From Pseudoruegeria sp. HB172150 (GTDB lineage Bacteria; Pseudomonadota; Alphaproteobacteria; Rhodobacterales; Rhodobacteraceae): DNA of 64,000 nt. The stretch spans positions 1-64,000 of the forward strand of contig NZ_JAATNG010000008.1 in the NCBI RefSeq assembly GCF_013184805.1, given 5' to 3'. The first letter of the stretch is position 1. Every line of letters starts with the position of its first letter. The notes beneath the pieces were generated by a model. It did no database searches, was not told where the DNA came from, and was given only the letters and a program-made list of their open reading frames with translations. Of the stretch, positions 1 through 64,000 are shown piece by piece. The position numbers and the translations under genes were made by a program.

Positions 1-93
<93 letters not shown>

Positions 94-112
94 GCTTCGA
101 CAATAGAGACCT

Positions 113-146
113 GCAAAGGGCCGCCAAATCGGGCGGCCCTTTCGCG
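113..146 (+). terminator. Rho-independent-like terminator of tuf
   Basis: A 9-10 bp GC-rich hairpin (AGGGCCGCC, 5-base loop, GGGCGGCCCT) starts about 24 bases after the tuf stop and is followed by TTTCGCG. The T-run is short but the stem is strong and well placed. Confidence 0.8.
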
Positions 147-159
147 TTCAATGCGCTGT

Positions 160-242
160 CGATTAACCTGAATCACGGAATGCTGCCTGAAAACCCAGAT
201 TTCATCGCGTTCCTTAGTGGGTTCTGTATCAGGTTAGAATCG
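160..242. repeat. Imperfect nested inverted repeat
   Basis: CGATTAACCTGA (160-171) pairs with TCAGGTTAGAATCG (229-242) with a two-base bulge, and inside it AACCCA (192-197) pairs with TGGGTT (218-223). It lies between the tuf terminator and the 3' end of the reductase gene. It could be a weak transcript-end structure for the leftward reductase gene or a relic of a repeat; no T-run is present. Confidence 0.4.
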
Positions 243-256
243 AAACCCTGTGGGGT

Positions 257-1276
257 TCAAGCCAGCCCGCGTTCGATCAGGCTCCGGGCCATGTCGGTGA
301 CGGACTGCGCGCCGGTAATCGGTGCCCGGCAGAGCAGGCGCCGCGCGCGGCTGGCGTCGAGATACGGGTTGTAGCCCAGTTCGTTCATGGTGGCCCGGAC
401 ATCGCCATCGAACAGCGAGAGGATGCGGAGCAGCCAGTCCGGCGCCTGCCGCGTCGGGATACTTCCCGCACGATCGGGGAAGGCCTGTACAAGCACTTGC
501 GCCGCCTGTTTCAGCAATAACGTATCGAACGCAGTCAGATGTCGTTTGCCCGCCGCCGAAGGATCCTTCATGGCGGCGACATGGATACGGGCGAGGTCGC
601 GGACGTCGATTTGATGGATGTAGAGCTTCGGCAGCATCGGAAAGTCGCCTGTCAGGATCCGCCGGATTACGGCGCCGGAGGTGCCCGGATCGTTGTCCAG
701 TAGTGGGCCGGATATAAAGCCCGGATTGATTACGGCCAACTCGGGACCACCATCGTAGGCCATTTCCCAAGCTTTCCGTTCTGCCAAGACCTTTGAGGTG
801 GCATAGGCGTTCAACCGCCCGTCTTCCGGGTTTGCCCAGTCATCCGGCCCGAGCTGGTCCAGCCTGCTTGCGCCCCGACGTCCAGCAACGATGGCGACCG
901 TCGAGGAGGTGAGGACGATGCGGTCGACCCGCGCATTTCGGGCGGCGGTGAAGGCGCGTTCGGTGCCCGCGACCGCCGGGCCGATGAGTTCCTGCGGATC
1001 CTTCGGCATGGTCGTGACGAAGGGCGAGGCGGAGTGGATCACGTAACGCACGCCCTCGGCGGCATTAGCCCAGCCGTCGTCGGCGGTCAGGTCGAGCGTG
1101 ACGAAGTCCAGCCGCGAGGTGTCGGCGCCAGCGGCTTCCAGCGCCTGGCGCGTCGCATCCGCACGCTGCGGATTGCGTAGGCTTCCGCGGAGGGTGTATC
1201 CCGAATTCAGGAGCTCCAGAGCGACGTGGCCACCCAGAAAGCCGGTAATGCCGGTCAGAAGGACTGTGTCAGACAT
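257..1276 (-). CDS. NAD(P)-dependent epimerase/dehydratase-family reductase (extended SDR)
   Basis: A 339-residue extended short-chain dehydrogenase of the dihydroflavonol-4-reductase/aldehyde reductase group. The N-terminus carries the dinucleotide-binding glycine motif TGITGFLGGH (about residues 7-16), and a YATSK active-site motif follows in the middle. Such enzymes reduce aldehydes or ketones with NADPH; the substrate cannot be told. The start at 1276 is chosen because GGAG lies just upstream on this strand; an upstream extension would run through the operator sequences. It is divergent from the TetR gene at 1353, which is probably its repressor. The arrangement resembles inducible aldehyde or xenobiotic detoxification. 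Confidence 0.88.
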   Translation of the reverse strand: MSDTVLLTGITGFLGGHVALELLNSGYTLRGSLRNPQRADATRQALEAAGADTSRLDFVTLDLTADDGWANAAEGVRYVIHSASPFVTTMPKDPQELIGPAVAGTERAFTAARNARVDRIVLTSSTVAIVAGRRGASRLDQLGPDDWANPEDGRLNAYATSKVLAERKAWEMAYDGGPELAVINPGFISGPLLDNDPGTSGAVIRRILTGDFPMLPKLYIHQIDVRDLARIHVAAMKDPSAAGKRHLTAFDTLLLKQAAQVLVQAFPDRAGSIPTRQAPDWLLRILSLFDGDVRATMNELGYNPYLDASRARRLLCRAPITGAQSVTDMARSLIERGLA

Positions 1277-1298
1277 TTCGGTCTCCAGTTGAAGATAA

Positions 1299-1333
1299 GA
1301 ACGAACTGAACGATAATCGTTCATATCGTTCAT
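1299..1333. promoter_or_regulatory. Operator array for the divergent TetR regulator
   Basis: TGAACGATAATCGTTCA (1307-1323) is a perfect palindrome around one central base. Its right half ATCGTTCAT (1316-1324) is repeated directly at 1325-1333, and a related AGAACGAAC half lies just to the left (about 1299-1307). The array sits between the SDR and TetR starts, as expected for a TetR dimer repressing both genes. The symmetry is seen in the sequence; the binding protein is inferred from position. Confidence 0.75.
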
Positions 1334-1352
1334 TTGTGTGGAGGTGTCAAGG

Positions 1353-1919
1353 GTGAGTCCGGCAGCGTCGGCGAAAGCGCGTGAGCGGGTTGAGCGGGTC
1401 GTGGCGGCGGCGGAAGCGCTGTTCGTGGCGAACGGACTGCGGGGTACCACGATGGAGGCGATCGCGAAGGCGGCGGGCGTAGCGAAGCCGACGCTCTATT
1501 CCTACTATCCCGACAAGGAGGCAGTGTTCGCAGCAGTGATCGCGGCGGTGGTGGAGCGAATGAAGGCGGTGGCGGATGTCGAATTCAACGGCGACGGTCC
1601 ACCGGACACGCGGATCGCGCGGGGGCTGACGGCGAAGTACGAGGCGGTGCGGGAGCTGCTGCAAGGGTCGCCGCATGCGCTGGAACTGATGGGCAGCAAG
1701 CACCATCATGCCAAAGCGGAGTTTGCGGATCTGAACCGGTGGTTGGTGGAGCGGCTGTCGGGGATTCTGGTGGCTGCCGGTTGGAACGATGGCATTGCCA
1801 CGGAACGCGCGCGGCTGTTGATCGCCTGCGGCGAGGGGATCCATGACCGCGCGATGGACATGGAAGAACTATCGCGCCAGATGGATTTCGTGACGCGGCG
1901 GTTGCTGGCCGAAACCTAA
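1353..1919 (+). CDS. TetR/AcrR-family transcriptional regulator
   Basis: A 188-residue one-component repressor. The N-terminal helix-turn-helix is clear (AAEALFVANGLRGTTMEAIA, then AGVAKPTLYSYYPDKEAVFA, about residues 15-58), followed by a variable ligand-binding domain. GTG at 1353 is preferred because GGAGG (1340-1344) sits 8 bases upstream; GTG codons at 1338 and 1344 are alternatives. It is divergent from the SDR gene, with a palindromic operator array between them, so it probably controls that reductase and itself. Its stop overlaps the tail of the convergent Hint-domain gene by a few bases. The ligand is unknown. Confidence 0.9.
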   Translation: MSPAASAKARERVERVVAAAEALFVANGLRGTTMEAIAKAAGVAKPTLYSYYPDKEAVFAAVIAAVVERMKAVADVEFNGDGPPDTRIARGLTAKYEAVRELLQGSPHALELMGSKHHHAKAEFADLNRWLVERLSGILVAAGWNDGIATERARLLIACGEGIHDRAMDMEELSRQMDFVTRRLLAET

Positions 1920-2490
1920 ACGGAGGGTCCGGAGCGCAGCAATTGTTGCAGCAACTCGGGGCCGTGCAGGAAGGTTTCGAAGGCAGGGCCACTAGCCCAA
2001 AGTGCCTGCAACCCGTCGATCAGTAACAGAACGAAGGCCGACGACACGTCGCGCGGCATCAGGTCGACCCCGGCGGCCCGGTCAGGCGGCCGGCTGCGAT
2101 CAGCGCACCTGGCCGTTCCGGTTCATGCAGAAGCGAAGCGCGCACGCGGACCCGGTGCGACGAGGACAAGATAACATCGTAACGCGGGCTGTTGATGCCG
2201 AAGACGCCGCAGGCAACACGCACTGCCCGCAGGTGACCCACCGCGTCCGGGTGATCCGACTGCGGCGCGATGCGGGTCACTGGGCGCCATCCGCCTTTGT
2301 GCGTCCAAACGTGATGACCGGGACGCAGCACATCGGCCGGGACAGCGCCGCCATCCGCCTCGACCAACGTTCCGGCGGCAAGGCAAGCCAGTGTCGGTAA
2401 GCGCGCGCGGATGGGATCTAGCCGGTCATCCCCGGTCCAATACGGGGTGAGGGTTGTGTCGAATTGAATTTCCTGACGCAGAACGGACAT
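1916..2490 (-). pseudogene. Hint-domain protein, frameshifted
   Basis: The first 143 codons (2490 to 2059) encode a Hint (hedgehog/intein-type) domain: CLAAGTLVEADGGAVPADVL with the leading Cys, then LRPGHHVWT and DVILSSSHRVRV. Translation stops at TGA 2061-2059. The expected rest of the domain continues in the -1 frame to TAG at 1918-1916 (LLLIDGLQALWASGPAFETF, then LHGPELLQQLL), matching the usual Hint C-terminal pattern. One extra G in the run at 2068-2071 would restore a single protein of about 190 residues. The two halves meet in a TGATG overlap, so coupled translation or -1 slippage is possible. An AAGGTAAG ribosome site precedes the start. Hint proteins self-process and are common, mostly uncharacterised, in Rhodobacterales. 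A sequencing error is the main alternative. Confidence 0.72.
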
Positions 2491-2655
2491 GACGGTCTTA
2501 CCTTGAACGGGTGCATCGTCGCCGCACCGCGCCGAGAATTGGTGAACGTGGCGGTCCGGCCGACCGTCATCAAAGGTATGTTTAGAAACCCGGACCTGTG
2601 CCGCTGCTTAGGGCTTGATTTCGCCCTGCGAAGCCCGTAGCAGGAGGCTCGGCCT

Positions 2656-2731
2656 AGGGGTGTAGCTCAGTTGGTAGAGCATCGGTCTCCAAAACCGAGG
2701 GTCGGGGGTTCGAGCCCCTCCGCCCCTGCCA
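2656..2731 (+). tRNA. tRNA-Trp (anticodon CCA)
   Basis: A full cloverleaf: acceptor AGGGGTG pairs with CGCCCCT, D-arm GCTCAGTTGGTAGAGC, anticodon stem TCGGT/ACCGA with loop CTCCAAA, T-arm with GGTTCGAG, and an encoded CCA end (2729-2731). The anticodon CCA reads UGG. In related genomes secE and nusG follow this tRNA; here no secE is seen and an IS remnant follows. Confidence 0.96.
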
Positions 2732-3122
2732 GGCCAGATCCCAGTATCAGTCATGTACGCAGCGGCGCCGGGCGAGGTCTACCGTTATCTGGTTCTGGCA
2801 CTAACGGTTCCGCTGCCTATGCTGATGCCGTTGGCGAACACTGCCGTCGAGGTTACTGCTGAAGTTCCGAGGGCCAGGCTGAACGTGCGTTTCGACCTGG
2901 GCATCGCGGCGAGCCAGAAGATTGTTTTTTTACTTCGTAGGCTGGCGGCCGGACGACATAGCTCGCCCGGTCCGGCCTGAGCTGACTATTGCGCGGGCTG
3001 AAGTAAACGATGACGGTTTTTGTCGAGGCGGCGGCGCATGGCGATGAATTTCAGATCGCGCCTACGAGTTCCACGGGATTGGCCAAATTCTTGGCGAACT
3101 CCCGCCCGGTTAGGGCATCTGG
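2732..3122. other. Stretch without a convincing gene
   Basis: Between tRNA-Trp and the transposase remnant only short open frames occur, without codon bias, ribosome sites or family motifs. The right part (about 2986-3122), just before the transposase start, may be the flank of the same decayed mobile element, but this is not demonstrable from the sequence alone. No secE reading frame was found. Confidence 0.6.
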
Positions 3123-3440
3123 ATGAAGATGCCATCGACACTGCCGCGCCTCGTGGGCTTTCGGTTCGCCCCGCATGATCGTCGCCTATGTGGTCTGGGC
3201 ATACCATCGTATCGCTCTGAGCACCGCCGCCGCCGAAGATCTACAGCCCGAGCGGGGGTGTGCTGGTCAGCCGGGAGGCCGTCAGGCAATGGGTGAACCG
3301 GCTTGGCCGCCACTCTGCCGATTGCATCAGACACGACAGGCCCCGCGTAGCCGGCATATGACATCTGGATGAGGTGGTCATCCCGATCAGGGCCGGAAAC
3401 ACTGGTTGTGGCGAACGGCGGATGCGCACCAACTTGCTAG
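3123..3440 (+). pseudogene. IS6-family transposase remnant, multiply disrupted
   Basis: Pieces of an IS6-family DDE transposase appear in order but in different frames: MKMPSTLPRLVGFRF at 3123, VAYVVWAYHRIALSTAAAED (about 3183-3242), EAVRQWVNRLGRHSADCIRH with RPRVAG (about 3278-3355), an in-frame TGA where the family usually has Trp, then HLDEVVIPIR, which contains the first catalytic Asp, and after another frameshift GRKHWLWRTADAH (to about 3435). About the first 100 of roughly 235 residues remain; the other two catalytic acids are gone. The copy is inactive. It marks an old insertion or rearrangement next to tRNA-Trp. Confidence 0.85.
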
Positions 3441-3445
3441 TTAAA

Positions 3446-3469
3446 GGCGCCCCGATTTCATAGGGCGCC
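3446..3469 (-). terminator. Terminator of the response-regulator operon
   Basis: GGCGCCC (3446-3452) and GGGCGCC (3463-3469) form a 7-bp stem with a 10-base loop about 30 bases beyond the stop of the leftward regulator gene. Read on the minus strand the stem is followed by TTTAACT. Confidence 0.65.
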
Positions 3470-3500
3470 GTGTTCGTTTCTAGGCCAGAGCGACAGCCGA

Positions 3501-4124
3501 CTACTTTTTCGCGAGCGCGATAAGCTCCGCCACTGACTTTACGCGCAACTTGGACAGGATTTGCGCGCGGTGATGATCGACCGTTCTGGGGCTGATCCCG
3601 AGACGGGCAGCGAGCTCCTTACTGGAGACCTCGGAAGGGTGCTGCACGATGCGCTCCGCAATTTCCCTTTCCCGCGCCGAAAGCAGCCGAAACCGGCTTT
3701 CCAGAGACTGATCGGCGCTTTTCTTCGCGACCAGTTCCTTGCAGAGTTCGAAGCAGGCTTCGATCCGCTCAACCAGATCGCGCTGCCGGAACGGTTTCTC
3801 AAGAAAGTCGACGGCCCCGGCCTTAATCGCCTGAACGGTGACCGGAATGCCGCCATGGCCGCTGATGAAGATGATCGGCAGCATCAGCCCCTTGGAGGCG
3901 ACGGCTTCCTGAAGTTCGAGACCGTTCATCCCGGGCATGCCATAGTCGAGGATTAGGCAGCCTGTACGATCGGCCCCCACATCTTCCAGGAAGGAACTGG
4001 CAGCGCTGTAGCCCTCGACGTTGTAGCCGCGTTTCTCTAAGCCCCGCATCAAAGACGCGCGGATGTCATCATCGTCATCGACGATGAAAACGGTCAGCGG
4101 TTTCTGCAGCGAGATCTGTGTCAT
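3501..4124 (-). CDS. FixJ/DctR-type two-component response regulator
   Basis: A 207-residue regulator with an N-terminal receiver domain (about 8-125) and a C-terminal LuxR-type helix-turn-helix (about 145-205, with LSAREREIAERI and SSKELAARLGISPRTVDHHR). The phosphoacceptor is Asp60 in CLILDYGMPG; acidic residues in VDDDDD, Ser88 and Lys110 in FLEKPF complete the switch site. Its start overlaps the stop of the upstream histidine kinase (ATGA, 4121-4124), so the two are co-translated and almost surely cognate. FixJ-family regulators activate transcription after phosphorylation. Target genes are not evident nearby. Confidence 0.93.
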   Translation of the reverse strand: MTQISLQKPLTVFIVDDDDDIRASLMRGLEKRGYNVEGYSAASSFLEDVGADRTGCLILDYGMPGMNGLELQEAVASKGLMLPIIFISGHGGIPVTVQAIKAGAVDFLEKPFRQRDLVERIEACFELCKELVAKKSADQSLESRFRLLSAREREIAERIVQHPSEVSSKELAARLGISPRTVDHHRAQILSKLRVKSVAELIALAKK

Positions 4125-6517
4125 GTGCCAGTTTCACCCCGGACGTCGAAATCTGATATAGCGTAGCTGTCTTCAGTCGGCCGGCGGCTTGTCGCTTCGC
4201 TCCTTAGTTGAAGGGTCACGGTGAAATGAAATAGCGCGCCGCAGGTATCCGTGGACTCGTTCCAGATCGTTCCGCCATTTGCCTCCACTATGGATTGACA
4301 GATCGAAAGACCGAGCCCCATCCCGGCGGATTTCGTCGTCTCGAATTGGTTGAACAGGTTGATCCCACTGTCTATCCCCGGCCCGTTATCCTGTACGCTG
4401 ACCTTTAGGAGGCCGCCGTCGCGCACCGCAAGCACATGCACGCGACGATCCCGAACGGAACTTGCGGTCAAGGCTTCGAACGCGTTGTGGAACAGGTTCA
4501 CCAGTACTTGGGCGATCTGCACTCGGTTGGCATAGACGGGCGGCAGGTTCGGTTCCAACCGGGTCTCAACGGTTACTCCGGCCTCGTTCGCCTCGGCCCG
4601 GACGAGGTGCAGCGTCTGGTGCAGCAGGTCCTCGAAGGTGAAGACTGACTTTGCGGATCCGTCCTTCTGGATGAAGTCGCGCAACGCGTGAATGATCTCG
4701 CCGGCTCGGAGTGATTGCCCCTCGATGGCCGACAGGATTTCGCGCATCTCGGACATGTCGGCATCGTCTTGCGACAGGACCAGCAGCGCAGTGTCGGCGT
4801 TCTGGGCAATCGCCGTCAGAGGTTGGTTTAACTCATGCGCAAGACCCTTGGCCATCTGCCCCATGGTATTGCCACGGGCCAGATGCGAGATGTCCTTGTT
4901 CAGCTTCTTGATCTGGTCCTCGGTCGCCTTGGCCGACGTGACGTCCTCCATAGTCATGACCGAGTGCAGCAGCGTTCCCTTCTGGTCGCGAATAAGGATC
5001 ACATTCACAGTCGCCCAGATGACGGTCTTGTCCTTCCGGACGCAGCGCATCAGCCGGTTGACCGAAATGTCGTGCCCATCGGCGCCGTGCCCGAATAGGC
5101 GCGGCACGGTCTCTTCCGGATGCGCGATGTCGGCGAAGTGCATTTGCAAGAGCTCCGGTTCGCTGAAACCGGTAATCGCACAGAAGCGCGCATTCACACG
5201 GATGATGGCGCCGGTTTCCGGGGAAATCTGCGCCATGCCCTGTGGTGAGAGCCTGAAGGTTTCGCCATATTCCAGCTCAGCCTCACGCCGCGCGACGGCT
5301 TCCTTGGCAAGTGCACTGTTAGCGCGCTCAAGCTCCCTGTAGGTCTTCGGCGCCGGAGCATCGGGATCGATCTCGCCCGAGGAGATCTTCGTTGTCCGGA
5401 TCTCAAAATCTCGGACCGGGCGATAAATGTACCTCGAAACCACAAGCGCGATAAGGCTGGTGCCCAGCGTCACGAGGACGGCGAACCACATGTTCTGCCG
5501 TCGGTTCTGTTTGAGAGCGCCGGTGAAGTCGCCTTCCGGCGCATAGACCGCGATAGTCCAGGGCAGCTTCTTGCTGATGACCGGCAGGATCGACGCGACA
5601 TAGCTCGAGTTGTGATAGGTAAACTGCGACTGCGTTTCCACCTCAACTGGAAACCCACCAGCCAAGGCCAGCGGCCCAAAAGCCGCCCGAGCGATCGGGT
5701 CATCGATCTCGCTAATTTCCGAGAACCTCAGGGTGCCATCGCTGGTTAAGATCTTGATCAGTTCCTGATCCGGGTGCGCGACGACATCACCGTTGTGGTT
5801 GATGATCAAGGCGCTGCCGTGTTCACCGATACTGAGGCGCGCCAGGAACTCCGAAATGGCACTGATCTCGATATCCACACCGATGACTCCCCGGATAGCG
5901 CCGTCCTCCTGCAGCACCGGCGACGCCAAGGTGATACCTGGTTGTTGCGAGGTGAAGAAGATATAGGGATCGGTCCATATAGTCGTGCTTTCCCGGACGG
6001 CCTTTTTGTACCAGGGGCGGCTTCGCGGGTCATAGGTGTCCTCGGGATCGAGACCACGCTCGACTTGTGTGAAATCGTCATTGCGCCAGATCAGTTCTGT
6101 CCAGCGGCTGCCGCCATCCGCTCGGATGATCTTACTGCGAAATTCGGCGGGGCCATCATGAGCGCGCATGACGTAAACGAAGTCGCCGTCCCGACCACCG
6201 TAGTAAAGGCCGGAGAATTGAGGCGTGATCAGCAACTGCTGGAACAGAAGCTTTTCCACGAGTTCCGGGTTGTCGCTGGCTACGACACTGTTCTCTGCAA
6301 GGCGTGCCGCCAGTTCTGCCGCGCTTTCAGCGGGTTGAAGAAACCCCTTGGAATGCTCGGCAGTGTTGATCCCTGCTTCGCGAAGCAGGTCTCGCGCATG
6401 CTCGATCAGGGTACGTTCCGAAGTGACGTAGGAAGACGTGACGACAAGAAAGATCGCTAGCACCTGGAGGCCGATGAGCCCAACAGCGAGTACCGAACCA
6501 AGTGATCTGCTTTTCAC
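4121..6517 (-). CDS. Membrane sensor histidine kinase (dCache-PAS-HisKA-HATPase)
   Basis: A 798-residue kinase. Order: transmembrane helix (about 8-30), periplasmic double-Cache sensor (about 40-330, with the typical YDPRSRPWY at 162-170), second transmembrane helix (about 344-364), short linker, PAS domain (about 420-530), HisKA with phospho-His561 in LAHELNQPLT, and an ATPase domain with N-box NLFHNAFEAL (674), DNGPGI (710) and GMGLGLS (732). The start codon is GTG at 6517. The periplasmic Cache fold suggests sensing of a small extracellular ligand such as an organic acid or amino acid. It is the first gene of a two-gene operon with the FixJ-type regulator. No transporter that would hint at the ligand is adjacent. 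Confidence 0.93.
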   Translation of the reverse strand: MKSRSLGSVLAVGLIGLQVLAIFLVVTSSYVTSERTLIEHARDLLREAGINTAEHSKGFLQPAESAAELAARLAENSVVASDNPELVEKLLFQQLLITPQFSGLYYGGRDGDFVYVMRAHDGPAEFRSKIIRADGGSRWTELIWRNDDFTQVERGLDPEDTYDPRSRPWYKKAVRESTTIWTDPYIFFTSQQPGITLASPVLQEDGAIRGVIGVDIEISAISEFLARLSIGEHGSALIINHNGDVVAHPDQELIKILTSDGTLRFSEISEIDDPIARAAFGPLALAGGFPVEVETQSQFTYHNSSYVASILPVISKKLPWTIAVYAPEGDFTGALKQNRRQNMWFAVLVTLGTSLIALVVSRYIYRPVRDFEIRTTKISSGEIDPDAPAPKTYRELERANSALAKEAVARREAELEYGETFRLSPQGMAQISPETGAIIRVNARFCAITGFSEPELLQMHFADIAHPEETVPRLFGHGADGHDISVNRLMRCVRKDKTVIWATVNVILIRDQKGTLLHSVMTMEDVTSAKATEDQIKKLNKDISHLARGNTMGQMAKGLAHELNQPLTAIAQNADTALLVLSQDDADMSEMREILSAIEGQSLRAGEIIHALRDFIQKDGSAKSVFTFEDLLHQTLHLVRAEANEAGVTVETRLEPNLPPVYANRVQIAQVLVNLFHNAFEALTASSVRDRRVHVLAVRDGGLLKVSVQDNGPGIDSGINLFNQFETTKSAGMGLGLSICQSIVEANGGTIWNESTDTCGALFHFTVTLQLRSEATSRRPTEDSYAISDFDVRGETGT

Positions 6518-7286
6518 GTTTCAATTCCCGAGCATCTCAGGTCGACAGACTCTGTGATTAACGGTCTGCGTTGCCGGACCCCCTGACCAAATCCGCAACC
6601 GAAAAAAACCTCTCACGACTCTGCCGAAATAGGTAATTTCCCCTAAGTCAGTAAGCGCCTTAACTGTGAAAATACAGCCAAGTGTGTGAAATTGGCGGCA
6701 CAGGCAATTTAACACGTTCAATTTATGGACAGGATTACAGCCGCCGAATGCTCGCCGGCTCATCGGCTGACGAACGGAAAGTTGCCATCCCGGGACTAGC
6801 TGACATTGCGAGACTGGTCGCTGCGACTGGTTCGTAAGCCACCGACGACTACGGCCGATTTGAAAGGTGCGGGTGCTGACGCCTGAACGGACAACAGGCG
6901 TCAGCACCACCAAGACGCGATCGGGGCAATCGCGCGCTCGTCAGGCACTCGGAGAAGACTACAGCGTGCGGTCTATTGAACAGGGGAAAGAAGGGGATGT
7001 CCCAAACTCAACCGAATGCAAGAACGCTTCCATGATGAGGCAGAACGCTGCCGGGTTGAATTCGTAACATTGCCTAGACGCTACGACACCACGGCATATG
7101 TTAATTGGCTCATTTGAATGAGTTTTTTGCCTCAACTTGCGGGCGATTCACCCCGTTTCCCCGCCTTGAAACAAGTGGCTGAAAGAACGATTGCGGTCGG
7201 CTTTGGACTCTTGGCCGGCCTGTTCGAAAGCGCCTACTATGACGTCCATTTCCGCCGTGTCGTATCCGGCAAGGGCGGGTTGGATT
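6518..7286. other. Long intergenic region without a supported gene
   Basis: About 770 bases between the kinase start and tRNA-Arg. Open frames on both strands are short and lack family motifs, sensible composition or ribosome sites. It holds the kinase promoter region, including TAGGTAATTTCCCCTA at 6630-6645, a perfect 14-bp inverted repeat at 6872-6908 and a weak CTCAT/ATGAG hairpin followed by six T's at 7109-7128. Coding density is much lower than in the rest of the window. Confidence 0.6.
6872..6908. repeat. Perfect 14-bp inverted repeat
   Basis: GGTGCTGACGCCTG (6872-6885) and CAGGCGTCAGCACC (6895-6908) are exact reverse complements with a 9-base loop. No T-run follows on either strand. 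It could be an RNA hairpin, a dyad operator, or the trace of a mobile element. Confidence 0.8.
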
Positions 7287-7363
7287 TGGTGACCCCGGCA
7301 GGATTTGAACCTGCAACCTATCCCTTAGGAGGGGATTGCTCTATCCAATTGAGCCACGGGGCC
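7287..7363 (-). tRNA. tRNA-Arg (anticodon CCU)
   Basis: Read on the minus strand from 7363: acceptor GGCCCCG pairs with CGGGGTC, D-arm GCTCAATTGGATAGAGC, anticodon stem ATCCC/GGGAT with loop CTCCTAA, T-arm GGTTCAAATCC, discriminator A and an encoded CCA (7289-7287). Anticodon CCT reads AGG, a rare arginine codon in such GC-rich genomes. Confidence 0.95.
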
Positions 7364-7501
7364 ACGCAGTCCGGCAGCACGATTTCGCCCGCCGACAGGC
7401 CTGGTGATATTCGCTTGCGCCCGCACTGTCATCCCGAAACTACGTCTCGCTCAGCGAGCCAACGCGCTGTACCCTGCCAACAGGCCTGATACACTCCGAC
7501 T

Positions 7502-8269
7502 ATGAATCCATTGCGTAGTATTTTCGGGGGAAGGGTACGCGGCCCCTCCCGGGAACTGTTGTCATTCCCCCCGCCTCTTCCGGACGAAACCTTCTATGCC
7601 GTCGGTGATGTGCATGGTCGTTTCGATCTGTTGTGTCGTCTGGTCGAGAAGATCCAGCGGTCTGATCCGTCTGTGCCGATCGTCTGTGTCGGGGATTACA
7701 TCGACCGGGGCGAGAATTCGCGTGCCGTCCTAACCTTTCTAAAGCTGCTTCCGGAGTACCGCAACGCACCGGTGATCTGCCTGCTGGGAAACCACGAACA
7801 GATGTGCCTTTCAATGATCGACGATCCCTCCCGGCATGCCGACCGATGGCTGCACTACGGCGGGCTACAGACAGTAGCGAGTTTCGGCGTTGCCCTTAGC
7901 AAAGGCAACCGAGAAACGCGTGCCCGCAAGCTGCGCGACGATCTCGTTCAGGCGATGGGCGATGACATGATCGCTTGGATACGCAGCCTGCCCAGTTACT
8001 GGCAGTCGGGGAATATTGTGGTCACACATGCCGGCGCCGACCCACTGGTCCCAATCGCGAACCAGCCGAAGAACAACATGATCTGGGGCCATCCGGAATT
8101 CACGACCGCGCGCCGCAACGACGGCATCTGGGTCGTGCATGGGCATACAATCACGGACCGTCCTACCGCCGAATCCGGGCGGATTGCCATCGACACTGGC
8201 GCCTATGCCACGGGGCAACTTAGTGCGGCGCGCATTTCCCCCGAAGGTATCGCTTTCGTCACGGCCTGA
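7502..8269 (+). CDS. Metallophosphoesterase, serine/threonine protein phosphatase-like
   Basis: A 255-residue phosphoesterase of the calcineurin-like (PPP) superfamily, with all four metal-binding signatures in order: GDVHG (about 38), GDYIDRG (about 64), GNHEQ (about 98) and HGHT (about 214), plus THAGADP before the last. It should hydrolyse phosphomonoesters, perhaps phosphoproteins, with two metal ions. No signal peptide is seen, so it is probably cytoplasmic. The SGNH hydrolase and a ribokinase-like kinase follow on the same strand. The substrate is unknown. Confidence 0.88.
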   Translation: MNPLRSIFGGRVRGPSRELLSFPPPLPDETFYAVGDVHGRFDLLCRLVEKIQRSDPSVPIVCVGDYIDRGENSRAVLTFLKLLPEYRNAPVICLLGNHEQMCLSMIDDPSRHADRWLHYGGLQTVASFGVALSKGNRETRARKLRDDLVQAMGDDMIAWIRSLPSYWQSGNIVVTHAGADPLVPIANQPKNNMIWGHPEFTTARRNDGIWVVHGHTITDRPTAESGRIAIDTGAYATGQLSAARISPEGIAFVTA

Positions 8270-8341
8270 TCCCTTGCAATGGACATCCGCGGCAGTGCCG
8301 GTCTACCGTGTACCGACTGGATGACCGTCAGGGAGGAACAG

Positions 8342-8992
8342 GTGTCGGGCGACAAGGTTATCCTCTGCTTCGGCGACAGCAACACCCATGGAACCGTCGC
8401 GATGGACAGCGTAATGGATCGACGGCGGTTTTCGAAGAATCAGCGCTGGCCCAATGTCATGGCCACCGAACTCGACTCAGGCTGGGAGGTCATCGCCGAA
8501 GGCCATCCTGGCCGGACCGCCGTTTTTGACGACCCTGTGGAAGGTGCCCACAAGAACGGGCTGACCGTGCTGCCCTCTCTACTCGAAACTCACCGCCCAA
8601 TTGACCTTGTGATCGTTCTGCTCGGCACCAACGACACGAAGGCCCGGTTTTCCGCCAATGCCTTCGACATCGCCAAGGCGCTGGAGCGGGTAGTCAGGGC
8701 GATCAATTCTTCGGATGCCGGCCCCGATTGCCGTGCACCTCGCGTGTTGCTGGCGGCTCCAGTGCCTGTGGTCGAAACCGGACCGATTGCACCCATGTTT
8801 GAAGGTGCCGCAGCTAAGGCCCGCGCCCTCGGCCCCCTGCTGGCACAGGCCGCCGCCCGCTGCGGCGCCGGGTTTATCGATCTGGCGTCGGTTGCAGAGG
8901 TTGACCCGACCGACGGCGTGCACCTGAGTGCTGGATCACAGGCGGCCATCGGCCGAGCCATGGCGGAGACCGTCCGCGCGATGTTCAGCTAG
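8342..8992 (+). CDS. SGNH/GDSL-family hydrolase (arylesterase-like)
   Basis: A 216-residue SGNH hydrolase: ILCFGDSNTHG (block I with nucleophile Ser), a block II Gly in GHPGRTAVFD, LLGTNDTK (block III) and DGVHLS (block V, catalytic Asp and His). The family includes arylesterases, thioesterases and carbohydrate esterases. GTG at 8342 is chosen as start because AGGGAGGA lies directly upstream; ATG codons at 8279 and 8321 are alternatives with poorer sites. It precedes the ribokinase gene by ten bases, so the two are likely co-transcribed. No export signal is seen. Confidence 0.85.
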   Translation: MSGDKVILCFGDSNTHGTVAMDSVMDRRRFSKNQRWPNVMATELDSGWEVIAEGHPGRTAVFDDPVEGAHKNGLTVLPSLLETHRPIDLVIVLLGTNDTKARFSANAFDIAKALERVVRAINSSDAGPDCRAPRVLLAAPVPVVETGPIAPMFEGAAAKARALGPLLAQAAARCGAGFIDLASVAEVDPTDGVHLSAGSQAAIGRAMAETVRAMFS

Positions 8993-9002
8993 GAGTTCTG
9001 GT

Positions 9003-9944
9003 ATGCTAGGTGAGATAGTCATCCTCGGTGTTTTTGTGGCCGACACCAGCTATCGCGCCGACCGGATGCCAAAGATGGGAGAGACCATCCTAGGCAACAA
9101 TTTCGCCCTTGGACCGGGCGGCAAGGGATCGAACCAGGCAGTCGCCGCCGCCCGCGCCGGAGGCCGCGTCCAGTTCATGACACGGCTCGGGCAGGATGCA
9201 TTCGCCGACATCGCGTTGTCGGTCTGGAACGAAGCCGGTATCATCCCCGTCATTGAACAGGATCCGGACAGCTATACAGGCGCCGCCTATATCTTCGTGG
9301 AGGAGGCCAGCGGCGATAACGCTATCATCATCTGCCCCGGTGTCGCAGAGACCATCGACCGAGATTTTGTCGAGACGCGAGCGAACTTGATTTCCGGCGC
9401 TGACGTCTTCATGACCCAACTGGAACAACCTGTCGACGCAGGTTTCCGTGCCCTTGAAGTCGCACGCGAGGGCGGCACGACAACGATCCTGAACCCGGCC
9501 CCGGCTGCGAATCTGCCAGACGGCATGCTCGCGCTCTGCGACTACGTCACGCCCAATGAATCCGAGGCCGAGGCTCTGACCGGCGTTTCCGTCCGAAACC
9601 CCGAGGAAGCGCGTGCCGCGGCGGCCAAGCTACTGTCCCTTGGGGCGGGTGCGGCAATCATAACGCTGGGTGAGAACGGTGTTCTCTTCCACGATGGCGA
9701 GCGCACGGAACATGTACCGGCCTTTCATGCTGGCAAAGTTGTCGAGACGACGGGGGCTGGTGACGCGTTCAACGGCGCCTTCGCCGCCGCGCTCGTCGAA
9801 GGCGTGGAGCCCGTGGAGGCCGTCCGCTTCGGCTGCGCCTGCGCGGCGATTTCGGTAACCAAACCCGGCACCGCACCGTCGATGCCGATGCGCGAGGAAA
9901 TCGAGGCCTTGCTTAACAGGAGCCCGGCATCGCTCAGTCGGTAA
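9003..9944 (+). CDS. rbsK: Ribokinase / PfkB-family sugar kinase
   Basis: A 313-residue PfkB-family kinase. The N-terminal substrate motif GPGGKGSNQAVAAARAG (about 38-54) and the C-terminal catalytic motif ETTGAGDAFNGAF (about 245-257, with the base Asp) are intact, and NPAPA and TPNESEAE are typical of ribokinase. It phosphorylates D-ribose or a similar pentose or nucleoside with ATP in the cytoplasm. The start at 9003 has AGGAG upstream. No ribose transporter is adjacent; the preceding esterase suggests it might work on a released sugar or nucleoside, which is inference. The symbol is assigned by family resemblance. Confidence 0.82.
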   Translation: MLGEIVILGVFVADTSYRADRMPKMGETILGNNFALGPGGKGSNQAVAAARAGGRVQFMTRLGQDAFADIALSVWNEAGIIPVIEQDPDSYTGAAYIFVEEASGDNAIIICPGVAETIDRDFVETRANLISGADVFMTQLEQPVDAGFRALEVAREGGTTTILNPAPAANLPDGMLALCDYVTPNESEAEALTGVSVRNPEEARAAAAKLLSLGAGAAIITLGENGVLFHDGERTEHVPAFHAGKVVETTGAGDAFNGAFAAALVEGVEPVEAVRFGCACAAISVTKPGTAPSMPMREEIEALLNRSPASLSR

Positions 9945-10084
9945 AGGGCACGCCCGCGAAATAGCTTCGCCGCCTTACCGAAATTCGGTTTATTGTCGAA
10001 CCCTTGGTACGAGAATTGCGTGACTCAGCTCAAGGCAGATACAGGCTTGTCGCCCTTAAACGCCGATTATTTTGTTGTAGGGTC

Positions 10085-10197
10085 CTGACCCGAAAAACTG
10101 ATCCGAACTGAGTGCGATTTTTCGGGCACATTTCCGGCAGGAGAGGAGTGCCCAGATGCCGAAGAAACGATTTACCGATGAGCGGATCGCTTTTGCG
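10085..10197 (+). mobile_element. IS3-family (OrfA) end fragment
   Basis: TGACCCGAAAAACTGATCC near 10087 resembles an IS3-family terminal repeat. An ATG at 10156 starts MPKKRFTDERIAFA, the characteristic N-terminus of OrfA in IS3 elements of the IS407/IS51 type. After about 14 codons the match ends abruptly where the IS110-like remnant begins on the other strand. Only the left end of the element survives. Confidence 0.75.
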
Positions 10198-10484
10198 GCA
10201 TCGGAATTGTTCGATCGTACCGATAGGGTCTTGTAAGCCTTGTGTGCACCAATGCAGGTCGCCGCGAGACCCAGCGCGGTGACACCACGTTGAAGCAAGA
10301 CCGACAGCTGCCCGCCCTCATGAACGATCCGTTCAGGCTCGACCTGCCGTGTGTGAAACTGGCCTGCCTCAGCTTCGTGACCAGCGGGGTAGGTGCTGTG
10401 GTCGACAGCATTGCCGTTACTGTCGACCACGCACACCGAAATCTCCTTCGGCGCTACAACCAACCCGGCCGTGATCCTCGGGGG
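10188..10484 (-). pseudogene. IS110-family transposase N-terminal remnant
   Basis: On the minus strand a frame reads ITAGLVVAPKEISVCVVDSN, ERIVHEGGQLSVLLQRG, then LGLAATCIGAHKAYKTLS and NNSDAAKA. This follows the N-terminal RuvC-like domain of IS110/IS1111 transposases, where the family has GLDV, HE.G.LS.WL and NKSDAADA. The first catalytic Asp position is no longer recognisable and the protein is cut after about 100 residues at the junction with the IS3 fragment. It is a dead remnant, apparently interrupted by or recombined with the IS3 end. Confidence 0.7.
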
Positions 10485-10552
10485 AAGGTCACTCGAGGAG
10501 AGTACCGGCCCCCGAAGCGTTCTTTCTGGGTAGTTAACTGGTCCTGATGGGT

Positions 10553-11785
10553 TCATGGGCCGGCTCTCGCGGAGCGCCGGGCCAGAAAATCGGCAATGGC
10601 CTCGACCGCCTGCCCCATGTCGGCGGCTGATGCATGTTCGGAGGGATCGTGGCTGACACCTTCGCGGCAGCGGACGAATAGCATCGCGATGGGGCACAGC
10701 GCAGCCATGGCGGAAGCGTCATGGGTCGCGCCGGAGGGCAGGACCGGACCGCGGCCACCCGCCTCCCGGACAGAGTCGCATAGTGTTTTGATCATTTCGG
10801 GATCACACGGCTCGGCAATTTGGAAGTAAGTGCGTGTCACGTCGATCGGCAGCCCGAGGGTTTCTGCGACCTTCGACACGATCCGGTGGAGCGCGTGGCC
10901 GGCGGACTCGCGGACTGTATCGTCGGGAGAGCGGATTTCGGCTGTGAGCCGAACTTCGCGCGGCACGGCGTTCACCACGTTAGGCTCGACATGCAATTCG
11001 CCGACGGTGGCGCGGAGGTCCACTGTTTCGCTGGCGAGCCGGTTGAGCGCGGTGACCAGAGTAGCGGCGGCGACCAGCGCATCCTTGCGCCCCTGCATCG
11101 GCAGGGTGCCGGCATGGCCGGTGCGGCCGTAAACGGTAACCTGGTGCCGCTCGATTCCGCAGATCGTCGAAACAACGCCAAGCGCCTCGTTCTCCGCTTC
11201 AAGAACCGGGCCTTGCTCGATATGGGTCTCTAAAAAACCTATTGCGGTTTCCGGCGCTCGCGCAAGGGTTGGTATATTGTCGGGCTGCAGCCCGAACCTC
11301 TCGAGAGCAGTGCGCAACGTCACACCCGTATTGTCCTTCAGATCCAGAACTCTCGCGTCGAAGGTTCCGGCCAGCGCGCGGGGCCCGATGAGCGCGGTGG
11401 GAAACCGGATGCCTTCCTCGTCGGCGAATGCAAGTACTTCGACCGCAAAGGGCAGGTGCACGCCGTCCTCGCGCAGCTTTTCCAGGGCCAGGATCGGCAG
11501 GGCGACGCCCATAATACCATCGTAAGCTCCACCTTCGCGTACCGAATCCTGATGCGAACCCGTGTAGAGCGTGCCCGTTCCGTCTGGCCCGTCGAGGCGG
11601 CCAACAAGCGTGCCGGCGTCGTCGAGCGTAACCGTCAGCCCAACTTGCCGCATCCAGTCCGAGAGATAGTCGATGGCGGCCCGGTGTTCCGCTGTGAATG
11701 GACGGCGTGTGACACCGGGGCCCGGCTCGGAGATGGCGGACAGATCCCTTAACCGTTGTTCTGCGAGAGTGCCCCAGTCAGTCAA
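10553..11785 (-). CDS. M20-family Zn amidohydrolase (allantoate amidohydrolase / N-carbamoyl-amino-acid hydrolase type)
   Basis: A 410-residue M20-type enzyme. Metal and catalytic signatures are GSHQDSVREGGAYDG (about 77-91), DEEGIRF (about 122) and HIEQGP (about 188), with the dimerisation insert carrying GRTGHAGTLP. Such enzymes hydrolyse allantoate, ureidoglycolate or N-carbamoyl-L-amino acids to release ammonia and CO2. The start is TTG at 11785, overlapping the stop of the upstream DUF1028 gene by 8 bases, with GGAG upstream. It is divergent from a dipeptide-type ABC transporter and probably processes the imported compound. The exact substrate cannot be told. Confidence 0.87.
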   Translation of the reverse strand: MTDWGTLAEQRLRDLSAISEPGPGVTRRPFTAEHRAAIDYLSDWMRQVGLTVTLDDAGTLVGRLDGPDGTGTLYTGSHQDSVREGGAYDGIMGVALPILALEKLREDGVHLPFAVEVLAFADEEGIRFPTALIGPRALAGTFDARVLDLKDNTGVTLRTALERFGLQPDNIPTLARAPETAIGFLETHIEQGPVLEAENEALGVVSTICGIERHQVTVYGRTGHAGTLPMQGRKDALVAAATLVTALNRLASETVDLRATVGELHVEPNVVNAVPREVRLTAEIRSPDDTVRESAGHALHRIVSKVAETLGLPIDVTRTYFQIAEPCDPEMIKTLCDSVREAGGRGPVLPSGATHDASAMAALCPIAMLFVRCREGVSHDPSEHASAADMGQAVEAIADFLARRSARAGP

Positions 11786-12440
11786 GGACCCGGCTCCGGT
11801 CGTTCATCGTCGGCACCTGCCTTGCCCAGGCATTATACTCGCCGCTTGTCGCGCGGTGGTGCAGATCGCGCAATGCGCCGATGGGATCGTCGGTGTGATG
11901 ATCGACACGTAAGGTCAATGGCGCACTGTCGGGATGCAGAATCAGCAGAGCCGCGGATAGCAGACCGCGACTGTCGCTGCCGGCGGCCTGCGCCGCGGAA
12001 ATCGCATCGAGAAGCCGTGCGTCGAGTGGGCCAGAGCCCGTCATCACCTCTGCCATAGCGTCCAAAACCTCGACCCTCGCCAGCATGTTGCCGGAGGCGA
12101 TTCCGTTCGAGAACTTGCGACTACCCATCTCCGGAGTGTTCTCTTTCCCGGTGAAGGCTGCAGTGCTGCCGGAAAGGTCCATTGCGGCGAGCTGGCGATA
12201 GTCGCGGCCGGCATCCGGCTCAACGACATGCGCGACGGCCTTTGACGCATCGGTTCCATGAGCCATGACGCTCAGCACGTCTTCTCCCCAAAAGGTCGAG
12301 GGGGCCGCGCCCTGGCTGGCCGACATTCCTGCCCTAAGAGATCCGCGAAGGACCCATCCACCGACGCAGAGCGAGCCGGTGGCGGCGGCTCCCCCGATCG
12401 TCCCGTTCTCGGGGTCGCACGCAAGAATCGAAAAGGTCAT
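11778..12440 (-). CDS. DUF1028 protein (Ntn-hydrolase-like fold family)
   Basis: A 220-residue protein of the DUF1028 family, recognised from MTFSILACDPENGTIGGAAA at the start, GMSASQGAAP, and SGNMLARVEVLDAM further on. The family has no established biochemical role; its fold is related to N-terminal-nucleophile hydrolases, and its genes often sit beside peptide transporters and amidohydrolases, as here. It is the first gene of a leftward pair with the M20 enzyme (8-base overlap) and faces the ABC transporter across a shared operator region. Confidence 0.85.
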   Translation of the reverse strand: MTFSILACDPENGTIGGAAATGSLCVGGWVLRGSLRAGMSASQGAAPSTFWGEDVLSVMAHGTDASKAVAHVVEPDAGRDYRQLAAMDLSGSTAAFTGKENTPEMGSRKFSNGIASGNMLARVEVLDAMAEVMTGSGPLDARLLDAISAAQAAGSDSRGLLSAALLILHPDSAPLTLRVDHHTDDPIGALRDLHHRATSGEYNAWARQVPTMNDRSRVLD

Positions 12441-12468
12441 GGACCGTCTGCCTCCCTAGAAGCGTGTA

Positions 12469-12511
12469 TTTATCATGAAAAATTGACCGATGCAATTTAT
12501 CATGATAATTT
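12469..12511. promoter_or_regulatory. Divergent promoter/operator of the amidohydrolase-ABC transporter locus
   Basis: TTATCATGATAA (12497-12508) is a perfect 12-bp palindrome, flanked by TGCAA and TTGCA. The half TTTATCATGA also occurs at 12469-12478, 27 bases upstream in the same orientation, and AAATTG/CAATTT forms another small dyad between them. TTGACC (12483) with GATAAT (12504) could be a rightward promoter overlapped by the palindrome. The GntR-type protein encoded at 17942 is the obvious candidate ligand-responsive repressor (inference). Confidence 0.65.
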
Positions 12512-12543
12512 TGCATTACTTGCCAACACGGGAGAGCACGAAG

Positions 12544-14121
12544 ATGCAACTCATGAATTGGACGCGCCGGGGCCTGCTGGTCGCGGCCGGGGCCTTTCTG
12601 GCGTTATCGCCACTGGCCCGCACCGCGGAAGCCCAGACGCCACCCGGCGTTCTGATCGTCGGACAGATCGCCGAACCGAAATCGCTGGACCCCGCGGCTG
12701 TCACTGCGGTCAACGATTTTCGTATACTTGTGAACCTTTACGAAGGCCTGGTGCAGTACAAGCCGGGTACCCTAGAGGTCGCGCCAGGACTGGCCGAGAG
12801 CTGGGAGATCTCCGAGGATGGAACCGAGTACACGTTTCACCTGCGCGAGGGCGTGACCTTTCATGACGGTACCCCGCTCAACGCCGAAGCAGTTAAATTC
12901 AACTTCGACCGGATGCTCGATGAGAATCACCCGTTCCATGACACTGGCCCGTTCCCGCTGGCATTCTTCTTCTCGGCTGTGGCTTCGACCGAGGCGGTCG
13001 ACGAGCTGACTGTGAAATTCACCCTTAACGAGCCATACGCGCCGTTCCTGTCGAACCTCGCCTATCCGACCGGTCTGCTCGTTTCGCCCGACGCCGTAGA
13101 AGCCGGCGGAGCCGATTACGGCCGCAACCCGGTGGGCACTGGTCCGTTCAAGTTCGCCGAGTGGCGCTCGAACGAGGCAGTGGTCATCGAGAAGAACCCG
13201 GACTACTGGGGTGCGCCTGCCGGCACCGAAGCCGTCGTATTCCGCCCGATCACCGACGCCAACACCCGCGTGGCAGAGATGCTGGCGGGCGGCATCGACA
13301 TGATGGTCGAGGTTCCGCCGACTTCACTGAGCCAGTTTCAGGGCGACGACTTCACCGTCGTTGAGCAGGCAGGTCCGCACGTCTGGTTCCTGATCCTGAA
13401 TGCCAAGGAAGGTCCATTTGCCGAGAAGCTGGTGCGCCAGGCGGCAAACTACGCGATCAACAAGGAAGCGATCGTGAACGACGTGCTGGAAGGCACCGCC
13501 GACGTGGCCGCTGGCCCAACGCCGCCGGCTTTCGCATGGGCCTATAACGACTCGCTGGAACCGTACGCATACGATCCGGAAAAGGCCAAGGAGCTGCTGG
13601 CCGAAGCGGGTGTCGACGACCTTTCTCTGACCTTCTACGTGACTGAAGGCGGTTCGGGCATGCTCGATCCGATCCCGATGGCCACCGCCATGCAGGCGGA
13701 CCTGAACGCCGTCGGTTTCGACGTGTCGATCGAGACTTACGAGTGGAACACATTCCTGGGCGAAGTGAACCCGGGGCTGGAGGGCAAGGCGGACATGGCC
13801 GAGATGGCCTGGATGACCAACGACCCAGACACTCTGCCGTTCCTGGCACTGCGCACCGACGCCTGGCCGGAAGCTGGCGGGTTCAACTCGGGCTACTACT
13901 CCAATCCCGAGGTGGACGAACTGCTCGAGAAAGCCCGCGTCTCGACCTCGCAAGACGAGCGCGCGGACTTCTACAAGCAGATGCAGGAGATTGTGCACGA
14001 AGATGCCCCGTGGGTCTTCGTCGCGAACTGGAAGCAGAACGCGGTGACGAGCGACCGCGTCGAGAACTTCTCGCTGGAACCGTCGTTCCTGCTGCATCTG
14101 TCGGAAGTTGTGAAGAACTGA
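12544..14121 (+). CDS. ABC transporter substrate-binding protein, family 5 (peptide/nickel/glutathione type)
   Basis: A 525-residue extracellular solute-binding protein of family 5. It starts with an Arg-Arg-containing signal (NWTRRGLLVAAGAFLAL, then SPLARTAEAQ), and the mature part shows GQIAEPKSLDPAAVT, the family-5 NLYEGLVQYKPG and YTFHLREGVTFHDGTPLNAE. Members bind di/oligopeptides, glutathione, opines or other small amide compounds and hand them to the permeases. ATG at 12544 has GGGAG upstream; an upstream frame extension lacks a ribosome site. A strong hairpin separates it from the permease genes, as often seen when the binding protein is made in excess. Confidence 0.93.
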   Translation: MQLMNWTRRGLLVAAGAFLALSPLARTAEAQTPPGVLIVGQIAEPKSLDPAAVTAVNDFRILVNLYEGLVQYKPGTLEVAPGLAESWEISEDGTEYTFHLREGVTFHDGTPLNAEAVKFNFDRMLDENHPFHDTGPFPLAFFFSAVASTEAVDELTVKFTLNEPYAPFLSNLAYPTGLLVSPDAVEAGGADYGRNPVGTGPFKFAEWRSNEAVVIEKNPDYWGAPAGTEAVVFRPITDANTRVAEMLAGGIDMMVEVPPTSLSQFQGDDFTVVEQAGPHVWFLILNAKEGPFAEKLVRQAANYAINKEAIVNDVLEGTADVAAGPTPPAFAWAYNDSLEPYAYDPEKAKELLAEAGVDDLSLTFYVTEGGSGMLDPIPMATAMQADLNAVGFDVSIETYEWNTFLGEVNPGLEGKADMAEMAWMTNDPDTLPFLALRTDAWPEAGGFNSGYYSNPEVDELLEKARVSTSQDERADFYKQMQEIVHEDAPWVFVANWKQNAVTSDRVENFSLEPSFLLHLSEVVKN

Positions 14122-14129
14122 TTTCACGG

Positions 14130-14167
14130 CGCCGGGGCCGCTTTCCGGATGGCCCCGGCGTTTTTCT
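14130..14167 (+). terminator. Intra-operon terminator/attenuator
   Basis: CGCCGGGGCC (14130-14139) pairs with GGCCCCGGCG (14151-14160), followed directly by TTTTT. It lies between the binding-protein gene and the first permease, so it probably limits read-through into the membrane components and stabilises the upstream mRNA. Confidence 0.88.
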
Positions 14168-14207
14168 ATCCATCTCCACCGAAGCGACCTGCCACGGGGA
14201 GGCATGA

Positions 14208-15155
14208 ATGGGCAGTTACATCCTCAAACGCCTGATCTCGGCAATTCCGGTGCTGCTAGGCATTACGGTAATTGTCTTCCTGATCATGGCGCTAATCCCC
14301 GGCGATCCGGCGACGGCAATTCTCGGCTCCTACGCGACCCCAGAAAATGTTGAAAAGATCAACCGCGATCTCGGTCTCGATAAACCGGCTGTGGTGCGGT
14401 ACTTCATCTGGCTCGGCAACATGCTGACCGGGGATTTCGGGCGCTCCTTTTCGCTGAACCGCCCTGTGCTGGACGAGATCCTGGAACGCTTTGGGGCCAC
14501 GCTGATACTTGCCGGCACAAGCTTCGTACTGTGTTCCTTCTTGGGCATTTTGGCCGGCGTCGTCTCGGCGGCACGCCAATATGGCTTCGCCGACAAGGCA
14601 ATCACCTTCACGGTGCTGATCGGTATCTCGATCCCGTCCTTCTTTCTCGGGATGATGATGATCCTTCTGTTCGCGGTGAACCTGAAATGGCTGCCAGTTT
14701 CGGGAATGTACGCAATCTATGGCGGCGGTGACCTGCCCGACCTGCTTAAGCACCTGATCATGCCAGCGTTGGCGCTGGCAGCTGTCGCGACCGGCGTGAT
14801 CGCGCGGCTGTCGCGGTCGGCGATGCTGGAAGTGCTGCGCCAGGACTTCATCCGCACCGCCCGCGCCAAGGGCGTAAAGGAGCGTCGCGTGATCCGCGGC
14901 CACGCGCTACGCGCGGCGATGGTCTCGATCATCCCGGTTCTGGGCATCCAGGCCGGGTTCGTGTTGTCCGGCGCCGTCTACATCGAAATTGTTTTCCAGT
15001 GGCCCGGCATTGGCCGGATGCTTGTGAACGCAATCCTGCAACGCGACATCCTGTTGGTGCAGGGCGGCGTCGTGTTCGTCGCGGCTTGCTACGTGCTGTT
15101 CAACATCGCGGTCGACGTGGCGCAGAGCATGCTGGACCCGAGGATCAAGACATGA
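14208..15155 (+). CDS. ABC transporter permease, DppB type
   Basis: A 315-residue inner-membrane permease with about six transmembrane helices. The N-terminal segment YILKRLISAIPVLLGITVIV and the MALIPGDPA motif are characteristic of DppB/OppB/GsiC proteins, and the EAA loop is present (EVLRQDFIRTARAKGVKE, about 206-223), which contacts the ATPase. A GGGGAGG site precedes the ATG. The stop overlaps the next start (ATGA at 15152-15155), so the subunits are co-translated. Confidence 0.93.
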   Translation: MGSYILKRLISAIPVLLGITVIVFLIMALIPGDPATAILGSYATPENVEKINRDLGLDKPAVVRYFIWLGNMLTGDFGRSFSLNRPVLDEILERFGATLILAGTSFVLCSFLGILAGVVSAARQYGFADKAITFTVLIGISIPSFFLGMMMILLFAVNLKWLPVSGMYAIYGGGDLPDLLKHLIMPALALAAVATGVIARLSRSAMLEVLRQDFIRTARAKGVKERRVIRGHALRAAMVSIIPVLGIQAGFVLSGAVYIEIVFQWPGIGRMLVNAILQRDILLVQGGVVFVAACYVLFNIAVDVAQSMLDPRIKT

Positions 15156-17017
15156 GGCAGTTTCTCAAGCTCCTGTTCCGCAACCAGCTGGCGGCCTTCG
15201 GGGCCGTCGTGCTTGGGTTCATCCTCGTTCTGGCTCTTCTGGTGCCGGTCCTGCCGCTGCAAGACCCGGACGTGACGGCTACCGGCGACCGGTTCCTGCG
15301 GCCGTTTTCCGAAGGGCACCTGCTCGGTACGGACCACCTTGGGCGGGATCTGCTGTCGCGCCTGCTCTGGGGCACGCGTCTGAGTCTCGCGGTCGGTATC
15401 GCAGCAGCGGTGATCGCGGCGACCATAGGGTCGGCGATCGGGATCATCGCCGGGTATTTCGGTGGGCGTACCGACAACCTGATCATGCGCGGGGTCGATA
15501 TGCTGATGGCATTCCCCTACATCCTGCTGGCGCTGGCCATCGTAGCGGCGCTGGGGCCTGGGTTGATGAACGCGCTGATTGCAGTTGCAGCGGTGAACAT
15601 CCCGTTCTTCGCGCGGAACATCCGCGGTGTGACCGTCTCGCTCGCTGGGCGCGAGTTCATCGATGCGGCGCGGTTGGCTGGGATGGGGCATGTGCGGATC
15701 ATCCTGACGGAGATCCTGCCCAACGTTCTGCCGATCATCGTTATCGCCATGTCCACGACCGTCGGCTGGATGATCCTTGAAACTGCGGGCCTGTCCTTCC
15801 TCGGTCTCGGATCGCAGCCCCCGCAGGCGGATCTCGGCTCGATGTTGGGCGAAGCGCGGGACGCGATGATCACGGCGCCGCATACCTCCATCGTGCCAGG
15901 TGTGATGATCTTCCTGATCGTGATGAGCGTGAACCTACTGGGCGATGGCGTGCGCGATGCGCTGGACCCGCGGCTGAAATCTGGCGCGCTGAGCCGCCCG
16001 CAGGCGAAGACGCTGGTGGAGCGGAAGGGCGCTGTGCCACCTGCAACTGACGATCTGCTGTCGATCCAGGATCTGGAGACGCAGTTCCATGTGGGCAAGC
16101 GCGTCTACCGAGCCGTGAACAAGGTCAGCCTGTCGGTCAAGCCGGGCGAATGCCTTGGTGTGATCGGGGAAAGTGGCTCCGGCAAGTCGGTGACGGCCCT
16201 GTCCGTCATGGGCCTGGTCGCATCGCCGCCGGGCGTTATCGCCGGTGGTGCCGTGCGGCTGGAGGGCGAGGACTTGCTGGACGTCTCCTACGAAAAGCTG
16301 CGCCAAAAGCGAGGTGAAAAGGTCGCCTATATCTTCCAGGACCCGCTGGCGACGCTTCATCCGCTGTACCGCGTCGGCGATCAGCTGGCCGAGGCGATCC
16401 AGTGCCACCACAAGGTCAGCGACGCCAAAGCTCGCGAACGGGCACTGGAACTGCTGAAGGCGGTGAGGATCCCGAACGCGGAAAGCCGGCTGAAGAACTA
16501 CCCGCACGAGATGTCGGGCGGTATGCGGCAGCGGGTCGGTATCGCAATGGCGATGGCCAACGATCCTGACGTGATCATCGCCGACGAGCCAACGACCGCG
16601 CTGGATGTGACCGTGCAGGCGCAAATCCTTGCGCTGCTCGACGATCTCCGACGCGAGCGTGGGCTGGCGATCATCTTCATCACCCACGATTTTGGCGTGG
16701 TCGCGCAGCTCTGCGACCGGGTCGCCGTGATGTATGCGGGCCGGATCGTGGAACAAGGACCAACCAATGCGGTGCTCGATGCCCCGGCACATCCCTACAC
16801 TAAACGGTTGATAGCCTGTGTGCCGGAACTTGGCGGCGGACGGCGCGAGCTGGCGGCGATCCCCGGCTTGCCGCCCGTGGTCGACAAACTGCCCGAGGGT
16901 TGCGCTTTTGCGCCACGTTGCCAGAAGGCCCGCGAAGAATGCCAGAAAGGTGAAATCGGACTTGAGGGAGCAGCGCCCCGCAAGGTGCGTTGTCTGTACC
17001 CCGAGGAGGCCGTATGA
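15152..17017 (+). CDS. Fused ABC transporter permease (DppC type) and ATP-binding protein (DppD type)
   Basis: A 621-residue fusion. Residues 1-280 are a DppC-type permease: N-terminal helix, [23 protein letters not shown] loop [16 protein letters not shown], and the LSFLGLG motif. After a short linker (about 290-305) follows a complete ATPase: Walker A GESGSGKS (about 345), Q-loop YIFQDP, signature MSGGMRQR (about 454), Walker B VIIADEP, His switch ITHDF, and a C-terminal oligopeptide-type Cys motif ([15 protein letters not shown]). Fusions of this kind occur in several proteobacterial dipeptide transporters; the usual arrangement is two genes. It overlaps both neighbours by four bases (ATGA). 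Confidence 0.93.
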
Positions 17018-17973
17018 CCGTCGCTTTGAAGATCACCGACCTCGCCAAGACCTTCTCTCTGGGCAAGCCATTGTTCCGGCCCGCGCTTCCGGGTGTGCGG
17101 GCGGTGCGACCGATGTCGTTTCAGGTGGAGGAAGGCGAGACGTTAGGAATCGTGGGCGAGTCCGGCTGTGGTAAGTCGACGCTCGCGCGGATGCTCGTCG
17201 GGCTGCTGGAACCGAGCGTAGGCAGCATCGAGATCGCCGGCAAGGCGCTGGACAATGCCGACCCGGCCGTTTTTGGCAAACAGATCCAGTACGTGTTTCA
17301 GGACCCGATCTCTTCTCTGAACCCGCGCAAAACCATCCGTCAGATCATGGAGACTCCACTGAAGCGCCTCTATGGCATGGACAAGGCGCAGCGACAGGAG
17401 CGCATCTCCGAAATCTTCGCCAGCGTTAACCTGCGCGAGGAATTCCTTGATCGCTACCCGCACGAATTTTCAGGCGGGCAGGCGCAACGGATCGGCATCG
17501 CCCGCGCGCTGGCCGCGGCGCCGCGGATCATCGTATTGGACGAGCCGGTCTCTGCTCTTGACGTGTCGGTGCAGGCGCAGGTGCTGAACCTGCTGGCCGA
17601 CCTGCGGACCGAGTTCAATCTGACCTACCTGTTCATCAGCCACGACCTTGCGGTGGTGGAGGCGGTCAGCGATCGCGTTGTCGTGTTGTATTTTGGGTCT
17701 GTCGTCGAGATCGGCCAAGCCGAACACATCTTTAACGCGCCGAAACATCCGTATACGAAACTACTCGCCGAAAGCGCGCCCGTGGTGGGTCGGCCGCTGA
17801 CGGCACCTGAACAGAAAGACAGCGAGCTACCCGATCCGCTCAATCCGCCGCCGGGATGCGCCTTTGCCGGGCGCTGCCCCCGTGCGACAGAACTTTGCCG
17901 GACCGATACGCCAGCATTGCGACAGATGGGGGAGGACCAGCTTGCCGCATGCCACCACCCGATTGAGGGCTGA
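17014..17973 (+). CDS. ABC transporter ATP-binding protein, DppF type
   Basis: A 319-residue ATPase. Walker [10 protein letters not shown] (about 46), Q-loop [15 protein letters not shown], signature [15 protein letters not shown], Walker B IIVLDEP and switch ISHDLAVVE are all intact, and the C-terminus has the oligopeptide/dipeptide-type Cys pattern ([15 protein letters not shown]). It pairs with the ATPase half of the preceding fusion protein to drive uptake. The start at 17014 overlaps the previous stop and has GAGGAGG upstream. The 3' end overlaps the likely start of the GntR regulator. Confidence 0.94.
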
Positions 17974-18706
17974 AACACGGCTCAGCCGCCCCGTACAGGT
18001 AGCCGAGGCGATCAAGGAATGGGTTGTCGAGCACGGGATGCGCCCGGGTGACAGGCTGCCCGGCGAGGCTGAGCTGATCGAACGGTTCGGTATGGCCAAG
18101 GGCACGATCCGCGAAGCGATGCGCATTCTCGAGGCGCAGGGCCTGGTTAAGACGCGCACCGGCCCGGGCGGCGGTACCTTCGTGCACGAAGTCAGCCGGC
18201 AAAGGGCGAAGGCACTGCTCGGAAACTACTTTTACTTCAAGAACTTGACGATCGACGACATTTACCGTCTGCGCCGGGCTCTGGAGCCGGAGCTGGTGGC
18301 ATCGCTTGCCGGCAAGATGTCCGAGGATGTGCTGGCGCAGCTGGAAGCGACGATTGGAGAGTACTCCGAACCGTCGAAGTCGATCGAGGAAGAGCGCGAG
18401 CAGCATATCGCCTCGCTGCGGTTCCACGCGATCCTAGCGGAGCAATCGGACAACCCGCTGCTTAGCTTCATAATCGACTTCATGGTGAACTTGCTTTCGG
18501 ACCTAACCGTTTACCGACGCCTCTATTCGCCGCCGAACGTGGAACTCTGGGCCAAGGGTCGTGATTACCAGCAACGGCTGGTGACCGCGCTGCGTGAGGG
18601 CGAGCGTGGCGCGGCGCGGGCGATTATGAAGGCGCATATGGAAACCGCGTGGTCGCTGATGCTCGGCCAGGAGGCCGAGATGGAGCGGCGGTTCATCACC
18701 GAATAG
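17942..18706 (+). CDS. GntR-family regulator, FadR/FCD subfamily
   Basis: A 254-residue regulator with an N-terminal winged helix (RPVQVAEAIKEWVVEHGMRP, GDRLPGEAELIERFGMAKGT, then IREAMRILEAQGLVKTR) and a C-terminal all-helical FCD ligand domain with candidate metal-binding residues in HIASLRFHAILAEQSDN. TTG at 17942 is preferred because GGGGGAGG ends 6 bases upstream; it overlaps the ATPase gene by 32 bases. TTG at 17963 is an alternative. It ends the transporter operon and probably represses it and the divergent amidohydrolase pair through the TTATCATGATAA operator, releasing on binding the transported compound or a breakdown product. Confidence 0.85.
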   Translation: MPHATTRLRAETRLSRPVQVAEAIKEWVVEHGMRPGDRLPGEAELIERFGMAKGTIREAMRILEAQGLVKTRTGPGGGTFVHEVSRQRAKALLGNYFYFKNLTIDDIYRLRRALEPELVASLAGKMSEDVLAQLEATIGEYSEPSKSIEEEREQHIASLRFHAILAEQSDNPLLSFIIDFMVNLLSDLTVYRRLYSPPNVELWAKGRDYQQRLVTALREGERGAARAIMKAHMETAWSLMLGQEAEMERRFITE

Positions 18707-19287
18707 CCCAGCGGACGTGAAAGAACCAAATCGAGACGATTCGTGTAGGTTGGACAATTCGGTCGATTGTACGGGGCCAAATACCCCAGTTCAATTTGCA
18801 CTCTCACAAATTTCGCGGCCGGAATGCGCCAGCGGTCGTCTGATCGTTGATTAATGTCGGACGATTCGCCCCCGTAGCACTCGAAGTTACAGGTTTCCGC
18901 CGATCTGCTAAGGGGTGAGAACGTCGTTTTATCCGTTTGATTTCTTTTGCTGCACAAGCAAAGATCCGCATTTGGCTTTGCCGTAATGGTCGGCCAGAAG
19001 CGTGTGTCCGTGGGCTCTGAGCGGTCCGTGATGAGGGCGGAGAGTCAATTGTCAGAACCGCCGCGGCGGCGTGTACGGCAGCAACCATCTGCCGCAGGTC
19101 GGGCGGATAACCGCCCACTCAATTTACACAAACTTGACATAATCCGCCTAGGACCGCTTTTTGAGGTCATTCGGAACAAGTCGATTTTCCTTTGCGTGGC
19201 TGAACAAAGCGGCCGGCGGATGTGGGGACATTTGCCGTGATCGCGCCACAGGGGAAGGACGACGAAGGGACAGAAGGTACGTTGGGG
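18707..19287. other. Intergenic region without a supported gene
   Basis: About 580 bases between the GntR gene and the next exported protein. Open frames are short and carry no recognisable motifs. CTTGACATAATCC near 19133 resembles a -35 element, but no good -10 box follows at the usual distance. Composition is somewhat more AT-rich than the flanking genes. Confidence 0.5.
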
Positions 19288-20169
19288 ATGACGAGGCTAG
19301 GATTCCTGGGATCGTTGGCGATCGCTCTCTCGCTCGCGGTTTCAGCACCGGCAGAAGCTGGATCGGGCCAGGGGCTTTGCAGCCATAAGCTGACGAAAAT
19401 GATTCCGGGCCGCAAAAACGGCGCCACGGGCGGGAACTCGGTGGTTCAATCGGTAATGAACCTGAGCGGGCACGAGCGCGACAGCGTGCTTGAGCGTGAG
19501 TTGCTGGCCGGCAACATGCCGGGTTTCCTGCGCGATCTGGTGCCAGTTACGATCAACGGTGCGGTGAATGGCCATGCGCTGGAAATTACTATTTGCGTGA
19601 CGCCGGACTATCTGGCTGTCGGTGATGACAGCGACTTTGTTCGCGTGCCGCTGGGCATGGCGGCGGCCGCACGGGTTGCAGATCATCTCGGTTTCATCCT
19701 GCCGACCCCGCGCATGGTCGACCTGATCTACGATCAGGCGGAAGTTCAACTGCCGCCCGAGCCGATGGCGCCGGGTGCCGCAATGACGACGACCAGCTAT
19801 TTCATGCGCCACGACCGTACTGTCGACAACCAGGCGGGCCCCTACGGTCTGCATCCGGTGGCGCTGATCGCCGGGATCAAGAAGGATCTCGTGCTGTCCG
19901 AGCGGCTGCGCAAACAGCCGGGCCGCGTGGCCATCTATGGCTGGCACCGGTCGGGTGGTAACCCCATACAGCCGCTGAGCCTCGTGCATGGTGCAGAATA
20001 TGCCGATTACAGCCACGGTATCAGGCTGGTCAGCCGCATCGCCTTTATCAATGGCCGCCCGGTCGCGCTCGATAAGGTGATGCAGGACGAAGATATCGCC
20101 CGGATCGTCACAGGCGAGGAAGGACCGATGCGGAACGTGCGGAACCTGCTGGCGACGCTCTACCGCTGA
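19288..20169 (+). CDS. Conserved exported protein of unknown function
   Basis: A 293-residue exported protein: signal peptide MTRLGFLGSLAIALSLAVSA with cleavage after APAEA, then a soluble domain. Features that look conserved are MIPGRKNGATGGNSVV, RHDRTVDNQAGPYGLHPV, VAIYGWHRSGGNPIQPLSLV and the HGAEYADYSHGIRLV block near the C-terminus; the clustered His, Asp and Tyr residues could form a catalytic or metal site. I recognise no characterised family. The start at 19288 is chosen because it begins the signal peptide. It converges on a gene pair encoding an FGE/SUMF-like and a phosphodiester-glycosidase-like protein, and the three may act together outside the cytoplasm (inference). Confidence 0.75.
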   Translation: MTRLGFLGSLAIALSLAVSAPAEAGSGQGLCSHKLTKMIPGRKNGATGGNSVVQSVMNLSGHERDSVLERELLAGNMPGFLRDLVPVTINGAVNGHALEITICVTPDYLAVGDDSDFVRVPLGMAAAARVADHLGFILPTPRMVDLIYDQAEVQLPPEPMAPGAAMTTTSYFMRHDRTVDNQAGPYGLHPVALIAGIKKDLVLSERLRKQPGRVAIYGWHRSGGNPIQPLSLVHGAEYADYSHGIRLVSRIAFINGRPVALDKVMQDEDIARIVTGEEGPMRNVRNLLATLYR

Positions 20170-20196
20170 CGACTTATAGAATAAGACGAGGGACAG

Positions 20197-20236
20197 CATC
20201 GCCCGCGCGCCGAATGGCCGCGGGCGATGTGCTTTT
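20197..20236 (+). terminator. Terminator after the exported-protein gene
   Basis: CATCGCCCGCG (20197-20207) and CGCGGGCGATG (20219-20229) form a perfect 11-bp stem, followed by TGCTTTTC. It lies 28 bases after the stop of the rightward gene. Confidence 0.8.
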
Positions 20237-20239
20237 CGG

Positions 20240-20263
20240 GACAATGCTATGCATAGCGTTGTC
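20240..20263. repeat. Near-perfect 24-bp palindrome between convergent genes
   Basis: GACAATGCTATGCATAGC followed by GTTGTC is self-complementary over 12 bp per half apart from one T-G pair. It lies just after the terminator, downstream of both flanking genes, where an ordinary operator is not expected. GAAACGTTTC at 20311-20320 is a second, 10-bp palindrome in the same gap. Confidence 0.7.
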
Positions 20264-20376
20264 GCAGAATCCGATTCCGAGATGCGATGCGGCGGCGCCC
20301 TTCGTAGAACGAAACGTTTCCGTCGATTTGTCAAAGCAGTTTCTGACTCGCCACGGCAGTTCGGCAACCTGTTAGG

Positions 20377-21354
20377 TCATTTGACCGTCGAGCAGCAGCG
20401 GAAGCCGAGGTGGTAGTTATGGTGGCTGTGCGGCGCCATCACAGGGCCACCATGCCAGAACGGTGCGCGCCATCGGCACCAGTCCTCGTGTGCACGGTAG
20501 GAGTCCCAGATGAACCAACTGCCTTTCATCTCGGTTACGCCCAGCTGAGTGCTGCCCCTCGATGACATTTGCGACGGATTCATCGGCAGGTTCATGTGCT
20601 CGGCGGCATTGCCGTGCTGGTCGTAGACGCCTAGTCGGCTGACGCAGCCAGGGAAGGAGCCGCTGGGATAGGTGTTGGTGCCACAGGCCCGGAAGTCTCC
20701 GCCGTTGCAACCTGGGCTCTTTGTGCTGGCCTGCGCGCAGATCCCGGTACGGAAGTTCGGCCCGTAGGCCCAGCTTTTCGATCCGCCATAGCGGCCGTTA
20801 TGGATGCTGCGCATCGCGGCGACGGAACCGGCGCCGAAAGGATAGTCGGGTGGCTCCAGCGCTCCGGCACAGGCCCCCTCCCATTCATGCGCATCGCAAA
20901 GCCGCTTGCCCATGGCGGAACAGATCTGCGCCGCCTCAATGGCGCGGACCCATGTCACCGGGTAGGTACAGGGAATATTTGGAAACTCGAACATGTCGAT
21001 GCAGGCGGTGGCGTCCTCCGGCTGCTGCGTGCGTGGATCGTAAAGTGGCGCCATGTACTTGTTGCCGCAGATCTTCTCGAACCTGGGGTTGTTGTATGCT
21101 TCCAGACCGCCCGGCACGCGCGCCGCGCATTGCGCGGGCGATAGGGGATGACGCGTTACCGCAGGGTTGCCTTGGCCCATGATGCCGGAGCGGGCGAATA
21201 TCTCCTTGATGCGGCCGAGCTGGGCGCCGGTCACGCGGTGCACGCGGGCGATCTGCTGGAACATCGCCTCGTTGTTCTGCGCGAGCGACTGGGCCTCCGC
21301 CGCCACGGCAAAGGCGGCGAGCCCGACCGAAAGCGCGATTGCCCATATCCGCAT
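20377..21354 (-). CDS. Exported FGE/SUMF1-like (formylglycine-generating-enzyme-fold) protein
   Basis: A 325-residue protein with a signal peptide (about 1-21, ending AVAAEAQ) and an FGE-sulfatase/SUMF1-type domain (about 110-325): PVTWVRAIEAAQICSAMGKR, LCDAHEWEGAC, GVYDQHGNAAEHM, and the C-terminal CRWRAPFWH and LGFRCC. It has many cysteines, fitting an oxidised extracytoplasmic protein, and a His-rich stretch (MAPHSHHNYH). Members include formylglycine generators, EgtB-like enzymes and non-catalytic binding proteins; the role here is unknown. The stop of the glycosidase-like gene lies 4 bases before its start, so they form an operon. A sulfatase partner is not seen nearby. Confidence 0.82.
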   Translation of the reverse strand: MRIWAIALSVGLAAFAVAAEAQSLAQNNEAMFQQIARVHRVTGAQLGRIKEIFARSGIMGQGNPAVTRHPLSPAQCAARVPGGLEAYNNPRFEKICGNKYMAPLYDPRTQQPEDATACIDMFEFPNIPCTYPVTWVRAIEAAQICSAMGKRLCDAHEWEGACAGALEPPDYPFGAGSVAAMRSIHNGRYGGSKSWAYGPNFRTGICAQASTKSPGCNGGDFRACGTNTYPSGSFPGCVSRLGVYDQHGNAAEHMNLPMNPSQMSSRGSTQLGVTEMKGSWFIWDSYRAHEDWCRWRAPFWHGGPVMAPHSHHNYHLGFRCCSTVK

Positions 21355-21358
21355 GACT

Positions 21359-23062
21359 TTATTCCTTTCGCATCAGATAGAATACGTCCCGGTTGTCCGG
21401 ATAACCAACAAAGCGCGGGATGACGCCGGCACTGCCGCTCTTGTCCAGATAGTCCATGCCATTGGCGATGTGGTCGACCTGAATCTTCCCATCTTTCCAG
21501 GTGTAGAGGCCCAGATAGGTGTGTTCCTGCGCGTTCATGTCCAAAAGCATCGCGTAGTCGCAGCCATAGGCCATGAAGGTCCGCGTCATCGCCGAGGGCG
21601 TCGCCGTCGAGAAATAGGCATAGACAAGGTACTGGGTTTCGCCGTCCTTGATCATACAGGCCCCGGCGCGCAGCGTTCGCAGGTCGGCATTTGCCGAACC
21701 GGACCAGTTGCCGGCCATCCATTGAGTAACGTAGGGCCCAGGTTGGCCGTTCTCGACCAGTGGTGTGCCGTTCTGCCGCGCAAAGCGCAGATTGGGCATC
21801 ACCTCGTAATCCGACTCTTCCCAGGTCTTCATGTCGATGGAGCCGTCCTGTGCTACCGTGATGGTGGAAAGGCCCGGCCAAAGTTTGGAGAACACCACGC
21901 CATGTTCCAGCAGCCCGTAATGGCTGCCATAATTCACGCCGGCCAGCGGGCCTCCTCGGAACGCACCGTGCTGCCGCTTGAAGCCGCCGGTGAAGGTGGC
22001 GACCAGGCGATCGGTGTCATAAGAGGCAGCCATGCCCAGCGATACCAGCGGGTCGTCGGTACCGAAGCCATCGGGACCAGGCAGGCCGTACTTGCGCACA
22101 TAGTGCGGCGGCCGCGGTGACCAGTCGAGCCGTGGGTGTTCGGTGCCACGGGAGTAGGCGAGTTCGAACTTGGACAGATCGAAGGCGATCAGGTAGGCGA
22201 TCGCACTGCCCTCGACACCGTCGAGCCAGTTGGCGCCGGGCACGCTCATCACCTCATCGGAGACCGAGCGCGGCTGGATTGCGCTGACGAAGACACTCCG
22301 ATGATCCCTGACCGGATACCAGATGCCCGAGACCATACCGCCTTCCGCATCGTCTAGCTTGAATTCATGATAGGCCGCGACCAGCGGACGCTGACCATCG
22401 GGATATCGGACCAGCGCCGAGGGCGGACCGTCAGAGGCAGTGTTGCCGCCGCCTTCGCCAAGCGTACCATCAAGCGCGTACTTGTCCTTGTTCAGCGTCG
22501 CCTTGACAAAATCGACCAGCGCGTCGCCGCCCCAGATATGGTCGCGGAGGAACTGCGAGGTCGCTTCGAGGCTGGTGTAATTGCCGCGCGTCGGAACCCG
22601 AAGGTAGAGCCGGCTGTCGCAGATCGGCGAATAAGGCAGGTTTGCCTGCGATGCCGCGGTCAGCATTGTCGGCTCGCCCTCCCAGGGTTTGCAGCTATAG
22701 CTGCGGCGGCCCTCGGTGATCAGGATCTCGGGGCCGCTCGCGCCGTCTTCCAGAGAGATAGCGCGGGCGTCGGGCGCGGGGTTCTCCAGATGGAAATAGG
22801 TGCGCCGGTTGCCCTGGCCGACTCCCAGCAGGAACCAGCTGTTGATGTTGGGGTTCAGCGAGATCAGCTGAACATGCGTCGCGCCATCGGGTAGCACAGC
22901 GTTCTGCTCGTGCCGATACATCTGGAGGTCAATGATGTTCTTGGCAACCTCGGCATCGTAGGCAGCGCGCTGCTGGGCTAGCCGGTCCTCAATGGAAAGA
23001 GCGGAAGCAGCGGAAGCGGAAAGGGCGACACAGGCAAAAGCAACAAACAGACAGTTCTTCAA
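21359..23062 (-). CDS. Exported phosphodiester-glycosidase-like (NAGPA-type) protein
   Basis: A protein of about 567 residues with a signal peptide (KNCLFVAFACVALSASAASA). The C-terminal half resembles the phosphodiester glycosidase (NAGPA) domain: VATFTGGFKRQHGAF, LRTLRAGACMI, MTRTFMAYGCDYAMLLDMNA. In the family these surround the active site that removes sugar from a phosphodiester. TTG at 23062 is preferred because GAGGAG lies 8 bases upstream; ATG at 23080 has no ribosome site. It is the first gene of a pair with the FGE-like gene. The resemblance is remote, so activity is uncertain; exopolysaccharide or wall-polymer processing is one possibility. Confidence 0.65.
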   Translation of the reverse strand: MKNCLFVAFACVALSASAASALSIEDRLAQQRAAYDAEVAKNIIDLQMYRHEQNAVLPDGATHVQLISLNPNINSWFLLGVGQGNRRTYFHLENPAPDARAISLEDGASGPEILITEGRRSYSCKPWEGEPTMLTAASQANLPYSPICDSRLYLRVPTRGNYTSLEATSQFLRDHIWGGDALVDFVKATLNKDKYALDGTLGEGGGNTASDGPPSALVRYPDGQRPLVAAYHEFKLDDAEGGMVSGIWYPVRDHRSVFVSAIQPRSVSDEVMSVPGANWLDGVEGSAIAYLIAFDLSKFELAYSRGTEHPRLDWSPRPPHYVRKYGLPGPDGFGTDDPLVSLGMAASYDTDRLVATFTGGFKRQHGAFRGGPLAGVNYGSHYGLLEHGVVFSKLWPGLSTITVAQDGSIDMKTWEESDYEVMPNLRFARQNGTPLVENGQPGPYVTQWMAGNWSGSANADLRTLRAGACMIKDGETQYLVYAYFSTATPSAMTRTFMAYGCDYAMLLDMNAQEHTYLGLYTWKDGKIQVDHIANGMDYLDKSGSAGVIPRFVGYPDNRDVFYLMRKE

Positions 23063-23224
23063 ATCCAAGGCTCCTCGCATCCGGTGGGCCGGACTGCGCT
23101 AATGTGGGGCGGTATCACCGAAGTCATAGAAAACAATGAAGCATCCGTGAAGTCGGGAATGGCTGACCCAAGAAGTTGTTATCCTGCCCCGCGCGATTTC
23201 TGCCGCACCCACAGGCACATCTGA

Positions 23225-23668
23225 TCAGGCTGTGCGCTCAAAAAAGACGAACCGCTTGTCCAGCTGGAACTTGACGACATAGCCGATGGTTAGCCCGATC
23301 ACGGCGCCAAGTTCTCGCATCGCATCGGTGCTCCACACCTGATAGAAGGTGTACTCCATTCCCCAGAAGATCGCCGTGGTGACAAGTCCAGTCATGGTAT
23401 AGCGCGTAAAGCGCTCGCTGTGCGCGCGAGCGCCTTTCGACGTGTCGAAGAAGATCCAGCGCTTGTCCAACAGGTATTTCGTTACTAGCCCGGCGCCGGT
23501 TCCGACGGCGATGGCCAGCAGCACCGCCTGATCGTCAGGCGTGATACCGGGAACCAGCCTCCACCCGTCGGGCAAAACGGCCAACACCGCTCGCTGGGAC
23601 CCGAGATTGACGATAATGGAGATCACCGCGAAGGCAGAATAACGGAAAATCAGGGTACGAAGAGTCAC
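23225..23668 (-). CDS. GtrA-family membrane protein
   Basis: A 147-residue protein with four predicted transmembrane helices and the GtrA pattern: FRYSAFAVISIIVNLGSQ at the N-terminus, GLVTKYLLDKRWIFF in the middle and IGYVVKFQLDKRFVFF at the C-terminus. GtrA-like proteins are thought to flip undecaprenyl-phosphate-linked sugars during surface glycan modification. The start is GTG at 23668. It lies 15 bases after the membrane-bound winged-helix regulator and may be controlled by it; no glycosyltransferase is adjacent. Confidence 0.85.
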   Translation of the reverse strand: MTLRTLIFRYSAFAVISIIVNLGSQRAVLAVLPDGWRLVPGITPDDQAVLLAIAVGTGAGLVTKYLLDKRWIFFDTSKGARAHSERFTRYTMTGLVTTAIFWGMEYTFYQVWSTDAMRELGAVIGLTIGYVVKFQLDKRFVFFERTA

Positions 23669-23683
23669 GAGATCCCACGCCGG

Positions 23684-24400
23684 TCAGATCATCCGGATTA
23701 CATCTTTGTCGATCGACAGCATATAACCCTTCCGTGCGATGTTCTTCACCAATAGCTCGCTGACCATCTGATTGCCCAGCGAATCCCGAAGCCGCTTGAT
23801 TCTGGTCGCTCCCGAGGCCTCGTCGCAATCGGCCGCGTTCTTGCCCGAGATCATCGCCTCTATCTCTGCTCCGGACAGCACGTCCTCGTCCATCCGTGCC
23901 TCTGCCAGCACCGCCAGTGTCTCTATCGCCGCGCCGGTCAGCGAGAATTCAAGGTTGTTGTTCAGGTAAACCTTTCGTTCCTCCCGGCTGATGATCAGCG
24001 ACGAGACCTGAAGTCCGGAGCGTTCGATCTCGCCGATCCGCTTGTTCAACGCAATGATGGTCAGCAGAAACACCAGCGAGGCGATCATCAGCGCAGTGGC
24101 AAAAATCAGCAGCACGAAGATGATCATCCGGTAGCTGGCGAGAACCTCGGAAAATGTGCGTCCCGATTCAAGCAGCGCGGTCAAAAGCCCGGTTTCCACT
24201 TGCGAGTCGGGCGAGGTCTGCAATTCCAGGAACAGCTGGTCGACGCGGTCAACGAAGGCCGTCGCCGTCGGCAGGTTCAGGAACAGAAGTACGGATGTGA
24301 TCGCGAGGATCGCGACGATGGCGGTGACGCCAAACGCAACCACCCGACTGCTGGAGCGCCGGGTGGATGCAACGTCATGCCCATTTTCAATCAGGCTCAT
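23684..24400 (-). CDS. Membrane-anchored winged-helix transcriptional regulator
   Basis: A 238-residue protein with two transmembrane helices (about 20-43, VAFGVTAIVAILAITSVLLF; and about 91-118, MIIFVLLIFATALMIASLVF) enclosing a periplasmic loop of about 45 residues. The C-terminal 110 residues look like an OmpR-type winged helix: YLNNNLEFSLTGAAIETLAV, IKRLRDSLGNQMVSELLV and ARKGYML. This is a one-component, ToxR/CadC-like design with the DNA-binding domain at the C-terminus. It is followed by GtrA. The start at 24400 excludes a non-conserved extension. Target and signal are unknown. Confidence 0.68.
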   Translation of the reverse strand: MSLIENGHDVASTRRSSSRVVAFGVTAIVAILAITSVLLFLNLPTATAFVDRVDQLFLELQTSPDSQVETGLLTALLESGRTFSEVLASYRMIIFVLLIFATALMIASLVFLLTIIALNKRIGEIERSGLQVSSLIISREERKVYLNNNLEFSLTGAAIETLAVLAEARMDEDVLSGAEIEAMISGKNAADCDEASGATRIKRLRDSLGNQMVSELLVKNIARKGYMLSIDKDVIRMI

Positions 24401-24411
24401 AGCCGGAAATA

Positions 24412-24645
24412 CTAACCGCCGGGTGTGACCTTGACTATAGCCAAGAGTTGCATCCCTTGATCGGCCAGCGTGCTTTGCACGATCGGCGTCGCGGCGCCCA
24501 CAGAGCAGGCGTTGTCGGGTACCGACATCCGCTTCTGCACATATTCGGTGCCCTTCCTCGCCTTGTACTCGACGAGACAAGCCGCGGAGGCGTTTGTCGC
24601 GAACAGGCCCATGGCGAGGGCAAGTATGGTGACTGCGTGTTTCAT
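24412..24645 (-). CDS. Small exported protein of unknown function
   Basis: A 77-residue product with a clear signal peptide (MKHAVTILALAMGLFATNAS, then AA) and a mature part of about 55 residues containing two cysteines, which could form one disulfide. No family is recognised. It lies 11 bases upstream of the membrane-regulator gene on the same strand and may be the first gene of a three-gene unit with the regulator and GtrA. Confidence 0.6.
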   Translation of the reverse strand: MKHAVTILALAMGLFATNASAACLVEYKARKGTEYVQKRMSVPDNACSVGAATPIVQSTLADQGMQLLAIVKVTPGG

Positions 24646-24857
24646 ATGCCGGACATTGGACTGGGGGCCGGCGTTATTCAATATCCGCAGGGGTTTCCGG
24701 GGCGTGTTATCGGATATCAACCTGCCTGGCCCGGACCGTTATCGGATAGCGCGGGGGAGATATTGCTTAACTTCAGCGGATGCAGCGAATTGCGCGTTGT
24801 AAGGGTGCCCGGCCGTGAAGCCGGCGTCCGACAATATACAGAAAAAGGACTGTCCCA

Positions 24858-25193
24858 ATGACCAAACGCCTTATTGCGACCGTAGTCGCCGCCGCCGTGG
24901 CCATGAGTGCTTTCGCCGCCGCCCCGGCCCGCGCCCTCGACAGTGGCGAGCTTGGCCGCCTGCTTCTTGGCACCGGCGCCGTCATCGTCATCGGCAGCGC
25001 AATCGCAAACAACAACAAGAACCACAACAACCGGAACAAGGGGTTGGTGGTGAATCGGAACAAGCCCCACTACACGTACCGGCCCGCGCCCAACCGTGGC
25101 CGCAACGCTTTGGTCGTTCCGCAGCAGTGCCTGCGCGGTCACGGCAACAAGCTGTGGGTCGATCAGCACTGCCTGAACCGCTACCGCTACTGA
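24858..25193 (+). CDS. Small basic exported protein of unknown function
   Basis: A 111-residue protein with a signal peptide ([20 protein letters not shown], cleavage near ARA), a glycine-rich hydrophobic patch ([18 protein letters not shown]), an Asn/Lys-rich tract ([11 protein letters not shown]) and a C-terminal part with two cysteines ([17 protein letters not shown]). AAAGGA precedes the ATG. No function can be given; a periplasmic or surface location is likely. A perfect GC hairpin follows the stop. Confidence 0.68.
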
Positions 25194-25210
25194 TTTCTCA
25201 TTACGAGCAG

Positions 25211-25232
25211 TGGCCCGGGCAGCCCCGGGCCA
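25211..25232 (+). terminator. Hairpin after the small exported-protein gene
   Basis: TGGCCCGGG (25211-25219) and CCCGGGCCA (25224-25232) form a perfect 9-bp stem with a 4-base loop, 18 bases after the stop. No T-run follows, so termination is likely but not certain. Confidence 0.55.
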
Positions 25233-25318
25233 TCACGGGAGGGCGGGCGCCATTGCGGGGGTGTCCGCCCTTTCCTTTTGGCTTGTCTCGACCGGTGTCA
25301 TGCGTTTGTCTGCCGCCC

Positions 25319-25955
25319 ATGCCCCGAGCCGTTCCCGATTTTCTGTATGAAGAAGCCGCTTTCGCCCGCGGCGCGCTCTGGATCATCGGAATCGATGAGG
25401 TCGGCCGCGGGCCGCTGGCTGGTCCAGTAACCGCCGCGGCGGTCAGACTGGATCCCGATGCGCTTCCCACCGGACTGAGCGACTCGAAGCAGCTATCGGC
25501 GAAGACGCGCGAACGGCTGACTGACGAGATTCATGTTTCGGCCGAGGTCTGCATTGCCCACGCAAGCGTCGAGGAAATCGATGAACTCAATATCTTCCAC
25601 GCCGCCCATCTGGCGATGTGCCGGGCGGCATCGGGCCTGTCCCGCGTGCCCGAGCATGCGTTGGTCGACGGCAACTTCATCCCCGCCGAACTGACCTGTT
25701 CCGCCGAGGCGATCATCAAGGGCGACTGTAAATCGCTGTCGATTTCGGCGGCTTCGATCGTGGCCAAAACGTGCCGCGACAAACTCATGGTGGACTTGGC
25801 GCAACAATACCCCGGATACGGCTGGGAAACCAACGCAGGCTACGGGACCAAGGCGCATCTCGCGGCGCTCCGAGATCTGGGGATAACCCCACACCATAGA
25901 AAAAGCTTCGCGCCTGTACACAATATCTTGTATCAAGATATTTCTGTAACCGACT

Positions 25956-25957
<2 letters not shown>
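25319..25957 (+). CDS. rnhB: Ribonuclease HII
   Basis: A 212-residue RNase HII that cleaves the RNA strand of RNA-DNA hybrids and removes misincorporated ribonucleotides. [14 protein letters not shown] (about 24-37) holds the first two acidic metal ligands; LVDGN and [19 protein letters not shown] carry further conserved residues. The length is normal. ATG at 25319 starts the family's usual N-terminus. It precedes ccrM, an order seen in Rhodobacterales. Confidence 0.95.
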
Positions 25958-27143
<1,186 letters not shown>

Positions 27144-27192
27144 GAACTCCGAACTACCGCCGGTGCCTGTGGCCCGTCCACGGCACGAACTG

Positions 27193-27224
27193 GCCCCGCC
27201 GATCTAACTCGGCGGGGCTTTTTT
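27193..27224 (+). terminator. Rho-independent terminator of ccrM
   Basis: GCCCCGCCGA (27193-27202) pairs with TCGGCGGGGC (27209-27218), followed by six T's. It lies about 50 bases after the ccrM stop. Confidence 0.92.
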
Positions 27225-27303
27225 CGCGGCGACGTTACATTGGCTGACCAAGTGTAAGCCAATATTCAGGACAGACGCAAAAGCGTCGGACAGGAGAGTA
27301 CGC

Positions 27304-27999
27304 ATGAACATGACGATACGGGCGGTGTCATGCCTCTGCCTCGTCTGGGCCGCATTCGGCGCCGGAGCTCAGGGCCGCCGGGATCTGAACGAAACGAGAT
27401 TCCCGGGAACCGGCGCGGTTCAGATCACTGCAGAGGTCTGGGTGGACAACTGGTTCGCGATTTACATCGATGGCGCGAAATTGATGGAGGATAGCATTCC
27501 GTATCAGACCGAGCGTTCGTTCAACGCCGAACGGATCACGTTCAGCACCGATCTTCCGGTGACGATCGCCTTCGAATTGCGGGATTACATGGAGAATAAT
27601 TCCGGTCTGGAATACATCGGCACGCGCAAGCAGCAGATGGGCGATGGCGGAGCGATCTTCCAGTTCCGTGATCAGACAGGACATTTGCTTGGCGCCAGCG
27701 CCGCAGGATGGCGCTGCAAGGTTGTTCAGCACGCGCCGGCAAACCCCAGCTGCGCGAATGAGCGCAATCCGGTCGCCGGTGTAGGTGCCTGCATGGCGGA
27801 AGCAGAGGTTTCGCCAGCCAATTGGGCGGCGCCCGGATTTAACGACGCCAGCTGGCAGGACACCCGCGTCTATAGTGCGCGGGAAGTCGGGCCGAAAGAC
27901 GGCTACGACATGATATCGTGGGACAGGTCGGCGGAATTGATCTGGGGGCCCAGCCTCAAGCAGGACAATATCGTGCTGTGCCGCGGGGTACTGCAGTAA
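27304..27999 (+). CDS. Exported protein of unknown function
   Basis: A 231-residue protein with a signal peptide (about 1-22, ending FGAGAQ). The mature part looks all-beta with many aromatics (VWVDNWFAIYIDGAKLME, VSPANWAAPGFNDASWQDTR), which recalls galactose-binding or jelly-roll domains, but I recognise no specific family. CAGGAGAG precedes the start. ATTGGCT (27239) and AGCCAAT (27257) form a dyad about 40 bases upstream that could be an operator. The gene stands alone, convergent with alkB. Confidence 0.6.
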   Translation: MNMTIRAVSCLCLVWAAFGAGAQGRRDLNETRFPGTGAVQITAEVWVDNWFAIYIDGAKLMEDSIPYQTERSFNAERITFSTDLPVTIAFELRDYMENNSGLEYIGTRKQQMGDGGAIFQFRDQTGHLLGASAAGWRCKVVQHAPANPSCANERNPVAGVGACMAEAEVSPANWAAPGFNDASWQDTRVYSAREVGPKDGYDMISWDRSAELIWGPSLKQDNIVLCRGVLQ

Positions 28000-28005
28000 C
28001 CGTGG

Positions 28006-29139
28006 TTACTCCGGCAGCGGCGTGCGGCCCTCCTTATATGCCGACCAGTCTTCGATCTCCGGGTAGTGCTGCCGTCGCCATGCCCGCACGCGCGGGTTCA
28101 TCACACGACGCCAAAGGGGCGGGACCAAAGCGGCCAGCGTCATCAGCGGATAGCCGAAGGGCAATTGCGGCGCTTCGTCCTCTGCATAGGTCTGTAGCAG
28201 CGGAAAACGGCGGCTGGGTTTTGTGTGGTGGTCCGAATGGCGCTGCAGGTTGATCAGCAGCCAGTTCGATGCCTTGTGCGCGGCATTCCACGAATGCCGG
28301 GGCTGGACGCGCTCGTACTTTCCGGCTCCCAGATGTTTCCGGGTCAGCCCGTAGTGCTCGATATAGTTGGTCAGCTCCAGCTGCCAGACGGCGATGAAGG
28401 CTTGGAAAACGAAAAGCGCCAGCCCCTCGAGCCCGCCGATGAGAAACGCCAACAAGAGTGCAGCAGCCTGCAGGATCGCATAGCGCCAGAATGGGTTGCT
28501 CCTGTGCCAGACCGGCCGGTCCCTGCGAGCCAGCAGGGCCTTCTCCGCCTCCCAGGCTGAGCCGGGGCATTCGAATAGAACGCGGAAGAAGTAACGGTGG
28601 AAACCTTCATTGTATCGCGCGGTCACCGCGTCGCGGGGTGTGCCGACATGGGTGTGGTGGACTAGCAGATGCTCGGTCCGGAAATGGCTGTAAAGCACGG
28701 TCGCAAGCAGCAGGTCCGCGAGCTGGCGCTCCAGCCGGTTCTTCTGGTGCATCAGTTCGTGCGCATAGACGATGCCGACCGTACCTGACAGGATACCGAC
28801 ATTGAAGAACAGCAACAGCTTTTCCCACGCCGCCAGGTGACCGGTATGGGTGGCGTACCAGATGGTCAGGTAAATCGCGGCGAACTGCAGCGGAAACCAG
28901 ATCAGCGTGATCAGGCGGTACCAGAACAGCTGATCGTCATCTGTGTTGGTATTCAGGTTCTCCTCGTTCAGTCCGAGAAGCGCATCGAGCAGGGAATAGA
29001 GCCACCAGGTGCCAAGCGGAGGCAGGAGCAGTGTCCAGCCGCCGTAGGTCGCAGAGATCGCCAACAGCGGCAACAGTGCAAGCGACAGCCAGAACGGCAG
29101 TGCGTTACGGATGCCTCCTATATTGGGTGCCTGTGCCAT
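28006..29139 (-). CDS. alkB: Alkane 1-monooxygenase
   Basis: A 377-residue integral-membrane non-haem di-iron hydroxylase with about six transmembrane helices. The histidine boxes are all present: HELMHQKNR, FRTEHLLVHHTHVGTPRDAV (the EH...HH.HV box), NYIEHYGL and LQRHSDHHTKPSRRF. It hydroxylates the terminal carbon of n-alkanes using O2 and electrons from rubredoxin. No rubredoxin or rubredoxin reductase gene is adjacent, so partners must be elsewhere. It is convergent with the exported-protein gene and transcribed like mutY. Confidence 0.93.
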   Translation of the reverse strand: MAQAPNIGGIRNALPFWLSLALLPLLAISATYGGWTLLLPPLGTWWLYSLLDALLGLNEENLNTNTDDDQLFWYRLITLIWFPLQFAAIYLTIWYATHTGHLAAWEKLLLFFNVGILSGTVGIVYAHELMHQKNRLERQLADLLLATVLYSHFRTEHLLVHHTHVGTPRDAVTARYNEGFHRYFFRVLFECPGSAWEAEKALLARRDRPVWHRSNPFWRYAILQAAALLLAFLIGGLEGLALFVFQAFIAVWQLELTNYIEHYGLTRKHLGAGKYERVQPRHSWNAAHKASNWLLINLQRHSDHHTKPSRRFPLLQTYAEDEAPQLPFGYPLMTLAALVPPLWRRVMNPRVRAWRRQHYPEIEDWSAYKEGRTPLPE

Positions 29140-29194
29140 GCCGTCTGCGCCTCAGATGGTTTTGGCAGAGTATAGGGCCGGGTGGCGCAGCGGA

Positions 29195-30253
29195 TCAATT
29201 CGTCAGAAACGACGCCGCAGCAAGATCATAGGCCTTGCGCATAACAGTTGGCAGGTCGGACGGGCGGAAGCGGTCGCGCGTCATGAATTCCCCGCGCATC
29301 GGAATGGCAATCGCTGGTGCGCTGGCCACCCGCAGGGCAAGCCGCAGGTGGAAATGGGTGAAGGTGTGCCGCACCTCCGCTCCCGGATCCCGCCAATCCG
29401 CCACAAGCGGTGGCGCCTCCACCGGCGCATCGCCCCAGTCGGAACCGGGCCAGCCGAGCATGCCGCCGAGCAGACCCTTGTCGGGCCGCCGTTCCAATAG
29501 CCACGCGCCATCGCTGCGCCGGGCGAGATAGGCAATGCCAAGCCGCGTCGGCTTCGCCTTCTTCGGTGCCTTGCGCGGCAGGTGCGCCTGAACCCCCGCC
29601 AACCGCGCCTCGCAGCCGGACATCCAGGGACAGATGCCGCAGGCAGGCGAGGTCGGGGTGCAGATTGTCGCGCCAAGGTCCATGACCGCCTGCGCGTAAT
29701 CGCCGGGTCGCTCGAACGGCGTTAGCCGCGCGGTAAGCTCGGTGAGTTCCGGCTTTGCCGCTGGCAGCGGCGTCTCGACAAGGAACAGGCGCGACATCAC
29801 CCGTTCGACGTTGCCGTCGACCACAGGCACCTGTTCGTCGAATGCGATGGCGGCTATAGCGCCCGCCGTGTAGGGGCCGATGCCGGGCAGCGTCAGCAGA
29901 CCGTCACGCGTCTCCGGGAACCGGCCGCCATAATCCTGCGCCACCACGCGGGCGCATTTCAGCAGGTTGCGTGCGCGTGCGTAGTAGCCCAGCCCTGCCC
30001 ATTCACCCATCACGTCACCATCGTCGGCTGCGGCGAGGTCCTGCACAGTGGGCCATCGGGTCATAAAGCGGTGGAAATAGTCGCGGACAGCGGCGACCGT
30101 GGTCTGCTGCAGCATCACCTCTGACATCCATACCGCGTAAGGGTCAGGGCGGACACCGGCACGGCGTGCGCTTGGGCCGACGCGCCATGGCATCTCTCTC
30201 GCATGTCTGTCATACCAGTCCAGAAGTGTCCGGCTCAGCGCCTCGTCACGCAA
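29195..30253 (-). CDS. mutY: A/G-specific adenine glycosylase
   Basis: A 352-residue MutY: WMSEVMLQQTTVAAV, helix-hairpin-helix LPGIGPYTAGAIAA with the catalytic Asp in VPVVDGNVERV, the iron-sulfur motif C-x6-C-x2-C-x5-C (ICTPTSPACGICPWMSGC), and a C-terminal NUDIX-like domain that recognises 8-oxoguanine. It removes adenine mispaired with 8-oxoG. The start is TTG at 30253, preceded by AAGGAG. It is divergent from the DUF721 gene. Confidence 0.94.
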   Translation of the reverse strand: MRDEALSRTLLDWYDRHAREMPWRVGPSARRAGVRPDPYAVWMSEVMLQQTTVAAVRDYFHRFMTRWPTVQDLAAADDGDVMGEWAGLGYYARARNLLKCARVVAQDYGGRFPETRDGLLTLPGIGPYTAGAIAAIAFDEQVPVVDGNVERVMSRLFLVETPLPAAKPELTELTARLTPFERPGDYAQAVMDLGATICTPTSPACGICPWMSGCEARLAGVQAHLPRKAPKKAKPTRLGIAYLARRSDGAWLLERRPDKGLLGGMLGWPGSDWGDAPVEAPPLVADWRDPGAEVRHTFTHFHLRLALRVASAPAIAIPMRGEFMTRDRFRPSDLPTVMRKAYDLAAASFLTN

Positions 30254-30338
30254 TGTTTATGGCTCCTTTAACGGCTTTGCGCTGGCGCCGGGCATGGCGC
30301 GACCGTTAGGATAGCGCCATGACACGAGAGTGCCAGAG

Positions 30339-30857
30339 ATGACAGGCCCGACCCAGAAAGCGCCGCGCCGGTTGCGCGGGTTTGAGCGTGCCTCCGGCCT
30401 GCTCTCGACCCGTATTCGCGAAGCAGGCGAAAAGCGCGGCTTTGCCATATCTCGTGTACTGACCCATTGGGGTGAAATCGTGGGAGAAGACACCGCTGCC
30501 ATCGCGCTCCCTGTTAACGTGAGCTATGCCCGTGGCGGGTTCGGAGCCACGCTGACCGTACTGACCACCGGCGCGAATGCCCCAATGCTAGAGATGCAGA
30601 AGGAGCGGATGCGAGAGCGAGTGAATGCCTGCTACGGTTATTCCGCGATCTCCCGCATAAGGATCACTCAGACCGCTCCCACCGGTTTTGCCGAAGGGCA
30701 GGCGCAGTTTGCACCCGCGCCGAAGGCAGAGCACGTGTCTGATCCCGAGATCGCGCGCGAGGCGCAGGAAGCGGCAAGACCAGTTGCCGACGAGGGCCTC
30801 AGACAGGCCCTTGAAGCGCTGGGTGAAAACGTCCTATCCCGACACCGACAAAGCTGA
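30339..30857 (+). CDS. DUF721 (DciA-like) protein
   Basis: A 172-residue protein of the DUF721 family, recognised from VLTHWGEIVGEDTAAIALPV (the usual W..IVG..LA..T.P element) and the beta-rich LTVLTTGANAPMLEMQKERM. DciA, the characterised member, helps load the DnaB helicase. ATG at 30339 has GAGAG upstream; GTG at 30330 is an alternative. It is directly followed by the DsbA-like gene, a linkage common in Rhodobacterales. Confidence 0.82.
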   Translation: MTGPTQKAPRRLRGFERASGLLSTRIREAGEKRGFAISRVLTHWGEIVGEDTAAIALPVNVSYARGGFGATLTVLTTGANAPMLEMQKERMRERVNACYGYSAISRIRITQTAPTGFAEGQAQFAPAPKAEHVSDPEIAREAQEAARPVADEGLRQALEALGENVLSRHRQS

Positions 30858-30866
30858 GGCTGATTG

Positions 30867-31580
30867 ATGAACAAACTTCTTCCCTTCGCCGCCGCCGCGG
30901 TGATCGCTGCTGGTGCCGCCTTTTTCTGGCCAGTGTCGAACAGTAGCGAGTTGACTGCTTTTGGTGCTGCCGAAGCACAGGAAGCCGATGCCGAGGTCGA
31001 TACCTCCATCGTCAAGGAAATGGTGCTGGGTACCGAGGATGCGCCGCTGACCATCGTGGAATATGCTTCGGCCACCTGCCCGCATTGCCGGAACTTCCAT
31101 CTGGGAACCTTCCGCGAGTTCAAGGAAAACTACGTCGACACGGGCAAGGTACGGTTCGTCTATCGCGAGGTGTACTTCGACCGCTTTGGTCTTTGGGCAG
31201 GAATGGTAGCCCGCTGTGGCATGCCGACCGAAGAGGATGCCGATTCCGCCGTTATAGAGGCGTCTAGAAAACGCTATTTCGCGATTATGGACCTGATCTT
31301 CGAGAAGCAGCAGGATTGGTTGGAAGGTGATTCCCCAGCGGCGATTGCGCAAAACCTTGCCACGATCGGCAAGTCGGCCGGGCTGTCGGCCGATCAGGTC
31401 GATACCTGCATGCAGGATGCCGAAATGGCCAAGGCGCTGGTCGCCGTGTTCGAACAGAACTCGAAGGCCGACGACGTCACCTCGACACCGACCTTTTTTG
31501 TCGGAGGCGAGAAGATCACCGGCGCACGGAGCTATGACGAATTCAGCGAGCTGGTCGATGCGCAGCTTGGCGAGGAATGA
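30867..31580 (+). CDS. DsbA-family thiol:disulfide oxidoreductase
   Basis: A 237-residue thioredoxin-fold protein with an N-terminal membrane or signal segment (about 1-22) and the active site ATCPHCRNFH (Cys71, Cys74), followed by the helical insert and the cis-Pro region TSTPTFFVGG. It forms or isomerises disulfides in periplasmic proteins. ATG at 30867 is preferred over TTG at 30864. The stop overlaps the next gene (ATGA). Confidence 0.9.
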   Translation: MNKLLPFAAAAVIAAGAAFFWPVSNSSELTAFGAAEAQEADAEVDTSIVKEMVLGTEDAPLTIVEYASATCPHCRNFHLGTFREFKENYVDTGKVRFVYREVYFDRFGLWAGMVARCGMPTEEDADSAVIEASRKRYFAIMDLIFEKQQDWLEGDSPAAIAQNLATIGKSAGLSADQVDTCMQDAEMAKALVAVFEQNSKADDVTSTPTFFVGGEKITGARSYDEFSELVDAQLGEE

Positions 31581-32719
31581 CAGCACCTCTTGCCGGCCTC
31601 CGCGTTGTTGAACTGGCACGCATCCTGGCCGGCCCCTGGGCCGGCCAGTGCCTCTCGGACCTGGGCGCTGACGTGATCAAGGTGGAAAGCCCCGCCGGCG
31701 ACGATACTCGCCAATGGGGACCTCCTTTTGTGGAGCGCGAGGGCGACAGTTCCGCCGCGTATTTCCACGGCTGCAACCGCGGCAAGCGGTCGATCGCGGT
31801 CGATTTCCGCACTGAGGTGGGGCAGGAAACGGTGCGCCAGCTTGTCGTTACGGCGGACATCCTGATCGAGAATTTCAAGGTCGGGGGGCTGGACAAATAT
31901 GGTCTCGATTACGAAAGTCTGCGCGCCGTCAATCCGGGGCTGATCTATTGCTCGATCACCGGCTTCGGCCAGGATGGGCCTTACGCGCATCGGGCAGGCT
32001 ACGACTACATCATCCAAGGTATGTCCGGGCTAATGTCGATCACCGGAGAGCCGGACGGCCAACCACAAAAAACCGGCGTGGCGATCACTGACGTATTCAC
32101 CGGGATGTACGCTGCGGTGGCAATTCTGGCGGCGGTCAACCAGCGGCACACGTCCGGCAAGGGCCAGCATATCGACATGGCGCTGCTGGACGTGGCAACC
32201 GCAGTGACAGCGAACCAGGCGATGAACTACCTGACCACCGGAACCGCGCCGGTACGGCTGGGGAATACGCACCCGAACCTTGTGCCGTACCAGGTATTCG
32301 ACTGTGCTGACGGATACATCATCATCGCAACCGGGAACGACCCGCAATTCCGGCGTCTCTGCGATCTGCTGGGTCTGCCGGAACTAAAGGACGACCCAAC
32401 TTACGCTACCAATGCTGACCGGGTTGCCAATCGCGATCGGCTGGTCGCTCTACTTTCAGCAGAGACACGCAAGCGAAGCAAAGCGGATCTGCTGGACGGC
32501 TGCGAGGCAGAAGGCGTGCCTGCAGGGCCGATCAACGACATGGGTGAGGTCTTTGCCGATCCTCAGGTCGCTGCGCGTGGCCTCAGGTTGGAACTGGACG
32601 GCGTGCCGTCGGTCAGGCCGCCGTTCCGGTTCTCGGAGGCAGAGCCGAAACTGGACCGGGCCTCACCGAAACTGGATGAACATGGCGACGAGATCCGCGC
32701 AGAGCTGAAGCGCGGCTAG
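31577..32719 (+). CDS. CaiB/BaiF (family III) CoA-transferase
   Basis: A 380-residue family III CoA-transferase. The N-terminal [29 protein letters not shown], and the catalytic-Asp region [13 protein letters not shown] are characteristic. Members move CoA between carboxylic acids such as carnitine/butyrobetaine, oxalate/formate or succinate/itaconate; the substrate cannot be told. It overlaps the DsbA-like gene by 4 bases, and its last 4 bases overlap the convergent lpxK. Confidence 0.9.
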
Positions 32720-33717
32720 TCTGCTGACCTCGGCACTACCCCGTCAAGCAGAGTCTTCATCTTGTCGGGCTCGTTGATCTGCAGACGCACAGGTAGCGTC
32801 AGCACCTTCTGACGGAAGCTGGCAGGCAAGCGTACCGCGTCCTTCTCCGTCGTCACCAGTTGCGCACCAAGCATGTACGCCTCGTTCTCCAGCCTGATCA
32901 TCAGCGACTCGGTCAGCAGCTGATGGTCGCTTAAAGCCTCCGCGCGCTTCAGGCTGGCGCCAAGGCCGCGCAGTGTGGCAAAGAATTTTTCCGGATGGCC
33001 GATACCGGCGAAGGCCAGTACGTCCTGTCCCTGCCAGTCCATGCCTGTCTGTATCGGATCGAGTACGGCGGTAAGATGCGGCACGGGGATATCCTCGGCC
33101 CAGCAATCCGAAAATCTCTCTTGCGCCGTGGCATCCCCGATCGACAACACCGCGTCGGCGCGTGAAAGTCCTGCATCGACCGGTTCACGAAGGGGGCCCG
33201 CCGGGATCACTCGTCCATTGCCGAACCCCGCTCGGGCATCGACAACAACAATGGACAGGTCCTTGGCGACCTGCGGGTTCTGAAACCCGTCATCCATCAG
33301 AATGACTTGTGCCCCCGCCGCTTCGGCGGCCTTCGCCCCGGCGGCACGATCCTTCGCAACCCAGACCGATCCGAATGCCGCCAGCAGCAGAGGTTCATCA
33401 CCGACCTGCTCCGCACTGTGCGCCCGCTCTTCCACACGTACGGGCCCTTCTTCGCTGCCCCCATAGCCACGTGTCACGACGTGCGCCTCATAGCCGCGTG
33501 CCTGCAACTCCTGCAACAGGGCAATCACTGTGGGCGTCTTGCCGGTGCCGCCAATGTTCAGGTTGCCGACGCAGATCACTGGAACTGCAGCGCGGTAGCC
33601 TTGCTGCATCACCCTGCGCGCCGTTGCGCGCGCATAGAGTGCGCCTAGGGGTGCCAGCGCACGCGCCTTCCAGCCGGGACGGTCCGGTGGCGCCTGCCAG
33701 AACGCGGGTGGACGCAT
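32716..33717 (-). CDS. lpxK: Tetraacyldisaccharide 4'-kinase
   Basis: A 333-residue kinase that adds the 4'-phosphate to the lipid A precursor on the inner membrane. The P-loop [12 protein letters not shown] (about 52-63), VTRGYGG and LMDDGFQNP are the usual LpxK signatures. The start (ATG 33717) overlaps the stop of waaA (TGATG), so Kdo transfer and lipid A phosphorylation are translationally linked. It ends in a 4-base overlap with the convergent CoA-transferase. Confidence 0.94.
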
Positions 33718-34988
33718 CAGGCCGGCTCTCGCTCGTCGAGCTCGGTCAGGACCAGATCCATCGCGCGGTCAGTCACCTCGGCGCCGGAGGTACAGAGCTT
33801 CCAAGCCTCGTGCGCCATAAGGGCGGCAATGTCCGGCGACAGCAGGGCCTCAAGTGCCTCGGAAAGCTGGTTGGTGTTCCGTACCATCCGCGTGGCACCG
33901 GCCGAGGCGAGCCGGCCATAGGCGCGGCGGTAGTTGCGGACATTCGGTCCGTGGATGATCGCGGATCCGAGCGCGGCGGCCTCGAACGGGTTCACTCCCC
34001 CCGACGCTTCCAGCGAACGGCCCAGATAAGATACTGCAGCAAGCCGGTACCAAAGTCCCATTTCGCCCTCGGTATCCGCGATGTAGATCTGCGTGTCCGA
34101 GACTGGAAAAGCCCCGGAAGAACGCAAAGATGCAGTGAATCCGTGATCACGGATCGCCTTGGCAAGGTCGGGGCCCGCTTCCGGATCGTCGGGGACGAGG
34201 ATCAGCAGCAGCTTGTGCGTCCGGCGCAGCACCTGCCGATGCGCGTCCAATATCGGCTCTATTTCGGCATCTGCGGCGTGGCCCGCCAGCCAGACGGGCC
34301 GGCCGACAATATCCTTCGCTATATCGTCCCGTTCGGCGGTATTGCAGGGTAGGGCGGCGGTGCCTTCCTCGAGATAGCCTACGATTTCGGTCTTCGCCGG
34401 GCCGGCGCCCAGGCGGCGCAGTGCCCCGGCCTTGACCGGGTCGCCTGTGATCACGTGTCGAAAATCGGTGAGCAATGTCGATGATACACCGGGCCAAAAG
34501 CGCCAGCCCTGCGTTTCAGTTGGAGCCGTATGGGCGTCGATCAGGTAGAGCGGGACGCCGAACCCGGCTGCCCCAGCGGCCAATGCGGGCCGGACATCGG
34601 GTTCTGTCCAGATCGACAGGTCGGGCTTCCAGTGGGTCAGAAAGCTTCGAATCGCGGGCACGTACTCATCGGGCGCGAACTGCGAAATCAGGTGTTCTTC
34701 GGAATCGCGCCGCGCCCGGGCGGAAGTGGTGAACAGAAAATTCAGTTCTTCCCGCTCGGCGCGCAAGCGGTTCGCCAGTTCGCGTGCCGCCAGAGCGTGA
34801 CGATCCTGCCCTGAATGGATCCAGATCAGCGGCCCGTCCGGCCGCTCGATGCCGGCATGGCCTAGGCGTTCGTGCTCCTGCGCCTTCTCATCTTCGGGCG
34901 TGTCACCTCGCGCCAGCGCCCGGCGCGTACCACGCTCGGATCGGGCGCGGGTGGCGAGGTAAAGCTTCAGGGGGATCGAATTGGCCAT
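33717..34988 (-). CDS. waaA: 3-deoxy-D-manno-octulosonic-acid (Kdo) transferase
   Basis: A 423-residue GT30-type glycosyltransferase. The N-terminus ([20 protein letters not shown]) and [17 protein letters not shown] followed by FTTSARARR match the family, and the C-terminal [20 protein letters not shown] is the conserved nucleotide-sugar motif (usually GGHNP). It adds Kdo to lipid IVA. WaaA normally has an N-terminal membrane anchor, and none is obvious with the start at 34988. The usual glutamate-rich GGQNxLE motif is slightly altered (GGVNPFE). It lies between DUF4170 and lpxK. Confidence 0.88.
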
Positions 34989-34998
34989 CCGGGTCCTG

Positions 34999-35244
34999 TC
35001 AGCTATCGAGTTCCTCGGTCGAAGAGGCTTCCAGCTCCTCGTCGCGTAATCGGTGCAGGTGGGCAATGAAATAGCGCATGTGCGCATTGTCGACGGTCCG
35101 TTGGGCTGCGTCTTTCCATGCGTCATAGGCAGCGGCGTAATTCGGGAAGATTCCAACAATGTCGATGGCGTCGACGTCGCTGAATACGGTTTTGGAGGGA
35201 TCTACGAGCTCGCCGCCGAAGACGAGGTGCAGTCGTTGGGTCAT
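34999..35244 (-). CDS. DUF4170 protein
   Basis: An 81-residue acidic protein of the DUF4170 family, recognised from LHLVFGGELVDPSKTVFSDV, VGIFPNYAAAYDAWKDAAQR and MRYFIAHLHRLRDEE. It nearly always precedes waaA in Rhodobacterales and is of unknown function; a link to lipid A core synthesis is suggested only by position. The start at 35244 follows the family N-terminus MTQRLHLVFGG. Confidence 0.85.
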   Translation of the reverse strand: MTQRLHLVFGGELVDPSKTVFSDVDAIDIVGIFPNYAAAYDAWKDAAQRTVDNAHMRYFIAHLHRLRDEELEASSTEELDS

Positions 35245-35376
35245 GGATGCTCCTACAGGTTTGACGCAGGGCGCAAAGTAATGGACCCAGCCAGCGGGGG
35301 AAAGGGGAGACGGCAGGGAGTTGACAACGAGCACAATACAATATTACTGATTAGTTATATAGCCATTGGAGACTAT

Positions 35377-35721
35377 ATGGGTACCGCTACTCTCGACGCG
35401 ACTTTCCTAGCCCTTGCCGATCCGACACGGCGCGCAATCCTGGCGCGCCTCGCCGAGGGCGAGGCGACGGTAAACGAACTGGCAAAACCTTTTGAGCTGA
35501 GCCAGCCGGCAGTTTCTAAGCACTTGTATGTACTGGAGAAGGCCGGGCTTGTTGAAAGCCGGGTCGACGGGCAGCGGCGGCCGCGGAGCCTGAGGTTGGA
35601 GCCAATGCTCGCGGCAGGCGAGTGGATTAGGAGATATCGCGAGGTCTGGGAGATGAATTTCCAAAGGCTTGACGCGGTACTGGAGGAGTTGCAGCGGAAT
35701 GGAGACGGTGATGCGCGGTGA
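35377..35721 (+). CDS. ArsR-family transcriptional regulator
   Basis: A 114-residue winged-helix regulator: FLALADPTRRAILARLAEGE, then VNELAKPFELSQPAVSKHLY and LEKAGLVESR. The metal-binding cysteines of classical ArsR are absent, fitting the SRPBCC-linked subgroup. The start at 35377 has GGAGA upstream; an AT-rich leader with TTGACA at 35321 may be the promoter. It overlaps the SRPBCC gene, with which it forms an operon. Confidence 0.9.
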   Translation: MGTATLDATFLALADPTRRAILARLAEGEATVNELAKPFELSQPAVSKHLYVLEKAGLVESRVDGQRRPRSLRLEPMLAAGEWIRRYREVWEMNFQRLDAVLEELQRNGDGDAR

Positions 35722-36208
35722 CGAAACGGAAGTGGACCTGCCCGATGAGCGGACAGTCCGGGTGAAACGGGCTTTCGCCGCCCCACCTGACCTCGTTTAT
35801 AAAGCATTTACAGAACCGGGTCTTCTGAGACGCTGGCTGCTCGGTCCGCCGGGCTGGGAAATGTCGGTCTGCGAGATGGATTTGCGTGTCGGAGGCAAAT
35901 ACCGCTGGCGCTGGCGCAACCAGGAGAACGGTCAGGAATTCGGTTTCTACGGCGAGGTCACCGAACTGGATCCGCCGGGCAATATTTCTCATACCGAGTA
36001 CTTCGATCCAGGTGACGTCGGCGGTGACATGGGCAAGGGCTCGGCGGTGACGACGAGTTTCGCAGCGGAAGGTGCTGGGACACGGATGACCGTAACAATC
36101 GTCTATGACAGCGCCGAAGATCGCGAGGCGGCGATGTCGACCGGCATGACAGACGGTATGGAGATGAGTTACCAGCGGCTGGACGGGATGCTGGCGGAAG
36201 GTATCTAG
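35711..36208 (+). CDS. SRPBCC (AHSA1-type) domain protein
   Basis: A 165-residue START-like protein of the AHSA1 group: VKRAFAAPPDLVYKAFTEPG, then RRWLLGPPGWEM and GGKYRWRWRN. Such proteins bind small hydrophobic ligands and are commonly encoded right after an ArsR regulator without cysteines, as here. ATG at 35711 has GGAGA five bases upstream and overlaps the ArsR stop; ATG at 35699 is an alternative. Confidence 0.87.
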   Translation: MRGDETEVDLPDERTVRVKRAFAAPPDLVYKAFTEPGLLRRWLLGPPGWEMSVCEMDLRVGGKYRWRWRNQENGQEFGFYGEVTELDPPGNISHTEYFDPGDVGGDMGKGSAVTTSFAAEGAGTRMTVTIVYDSAEDREAAMSTGMTDGMEMSYQRLDGMLAEGI

Positions 36209-36216
36209 AAAAAGGC

Positions 36217-36250
36217 CCCGCACCGCCAGGACGGGAAGAGGCGGTGCGGG
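36217..36250. terminator. Strong hairpin between convergent genes
   Basis: CCCGCACCGCC (36217-36227) and GGCGGTGCGGG (36240-36250) form a perfect 11-bp stem. On the minus strand it is followed by CCTTTTTC, which makes it a good terminator for the fasciclin gene; on the plus strand it also ends the SRPBCC transcript. Confidence 0.78.
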
Positions 36251-36345
36251 ATGGGCTGCCGAAACAGGAACATAACAAAGCGACAGCCCCATCGGGAGAG
36301 ACTCCGGCCCTGTCAGTGGGGAAACGACAGGACCGGCCCGAACAT

Positions 36346-36912
36346 TTACATCGCCGGCAAAAGCACGGCGTCGATGACGTGGATAACGCCGTTCGACTGG
36401 CGCACGTCGGCGGTGGTGACGGTTGCGGTTGTGCCGTTCTCGTCCGTGAGGGTGATCATGTCGCCGTCCATCTCTGCCTGCAGTGTGCAGCCGCCGACGG
36501 TCGACACCGGATGGGTGCCACCATCATCGGCGATCATTCCGGCAATGGCGTCCGACATCGCATTGGCTTCGACAACGTGGCAGGTCAGGATCTTGGTCAA
36601 CTGATCCTTGTTTTCGGGCATCAGTAGCGAGTCCACGGTGCCTTCGGGAAGCGCCGCAAAGGCTTCGTCGGTCGGCGCGAAGACGGTGTACGGGCCTTCA
36701 CCGCTCAGCGTGTCGACAAGGTCGGCGGCCTGAACCGCGGCGACCAGCGTCGTATGAATCGGAGAGTTCGAAGCGTTCTCGACGATGGTCATGTCGGCCA
36801 TCATGTCGGCGCCGCCTACCTGCGGGTTTTCCATCGAATGGCTGGCCGAGAAGGCCATGGAGGAGACCGCGGTAAGGGCGGTAGCGGCGAAAAGGGTCTT
36901 GATCGGTTTCAT
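36346..36912 (-). CDS. Exported fasciclin (FAS1) domain protein
   Basis: A 188-residue protein with a signal peptide (about 1-23, KTLFAATALTAVSSMAFSA) and one FAS1 domain with both signature boxes: H1 YTVFAPTDEAFAAL (about 96) and H2 NGVIHVIDAVLLP at the C-terminus. FAS1 proteins mediate adhesion at the cell surface or in the periplasm. It lies next to an ECF sigma/anti-sigma pair on the same strand and may belong to that regulon. Confidence 0.92.
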   Translation of the reverse strand: MKPIKTLFAATALTAVSSMAFSASHSMENPQVGGADMMADMTIVENASNSPIHTTLVAAVQAADLVDTLSGEGPYTVFAPTDEAFAALPEGTVDSLLMPENKDQLTKILTCHVVEANAMSDAIAGMIADDGGTHPVSTVGGCTLQAEMDGDMITLTDENGTTATVTTADVRQSNGVIHVIDAVLLPAM

Positions 36913-37033
36913 CTTGAAGCTCCCTAACTGTGCTTTCGGGCCGTGAGTGGCCCTGATGCAGGAAGTCACGGATTCAAGTGGTGCGAAGTTTCAGAGCGTT
37001 TGATCACGTGTTGTCACGCGGGCGTGAACTCGG

Positions 37034-37738
37034 TCAGCCCTGTGTCGGAACGGGAGCAATCGCTCCCGTGGCCAGCACTGTGCCAGTCGGCAGGCCCGAC
37101 GGCGAGCCGCCCGGCGGCTCGTCGGTGATTGCCAGAGTTCCGCCTGGCAGCAAGGATCGGTGGCCCGATGCGACGATCAGATGCGTGGTCGGCTCGTCCT
37201 CGGCCAGCACTCCCAAAGAAATCGGGTTGGGCTGACTCTCGGCAATGATCCACAGCTCTAATGAGCGGCCGACCGGCGCGGTCCCGGCCAGCCGGGTCAA
37301 TTCCAGGTCGCCGGTTTCCCCATTCATCACGGCGTCGATGTGCAGACTGTTATCCTCCGCCACAATCTCGGCGTGATGGGTCGGCTGGGGCAGGGGCGAA
37401 GGTGGCTCCAGCGGAACGGCTGCAACGAATATGATGGCAAGCATCAGCCCGACAGCCGCGCCGACAAGAACCGAGAACCAAGGTCGTCCGCCACGCTTGG
37501 GCTCGTCAAACAGCCGCGCCTCAACCTTCTTGCGCACGCGGTCGGGCGGCGTCTCCGCTGCCACGCTGTCCGCCAGTGCAACGAATTCCTCGTCCCAGTC
37601 CACTACGAGGCGGCGCAAAGCCGGCTCTTCACTCAGCCGCGACTCAAACGCCCGTCGGTCCGCATCCGGCAGCAGGCCGAGGACATACTCACCCGCAATG
37701 GCGATATCCTCTTCGCTGAATTCCGGTCCGGTCGTCAT
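37034..37738 (-). CDS. Anti-sigma factor, RskA-like
   Basis: A 234-residue membrane anti-sigma factor: N-terminal sigma-binding helices (IAGEYVLGLLPDADRRAFES), one transmembrane helix (WFSVLVGAAVGLMLAIIFVA, about 91-110) and a C-terminal RskA-type domain outside the membrane (LELWIIAESQPNPISLGVL, GTLAITDEPPGGSPSGLPTG). It holds the sigma factor inactive until proteolysed. The start overlaps the sigma gene stop by four bases (ATGA at 37735-37738). Confidence 0.9.
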   Translation of the reverse strand: MTTGPEFSEEDIAIAGEYVLGLLPDADRRAFESRLSEEPALRRLVVDWDEEFVALADSVAAETPPDRVRKKVEARLFDEPKRGGRPWFSVLVGAAVGLMLAIIFVAAVPLEPPSPLPQPTHHAEIVAEDNSLHIDAVMNGETGDLELTRLAGTAPVGRSLELWIIAESQPNPISLGVLAEDEPTTHLIVASGHRSLLPGGTLAITDEPPGGSPSGLPTGTVLATGAIAPVPTQG

Positions 37739-38277
37739 CGTGTCAGGCACTCTCGCAGGCTCAGAAGGCTGCGGCGCAGCCATGTTCGCATGGTGTTGAG
37801 CGGCACTTTGTAACGAAGCGCCAGCTCTTTGTAACTCTCCCCGTCCAGATAGGCACTTCGCACCGCCCCCGCCCTGTCTGTCTCCAACTCGGCAAGGCAA
37901 GCCTCGATCTGCCGTCGTTCCGACGCTGCGAGCGCCTCGCCCTCAGGCGTCGGCCCCGGCGCGGCGATCTCAGGCAAGTCATCGATATCGGCGGATGCGG
38001 TCTTGCGGGACCTCAGCTTGTCGATGGCGATATTCCGCGCCATCGTAATCAGCCAAGTCATCGGCGAATAGCCTCCGGCCGTGTAGGCGTCGGCCTTCCG
38101 CCATATCCTTACATAGACATCCTGCAACGCCTCTTCAGCTTCTGCCCGGTTCTTCAAAACACGAAGGCAGATGCCGAAAAGTTTCGCGGACGTAACGGAA
38201 TAAAGTCTGGCAAAGGCCTCGCGATCCCGCAACTTCACCCGTGCAATCAGCTCTTCGATCTCGTCAGGGCTGGACAT
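37735..38277 (-). CDS. ECF RNA polymerase sigma factor
   Basis: A 180-residue sigma-70 family ECF factor with region 2 (FARLYSVTSAKLFGICLRVL, AEEALQDVYVRIWRKADAY, SPMTWLITMARNIAIDKLR) and region 4 (RSAYLDGESYKELALRYKVP, then TMRTWLRRSLLSLRECL). It is translationally coupled to an RskA-like anti-sigma factor, and the fasciclin gene follows. Stress-responsive regulation of envelope genes is likely; the signal is unknown. Confidence 0.93.
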   Translation of the reverse strand: MSSPDEIEELIARVKLRDREAFARLYSVTSAKLFGICLRVLKNRAEAEEALQDVYVRIWRKADAYTAGGYSPMTWLITMARNIAIDKLRSRKTASADIDDLPEIAAPGPTPEGEALAASERRQIEACLAELETDRAGAVRSAYLDGESYKELALRYKVPLNTMRTWLRRSLLSLRECLTR

Positions 38278-38361
38278 CGGGACTCGGCAATCCTTGGTTA
38301 CGGGCACGCACACCGGTTGGAACGGGGTAACCCGCAGCAGACCACGAGCTAGGGTGTCCGG

Positions 38362-39771
38362 TCAATCCGGCAAGACTTTGCCAGGGTTGAGGATCCCCTT
38401 CGGATCGAGCGCCGCCTTGACGGCTCGCATCACGTCCAATGCCACCGGGTTCTTACGCCGCGCCATCGAAGGTTTCTTCGACAACCCTATGCCATGCTCT
38501 GCCGAGAAGGAGCCGCGGAACTGCAGCACCAGATCTTCGATCATCTCGGAAATGCAGTCATGGAACGCGGGGTCCTTGCTCGACGGATAGATGCTGAAAT
38601 GGATGTTGCCGTCTCCGAGATGCGCGACGCACAGGTTCTCGGACATTGGATCGAGTTCGCCGAGCGTCTGCGTGGCGCGCTCCAAGAAAATGCCGACCTT
38701 GTCGACGGGCAGCGCCACGTCGCAGTTCACTATGGGCAGGCGGCCCAGTGTAACTTCAGCGGCCTGTTCGCGGCGTTCCCAGATGCTGCGCCGCTGCGCC
38801 TCGTTCCGGGCGACTATGGCGTCGAGAATAGCGCCTTCCTCGAGCATCCCCGAGAGGGCTTCCTCCAGGTAGGCCGCAATCGGAACGGTACCGTCGGGCC
38901 CTGGCGTCGCGTCGCGTGGGGCGGTCGCACCTACTTCGACCATTATGTTGATCTCGTGTGGGGCGTCGAAGGGTTCACGGGCCGACGGGAACTTTTTCAG
39001 GTGCGCCTCAATGTAACGGCGTGGCATGTATTCAAAGGCTTCGACGGCTCCACCGGTCGCTTCCTGCAGACGGTTCAGAAGGACAAGCGCCTGCGACAGG
39101 TCCGGCGCCGCGACCATGGCTGTGGCATAGGCGCGCGGCTTCGGCGCAAGCTTCACGACGGCGGCAGTGATGATGCCCAGAGTTCCCTCGGCGCCAATGA
39201 ACAGGTCCTTTAGGTCGTAGCCGGAGTTGTCCTTGTGGAGTTGGCTCATCAAATCCATCACCCGACCATCCGCCAGCACGACCTCCAATCCCAGGCACAA
39301 CCCGCGGGTTGAGCCGTAGCGCACCACGTTCGAACCGCCGGCATTAGTGGACAGCACGCCGCCGATCATCGCCGACCCCTTCGCCCCGAACGTGAGCGGA
39401 AAGACGAGGCCCTGCACTTCGGCGGCTTCGTGCAACTGCGTCAGCACCACTCCTGCGCCGACGGTGGCGGTGAGCGCGTCCGCCCGGATCTCGCGGATAT
39501 CGTTCAGCCGCTCAACAGACAGCAAGAACTGCCCGTCGGCGTAGGCTCCGCCATTCAGGCCCGTGCGCCCGGCCGCAGGAACGATAGCGGTGCCAGTTTC
39601 ATATGCGAGTTTCAGGATTGCGCTGACCTCGGCGGTGCTGCCGGGGCGCAGGACGGCGGCGGGGTTCGACCGATACTTCTTGGTCCAGTCCTCGCAGTAG
39701 GGCGCCATGTCGTCGCCGGTTAGCACATGGGCGGCGCCCAGGATCTTCCGGAACCTGTTTTCTAGGTCCAT
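38362..39771 (-). CDS. FAD-linked oxidoreductase, D-2-hydroxyacid dehydrogenase type
   Basis: A 469-residue flavoprotein of the FAD_binding_4/FAD-oxidase_C family (GlcD, DLD, D-2-hydroxyglutarate dehydrogenase). PCMH-type FAD signatures are VPAAGRTGLNGGAYADGQFL, LSTNAGGSNVVRYGSTRGLC and LFIGAEGTLGIITAA; the C-terminal domain has GDGNIHFSIYP and SAEHGIGLSKK. It oxidises a D-2-hydroxyacid (lactate, glycolate or 2-hydroxyglutarate) and passes electrons to the respiratory chain. ATG at 39771 is preceded by GGGAGGAGG. Confidence 0.88.
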   Translation of the reverse strand: MDLENRFRKILGAAHVLTGDDMAPYCEDWTKKYRSNPAAVLRPGSTAEVSAILKLAYETGTAIVPAAGRTGLNGGAYADGQFLLSVERLNDIREIRADALTATVGAGVVLTQLHEAAEVQGLVFPLTFGAKGSAMIGGVLSTNAGGSNVVRYGSTRGLCLGLEVVLADGRVMDLMSQLHKDNSGYDLKDLFIGAEGTLGIITAAVVKLAPKPRAYATAMVAAPDLSQALVLLNRLQEATGGAVEAFEYMPRRYIEAHLKKFPSAREPFDAPHEINIMVEVGATAPRDATPGPDGTVPIAAYLEEALSGMLEEGAILDAIVARNEAQRRSIWERREQAAEVTLGRLPIVNCDVALPVDKVGIFLERATQTLGELDPMSENLCVAHLGDGNIHFSIYPSSKDPAFHDCISEMIEDLVLQFRGSFSAEHGIGLSKKPSMARRKNPVALDVMRAVKAALDPKGILNPGKVLPD

Positions 39772-40155
39772 TCCGCCTCCTCCCATTTCGGCCTGAATGT
39801 CGTCCCAGATGACCGGTTTTGCCGTTGTGGACAAGGTCCGAGATTGTCGCTCGCAGCAAATCGCGTTTTGCGAAACGGGCCGAAACGGGTACCCTAAAGA
39901 CAACTTTTAGCTGTTCCCAGATAGAGGATCGAATTCGAGCAGAGTCATCCTGAGATATCAAACTTCAACAGAACCGGTTTCGCCAAAGACCACCGACTCG
40001 CAGCAGAATCCGATTCGCGGAATCCCCCCTAGGTAACCAGTTTCGCCATCCGCGTGGCGTCGTTCAGTGAACTACCAGTACCCGCTTTGACATACGGAAA
40101 GTGGGGCGATGACAAGCGCATTCGATGAGTAACTCAGGACTAGATGGAGCGAAAT
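39772..40155. other. Divergent intergenic region
   Basis: About 380 bases between the leftward FAD oxidase and the rightward VPLPA-tail protein. No supported gene. TTGACA at 40087-40092 is a possible -35 for the rightward gene, though the matching -10 is weak. It contains several GANTC sites. Confidence 0.5.
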
Positions 40156-40917
40156 ATGGTCAGAACACCACTTTTGGCATCGGTTTTCGGCATGGTCTTC
40201 GCCAGTGACATTTCGGCCGGAACCATTACCTTTGATGACGCAGAGATTCTGGATTTCGACGATGAGACATTTACAGAGCTCGGCTTCACCTTCGGGAACA
40301 GCATAGCCTATTACGAAGGTACGCAGCTGTACCTCCACGATGACAACGGCTTGCTGACGTCGATCTTCACACGCGACGACGGTAGGTTGTTTTCGGTGCG
40401 TGCCGGGGAGGTTTCCGGCTACTCACGGTTGTACAAAGGTGTTTCCGGCCCAAATCCCGATGGGTCAGGCGAGCTGGATTACAGCAATGGCGGAAATCCG
40501 ATGCACCTCGAACTCGAAGAGGACATCTATTACCAGCTGGAAGGTTACCGAAACGGCAGCCTGGTCTCCAGCCTGACATCGCTCATTCCGACGGGGCTGT
40601 TCCCATCCTTCCAGCAAACGAAGTGGGGCGGGTCTTTCGCCGACATCGACACATTCGTCATATCGTTGCTGCTTCCGCCGGGGATCACCTCTTATGCTGG
40701 CGACTTATACAACTGGCCATGGGACGGAAACGGCTCCCAGTATATCGCAAGCTTGCCCTTCGGCCCGGGTGAATATCTGTGCGAGGAATGGTGCGCGGGC
40801 CTGCAATTCGACAGCCTGCGCGTTTCCACGGTCCCGTTACCGGCAACGTTGCCGCTTCTCGGTGCCGGGTTCGTTGCGATGGGCCTGATCGGGCTGCGCC
40901 GCCGGAAACGTTCATAA
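40156..40917 (+). CDS. Exported protein with VPLPA-type C-terminal sorting signal
   Basis: A 253-residue protein with a short signal peptide (ends near SDISAG) and a C-terminal tripartite tail: VPLPATLPLLGAG, hydrophobic helix FVAMGLIGL, then the basic cluster RRRKRS. This is the VPLPA-CTERM variant of PEP-CTERM sorting signals, recognised by exosortase-type transpeptidases in Rhodobacterales. The body (FDDAEILDFDDETFTELGFT) is acidic and probably beta-rich. It is likely processed and attached to extracellular polymer. No exosortase is in the window. ATG 40156 has GGAG upstream; ATG 40144 is an alternative. Confidence 0.85.
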   Translation: MVRTPLLASVFGMVFASDISAGTITFDDAEILDFDDETFTELGFTFGNSIAYYEGTQLYLHDDNGLLTSIFTRDDGRLFSVRAGEVSGYSRLYKGVSGPNPDGSGELDYSNGGNPMHLELEEDIYYQLEGYRNGSLVSSLTSLIPTGLFPSFQQTKWGGSFADIDTFVISLLLPPGITSYAGDLYNWPWDGNGSQYIASLPFGPGEYLCEEWCAGLQFDSLRVSTVPLPATLPLLGAGFVAMGLIGLRRRKRS

Positions 40918-41081
40918 CCATCGGCGTGGTGGCAGGATTTTCCTGTCGCCGTCGCCGACCTTCAAGCAATGGGCTCCAGCGGACCGTTACGTGATTGTCA
41001 TCTCACGTGACGCATTTCGGCCTGCAAAGGGCTGCACCTGCCGCATAGGCTGGGCGCCAGGCACTCCCCGAAGGACACCCG

Positions 41082-43118
41082 ATGACGACCGACCCGCTGC
41101 TGCAACCCTACCGCCTGAAACACCTTTCCCTGAAGAACCGGATAATGTCGACCGCGCACGAGCCGGCCTATTCCGAGAGCGGCATGCCGACGGAGCGATA
41201 CAGGCTCTATCACCGGGAAAAGGCCAGGGGCGGCTGCGCTCTTACGATGACGGCAGGCTCGGCTGTTGTGTCGGCGGACAGTCCCGAGGCGTTCGGGAAC
41301 CTGCATGCGTATCGCGATGAGATCGTGCCGTGGCTCAAGGCACTGGCGGATGACTGCCACGAGGAAGGCTGTGCAGTGATGATCCAGCTGACCCACCTGG
41401 GTTGGCGAACGGGGTGGAACCGGGGTGACTGGCTGCCGGTAGTGGCGCCGTCAGCGGTTCGGGAACCGGCACACCGGGCCTTTCCGAAACCATTGGAAGA
41501 GTGGGACATCGCGCGGATCCTGGCGGATTTCGCCGCCGCAGCGCAGCGAATGCAGGCGGCTGGACTCGACGGGATCGAATTTGAAGCCTACGGCCACTTG
41601 ATCGACGCGTTCTGGTCGCCCTATCAGAACCGCCGCGACGATGACTGGAACGGCTCGCTGGACAACAGGCTGCGGTTCCTGTGGGCGGTGATCGACGCGG
41701 TGCGCGCGGCGGTTGGGCCGGACTTCATCGTAGGATTGCGGATGGTAGCGGACGAGCAATTCGACAAGGGATTGTCGCGGGAAGAGGGGATGGAGATCGC
41801 TCGGCGGGTGGCGGCATCCGGCAAGTTCGACTTCATCAACCTGATCCGCGGTCGGGTGGCGACCGATGGGGAACTGACGCGTGTGATCCCGGTGCAAGGG
41901 ATGGCCTCTGCCCCGCATCTGGATTTCGCGGGCGAGGTGCGGGCGGAGACGAAGTTTCCGGTGTTCCACGCGGCAAAGATTTCCGACGTCGCGACTGCAC
42001 GCCATGCAGTAGCTTCAGGCAAGCTGGACATGGTGGGAATGACCCGCGCTCACATCGCCGATCCGCATATCGGCGCGAAGGTCGCAGCGGGGCATGAGGA
42101 TCGGATCCGACCATGCGTCGGCGCCACCTATTGTCTCGACCGGATCTATGAGGGCGGCGGTGCGCTGTGCATCCACAACGCTGCGACCGGGCGCGAGGCG
42201 ACCATGCCGCATGCCATCTCGAAGGCCGGGGCGGCGAAGCGCGCAGTGATCGTCGGCGCTGGCCCGGCGGGACTGGAAGCGGCGCGCGTTGCGGCAGAGC
42301 GGGGGCACGATGTGACGCTGCTGGAAGCGTCGGACCGCGCTGGAGGCCAAGTGAACCTGCTGGCCGCCAACCCGCGGCGGAGGGAGATGATCGGGATCGT
42401 CGACTGGCGGCTGGCAGAGCTGGACCGCCGCGGTGTGACCATCCGGTACAACCTCTTTGCCGAAGCGTCGGACGTCTTAGCCTTGCGTCCCGAGGTGGTG
42501 ATCGTCGCCACCGGCGGTCTGCCGCAACCGCCTGAGATGGAAGGCGATGAACTCTGTGTGTCCAGCTGGGACATCCTGTCAGGTGCGGTAAAACCGGCGG
42601 CGCGTGTGCTGGTCTACGACGACAACGGTGCGCATCCGGGGATGAGCGCGGCGGAGGTGATCGCTCGGTTGGGATCGGAACTGGAACTGGTCTCGCCCGA
42701 ACGGTTCTTCGCTCCGGAGGTGGGCGGGTTGAACCACGCGCCCTACGCCACCGCGCTGCAGGAGGCAGGCGCGAGGGTGACGATCAATACCCGGGTGGCC
42801 GGCGTGCGGCGTGAGGGCAACGAACTGGTCGCGGTGCTCAGCTCCGATTACGCGCCGGACTATCGCGAGGAGCGCCGTGTCGATCAGGTAGTGGTGGAAC
42901 ACGGGACTGCTGCGCTCGACGAGCTCTATTTCGACCTGAAGGCACGGTCGCGGAACCTTGGTGAGGTCGACTACACCGCGCTCCGCTCAGTAGGTGCGCT
43001 GTTCCCGGAACGCAATCCTGCGGGTGAATTCCTGCTCTACCGGATCGGCGACGCCGTTGCGTCGCGCAATATCCACGCGGCAATCTACGACGCCCTGCGT
43101 TTCGGAATTCGCTGGTAA
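41082..43118 (+). CDS. NADH:flavin oxidoreductase / N-methylproline-demethylase-like (Old Yellow Enzyme with NAD(P)-binding domain)
   Basis: A 678-residue fused flavoenzyme. The N-terminal about 365 residues are an FMN-binding OYE barrel (LKHLSLKNRIMSTAHEPAYS, DGIEFEAYGHLIDAF, GMTRAHIADPHIG); the rest is an FAD/NAD-binding part starting at AVIVGAGPAGLEAARVAAER. The iron-sulfur region reads RPCVGATYC and then ALCIHNA, so only three of the usual four cysteines remain. This arrangement resembles trimethylamine dehydrogenase, 2,4-dienoyl-CoA reductase and the demethylases of proline betaine breakdown, which is the best guess. Substrate is unproven. Confidence 0.82.
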   Translation: MTTDPLLQPYRLKHLSLKNRIMSTAHEPAYSESGMPTERYRLYHREKARGGCALTMTAGSAVVSADSPEAFGNLHAYRDEIVPWLKALADDCHEEGCAVMIQLTHLGWRTGWNRGDWLPVVAPSAVREPAHRAFPKPLEEWDIARILADFAAAAQRMQAAGLDGIEFEAYGHLIDAFWSPYQNRRDDDWNGSLDNRLRFLWAVIDAVRAAVGPDFIVGLRMVADEQFDKGLSREEGMEIARRVAASGKFDFINLIRGRVATDGELTRVIPVQGMASAPHLDFAGEVRAETKFPVFHAAKISDVATARHAVASGKLDMVGMTRAHIADPHIGAKVAAGHEDRIRPCVGATYCLDRIYEGGGALCIHNAATGREATMPHAISKAGAAKRAVIVGAGPAGLEAARVAAERGHDVTLLEASDRAGGQVNLLAANPRRREMIGIVDWRLAELDRRGVTIRYNLFAEASDVLALRPEVVIVATGGLPQPPEMEGDELCVSSWDILSGAVKPAARVLVYDDNGAHPGMSAAEVIARLGSELELVSPERFFAPEVGGLNHAPYATALQEAGARVTINTRVAGVRREGNELVAVLSSDYAPDYREERRVDQVVVEHGTAALDELYFDLKARSRNLGEVDYTALRSVGALFPERNPAGEFLLYRIGDAVASRNIHAAIYDALRFGIRW

Positions 43119-43127
43119 CGCAGTCTG

Positions 43128-44483
43128 TCAGACTGCGTGGCTGTGACCGGTCGACGCTGTGTCGTAGGCGTCGAAATAGCGCGCGATCATGCGTGCCAGC
43201 GACCGGCCCTCTGGTTGGATCGAGACCCTGCCGCCCGATACGGTCAGCATCCCTGGGAAGGTACGGTCCAGCCCTTCGGCCATGGCAATCGCCGTGGCGG
43301 TCGGAGCGCCGGTTTCCTTCGCAGCCTCGGCCAGATCGGCTCGGAAATCGCAAAGCAGCATCTCAATGATGCGCCCACGCAGCAGGTCGTCGCCGCCGAA
43401 CGCATGGCCGCGTTTGGTCGCAAGAGCGTCATCGCGGATCCGCCGCTGGTAGCCGGATGTGCTGGCGTCATTTTGGGCATAGCCCTGCGCATAGCGTGAG
43501 ATAGCCGATGCGCCGACACCGATCAGCGTCGTGAAATCATCCTCGGTATAGCCCTGAAAATTCCGCCGCATCGTGCCGTTACGCTGCGCTACCGCCAGGC
43601 CGTCCTCGGGCCGAGCGAAATGGTCGATGCCAATCTCCTGAAACCCGTCCCACAGGAATAGCTCGCGCGCGGTGTTGAAAAGCCGCAGCCGTTCCTCCGG
43701 CGCGGGCAGGGCATCGGTCGGGATCAGGCCCTGCCGCTTGGCCATCCAAGGCACATGGGCATAACCGAACAGCGCCACGCGGTCGGGACCAAGCGAAAGC
43801 AGTTTCTGCACCGACTCAGAGATCTTGTGCTCTGTCTGATAGGGCAGTCCATACAGGATATCGGCGTTTAGACTGGTAATTCCGCGGGCGCGCAGGCCGT
43901 CGACGGCGGTTTTGGTCACCTCGTAGCTTTGCGGTCGACCAATCGTCTCCTGAATCGCAGGGTCGAAATCCTGGATACCGATCGAGGCGCGGTTCATGCC
44001 GACAGCGGCGAGAGCGTCGAGGCGCGGGGCGTCGATCTCGTTTGGGTCGATCTCGACTGAGAACTGGGCGTTTTCCGCCAGTGGTGCCGCGTCGAATATC
44101 GCGTCGGCAAGCTCGGTGATCATTTCCGGCGCCAGCAGTGTCGGCGTGCCGCCACCCCAGTGAAGGTGGCCGATCCGGACACCTGCAGGCAGGAGCATAC
44201 CGATCTTTGCTAGCTCCAGCTTCAGCGTCTCGATATAGGCAGCTACGGGTGACAGGGTCGATGTGCCCTGTGTGCGGCAGGCGCAGAACCAGCAAAGCCT
44301 GCGACAGAACGGCACATGCACGTATAACGATATGAGAGAGCCGGCCTCTACAGATTGTATCCATTTGGCCGTTTCCACTGCTCCAACGCCGCCGGAGAAC
44401 TGTGGTGCGGTGGGATAGCTCGTGTAACGCGGCACACGCGCGTCAAAGAGGCCCATCTGCTTTAGTTGCGAAATCTGTGCCAT
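43128..44483 (-). CDS. hemN: Oxygen-independent coproporphyrinogen III dehydrogenase
   Basis: A 451-residue radical-SAM enzyme. YVHVPFCRRLCWFCACR holds the CxxxCxxC cluster ligands (Cys60, Cys64, Cys67), and HLHWGGGTPT and RASIGIQDFDPAIQETIGR are family motifs. It decarboxylates coproporphyrinogen III to protoporphyrinogen IX under low oxygen, supplying haem for the cbb3 oxidase encoded next door. It is divergent from fnrL with an FNR box in the 57-base gap. Confidence 0.95.
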   Translation of the reverse strand: MAQISQLKQMGLFDARVPRYTSYPTAPQFSGGVGAVETAKWIQSVEAGSLISLYVHVPFCRRLCWFCACRTQGTSTLSPVAAYIETLKLELAKIGMLLPAGVRIGHLHWGGGTPTLLAPEMITELADAIFDAAPLAENAQFSVEIDPNEIDAPRLDALAAVGMNRASIGIQDFDPAIQETIGRPQSYEVTKTAVDGLRARGITSLNADILYGLPYQTEHKISESVQKLLSLGPDRVALFGYAHVPWMAKRQGLIPTDALPAPEERLRLFNTARELFLWDGFQEIGIDHFARPEDGLAVAQRNGTMRRNFQGYTEDDFTTLIGVGASAISRYAQGYAQNDASTSGYQRRIRDDALATKRGHAFGGDDLLRGRIIEMLLCDFRADLAEAAKETGAPTATAIAMAEGLDRTFPGMLTVSGGRVSIQPEGRSLARMIARYFDAYDTASTGHSHAV

Positions 44484-44518
44484 GACTTTAGAATTCTCAC
44501 GGCGCGACAGGAGCCACC

Positions 44519-44532
44519 TTGATACGGATCAA
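44519..44532. promoter_or_regulatory. FNR box between hemN and fnrL
   Basis: TTGATACGGATCAA is a perfect TTGAT-N4-ATCAA dyad, the FNR/FnrL consensus. It lies 9 bases before the fnrL start and 36 before the hemN start. It probably activates hemN and auto-regulates fnrL; its closeness to the fnrL start suggests repression of that gene. Confidence 0.9.
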
Positions 44533-44540
44533 GCTGGCAG

Positions 44541-45296
44541 ATGAATATCCGAATGGACGATCTTAGACTTCACGATCACAGGAATTGTGCGAGCTGCCCG
44601 ATCCGGCACCGTGCCGTCTGCTCGAAATGCGAGCCGGACGAGCTGGAGTTGCTCGACTCGATCAAGTACTACCGCAGCTACGATCCGGGCCAGCCTGTGG
44701 TCTGGGCCGGCGATCCGCTGGATTTCGTGGCCTCGGTGGTCAGCGGCATCGCCACGCTAAGCCAGACGCTGGAGGACGGTCGAACGCAGATGGTCGGGCT
44801 GCTGTTGCCGTCGGATTTTCTTGGACGACCAGGACGCGCCACCGCCCCGTACGACGTGACCGCGAACTCCAAGCTGCTGCTCTGCTGCTTCCGTCGCGGT
44901 CCATTCGAGAGGCTGCTACGTGAAACGCCGTCCATCGCGCAGCGCCTGCTGGAGATGACGCTGGACGAACTCGACGCTGCGCGCGACTGGATGCTGATTC
45001 TCGGCCGCAAGACCGCGCGCGAGAAGATCGCGAGCCTTCTGACAATCATCGCGCAGCGCGAGGCGTCGCTGCAGAAACTGTCGCCGACGGACGGCTCGGC
45101 ATTTGACCTGCCGCTTACGCGAGAGGCGATGGCGGATTATCTGGGCCTGACGCTCGAAACGGTAAGCCGGCAGATCTCTGCCCTGAAGCGGGATGGAATC
45201 ATCCGGCTGGAAGGCAAGCGCCATATCGTGGTGCCGGACTTCGATGCGCTGATCGCTGAAACCGGCGACGATGCGGATGGCGGGCTGCTGGTCTAG
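44541..45296 (+). CDS. fnrL: Oxygen-sensing transcriptional regulator FnrL
   Basis: A 251-residue Crp/Fnr-family regulator. Cysteines at 16, 19, 27 and 30 (NCASCPIRHRAVCSKC) and at 115/116 (LLLCCFRR) can hold an oxygen-labile iron-sulfur cluster. A cyclic-nucleotide-type beta barrel, a dimer helix and the helix-turn-helix (MADYLGLTLETVSRQISALK) follow. Under low oxygen it activates haem synthesis and cbb3 oxidase genes. ATG at 44541 or 44553 could be the start; the former leaves only eight bases to the FNR box. Confidence 0.95.
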   Translation: MNIRMDDLRLHDHRNCASCPIRHRAVCSKCEPDELELLDSIKYYRSYDPGQPVVWAGDPLDFVASVVSGIATLSQTLEDGRTQMVGLLLPSDFLGRPGRATAPYDVTANSKLLLCCFRRGPFERLLRETPSIAQRLLEMTLDELDAARDWMLILGRKTAREKIASLLTIIAQREASLQKLSPTDGSAFDLPLTREAMADYLGLTLETVSRQISALKRDGIIRLEGKRHIVVPDFDALIAETGDDADGGLLV

Positions 45297-45322
45297 CCGT
45301 TTTTCCAAAACCGTAAAGACGG

Positions 45323-45350
45323 AACGCCCGGGGCCAAGGCCCCGGGCGTT
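45323..45350. terminator. Bidirectional terminator between fnrL and uspA-like gene
   Basis: AACGCCCGGGGCC (45323-45335) and GGCCCCGGGCGTT (45338-45350) form a perfect 13-bp stem (two-base loop, so the top pairs open), followed by ATCGTTT. It lies between the ends of two convergent genes. Confidence 0.85.
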
Positions 45351-45356
45351 ATCGTT

Positions 45357-46196
45357 TCAGTGTGCCATCAGCACCGGTACTTCGGCGATCTCCAACATGT
45401 TGCGGGTGGCACCGCCCAAAATCGCCTCGCGGAAGCGGGAGTGCCCGTAGGCGCCCATGACAATCATGTCGGCGCCTGTATCGCCGGCATGCCGGCACAG
45501 GATGTCTGAGATCCGCGGCATGGTCTTCGCCAGCACCGAAACCTCCGGCCGAACGCCGTGGCGAGACAGGACTTGGCTCAATTGGCCGCCCGGATCGGAG
45601 CGGTCGGGGCTATGCGCTGGAGGATCAATGACCGTGATATTCACCAGATCCGCCTGCTGCAGGAACGGCAGCGCGGCGCGAATGGCGGTCAGCGACTCGG
45701 TGCTTTCGTTCCAGGCAACAACCACGTTCGACAGCGACTCGGGCAATGCCTTGTTATTGGGGATCACCAGCACCGGAACGGCGCCATTGAACAGTACCGC
45801 CTCCAGGATCGCCTCGTTCTCATGCGCCCGGTCGCCAGCGTATGGCTGCGGCAGGACGGCGAGATCGGCCATCCGTGTGCGGTGCGCGACAAGCGGCGCC
45901 ATTCCGGCGATTTGAACCGTCGCCCGGAAAATCGCATAGGGCAGATCCTCGCCCGCCATGCGTTCCTTGAGCTTCGCCTCCAGCGCCTCGGCCTCGGCCT
46001 GTGCCTGTGCCAGGTTGTCCTGAAGAACGACGGCGCTTGCGCCGGCATAGTAGAAACCTGGCTGGGTGCGGTCGATCCCGAGGCAGAGAATGTCCAGATG
46101 CGCCTCTTCCCGCGTCGCGAGCGCGATCGCGGCATCTAGCGCGGACTTGTTCGTTTCTAAATCGTTAACCACCGTGACGATAGTCTTGTAAGCCAT
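45357..46196 (-). CDS. Universal stress protein (tandem UspA domains)
   Basis: A 279-residue protein with two UspA-type folds. The first (about 1-140) is divergent; the second ends with IVMGAYGHSRFREAILGGAT, the G-2x-G-9x-G(S/T) ATP-binding motif. These proteins bind nucleotides and help cells through energy or oxygen stress. It is divergent from ccoN with an FNR box between, and members are common beside fnrL and cco genes in Rhodobacterales. Confidence 0.9.
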   Translation of the reverse strand: MAYKTIVTVVNDLETNKSALDAAIALATREEAHLDILCLGIDRTQPGFYYAGASAVVLQDNLAQAQAEAEALEAKLKERMAGEDLPYAIFRATVQIAGMAPLVAHRTRMADLAVLPQPYAGDRAHENEAILEAVLFNGAVPVLVIPNNKALPESLSNVVVAWNESTESLTAIRAALPFLQQADLVNITVIDPPAHSPDRSDPGGQLSQVLSRHGVRPEVSVLAKTMPRISDILCRHAGDTGADMIVMGAYGHSRFREAILGGATRNMLEIAEVPVLMAH

Positions 46197-46291
46197 GGGT
46201 GTGCCTCCGGAATTTTGCGGGACATGCGCCGCGACTGCGCGGTCGTGTCACACAGTGTGTGCCCATGATCGCACGCTTGGCGCAACCCTCA

Positions 46292-46305
46292 TTGATATGG
46301 ATCAA
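46292..46305. promoter_or_regulatory. FNR box upstream of ccoNOQP and uspA
   Basis: TTGATATGGATCAA is a perfect TTGAT-N4-ATCAA dyad, about 98 bases before ccoN and 95 before the divergent usp gene. It is the expected FnrL activation site for the cbb3 oxidase operon and may serve both directions. Confidence 0.9.
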
Positions 46306-46403
46306 GGTATGTGTACGGTCGTGGGTGCAGATGCGGGAGCGTCGAATAATGTCCGGCGGCGAGGGTAACCGTAAGCCGGGCGAAGGACAAAGGGACGACA
46401 TAG

Positions 46404-48005
46404 ATGTGGAATACAGTGAAGCTGGTGGTGTTTGGGCTGGTCGCTCTGGCCGCCGCAATAGCCGCCAACTATGGCCGTGACCTGGCCTATCAGGTCCACG
46501 CCCTGATCTTCATGGCCGTCGCCGCCGGGCTTTTCATCTGGAGCCTGCGGCACTGGGACGATCCGCCGGCGGAGATTAATCAGGCAGAGTACATGGACGG
46601 CGTGATTCGCGCCGGTGCCATCGCCACCGCCTTCTGGGGAGCGGTCGGGTTTCTGGTCGGTGTGTTTATCGCTTTTCAGCTGGCATTTCCGGTGCTCAAC
46701 TTCGAATGGGCGCAAGGTTATGCCAACTTCGGCCGGCTGCGGCCATTGCACACCTCAGCGGTGATTTTTGCCTTCGGCGGGAACGCCTTGCTGTGCACAT
46801 CCTTCTATGTCGTCCAGCGGACCAGCGCCGCGCGCCTATTCGGCGGCAATCTCGCCTGGTTCGTTTTCTGGGGCTACAATCTGTTCATCGTGCTGGCCGC
46901 AACGGGGTATCTGCTTGGCGCCACCCAGTCCAAGGAATATGCCGAGCCGGAATGGTACGTCGACTTGTGGCTGACCATCGTCTGGGTCGCCTATCTGGCC
47001 GTCTTCCTCGGCACGATTCTGAAGCGGAAAGAGCCGCATATCTATGTGGCTAACTGGTTCTACCTGTCCTTCATCGTAACCATCGCGATGCTGCATATCG
47101 TCAACAACATCTCGATCCCGGTCTCGATTTTCGGCTCCAAGTCGGTGCAGGTCTTCGCCGGCGTGCAGGACGCGATGACGCAATGGTGGTACGGTCACAA
47201 CGCCGTGGGCTTCTTCCTGACCGCGGGCTTCCTCGGCATGATGTATTACTTCGTGCCGAAGCAGGCGGAACGGCCGATCTACAGCTACAAACTGTCTATC
47301 GTCCACTTCTGGGCGTTGATCTTCCTGTACATATGGGCCGGCCCGCACCACCTGCATTACACAGCACTGCCCGACTGGGCCTCGACCCTTGGTATGGTGT
47401 TCTCGATCGTGCTGTGGATGCCCTCCTGGGGTGGCATGATCAACGGCCTGATGACGCTGTCGGGTGCCTGGGACAAGCTGCGCACCGATCCGATCATCCG
47501 CATGATGGTAATCTCCATCGGCTTCTACGGCATGTCGACCTTCGAGGGCCCGATGATGTCGATCCGCGCGGTGAACTCGCTTTCGCACTATACTGACTGG
47601 ACGATCGGTCACGTGCATTCCGGTGCTCTGGGCTGGAACGGCATGATCACCTTCGGCGCGCTTTACTTCCTGGTACCGCGCCTTTGGAACCGCGAGCGGC
47701 TGTACAGTCTCTCGATGGTCAGCTGGCACTTCTGGCTCGCGACCATCGGTATCGTGCTCTACGCCGCGTCGATGTGGGTCACCGGCATCATGGAAGGCCT
47801 GATGTGGCGCGAAGTCGACGCGCAGGGCTTCTTGGTGAACTCCTTCGCCGACACAGTCGCGGCGAAGTTCCCGATGTACGTCGTACGCGCCCTTGGCGGG
47901 GTCCTGTACCTCACCGGTGCGCTGATCATGTGCTACAACCTCTGGATGACCGTCCGGGCCCAGCCGAAGATTTCGGACGAGCCCGCCATGGTCCCGGCCG
48001 AATAA
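46404..48005 (+). CDS. ccoN: cbb3-type cytochrome c oxidase, catalytic subunit I
   Basis: A 533-residue haem-copper oxidase subunit with about 12-14 transmembrane helices. Haem and CuB ligands lie in [54 protein letters not shown] and [14 protein letters not shown]. It reduces oxygen to water with high affinity and pumps protons. It heads the ccoNOQP operon under an FNR box. Confidence 0.97.
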
Positions 48006-48017
48006 GGAGCGCCGGAG

Positions 48018-48794
48018 ATGGCTGATACAACTGCAAACACTCCCCCAGAAGGCGACAAGCCGAAGAAGAAGGGGCTGCTCGACCGCCACGCGTTCCTGGA
48101 AAAGAATGCCACCTTGTTGCTGATCTTCTCCTTCCTAGTGGTCACCATCGGCGGCATCGTCGAGATCGTGCCGCTGTTCTACCTCGAGAACACGATCGAG
48201 GACGTGGAAGGCGTGCGGCCCTACTCGCCGCTCGAGCTGGAGGGTCGGAACATCTACATCCGCGAAGGCTGCTATGTCTGCCACTCGCAAATGATCCGGC
48301 CCATGCGCGACGAGGTCGAACGTTATGGTCACTTCTCGCTGGCCGCGGAGTCGAAATATGACCACCCGTTCCAGTGGGGATCGAAGCGGACCGGGCCCGA
48401 CTTGGCGCGTGTCGGCGGCCGGTACTCCGACGCCTGGCACGTCGCGCACCTGACCGACCCGCAGTCTGTGGTGCCGGAGTCGCTGATGCCGAAATACGGC
48501 TACCTGCTGAACAACATGCTGGACGGCAAGTACATCGAGGACGTGATGAGCACCAACCGCTTCGTTGGTGTGCCATACACGGACGAGATGCTGGAAAACG
48601 CCGCTGCCGACTTCCGGGCGCAGGCCGATCCGGACAGCGACTACGACGACATGCTGGAACGCTATCCGGGGGCGCAGGTCAGGAACTTCGACGACGCGCC
48701 CGGCATTTCCGAGATGGATGCGCTGATCGCCTATATGCAGATGCTCGGGACGCTGGTCGATTTCTCGACCTTCACGCCCGACGACAGCCGGTAG
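48018..48794 (+). CDS. ccoO: cbb3-type cytochrome c oxidase, mono-haem subunit II
   Basis: A 258-residue membrane-anchored cytochrome c: one N-terminal transmembrane helix (about 31-53) and a haem site [14 protein letters not shown] (Cys85, Cys88, His89), with a distal Met probably in PESLMPKYG. It passes electrons from CcoP to CcoN. It follows ccoN by 12 bases. Confidence 0.97.
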
Positions 48795-48804
48795 GGAGGG
48801 GCGG

Positions 48805-48987
48805 ATGGACTATCACATCCTCAGAGAGATCGCCGATAGCTGGGCGCTGCTCGTGCTGTTCCTCTTCTTCATCGGCGTCGTTGCCTGGGCGTTCCGCCCG
48901 GGCAGCCGCAAGATCCACGAGGACTCAGCAAGTATTCCGTTCAGGAACGAAGACAAACCCGCCGATGCGCAGGAGGCACGGCAATGA
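48805..48987 (+). CDS. ccoQ: cbb3-type cytochrome c oxidase subunit CcoQ
   Basis: A 60-residue protein with one transmembrane helix (SWALLVLFLFFIGVVAWAFR) and a polar tail, the normal size and form of CcoQ (FixQ), which stabilises the oxidase complex. It lies between ccoO and ccoP; its stop overlaps the ccoP start (ATGA). Confidence 0.95.
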   Translation: MDYHILREIADSWALLVLFLFFIGVVAWAFRPGSRKIHEDSASIPFRNEDKPADAQEARQ

Positions 48988-49880
48988 GTGCAGAAGAGAA
49001 AAAAGACGAAACCACGGGTGTCGGTACGACAGGTCACGAATGGGACGGCATCGAAGAGTGGAACAATCCGCTGCCAAGATGGTGGGTCTACACATTCTAC
49101 GCCACGGTCATTTGGGGGATCATCTATACGATCCTGTTCCCGGCCTGGCCGATGGTGACGCGAGCGACCGCAGGGATGCTGGGCTTTTCGACGCGCGGGC
49201 AGGTGATGGCCGACATCGCGGCATTCGAAGACAAGCACGCCGGGTTGCGCGAGGAACTGGCAGTGGCCGACCTGAACACGCTGAACGAGAACCCTGATCT
49301 GCAAAACTTCGCCGTCCAGATGGGAAGCTCGGTGTTTCGCAACAACTGCTCGCAATGCCACGGTTCCGGCGCTGCCGGCGTGCAGGCCTCCGGCTATCCA
49401 AACTTGCTGGACGACGACTGGTTGTGGGGCGGAACGATCGACGACATCGCCTATACTGTCACCAACGGCGTCAGGAACGAACAGTCTCCGGATACCCATT
49501 GGTCCGAGATGCCGGCCTTTGGGGCCGATGAGATCCTGTCGGGCGAAGAGATCGCCCAGGTCGTGCAGTACGTACGGCAGATCTCGGGTCAGGAGCATGA
49601 TGCCGAACTGGCTTCGGCCGGCGCGGTGCTCTTCGCCGACCAATGTTCCTCCTGCCACATGGAGGACGGAACCGGCGATCCAGCCCTTGGCGCGCCGGAC
49701 CTGACCGATGCGATCTGGCTATATGGCGGCGACGTCGCGACGCTGACCGAGACGGTTACCTATGCCCGTTTCGGCGTGATGCCGGCCTGGTCGGAGGAAT
49801 TCCGCAAGGGCGCCGGCCTCAGCCAGACCGAGATCAACGCGGTCGCGGCCTACGTCCACCAGTTGGGCGGTGGCGAATGA
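48984..49880 (+). CDS. ccoP: cbb3-type cytochrome c oxidase, di-haem subunit III
   Basis: A 298-residue di-haem cytochrome c: N-terminal WDGIEEWNNPLPRWWVYTFY and one transmembrane helix (about 34-54), then two haem sites NCSQCHGSG (Cys122, Cys125, His126) and QCSSCHMEDG (Cys221, Cys224, His225). It receives electrons from soluble or membrane cytochromes. It ends the structural operon, before two hairpins. Confidence 0.97.
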   Translation: MSAEEKKDETTGVGTTGHEWDGIEEWNNPLPRWWVYTFYATVIWGIIYTILFPAWPMVTRATAGMLGFSTRGQVMADIAAFEDKHAGLREELAVADLNTLNENPDLQNFAVQMGSSVFRNNCSQCHGSGAAGVQASGYPNLLDDDWLWGGTIDDIAYTVTNGVRNEQSPDTHWSEMPAFGADEILSGEEIAQVVQYVRQISGQEHDAELASAGAVLFADQCSSCHMEDGTGDPALGAPDLTDAIWLYGGDVATLTETVTYARFGVMPAWSEEFRKGAGLSQTEINAVAAYVHQLGGGE

Positions 49881-49894
49881 GCTGAGCCAGAAAA

Positions 49895-49914
49895 CCCGGG
49901 GGCTAGCCCCCGGG
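49895..49914 (+). terminator. GC palindrome after ccoP
   Basis: CCCGGGGGCTAGCCCCCGGG is a perfect 20-bp palindrome starting 15 bases after the ccoP stop. There is no T-run, but it can form a strong RNA hairpin protecting the transcript end. Confidence 0.65.
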
Positions 49915-49972
49915 CCAGGCGTCGGAACCAGGATCCTGTTCGCGCGTTTCTTCCTGGGACCGGCGCCGCCCT

Positions 49973-50003
49973 AAGACCGGCTGTTAGCGCAGCCGGTCTT
50001 TTC
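49973..50003 (+). terminator. Rho-independent terminator of ccoNOQP
   Basis: AAGACCGGCT (49973-49982) pairs with AGCCGGTCTT (49991-50000), followed by TTCCTATTT. It lies about 95 bases after ccoP. The rest of the gap up to 50286 holds no supported gene. Confidence 0.82.
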
Positions 50004-50286
50004 CTATTTGCAGAAGGGCGGCAGCGGATCAAGCCGATTGGGAAGCGCCGCCAAATGACGTGGGGCAGCAGAAACAGCATATCTGAAAGAAAAGACCTCC
50101 GGCGGTGGCGCCGGCACCGGGGACCGGCAAATGCAGGCGCGTTCTTGGTTCTCGCGCCCGCCAACGGGCAGCAGGCGCGCAGGATACCGCCGGAGGAGTG
50201 GTTCGGACCAGGCCGGGTTAGCGCGAATAGCCCGGTCCGACAGGGTCTCTTGGGTTAAGCGAAGCACGCCGGCCGACGGCCAGGGC

Positions 50287-50487
50287 TTAAAGGTCGCGCG
50301 GGTCCGTGGCGGCGGGCCGGCGACGGAACAGGCGGAACCGGCTACGCGACCGATGCCGGGGCGGCGCCGACAAAAGGCGCGGCCGCACCCTGTTGTCACG
50401 GAGGTTGGCGAAATGCTGGTCCTCCCAGTAGGGAGACTGGCGCATGCGGGTTGCGATCATGAAAGTACCTGCAAGTGGGTTGATCAT
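50287..50487 (-). CDS. Small basic protein of unknown function
   Basis: A 66-residue, Arg-rich product (PLAGTFMIATRMRQSPYWED, then QHFANLRDNRVRP) with a good ribosome site, AGGAG, 8-9 bases upstream of ATG at 50487. The N-terminal half looks structured and the C-terminal third is low-complexity basic. It is divergent from a LysR-type regulator 100 bases away, which could control it. No family is recognised, and a longer open frame on another frame overlaps it, so confidence is moderate. Confidence 0.5.
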   Translation of the reverse strand: MINPLAGTFMIATRMRQSPYWEDQHFANLRDNRVRPRLLSAPPRHRSRSRFRLFRRRPAATDPRDL

Positions 50488-50586
50488 CGGTCTGGCTCCT
50501 GAAGGGCGTTTGATGCCTGTAATATTGCCTCTTGCGCCCTCCTAAGCGAATCAGGAATTCTGCGAATATGTAAGCAGGAGTTACAG

Positions 50587-51471
50587 ATGTCTTTCCGCAA
50601 CCTGCCGCCGCTTGCTCAGTTGCGCGCCTTCGCAGCCCTTGCCGAGACCGGTGGTATGTCCTCTGCCGGTGAACTCCTGAACGTCAGCCATGCTGCGATC
50701 AGCCAGCAGGTCCGCGCATTGGAAGAACGGCTGGGTGTGAAGCTGATGGAGCGGGAAGGGCGCAGCATCGTTCTCACGCCCGACGGGCGGCGGCTGGGCA
50801 AAACCCTCCGCGATGCTTTCGAGTCGGTTACGCGGGAGATAGAGGACATGACTGGCGCCGATGCCGACCGGCCGCTGCAGATCACATGCACACCCAGCTT
50901 TGCCGCGCGCTGGCTGATGCCGCGCATGGGTAGCTTTCGCGAAGCTCACCCGGATATCAACCTGATGATCAACCCGACAGCCGACCGCGTGGATCCGGCG
51001 CCCGGGGGTCTTGACCTGGCCATCCGCTTCGGACTGGGCGACTGGAAAGGGCTGGATAGCGAAGTGTTCCTGAAAACCAGGTTCGTGATCGCCGCCGCGC
51101 GCAGTCTGATCGGTGATCGAGAGATCACCTCGCCCCGCGACCTGCTTGAATACCCCTGGCTACAGGAGATTGGCACCAACGAAGCCAAGGAATGGCTGAC
51201 TTCGCGCGGCGTGACCGAGGCACGGGTGCGCAGGATGACGGATCTTCCCGGAAACCTGCTGCAGGACGCGCTGCGGGCCGGAGAGGGCGTGGCGGCAACC
51301 GCCCGCGCCTTCATCGAGCCAGAAATCGCAGCCGGCGACATCGTCGTTCTGTTCCAGGACGACGGACGCGGCATGGGTTATCATCTGGTGACCCGGCCGG
51401 GGCCGAAACGGCCCGTTCTCAAATCCTTCCTTCGCTGGCTGCGCCGCCAGGAACCTGCGCGGCCGGAATGA
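50587..51471 (+). CDS. LysR-family transcriptional regulator (GcvA-like)
   Basis: A 294-residue LysR regulator: helix-turn-helix AQLRAFAALAETGGMSSAGE, then LLNVSHAAISQQVRALEERL (about 8-50), and a substrate-binding domain with ITCTPSFAARWLMPRMGSFR typical of the GcvA/AmpR branch. It is preceded by GCAGGAG. It may control the divergent 66-residue protein; it is unlikely to belong to the oxidase operons it separates. Confidence 0.9.
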   Translation: MSFRNLPPLAQLRAFAALAETGGMSSAGELLNVSHAAISQQVRALEERLGVKLMEREGRSIVLTPDGRRLGKTLRDAFESVTREIEDMTGADADRPLQITCTPSFAARWLMPRMGSFREAHPDINLMINPTADRVDPAPGGLDLAIRFGLGDWKGLDSEVFLKTRFVIAAARSLIGDREITSPRDLLEYPWLQEIGTNEAKEWLTSRGVTEARVRRMTDLPGNLLQDALRAGEGVAATARAFIEPEIAAGDIVVLFQDDGRGMGYHLVTRPGPKRPVLKSFLRWLRRQEPARPE

Positions 51472-51569
51472 TGCCGGGAAAGCCTTCGACAGCAAGAATT
51501 GACCCGAATTAACATCTTGTCCCGAAAGGGTTATCGCATGGGTGCGGCAAAAAGGTGCACGCCACTTAC

Positions 51570-51583
51570 TTGATACAAGTCAA
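51570..51583 (+). promoter_or_regulatory. FNR box upstream of ccoGHIS
   Basis: TTGATACAAGTCAA fits TTGAT-N4-(A/G)TCAA and lies 66 bases before the ccoG start (box end to ATG), a typical class II/III FnrL activation site. It places the assembly operon under the same oxygen control as ccoNOQP. Confidence 0.85.
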
Positions 51584-51648
51584 GGACGCTTACAGGCTGT
51601 TCCTGCGACAAGCCGTCAAAGCCAGAAAATCGTGTCAGGATTCGCTCG

Positions 51649-53187
51649 ATGAGCAGCACCGATTCCAGCCCCCTCTATGCCGCCCGAGAACCGATCTTCC
51701 CCCGCAGGGTGAATGGCAGCTTCCGCACGTTCAAATGGGTGATCATGGCGGTGACGCTGGGCATCTACTACCTGACGCCCTGGATTCGCTGGGACCGTGG
51801 CCCGGAATTGCCGGACCAGGCGGTGCTGGTCGATCTCGCCGGACGTCGGTTCTTCTTTTTCTGGATCGAGATCTGGCCGCACGAGTTCTACTTCGTCGCC
51901 GGCCTGCTGATCATGGCGGGGCTGGGATTATTCCTGTTCACGTCGGCGCTGGGCCGGGTCTGGTGCGGCTATACCTGCCCACAGACAGTTTGGACTGACC
52001 TCTTCATCCTCACCGAGCGCTGGATCGAAGGCGACCGCAACGCGCGGGTGCGGCTGTGGAAACAGAAATGGGACGCCCGCAAGTGGCGGCTCCGGATCAG
52101 CAAATGGATTGTCTGGCTGCTGATCGGTCTCGCCACCGGCGGTGCATGGGTGTTCTATTTCACCGACGCGCCCACGCTAGCGGTCGATCTGGTGACGCTG
52201 AACGCACATCCGGTCGCCTATACAACGATGGCAATCCTGACCTTCACCACTGTCCTGTTCGGCGGCTTCGCGCGCGAACAAGTTTGCATCTACATGTGCC
52301 CTTGGCCAAGGATTCAGGCGGCGATGATGGATGAGGACACAATCACCATCGCCTATCGCGAATGGCGCGGCGAGCCGCGCGGCAAGGGTAAGCGCCGCCG
52401 CGAGCTCGCCGAGCAGGCCGAGGCGGTGTCCTACGCGGCAGGCGCAAAGCACGGCGGCACCTCACCCAAGGTCCCGATGCCGGGCATGCCCTCGGGCGTC
52501 GGCGGGCCGATCCCGGCCAAGGAGGGCTATGGCGATTGCATCGACTGCAATGCCTGCGTCAATGTCTGCCCGATGGGGATCGACATCCGTGACGGACAGC
52601 AGATGGCCTGCATCACCTGCGGCCTCTGCATCGACGCCTGCAACGACGTGATGGATAAGATCGGCAAGCCGCGCGGGCTGATCGGATACATGGCGTTGAC
52701 CGACGAACTGCGCGAGCGGGAAGGCCAGGAACCGAAGCCCGTCATCAAGCACATCCTGCGACCGCGTACGATCCTCTACACGACGCTTTGGTCGCTGGTG
52801 GGCATCGGCCTTGTCGTAGCCCTCTTCATGCGCTCCGATATCGACGTTACAGTCGCCCCTGTGCGCAATCCGCTCTACGTAACCCTCTCAGACGGATCGA
52901 TCCGCAACGCCTATGACGTGCGGCTGCTGAACAAGCATGGCGAGGAACGGCCGTTCCGCGTCTCGGTCACCGGCGATCCGGCGGTGCGGATCCAGGTCGA
53001 AGGGACACCTTACGAGACCGTGACCGTACCCGCCGACGAAACGAGGCTGCAGCGGGTCTACGTGATCGCGCCGCCGGGGTCGGATCCCGCGCAGGGCGGG
53101 CTGACGGATATCCGGTTCTGGGTCGAAGACCTGATCAACGGCGACCGGGCCTACAAGGACAGCACTTTCAGCGGAGTGGGGCAATGA
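51649..53187 (+). CDS. ccoG: cbb3 oxidase accessory protein, iron-sulfur/copper reductase
   Basis: A 512-residue membrane protein (FixG/RdxB) with about five transmembrane helices, GRVWCGYTCPQTVWTD and EQVCIYMCPWPRIQ near the membrane, two 4Fe-4S clusters (DCIDCNACVNVCPMGID, then CITCGLCIDACN) and a C-terminal immunoglobulin-like periplasmic domain. It reduces Cu(II) to Cu(I) for delivery to CcoN. It begins the ccoGHIS operon. Confidence 0.96.
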   Translation: MSSTDSSPLYAAREPIFPRRVNGSFRTFKWVIMAVTLGIYYLTPWIRWDRGPELPDQAVLVDLAGRRFFFFWIEIWPHEFYFVAGLLIMAGLGLFLFTSALGRVWCGYTCPQTVWTDLFILTERWIEGDRNARVRLWKQKWDARKWRLRISKWIVWLLIGLATGGAWVFYFTDAPTLAVDLVTLNAHPVAYTTMAILTFTTVLFGGFAREQVCIYMCPWPRIQAAMMDEDTITIAYREWRGEPRGKGKRRRELAEQAEAVSYAAGAKHGGTSPKVPMPGMPSGVGGPIPAKEGYGDCIDCNACVNVCPMGIDIRDGQQMACITCGLCIDACNDVMDKIGKPRGLIGYMALTDELREREGQEPKPVIKHILRPRTILYTTLWSLVGIGLVVALFMRSDIDVTVAPVRNPLYVTLSDGSIRNAYDVRLLNKHGEERPFRVSVTGDPAVRIQVEGTPYETVTVPADETRLQRVYVIAPPGSDPAQGGLTDIRFWVEDLINGDRAYKDSTFSGVGQ

Positions 53188-53639
53188 GCGCGAAACCTCT
53201 TACCGGGCGCAAGGTCTTCCTGATCTTCGCCTCGGCCTTTGGCGTGATCATCGCGGTGAACGTTCTGCTGGCGGTCAAGGCTGTCGGCACATTCCCGGGG
53301 CTGGAGGTGAAAAACTCCTACGTCGCCAGCCAGACCTTCGATGCCGAGCGCGCAGCGCAACAGGCGCTGGGGTGGGATGTTACGGCAGAGGTTGTAGACG
53401 GGTCACTCGTACTCATCATCCTCGGACAGGACGGTGTATCGGTTCAACCCGCCGTTTTAGAGGCGACGCTGGGCCGCGCAACAGTGCGCGATCAGGACTT
53501 CGCACCCGATTTCGCGTATGATGGCCGAGCTTATGTCGCGCCGGTTGATCTCGAACCTGGAAAATGGGACCTGCGGATGACCGCGACTGCGGAGGATGGC
53601 ACCGCCTTTCGCCAACGAATCGTGATGCACGTGGACTGA
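53184..53639 (+). CDS. ccoH: cbb3 oxidase assembly protein CcoH
   Basis: A 151-residue FixH-family protein: one N-terminal transmembrane helix (VFLIFASAFGVIIAVNVLLA) followed by NSYVASQTFDAERAAQQALG and a periplasmic domain. It associates with the oxidase during assembly. The start overlaps the ccoG stop (ATGA). Confidence 0.95.
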   Translation: MSAKPLTGRKVFLIFASAFGVIIAVNVLLAVKAVGTFPGLEVKNSYVASQTFDAERAAQQALGWDVTAEVVDGSLVLIILGQDGVSVQPAVLEATLGRATVRDQDFAPDFAYDGRAYVAPVDLEPGKWDLRMTATAEDGTAFRQRIVMHVD

Positions 53640-53643
53640 CTCT

Positions 53644-55827
53644 ATGGCCGCAACCGCACAACCCGCTGCTTGCCCAGCCTGCGCCGTCGCACCGGCGGCG
53701 GCGGAGATTGCAGGCCGACAGGGTGCGGTTGGCGGCGAGCAGGTGCTGCTGTCTTTGCCCGAAATCCACTGCGCCGCCTGCATCTCGGGCGTCGAGCGGT
53801 CGCTCTCGGCAATGCCTGGGGTCCGGCGGGCGCGGGTAAACCTGACACTGAAACGCGCAACTGTGGATGTCGATCCAGGGATCGACGCGGCGGGGCTGGC
53901 ACGTGAGCTGAAGGCGCAGGGTTGGGCCGCGCATGAACTTGACACCGCGACACTGGCGGGAACGCAGGGTGACCGTGCCGGTCGCGACCTGCTGATGCGG
54001 CTGGGTGTGGCGGGGTTCGCGATGATGAACGTCATGCTGCTGTCCGTCGCTATCTGGAGCGGCGCAGAAGCGGCGACGCGCGACATGTTCCACTGGATTT
54101 CCGCCGCGATAGCCTTGCCGGCTATCGCCTTTTCCGCGCAACCGTTCTTCCGGCATGCCTGGACGGCAGTGCGCGCGGGGCGGCTCAACATGGATGTGCC
54201 GATCTCGCTGGCGATCCTGCTGGCGGCGGGCTTGAGCATATGGGAAACGGCGCATTCCGGCGCCCATGCCTATTTCGATGCGGCCCTTTCCCTGACCTTT
54301 TTCCTGCTGGCGGGGCGATACCTTGATCACCGCACACGATCCGTCGCGCGTTCCGCGGCGCAGGAATTGGCCGCTCTTGAAGTGCCCCGCGCCCTGCGTA
54401 TCAGCGGCACGGGTGAGGCGATGGTGCCAGTGGCGGAACTGGCCGTCGGTGACGTTGTGCGCGTTCTTCCAGGTCAGCGCGTGCCGGTGGACGGCGTCGT
54501 CGAAAGCGGCGCCAGCGAGATCGACCGCTCCCTGCTGACCGGTGAAAGCCTGCCGGTACAGGCGGCCAAAGGTGGTGAAGTTAACGCCGGCGAGGTCAAC
54601 CTGACCGGTGTCCTGACAGTGCGGGTAACCGCGGCAGCAGTGGACTCTACGTTGCACCGGCTCGCGGATCTGGTCGCGGTCGCGGAATCGACGCGCAACC
54701 GCTACACCTCGCTGGCCGACCGCGCGGCGCGGATCTACGCGCCTGCAGTGCACCTGCTGGCGCTGGGCGCCTTCGTGGCGTGGCTGGTCGTGTCGGGCGG
54801 CGACGTCCGGCTGTCACTGAACATCGCGGTGGCAGTGCTGATCATTACCTGCCCCTGCGCGCTGGGACTGGCGGTGCCCGCCGTGACCACGGCGGCCAGC
54901 GGACGACTGTTCAAACGCGGGCTGCTGATCAAAAGCGCTACCGCGTTGGAGCGTCTGGCAGAGGTCGACACGGTCGTCTTCGACAAGACCGGAACGCTGA
55001 CGGCGGGAATGCCCGAGTTGGAAAACCTGGATGCCTTCGACGCCGCCGATTTGTCGTTGGCGCTCGCACTCGCAGAAGGCTCGGCGCATCCGCTTTCCGT
55101 TTCGCTCGCGAATGCAGCGAAAGCCGCAGGCATCGCACCTGCCAAGGTGGCGCTCCTTCACGAGGTGCCGGGTTATGGCGTAGCGGCCGAATGGCGCGGC
55201 CAACGTGTGCGTCTTGGCCGTGCAGCATGGGTCGGGAAAGAACCGGCTGGACAGACGACGACTTATCTTCAGATTGGCGAGCGCGTGCAAATCTTCCGCT
55301 TCGCCGACCGCCTGCGCGAGGGCGCGGCAGAGGCGGTCGCCGCGCTTAAGGCGCAAGGCATGGACATGGTCCTGCTCTCCGGAGATGCCGAGGCGCCGGT
55401 GGCGGACCTGGCCGGTCGGCTGGGCATAGGCCGGTATGAGTCGGGCATCTTGCCGCATGAAAAAGCCGCACGAGTCGAGGCGCTGGCCGCCGAGGGCCGG
55501 CGTGTGCTGATGGTTGGCGACGGGCTGAACGACACCGGTGCAATGGCGGCGGCACATGCCTCGATCTCCCCGGCCTCGGCGCTGGAGGCGACGCGCGTGG
55601 TATCGGATATCGTGCTGCTTGGCGGCTCGCTGGCGCCACTTGGCGAGACACTGGAAACCGCACGCTCCGCCACACGCCGCATCCGCGAGAATTTCGGCAT
55701 CGCCGCGGCCTACAACGCCGTGGCAATCCCGGTCGCCCTGCTCGGCTTTGCCACGCCGCTGGCGGCGGCGCTGGCAATGTCGGCATCATCAATATGCGTG
55801 TCGCTGAATGCGCTTAGGCTGCGCTGA
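53644..55827 (+). CDS. ccoI: Copper-exporting P1B-type ATPase for cbb3 assembly
   Basis: A 727-residue heavy-metal P-type ATPase (FixI): an N-terminal metal domain with HCAAC (Cys43, Cys46) after a CPAC motif at 10-13, the transmembrane CPC motif (Cys403, Cys405), phosphorylation site DKTGTLT (Asp447) and the hinge MVGDGLNDTGAMAAA. It moves Cu(I) to the periplasm for insertion in CcoN, distinct from detoxifying CopA. Its stop overlaps ccoS (TGATG). Confidence 0.96.
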   Translation: MAATAQPAACPACAVAPAAAEIAGRQGAVGGEQVLLSLPEIHCAACISGVERSLSAMPGVRRARVNLTLKRATVDVDPGIDAAGLARELKAQGWAAHELDTATLAGTQGDRAGRDLLMRLGVAGFAMMNVMLLSVAIWSGAEAATRDMFHWISAAIALPAIAFSAQPFFRHAWTAVRAGRLNMDVPISLAILLAAGLSIWETAHSGAHAYFDAALSLTFFLLAGRYLDHRTRSVARSAAQELAALEVPRALRISGTGEAMVPVAELAVGDVVRVLPGQRVPVDGVVESGASEIDRSLLTGESLPVQAAKGGEVNAGEVNLTGVLTVRVTAAAVDSTLHRLADLVAVAESTRNRYTSLADRAARIYAPAVHLLALGAFVAWLVVSGGDVRLSLNIAVAVLIITCPCALGLAVPAVTTAASGRLFKRGLLIKSATALERLAEVDTVVFDKTGTLTAGMPELENLDAFDAADLSLALALAEGSAHPLSVSLANAAKAAGIAPAKVALLHEVPGYGVAAEWRGQRVRLGRAAWVGKEPAGQTTTYLQIGERVQIFRFADRLREGAAEAVAALKAQGMDMVLLSGDAEAPVADLAGRLGIGRYESGILPHEKAARVEALAAEGRRVLMVGDGLNDTGAMAAAHASISPASALEATRVVSDIVLLGGSLAPLGETLETARSATRRIRENFGIAAAYNAVAIPVALLGFATPLAAALAMSASSICVSLNALRLR

Positions 55828-55988
55828 TGGACGTTCTCGTCTACCTTATCCCGATCTCTCTGATCCTCGGCGGACTGGGCCTTGGCGCTTTCGTCTGGAC
55901 GCTGAAATCGCGGCAATACGAGGACCCTGAAGGCGACAGCCGCCGCATCCTGTCGGACGAGTACGACGACCATCCCAAGACCGATTGA
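55827..55988 (+). CDS. ccoS: cbb3 oxidase maturation protein CcoS
   Basis: A 53-residue protein: MDVLVYLIPISLILGGLGLG, FVWTLKSRQYEDPEGD, then a short acidic tail. This is the standard CcoS form, one transmembrane helix plus the KSGQ/RQYEDPEGD motif. It is needed for cofactor insertion. It overlaps ccoI by one base and ends the operon. Confidence 0.94.
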   Translation: MDVLVYLIPISLILGGLGLGAFVWTLKSRQYEDPEGDSRRILSDEYDDHPKTD

Positions 55989-56021
55989 CGACTCGGGCAG
56001 GCAAGGTGTCTGATCCGCGCC

Positions 56022-56690
56022 ATGCGGAGCTTTGCCGAGATCTACGATATCGCCGCCGAGCGGAAGGGCGGTCCGGAGGCGCTGGAAAAGCTGCTGGGCA
56101 AACCCACGCCAGCGGCCGAACTGGCGCAGATACCCGACGACCGCTGGCTGTCACGCTTCACTGAGATGATCTTCAAGTCCGGCTTCAACTGGAAAGTCGT
56201 AGAGGCGAAGTGGCCCGGTTTCGAAGAGGCGTTCCACGGGTTCGACGTGGGCCCCTGCGCGATGATGGACGACGAATGGCTCGACGCGCTGCTGCAGGAC
56301 ACGCGGATTGTGCGGAACGGTGCCAAGATCCAGTCCGTGCGCGACAACGCCGTCATGCTGCAGGATCTCGCGGCGAAATACGGCACTGCGGCGAAGTGCT
56401 TCGCCGAGTGGCCACGCGGGGATTTCATCGGGCTGGTGGAACTCCTGAAGACTCGTGGCAGCCGGCTGGGCGGCAATACCGGCGCCTATGCGCTGCGATT
56501 CATGGGTGTGGACAGCTTCATCCCGTCCCGCGACGTGACGGCGCGGCTCGTGGCCGAAGGCGTGGTCGACAAGGCGCCAACTTCGAAAGGCGCGATGAAG
56601 AAGGTGCAAGCGGCGTTCAACGAATGGTCCGCGGAATCCGGGCGTAGCCTGACGGAGATCAGCCGGGTTTTGGCCATGAGCATCGGGTAG
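56022..56690 (+). CDS. DNA-3-methyladenine glycosylase I-like protein
   Basis: A 222-residue protein resembling the 3-methyladenine glycosylase I (Tag) side of the HhH-GPD superfamily: MRSFAEIYDIAAERKGG, RFTEMIFKSGFNWKVVEAKW, VRNGAKIQSVRDNA and FMGVDSFIPSRDVTARL. It probably excises alkylated adenine. The classic zinc-binding Cys/His set of E. coli Tag is not evident, so it belongs to the divergent alphaproteobacterial group. It lies 33 bases after ccoS and is convergent with pyrC'. Confidence 0.78.
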   Translation: MRSFAEIYDIAAERKGGPEALEKLLGKPTPAAELAQIPDDRWLSRFTEMIFKSGFNWKVVEAKWPGFEEAFHGFDVGPCAMMDDEWLDALLQDTRIVRNGAKIQSVRDNAVMLQDLAAKYGTAAKCFAEWPRGDFIGLVELLKTRGSRLGGNTGAYALRFMGVDSFIPSRDVTARLVAEGVVDKAPTSKGAMKKVQAAFNEWSAESGRSLTEISRVLAMSIG

Positions 56691-56740
56691 TCAGGACGCC
56701 GGGATAACCTCTCGCAATTGAGGGAACTGTCCCAACACGC

Positions 56741-58024
56741 TCAGGCGGCGAAAACCTCCGTTCCGCCAACCCAGGTCCTTAGCACCTTGCCCTGCATCCG
56801 CGCTCCGTCGAATGGTGTGTTCTTCGACTTCGAGCGCAAGGTGAACCGGTCCAGAACAATCGGTGCGTCAGGGTCGAACAGGACAAGGTCCGCCGGCGCA
56901 CCCTCGGCCAGCCGGCCCGTGGGCAGGCCAAGCCTTTCCGCCGGGTTCAGCGCCATCGCACGGAACAGCTGCGGTAGGCTTAGCTGCCCGGCGTGATACA
57001 GCCGCAGCGCTGCGGGCAGGAAGGTCTCTAGCGCGACCGCACCAGAAGCGGCCTCCTCAAAGGGCAGGCGCTTCGATTCTTCGTCCTGCGGCGTGTGCAT
57101 GGAAGAGATGATGTCGATCAGGCCGGCCCCCACTGCCTCGACCATCGCCAGGCGGTCGTCCTCGTCCCGCAGAGGCGGCTTGATTTTGAAGAAGGTCCGG
57201 TAGTCGCCGATGTCGAGCACGTTCAGCGTCAGGTGGTGGATGTTGACCCCAGCGGTAACGTCGAGCCCCGCCTTCTTAGCACGCTCCAGAACCGGCAGCG
57301 CAACGGCGGTCGACAGGCTGTCTGCGTGGTACCGTGCGCCTGTCATCTCGACCAAAGTCATATCCCGTTCCAGCCCCAACCGCTCAGCCATCGGTGATAC
57401 GGCGGGCAGGCCCTTAAGCGAGGCGAATTTGCCCGAAGTGGTTGCGGCGCCGGCGGACAGGATGGGTTCCTGTGGATGTGCCACGACCAGCGCGCCCAGT
57501 GATCGGGCATAGGTCAGGCAGCGAGTATAGACCTTGGTATCGGCCACCACGGCGTCGGCATCTGAAAAGGCGACCGCGCCCGCGTCCAGAAGGAACCCGA
57601 TCTCCACCATCTCGCGCCCCTGCCGGCCCTTGGTCAGGGCCGCCATCGGGTGGATGCGGACCGGCGCAGCCTCGGCGGCGCGGCGGGACACGAATTCAAG
57701 CTGTTCCGGGCTGTCGATGGCGGGCAACGTGTCGGGCCGGGTGATCATCGTGGTGACACCGCCCGCTGCGGCGGCCCGTCCGGCAGAGCGGAAACTTTCC
57801 TTGTGTCGTTCGCCGGGCTCGCAGACCTTGACGCCCAGATCGACGATACCGGGCGCCAGGCACTTGCCGCTGCAATCGATCACCTGCAATCCGGTGGCCG
57901 GTGCCGCCTCCACACCAGTCAGGACCGCCGCGATCCTGCCGCCGGATATCTGCACCGCGCCCGCGACTTCGGTTCCGGCCTCGGGATCGATCAGCCGCGC
58001 GTTGGTCAGAAGCATATCGTTCAT
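56741..58024 (-). CDS. Dihydroorotase homologue, probably catalytically inactive
   Basis: A 427-residue amidohydrolase-fold protein of the type I dihydroorotase family in a pyrB operon. The metal-binding HxHxR motif (usually DLHVHLREPG) reads DLGVKVCEPG (62-71), MPNT reads RPDT, and the catalytic Asp of the TDHAPH motif is Met308 (SSMHTPQ). The scaffold is otherwise intact (FEEAASGAVALET). In Pseudomonas an equally inactive PyrC' is needed to assemble aspartate carbamoyltransferase, and a similar structural role is likely here. A true PyrC must be elsewhere. Its start overlaps a small upstream gene (ATGA). Confidence 0.88.
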   Translation of the reverse strand: MNDMLLTNARLIDPEAGTEVAGAVQISGGRIAAVLTGVEAAPATGLQVIDCSGKCLAPGIVDLGVKVCEPGERHKESFRSAGRAAAAGGVTTMITRPDTLPAIDSPEQLEFVSRRAAEAAPVRIHPMAALTKGRQGREMVEIGFLLDAGAVAFSDADAVVADTKVYTRCLTYARSLGALVVAHPQEPILSAGAATTSGKFASLKGLPAVSPMAERLGLERDMTLVEMTGARYHADSLSTAVALPVLERAKKAGLDVTAGVNIHHLTLNVLDIGDYRTFFKIKPPLRDEDDRLAMVEAVGAGLIDIISSMHTPQDEESKRLPFEEAASGAVALETFLPAALRLYHAGQLSLPQLFRAMALNPAERLGLPTGRLAEGAPADLVLFDPDAPIVLDRFTLRSKSKNTPFDGARMQGKVLRTWVGGTEVFAA

Positions 58025-58161
58025 GTCGCGTCTTTCTTGATCTGCCCGATCTGCGGATCGTCTTTCGCCGCAACCTCGTAGGTCAGGTATTCGCTGCCGA
58101 TGTCAACGCGGTCTTCACCTACCTGCGGTGTGAACCGTCCACCAGAGATCAAAAACCCCAT
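58021..58161 (-). CDS. Small protein (46 residues) in the pyrimidine operon
   Basis: A 46-codon frame (GFLISGGRFTPQVGEDRVDI, then GSEYLTYEVAAKDDPQIG) starts 12 bases after the stop of the preceding membrane-protein gene and ends in an ATGA overlap with the pyrC' start. The tight coupling and balanced composition argue that it is real. It is acidic, has no transmembrane segment and is not recognised. Confidence 0.55.
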   Translation of the reverse strand: MGFLISGGRFTPQVGEDRVDIGSEYLTYEVAAKDDPQIGQIKKDAT

Positions 58162-58173
58162 CCTATACTGCCG

Positions 58174-58740
58174 TCACCCGAGCCCGCCAAAGGCGTAGGC
58201 CAGGACCAACAGCAGGACCGCCGCCGCCAACAGTCCGACCAGCGCCAGCGAGCGCGGCACGCGTGAAGGTGCCAACGGTTCCGGCTCCTGTGGTGACGCG
58301 ACCGACGGTTCGTCGATGGAGTTGGGAAACGTGATTTCCGGCGGTTCGGCCTGGGCCAGTCGGTACGTGCCGAGGTGTCGCACAGGCCGTTCTGGCGTCA
58401 GCCTGGTTTCCTCGCCCCCGAACGCGGCGGAGTGAACCACGATCACGTATCCGTCCTCGTCGTCCAGCATGTTGGCGTCGGGCGCGATGTCGTCGGCAGA
58501 AATACCGATCCCCTCGACCAGGTAGCCCGACAGACCGATCCCCTTCAGATCTGAGGCGGGAAAGACCTCGACGTGATCGGTATCGACATGCAGGGTGCCG
58601 AGCGCCTGGGCCAGCCGTGTTTGCTGGCCATTCGCGGGCCGGTCGTCGATGAACGCCTCGGCCTTGGCAGCCGGAAGGTCGAGCGCGAAGACCCGGACCT
58701 TCTCGAATTCGTTGGCAGGAACATAAAGCGGATTTGTCAT
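58174..58740 (-). CDS. Tail-anchored protein of unknown function in the pyrB operon
   Basis: A 188-residue acidic protein with a soluble N-terminal part ([20 protein letters not shown]) and one C-terminal transmembrane helix (LALVGLLAAAVLLLVLAYAF) with almost nothing after it, so it is probably tail-anchored with the body in the cytoplasm. It overlaps the preceding gene by four bases (ATGA). I recognise no family. Position suggests co-expression with pyrB and pyrC'. Confidence 0.75.
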   Translation of the reverse strand: MTNPLYVPANEFEKVRVFALDLPAAKAEAFIDDRPANGQQTRLAQALGTLHVDTDHVEVFPASDLKGIGLSGYLVEGIGISADDIAPDANMLDDEDGYVIVVHSAAFGGEETRLTPERPVRHLGTYRLAQAEPPEITFPNSIDEPSVASPQEPEPLAPSRVPRSLALVGLLAAAVLLLVLAYAFGGLG

Positions 58741-59192
58741 GCCGGGTTCCCTCCTGCGGCCCGCACTGCATTCCGGATCTGCCCGGCGGTTGCGTCTCGG
58801 TCGGCCTGGTATTTGATCAGGTACTTGTCGCCGGCTGCGGTGATGACCTGCACCGCGCTGGCCATGCGATTGATCTTCACGATCTCCGCCAGCCACGCCA
58901 CGCGCCCGCCGGGTCCAAGCAGCCTCCGTTCGGACAGATCCCAGCGCACAGCAAGCTCCTCCGATCCTAGGTACCAGCCGCGCAGGGCGATGGCCGCCAG
59001 CCCGCCGACCGCACCGGTCCAGACATGCGGGTTGCCGATCAGCCACAGGATCGCCATGCCGGCGGCCATGGCTCCGGCAGAAAGCCAAGCCATGTCGCGC
59101 AGGTATGTGCGACGATCGGGACGAAAGGACTGCAGGATCTCCTCGCCGTCCTGAAGCGGCGCTGAAGGCGTGGGGTGTGCCCCGTCAGGCAT
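58737..59192 (-). CDS. Membrane protein with bacterial PH-like domain
   Basis: A 151-residue protein with two transmembrane helices (about 33-68, [20 protein letters not shown] and [15 protein letters not shown]) and a C-terminal beta-rich domain resembling bacterial PH domains ([37 protein letters not shown]). Its start at 59192 overlaps the pyrB stop by 8 bases and its stop overlaps the next gene. Function is unknown. Confidence 0.72.
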
Positions 59193-60138
59193 CTTCCGGC
59201 ACCTTTCGGGCAGCCTCCAGGTTCTTTGCCAGCAGTTCCATTGCTGCCATACGCACGGCAACGCCCATCTCCACCTGGTCCTGGATCACCGAGCGGTTGA
59301 TGTCGTCGGCCAGCGTGCCATCGATCTCCACACCGCGGTTCATTGGGCCGGGATGCATGATGATGGCATCGGGTTTGGCATGTGCCAGTTTCTCGGCATC
59401 GAGGCCGTAGCGATGGTAATACTCCCGCTCCGACGGAATGAACCCGCCGTCCATCCGTTCCTTCTGAAGTCGCAGCATCATCACCACGTCGACGTCTTTC
59501 AGGCCCTCTTCCATGTCTTCGAACACCTCGACGCCGAACGCGCCGATCTCCGCGGGCATTAGCGTCGGCGGCCCGATAAGGCGCACGCGGTTCTCCATCT
59601 TGCCAAGCAGCAGGATATTCGAGCGCGCCACGCGGGAATGGGCGATGTCGCCGCAGATCGCGACCGACAACCTGTGCAGCCGGCCCTTGGCATAACGGAT
59701 GGTCAAGGCATCCAGCAGCGCCTGCGTCGGGTGCTCATGCTTTCCGTCGCCTGCGTTCAGGACGGCACAGTTCACCTTTTCCGCCAGCAGGTTCACCGCG
59801 CCGGAATGCGGGTGCCGCACGACCAGCAGATCTGGATGCATCGCATTCAGGGTCAGTGCCGTGTCGATCAGGGTCTCGCCCTTTTTGATCGACGAGGCCT
59901 GCATCGCCATATTCATTACATCGGCGCCCAGGCGCTTGCCTGCGATCTCGAAACTCGATTGCGTCCGCGTCGAGTTTTCGAAGAACATGTTGATCTGGGT
60001 AAGGCCCTTCAGAACGTCGCCGTGCTTGTTGGCAGACCGGTTCAGGTCGACGTATTTTTCGGAAAGGTCGAGAACGGTGCGGATCTCGTCCGGATGCAGC
60101 CCTTCGATCCCGAGTAGATGTTTCTGCCGAAAGGTCAT
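59185..60138 (-). CDS. pyrB: Aspartate carbamoyltransferase, catalytic subunit
   Basis: A 317-residue ATCase catalytic chain. Carbamoyl-phosphate and aspartate ligands are in [39 protein letters not shown] and HPGPMNRG. It condenses carbamoyl phosphate with aspartate in de novo pyrimidine synthesis. No pyrI regulatory gene is present; the operon instead carries an inactive dihydroorotase homologue, as in class A ATCases. It is the first gene of a five-gene leftward operon. Confidence 0.96.
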
Positions 60139-60204
60139 CTCCGCCCCGTCTGCGCCGTTAACCGCTTATAGAAACCAAGGCGCGGCGCAGCAAGCGTTGG
60201 CCGT

Positions 60205-60570
60205 TCAGGCCGCTGTTGGCTGGAAGATCTCCACCGGGTTGCCGGCAGGATCCTCGACCACGGCCTGACGGCCAGCCATACTCTCGGTTATCTCGCCGCA
60301 AATGCAGGCGCCAGACAAAATCAGCCTGGATACCAGACCGTCCAAATCATTTGTGCGAAGCTGCAACCTGTTCCATCCGCCGGGCTGAGCAGCCCGCCCC
60401 GCCCGGCCGGACGTCCCGAACCCGGGGACGCTCAGCATCAGTCGTATGCCGCCCCGCTTGAGCGAGGCGAAGCCATTGCTCAACTCAAGCTCCTCCTCGA
60501 AGTCGAGAAGGTCACGGTAGAAGTCGCAAGCGGCGGTCAGATCATCCACTATGTAGCGGATCGCTTTCAC
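60205..60570 (-). CDS. VOC-family (glyoxalase-like) protein
   Basis: A 121-residue protein with the vicinal-oxygen-chelate fold: IRYIVDDLTAACDFYRDLLD near the start and VVEDPAGNPVEIFQP at the end. Members are metal-dependent lyases, dioxygenases or resistance proteins; the substrate is unknown. The start is GTG at 60570 with GGAG six bases upstream. It stands upstream of pyrB on the same strand but 66 bases away. Confidence 0.85.
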   Translation of the reverse strand: MKAIRYIVDDLTAACDFYRDLLDFEEELELSNGFASLKRGGIRLMLSVPGFGTSGRAGRAAQPGGWNRLQLRTNDLDGLVSRLILSGACICGEITESMAGRQAVVEDPAGNPVEIFQPTAA

Positions 60571-60706
60571 TTTGTTGCTCCGGTCTTTATGTCCGATGGG
60601 AACGAAACGGGCCGCCTACACCCAACGTTCCAAGGAAGAAAGTGCCTCGGCAGTATCTTGCGCAGCAGGCGTTTACCTTGCGCGGGACCACGCCTAGCAT
60701 CGGCGC

Positions 60707-61489
60707 ATGCAGGTGGAATCGCTGGATAGCAACGCGCTTCGCGCGCTTCTGGAGTGGCAGGTGGAACTCGGCGCTACCGAGGCCATCGGCGAGACGCCCG
60801 TGAACCGCTACGAGGTCCCCAGGGAAGCGCCCAAACCGAAACCGGCGCAGGTCGCGGAGCCCGTGCCGCATGTCACGGCGGAAGACCCGGTGGCCGCCGC
60901 CCGGGCCGCAGCCGTTGCAGCAGGCGACCTCGAGGCGCTGAATGAAGCGATCGCCGCCTACGAGTTCTGCGAGCTGAAACGTGGCGCCCGCACAACTGTC
61001 TTCTCCGACGGCAACCCGGCCGCCCGCCTGATGCTAATCGGCGAAGCTCCGGGCCGTGACGAGGATATTCAGGGCAAGCCCTTCGTCGGACGCGCCGGGC
61101 AACTGCTGGACCGGATGCTCGACGCGATAGGTCTGTCGCGCACCAGTCCCGACGCCGAAGCCGCCGTCTACATAACCAATATCCTGCCCTGGCGCCCGCC
61201 GCAGAACCGCGACCCCACGCCCGAGGAGATCGGGATGATGATGCCCTTCGTGGCCCGCCACGTGGAACTTGTGGACCCGGACGTGCTGGTGCTGATGGGC
61301 AACATCTCCTGCCTCGCGATGCTGGGCCGCAAGGGTATCACCCGCCTGCGTGGCAACTGGACAGAGGCGCTGGGCAAGCCGGTTCTGCCGATGTTTCACC
61401 CGGCCTACCTGCTGCGGAACCCGCACGCGAAACGCGAAGCGTGGCACGATCTGCTGATGCTGCAGGCGCGGCTGAGACGCAGCGCATGA
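60707..61489 (+). CDS. Uracil-DNA glycosylase, family 4
   Basis: A 260-residue family 4 (iron-sulfur) UDG. Motif A is GEAPGRDEDIQGKPFVGRAG, motif B is MFHPAYLLRNP, and CELKRGARTTVFSDGNP contains one of the cluster cysteines; YITNILPWRPPQNRDP is also typical. An Ala/Pro-rich N-terminal extension of about 75 residues precedes the domain. It removes uracil from DNA. The stop overlaps the next gene (ATGA). Confidence 0.92.
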   Translation: MQVESLDSNALRALLEWQVELGATEAIGETPVNRYEVPREAPKPKPAQVAEPVPHVTAEDPVAAARAAAVAAGDLEALNEAIAAYEFCELKRGARTTVFSDGNPAARLMLIGEAPGRDEDIQGKPFVGRAGQLLDRMLDAIGLSRTSPDAEAAVYITNILPWRPPQNRDPTPEEIGMMMPFVARHVELVDPDVLVLMGNISCLAMLGRKGITRLRGNWTEALGKPVLPMFHPAYLLRNPHAKREAWHDLLMLQARLRRSA

Positions 61490-62076
61490 GGCTGCTCGCC
61501 TTCTCCGATGTCCATTGCGACCTCGATGCTTGCGCCGCGCTGGTCGCTGCGGGGGCGGGGGCCGATCTCGTCATCGGCGCCGGCGATTTCGCGCAGCGGC
61601 ACGAGGGCCTGGAGGAAACGATGGCCGCCCTTTCGCCCCTGGAGGACAAGGCCGTCTACATCCCTGGCAACAATGAGACGGCGGACGCCCTGCGCGCCGC
61701 CACATCGGCGATGGTTCTGCACGGCACAGCGGCCGAGGTCGTGGGGCTCCGGATCTTTGGCCTTGGCTGCGCGGTGCCACCGCTGCCGCCCCTGCCTTGG
61801 GGGTCCTTCGACATGGAAGAGGCCGAAGCGGCGACCCTTTTGCAGAAGGCCGAGGGTGCGGACATCCTTGTCTCACATTCGCCGCCAAAGGGCATCGCCG
61901 ACGAAATGCAGGGACGCGGTTCCATCGGGTCCGAAGCTGTGCGCGCGGCGGCGATGGCCTTTCAGCCTCGGCTTCTCGTGTGCGGACACGTGCATGACTG
62001 CTGGGGCCAGACCGGCGAAATCGGGCTGACCCACGTCCGCAACCTCGGGCCGACGGTCAACTGGTTCGAGCTTTGA
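61486..62076 (+). CDS. Calcineurin-like metallophosphoesterase (paralogue 1)
   Basis: A 196-residue phosphoesterase: RLLAFSDVHCDLDACAALV, GAGDFAQ, IPGNNET, SHSPPKG and CGHVHDCWGQ give the full metal-binding set. It is most like small YfcE/MPPED-type phosphodiesterases. The next gene encodes a close paralogue of the same length and end (NLGPTVNWFE versus NLGPSPNWFE). It overlaps the UDG gene and its paralogue, so all are co-translated. Substrate is unknown. Confidence 0.85.
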   Translation: MRLLAFSDVHCDLDACAALVAAGAGADLVIGAGDFAQRHEGLEETMAALSPLEDKAVYIPGNNETADALRAATSAMVLHGTAAEVVGLRIFGLGCAVPPLPPLPWGSFDMEEAEAATLLQKAEGADILVSHSPPKGIADEMQGRGSIGSEAVRAAAMAFQPRLLVCGHVHDCWGQTGEIGLTHVRNLGPTVNWFEL

Positions 62077-62675
62077 TGCGCATTCTCGCCTTCTCGGACC
62101 TGCATCTCGGTCGCAGCCGCGCAGCGGCGCTGGTCGAGGCGAGTGCGGAGGCCGATCTGGTGATCGGCGCGGGCGATTTCTGCAACATGCGGCGCGGGCT
62201 GGAGGAGGCGATGGCGCTGCTGGGCAGGATCGCGGCGCCGATGGTGGTCGTTCCGGGGAATGCCGAAAGCGCGGAGGAACTTCGCACTGCCGCCCATGAA
62301 GGCACACGCGTCCTGCACGGCGACGGTTGCGAGATCGACGGGCTCAAACTCTTCGGCCTCGGCTACGGAGTGCCTGTGACGCCCTTCGGCGACTGGTCTT
62401 GCGACCTGAGCGAATTCGACGCGGCGACACTGCTGTCGCGATGTGACGCCGCCGACATTCTGATCACGCATTCGCCGCCCAAGGGCATTGCCGACCAGAC
62501 TTCGGGCGGGCAATCTGTCGGCTCCACGGCGATCCGGGACGCGATAGAGCGGATGCAGCCGCAGCTTGCCGTCTGCGGCCATATCCATGACAGCTGGGGG
62601 CACGAGGGGGCGATCGGAAAGACCCGCGTCGTCAACCTCGGCCCCAGCCCGAACTGGTTCGAGGTGGAAACGTGA
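62076..62675 (+). CDS. Calcineurin-like metallophosphoesterase (paralogue 2)
   Basis: A 199-residue paralogue of the preceding protein, with RILAFSDLHLGRSRAAALV, GAGDFCN, VPGNAES, HSPPKG and CGHIHDSWGH. The metal ligands match, but the Asn of the classical GNHE motif is followed by Ala or Asn rather than His in both copies (GNAE, GNNE), as in the YfcE-like group. ATG at 62076 shares a base with the previous stop (TGATG). Confidence 0.85.
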   Translation: MRILAFSDLHLGRSRAAALVEASAEADLVIGAGDFCNMRRGLEEAMALLGRIAAPMVVVPGNAESAEELRTAAHEGTRVLHGDGCEIDGLKLFGLGYGVPVTPFGDWSCDLSEFDAATLLSRCDAADILITHSPPKGIADQTSGGQSVGSTAIRDAIERMQPQLAVCGHIHDSWGHEGAIGKTRVVNLGPSPNWFEVET

Positions 62676-63286
62676 TCGATCCAATCGTCCTTCTGGCCTT
62701 CATCCCAGCCGCACTGGCGCTGAATTTCACACCCGGGGCGGATATGATGTTCTGCCTCGGGCAGGGTCTGCGCCACGGCCCGCGCGCCGCCTGGGCGGCG
62801 AGCGCGGGGATCTCAACCGGCTCGATGATCCACGTCACGCTCGCCGGTCTCGGGCTCGGCGCGGTGGTGGCGCATTCACCCTGGCTGTTCGACGTGATCC
62901 GCTGGGCCGGTGTCGCCTACCTGTTGTGGCTGGCAGTGCAGGCGCTGCGCGCCGGGCCGATGAAGGCAAAGCCGCAGGGCTCCACCCATGCCTACCGCGA
63001 GGGGCTGATGGTCAACCTGACCAATCCCAAGGTGATCCTCTTCGTGCTGGCCTTCATCCCGCAATTCGTCGACCCGGCGCGCGCGGTGCTGCCGCAGTTC
63101 CTCGCCTACGGCGCCGTGCTGGCCACCGGCGGCTTTTTCATCAACGGTCTCGTCGGCCTGTTCGCCGGTGGTATCGGCAAGCGCCTCGCCTCCTCCCCCG
63201 GCTTCTCGAAGGGGCTTGGCTGGGTCAGCGCCGGCATCTTCTCAGCCCTCGCGGTGCGACTCGCGGTGATGGAGCGTGCGTCATGA
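62672..63286 (+). CDS. LysE/RhtB-family amino-acid exporter
   Basis: A 204-residue inner-membrane protein with about six helices. ALALNFTPGADMMFCLGQGL and GLRHGPRAAWAASAGISTGS near the N-terminus and YREGLMVNLTNPKVILFVL are LysE/RhtB signatures. It exports amino acids or related small molecules. The start is GTG at 62672, overlapping the previous stop (GTGA), and its stop overlaps moaB (ATGA). Confidence 0.92.
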   Translation: MIDPIVLLAFIPAALALNFTPGADMMFCLGQGLRHGPRAAWAASAGISTGSMIHVTLAGLGLGAVVAHSPWLFDVIRWAGVAYLLWLAVQALRAGPMKAKPQGSTHAYREGLMVNLTNPKVILFVLAFIPQFVDPARAVLPQFLAYGAVLATGGFFINGLVGLFAGGIGKRLASSPGFSKGLGWVSAGIFSALAVRLAVMERAS

Positions 63287-63825
63287 GCCGGATCGACGAA
63301 AGCAAGGATTTCGTCCCGGTTCGCATCGCCGTGCTGACCGTGTCCGACACACGCTCGCTGGAAGAGGACCGCTCCGGGCAGGTGCTGGTCGACCGCATCG
63401 CCGATGCTGGTCACTTGCTCGCTTCCCGTGCCATCCTCCCCGACGAACGCACCCAGATCGCCGATCAGCTGCGCGCATGGTGCGCAGACCCCGACATTGA
63501 TGCGGTTATCTCAACCGGTGGAACCGGCCTTACCGGGCGCGACGTGACAGTGGAGGCGCATCGCGACGTCTACGAAAAGGAAATCGACGCCTTCGGCACC
63601 GTCTTCACCATTGTTTCTATGCAGAAAATCGGTACCAGCGCGGTGCAAAGCCGCGCCACCGGCGGCGTTGCCAACGGGACCTACCTGTTCGCGCTGCCCG
63701 GCAGCCCCGGCGCCTGCAAGGACGCATGGGACGAGATCCTCAAAGCACAGTTCGACTATCGCCACCGGCCCTGCAATTTCGTGGAAATCATGCCGCGGCT
63801 CGACGAACATTTGCGCCGGAAATAG
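63283..63825 (+). CDS. moaB: Molybdenum cofactor biosynthesis protein B
   Basis: A 180-residue MoaB/Mog-family protein: IAVLTVSDTRSLEEDRSGQV, VISTGGTGLTGRDVTVEA and ANGTYLFALPGSPGACKDAW. It adenylates molybdopterin before molybdenum insertion. It ends a chain of five overlapping genes that starts with the UDG gene. Confidence 0.94.
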   Translation: MSRIDESKDFVPVRIAVLTVSDTRSLEEDRSGQVLVDRIADAGHLLASRAILPDERTQIADQLRAWCADPDIDAVISTGGTGLTGRDVTVEAHRDVYEKEIDAFGTVFTIVSMQKIGTSAVQSRATGGVANGTYLFALPGSPGACKDAWDEILKAQFDYRHRPCNFVEIMPRLDEHLRRK

Positions 63826-63946
63826 CGGCGCGGGCCACACTGCCCCGAAACCGTCTCAAAAAATGTGCATAATGTCGCAACGGAAACGGCGCGGGCATTC
63901 GTAACACGTATGTGGCTTGGCGCGTTTTCTGCGGCAGGCTATTCAA

Positions 63947-64000
63947 ATGCCTGAAACTTTGAAGGCGATACCACTGCTCATGCGATTTCTGCGCCGATCC
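63947..64000 (+). CDS. Start of a further gene, cut by window edge
   Basis: An open frame with ATG at 63947 and an in-frame ATG at 63980 runs off the end (18 codons: PETLKAIPLLMRFLRRS). The second ATG with MRFLRRS recalls the start of RND-efflux periplasmic adaptor proteins of Rhodobacterales, but too little is present to be sure. Confidence 0.35.
   Translation, partial: MPETLKAIPLLMRFLRRS

Follow-up and report, generated by a model that had tools for sequence, protein, structure and literature searches.

The window, by which we mean the whole 64,000-nucleotide stretch of DNA analysed here, contains three neighbouring genes that an initial annotation had described as an exported module, and the locus raises the question of what these three proteins do together. 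The genes encode a protein without a named family (U), an FGE-like protein and a protein with a predicted phosphodiester-glycosidase fold (NAG). All three genes are real, and the N-termini of their products, judged by eye, resemble signal peptides. The genes for NAG and the FGE-like protein form one operon, with 4 bp between the stop of the former and the start of the latter, and the gene for U is convergent on both (Table 1). Position 23062, given earlier as the start of NAG, is an in-frame TTG, the ATG being found at 23080. Upstream of NAG, in the same orientation, lies a gene of the GtrA family that the initial annotation does not mention. A scan for promoters and terminators at the locus gave no more signals than were obtained in shuffled sequences.

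Table 1. Features of the locus, with positions numbered along the window
Feature	Position	Strand	Description
U	19288..20169	+	293 aa, ATG at 19288; putatively exported; ORF call
HGAEYADYSHGIRLV block of U	19987..20031	+	U residues 234-248; alignment
FGE-like protein	20377..21354	-	325 aa, 14 Cys, PF03781 family; putatively exported; ORF call and profile
NAG	21359..23080	-	573 aa from ATG; putatively exported; C-terminal phosphodiester-glycosidase (NAGPA/DUF2233) fold predicted
NAGPA-fold region of NAG	21362..22453	-	residues 210-573; match to 3ohg
GtrA-family membrane protein (candidate flippase)	23225..23668	-	PF04138 37.8 bits, NF037976 166.8 bits
Open frame next to GtrA, membership uncertain	23684..24580	-	hydrophobic stretches by eye, weak C-terminal winged-helix match

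The trio is a conserved unit: of 244 Rhodobacterales genomes, the same 29 contain all three proteins, which is more than chance would produce. This co-inheritance agrees with the early suggestion of a conserved extracytoplasmic system. In three genomes (G011, G098 and G187) U is found far from NAG and the FGE-like protein and all three are still present. When 12 genomes were searched again, in which the U locus had no nearby NAG, was cut by a contig end or was rearranged, NAG was found in 11 of them. The L040 genome has U and the FGE-like protein and no NAG was found there, the FGE-like gene being cut by the end of the contig. A link between these families in other phyla, which had been suggested in the initial annotation, found no support within the phylum covered: of 398 genomes sampled throughout it, U and NAG each match seven, and these belong to a single family of bacteria, that of the window; tblastn of the three proteins against 72,556 plasmid records gave no match for any of them, for which reason a plasmid-borne module was also rejected. 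In the genomes searched the trio does not occur outside one order, which goes part of the way towards the lack of wider co-occurrence that would speak against the module; inside that order, however, it spans 15 of 100 genera. Two metagenome-assembled loci, L067 ("Phyllobacteriaceae") and L097 ("Proteobacteria"), have titles from which the name of this order is missing; these are perhaps only bin names. An anti-phage system or phage cargo was discarded since none of the three proteins matches PADLOC or PHROG. No paper on this trio was found in the literature covered, which leaves out most subscription journals.

The first protein, U, had been presented as a member of an uncharacterised family, and searches of Pfam, NCBIfam, PHROG and PADLOC indeed gave no family match. 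The HGAEYADYSHGIRLV block, which had been singled out as striking, is also a conserved one, nine of its residues (H234, Y238, D240, Y241, S242, H243, G244, R246 and L247) being among the 51 positions that are invariant in 47 aligned U proteins. In the structure prediction of U, proposed earlier as a check, the model resembles FGE and C-type-lectin folds, with a best Z of 7.9 (149 aligned residues, rmsd 4.0), in a range below 8 that can be background, and Foldseek gave an E value of 0.038. We take the 50 structural matches listed to be chains of C-type-lectin or FGE fold, in part by their titles; phage Mtd and DGR variable proteins are among those listed. The HGAEYADYSHGIRLV block is placed near the end of the alignments to FGE structures, most match ranges stopping at U residues 249-260. 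Unlike FGE/SUMF1, U has no match to the FGE profile PF03781 (0 of 47 members), and neither hhalign between the U and FGE-like alignments nor the sequence profile of U against solved structures gave anything credible. Of the 62 called U frames, which begin at the first possible codon, 35 encode at least 440 aa, and the six inspected have an N-terminal hydrophobic helix and a Pro-rich linker, which suggests a location at the inner membrane. In the YkuD motif a Cys follows SHG; U resembles the L,D-transpeptidases in the string SHGIR, but it has no Cys after SHG and its model shows a different fold, and that assignment was abandoned.

The second protein matches the Pfam family FGE-sulfatase (PF03781) with 33.4 bits against a cut-off of 23.3, and all 38 members match it at an E value of 0.01 or better. 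It has a likeness to FGE/SUMF1 and to the fold relatives EgtB, SenA and PvdO, which U may share through the resemblance of its model. Its description as Cys-rich with a His-rich C-terminus was accurate, and eight of its 14 Cys, in a difference from FGE/SUMF1, are invariant in 38 of 38 aligned sequences. The copper-binding cysteine pair of FGE, at its presumed place in this alignment, is not conserved: only C293 lies near it, in 21 of 38 members, and the second Cys is absent. The protein is therefore FGE-like in fold, and not in the formylglycine reaction that the name might imply. For the same reason a sulfatase-maturation system was not favoured.

The third protein, NAG, had been called glycosidase-like and its predicted fold bears this out, although its Pfam score is below the cut-off. 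The model matches the Bacteroides structure 3ohg with a Z of 19.4 (rmsd 3.5, 246 aligned residues, model range 210..573), chains of NAGPA (the uncovering enzyme) with Z of 14.8 to 15.3, and 5h3k and 6ozd, whose titles name no function, with Z of 17.4 and 14.1; from the ninth match onward Z is at most 5.8. Judged by eye, the Q-x-G and L-D landmarks of the NAGPA/DUF2233 family are present. In contrast, the canonical LDG motif is replaced by LDMN(A/S), there are four invariant Cys, and there is an additional N-terminal region of 200 residues, in which the part at about residues 49-157 gave weak and scattered structural matches (Z at most 5.8). The residues invariant in NAG include R435, Q436, R468, R471, D514 and N516. 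With the Pfam NAGPA profile (PF09992) NAG scores 19.8 of the 25 bits required, and two of 39 members reach an E value of 0.1 or better. No link was obtained by hhalign with canonical DUF2233 proteins, and the NAG profile against solved structures gave nothing credible. The activity of NAG is thus not assured, given the Pfam score, the hhalign result and the altered motif. A separate canonical DUF2233 protein is encoded in 40 of the 45 genomes searched.

The neighbourhood of the trio in other genomes points to a sugar carried on a lipid. All 29 module genomes encode a HAD-UbiA polyprenyl-phosphoribose synthase, as do 75 of the 215 others (Fisher 1.4e-12, with kinship ignored), and in 24 of the 29 it lies no more than 10 kb from U. 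In a second collection (genome_contigs) with 67 U loci, UbiA is found at 36 and the GtrA gene at 42; where at least 7.5 kb is available on both sides (44 loci), UbiA is present at 26 and not nearby at 18. UbiA is accompanied by DprE1 at 24 of the 67 loci and by an SDR at 10, and no locus has all three. DprE1 homologues (E<1e-30) are present in 25 of 29 module genomes, and in the four others (G101, G128, G223 and G227) a gene for an SDR epimerase separates NAG from UbiA. The frame L062:3202-4647 carries both the HAD and the UbiA domain. All HAD-UbiA copies (36/36 and 41/41) have the motif spacing NDxxDxxxD of ORF15, the characterised synthase of PMC11127046, and a HAD D-x-D pattern near the N-terminus is found in 30/36 and 33/41, some frames starting too early. 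The initial statement that no glycan operon explains the locus holds for the window as far as it was read there, but GtrA adjoins the trio and a polyprenyl-phosphopentose cluster adjoins it in many relatives; strains of Nioella, Roseicyclus and Antarcticimicrobium are examples with the linked cluster. In the genome of the window the UbiA/DprE cluster is located on another contig (L113) and is of a more distant type (38% identity), which also occurs in many genomes without the module; G011, G087 and G133 have a similar UbiA arrangement. This distant cluster may feed the module.

Among the papers found on these families, one, PMC11127046, bears directly on the case. The three-component pentofuranose systems described there consist of a polyprenyl-phosphoribose synthase (PPPRS), a flippase and a GT-C (GT136 or another), the prototype being that of Citrobacter youngae O1/O2. 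The module loci have in common with them a synthase in which a HAD domain precedes the UbiA domain and the NDxxDxxxD spacing is kept, a gene for a candidate flippase and an added epimerase (DprE1/E2 homologues or SDR). HAD-UbiA, GtrA and the DprE1/DprE2 homologues or SDR epimerase are the donor half of the pathway outlined in that paper. The candidate flippase is of the GtrA type here, whereas the flippase there is a MATE protein. None of 20 module loci, which instead have U, the FGE-like protein and NAG, has a GT-C-like gene within three genes; such a gene is present at seven of 22 UbiA loci that lack the module (partly by eye). The donor-making steps are also homologous to those of the mycobacterial decaprenyl-phospho-arabinose pathway (Rv3806c, DprE1/DprE2), as presented in PMC11127046. 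The module genomes differ from that pathway in that one protein combines the HAD phosphatase and UbiA domains, and in that the trio occupies the position expected of a GT-C gene. The main text of that paper, in which farnesyl-phospho-ribofuranose was made, contains none of the words "phosphodiester", "glycosidase" and "rhodobacter".

Since the trio is co-inherited and often found beside genes for a lipid-carried pentose, it may handle this sugar outside the inner membrane, as a machine not recognised before. We tentatively propose, at somewhat less than an even chance, that it carries out the extracytoplasmic steps of a pathway for lipid-linked pentofuranose. Co-inheritance, gene neighbourhood, the predicted NAG fold and the synthase motifs were computed directly. 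Several observations count against this reading: nearby UbiA is missing at 18 of the 44 full-flank loci, the UbiA/DprE cluster of the window's genome is on another contig, the activity of NAG is not assured, and the synthase, being encoded in 75 of 215 genomes that lack the module, can do without it. In the cytoplasm the HAD-UbiA fusion would make polyprenyl-phospho-ribofuranose from PRPP, which DprE1/DprE2 homologues would convert towards arabinofuranose; in a second lineage the conversion, possibly towards xylofuranose, would fall to an SDR epimerase. GtrA would then flip the lipid-linked pentose across the membrane. In the periplasm, we infer, NAG would act on the sugar-1-phosphodiester of the donor, by transfer and not by hydrolysis, most likely moving the pentose onto a glycan or protein of the envelope. 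The other two proteins of the trio, with their putative FGE/C-type-lectin fold, may hold the acceptor or bring it into position. The predicted phosphodiester-glycosidase fold of NAG counted for the pentofuranose reading, since sugar phosphodiesters include polyprenyl-phospho-pentoses. It is doubtful that NAG, together with U and the FGE-like protein, is a new class of glycosyltransferase, that is, a soluble or anchored periplasmic pentofuranosyltransferase with this fold and a polyprenyl-phosphate donor in place of the membrane-embedded GT-C. To our knowledge, the polyprenyl-phosphate-sugar pathways known so far have a membrane-embedded GT-C as transferase.

NAG could instead be a hydrolase, the trio clearing polyprenyl-phospho-pentose from the periplasmic leaflet, which frees the carrier lipid, or trimming phosphodiester-linked pentose off the finished glycan. 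Hydrolysis is the activity of the uncovering enzyme, the characterised member of the NAGPA fold, for which UDP-GlcNAc hydrolysis is also reported in PMC12024695. We consider a clearing or trimming role unlikely here, as two conserved partners of putative FGE fold would serve no evident purpose for a clearing enzyme and HAD-UbiA occurs in 75 of 215 genomes lacking the trio. It is also rather improbable that the trio acts on some other phosphodiester-bearing envelope glycan or glycoprotein and that its nearness to pentose genes reflects the clustering of envelope-glycan genes. The 18 of 44 full-flank loci without nearby UbiA, including the window's own group and Rhodovulum, are in its favour; the Rhodovulum-type loci L042, L043, L057 and L073 have no UbiA within flanks of about 4 to 8 kb, and NAG is adjoined by a gene for a sugar-nucleotide epimerase (family 13) at three of them, L042, L043 and L073. 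Nevertheless the synthase is present in every module genome and adjacent in 24 of 29, and in one lineage NAG and the SDR epimerase share strand and close spacing.

The C-type-lectin and FGE folds among the listed matches of U, with phage Mtd and DGR variable proteins, would suit surface-exposed binding proteins, with U and the FGE-like protein as adhesins or receptors whose ligand is modified by NAG. The many invariant positions of U are unlike variable binding proteins and the helix and linker of its long frames suggest the inner membrane, which makes this quite improbable. Most improbable is that the FGE-like protein is a true formylglycine-generating or other oxidase maturing a partner enzyme, possibly NAG: all members match PF03781, but the copper cysteine pair is not conserved.

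With the pentofuranose reading, three exported proteins that had no assigned function, U among them with no named family, acquire a role that can be tested. They occur in a large order of mostly marine bacteria, and the reading predicts furanose pentoses on surface glycans or proteins there. If NAG transfers sugar from the lipid phosphate it would be a second type of catalyst, besides GT-C, for extramembrane glycan chemistry; as a mere hydrolase it would control the use of a shared carrier lipid.

The open frame upstream of GtrA matches PF00486 over 23687-24523 with an E value of 0.0018 and 18.8 of the 26.2 bits required; its family (26) occurs at three loci, those of the window, L031 and L034.

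The window carries genes for three exported proteins, namely U (293 aa), an FGE-like protein (325 aa, PF03781) and NAG (573 aa, with a phosphodiester-glycosidase or NAGPA/DUF2233 fold), which may together form the extracytoplasmic arm of a lipid-linked pentofuranose pathway. By their titles, the loci closest to this module are from Maritimibacter, Psychromarinibacter and uncultured Rhodobacteraceae, and the genome belongs to the Rhodobacterales near Maritimibacter.

Genes at the module locus of the window
Feature	Position	Strand	Remark
U	19288-20169	+	converges on NAG and FGE-like gene
FGE-like gene	20377-21354	-	4 bp from NAG
NAG	21359-23080	-	4 bp from FGE-like gene
GtrA-family gene	23225-23668	-	upstream of NAG, same strand
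Frame with hydrophobic stretches and weak winged-helix match	23684-24580	-	upstream of NAG, same strand

A single scan of genome_contigs for U found it at 67 loci (L numbers). The FGE-like gene faces U convergently in 56 of them, and NAG comes next within 200 bp in 54; of the 11 loci outside those 56, four stop within 1.2 kb of U and seven have 8 kb of room but no FGE-like gene. Among 244 genomes of the order (G numbers), U is present in 29 and NAG in the identical 29, while the FGE-like protein occurs in those and in G081 (a match over 44 of 328 positions, E 5.5e-5). NAG is partial in G191 and split in G133 over two frames about 1 kb apart (G133:C1:2959044-2961751), where it is perhaps interrupted by an insertion. 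U lies apart from the NAG/FGE-like pair in G011, G098 and G187, on other contigs or at a distance of about 112 kb.

NAG was searched again in 12 genomes, those of L040, L068 and the 11 loci that show only U, less L072, and was found in 11, of which those of L046, L050 and L079 are not independent because their hit coordinates are identical to genomes among the 244. No NAG was found in the genome of L040, where the FGE-like gene is truncated by the contig end. NAG is present three times in the genome of L068 (Solirhodobacter olei); one copy is close to both U and the FGE-like gene, and the genes there are arranged in another order. Where NAG occurs without U, the FGE-like gene adjoins it in nine loci examined (L208-L214, L122, L123); it is not beside NAG in L215 and L217, which are both extra NAG copies of the L068 genome. 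U and NAG each matched seven of 398 genomes of the phylum (213 genera), the window's genome counted, all listed as the same family; the lists do not give the share of the 398 outside it. Plasmid records held no match to any of the three proteins.

According to Pfam, the genes recurring near U encode HAD and UbiA domains, GtrA, an FAD-binding oxidase, a short-chain dehydrogenase (SDR) and an NAD epimerase. Compared with the three-component pentofuranose systems (synthase, flippase and GT-C) of PMC11127046, these neighbours correspond to a polyprenyl-phosphoribose synthase (HAD-UbiA), a flippase, homologues of DprE1 and DprE2 (labels assigned tentatively from context) and an SDR epimerase. All copies of the synthase in two partly overlapping sets (36/36 and 41/41) have the motif NDxxDxxxD.

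HAD-UbiA matched 108 of the 244 genomes, or 104 after removal of the weak matches in G054, G088, G168 and G217 (E 6.4e-7 to 2.6e-4), and occurs in 29/29 genomes with the module versus 75/215 without it (Fisher 1.4e-12, not corrected for descent). Comparing within genera only members listed in both the U and HAD-UbiA searches, in g6 module and UbiA are both found in G101 and G223, neither in G005 and UbiA only in G056; in g26 both are found in G204 and G206, neither in G037 and UbiA only in G074 and G090. Judged by eye, no more than 10 kb separates UbiA from U in 24 of the 29 module genomes, the exceptions being that of the window (G000), G011, G087, G133 and G191. All of these but G191 have a more distant type of synthase (38-40% identity) that is shared by many module-free genomes, so that the link is weak there. 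Less favourable to the link are the loci of genome_contigs, a set that overlaps in part with the 244 genomes: UbiA was found in 36/67 and GtrA in 42/67, or in 26 and 33, respectively, of the 44 loci whose flanks reach 7.5 kb or more to either side.

DprE1 homologues (E <1e-30) occur in 25 of the 29 module genomes and in 11 of 31 selected module-free genomes, exactly the 11 with HAD-UbiA. In the module genomes lacking them (G101, G128, G223, G227) the SDR epimerase sits between NAG and UbiA. Among the 67 U loci, UbiA is accompanied by DprE1 in 24, by SDR in ten and by both in none. In PMC11127046 Araf goes with DprE1/E2 and Xylf with ORF13-like SDRs, a group to which the SDR of these loci may belong.

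As to the third component, the GT-C, we compared 22 module-free UbiA loci (L114, L120, L125-L144) with 20 of the 24 that carry the module (L145-L164). A frame of at least 380 aa with at least seven predicted helices lies within three genes in 11/22 versus 2/20. Both frames of the module loci were rejected as GT-C (an FtsX-type permease in L163, a TctA transporter in L164), as were four module-free loci holding only transporters (MATE in L125 and L143, RND in L130, TRAP in L135). The other seven (L114, L126, L131, L134, L137, L138, L144) have a frame that we take for a candidate GT-C, judging by the number of its helices and, by eye, the acidity of its first loop. Candidates, partly chosen by eye, thus lie near UbiA in 7/22 module-free versus 0/20 module loci (Fisher 0.009). 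Family scans of six gave matches below cut-off for L144 (PMT_2) and L137 (a glycosyltransferase family) and no family match for four. No candidate was seen in the further module loci L115-L117, the nine-helix frame of L117 being an MFS transporter. The MATE-family proteins (PF01554) near UbiA in the module-free loci (L125:5344-6972, L143:10447-11838) resemble the arrangement of the Citrobacter system.

The NAG model (pLDDT 85) matched 3ohg over residues 210-573 with Z 19.4 (about 15 for NAGPA), and by Foldseek with E 4.7e-9. When NAG was set beside eight canonical DUF2233 proteins (8 of 30 loci, picked by motif pattern), its RQNG and LDMN matched their QSGP and LDG landmarks by eye, but the two families did not align in hhalign. 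A canonical DUF2233/NAGPA protein is also encoded in the window's genome (G000:C20:131825-132259, L124), and since it occurs with and without the module (40/45 genomes searched) it is apparently a separate family.

No family was found for U in Pfam, NCBIfam, PADLOC or PHROGs; a TGS match under cut-off was seen in 1/47 members. Its model (pLDDT 86) gave the phage protein Mtd as best Foldseek match (E 0.038) and a best VIA-align Z of 7.9. Titles identify the 50 matches listed as chains of FGE or C-type-lectin fold, apart from CarF, intimin and the Link modules, which are counted here with that fold. This single fold throughout speaks for U being predicted to share it, whereas a Z below 8 by itself does not. 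Called U frames fall into two size classes, up to 392 aa and at least 440 aa (35/62). In the six long ones examined, a hydrophobic helix at the N-terminus and an extended Pro-rich linker precede the conserved domain, whereas the window's U has only an apparent signal peptide there. Cysteines 76, 129, 153, 162, 293 and 321 of the FGE-like protein are all present in 21 and all absent in 17 of 38 members (the window's and 37 aligned relatives), a pattern that would fit the joint gain or loss of three disulfides.

Polyprenyl-phospho-pentofuranose is a sugar-1-phosphodiester, and the uncovering enzyme cleaves such a bond. In the simplest chain the donor would be synthesized, its sugar epimerised and the product flipped by GtrA, after which NAG would act periplasmically together with two partners of putative FGE fold. 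The co-inheritance, the gene neighbourhood and the NAG fold are computed results; the substrate, direction and acceptor are inferred. The HAD-UbiA/DprE2/DprE1 cluster of the window's genome (L113:9303-12850, contig C12) adjoins a lytic transglycosylase (SLT) gene and Tad pilus-like genes, one a secretin; given these pilus-like neighbours, a glycoprotein acceptor is possible. The same UbiA/DprE group was found again in L118 and L119.
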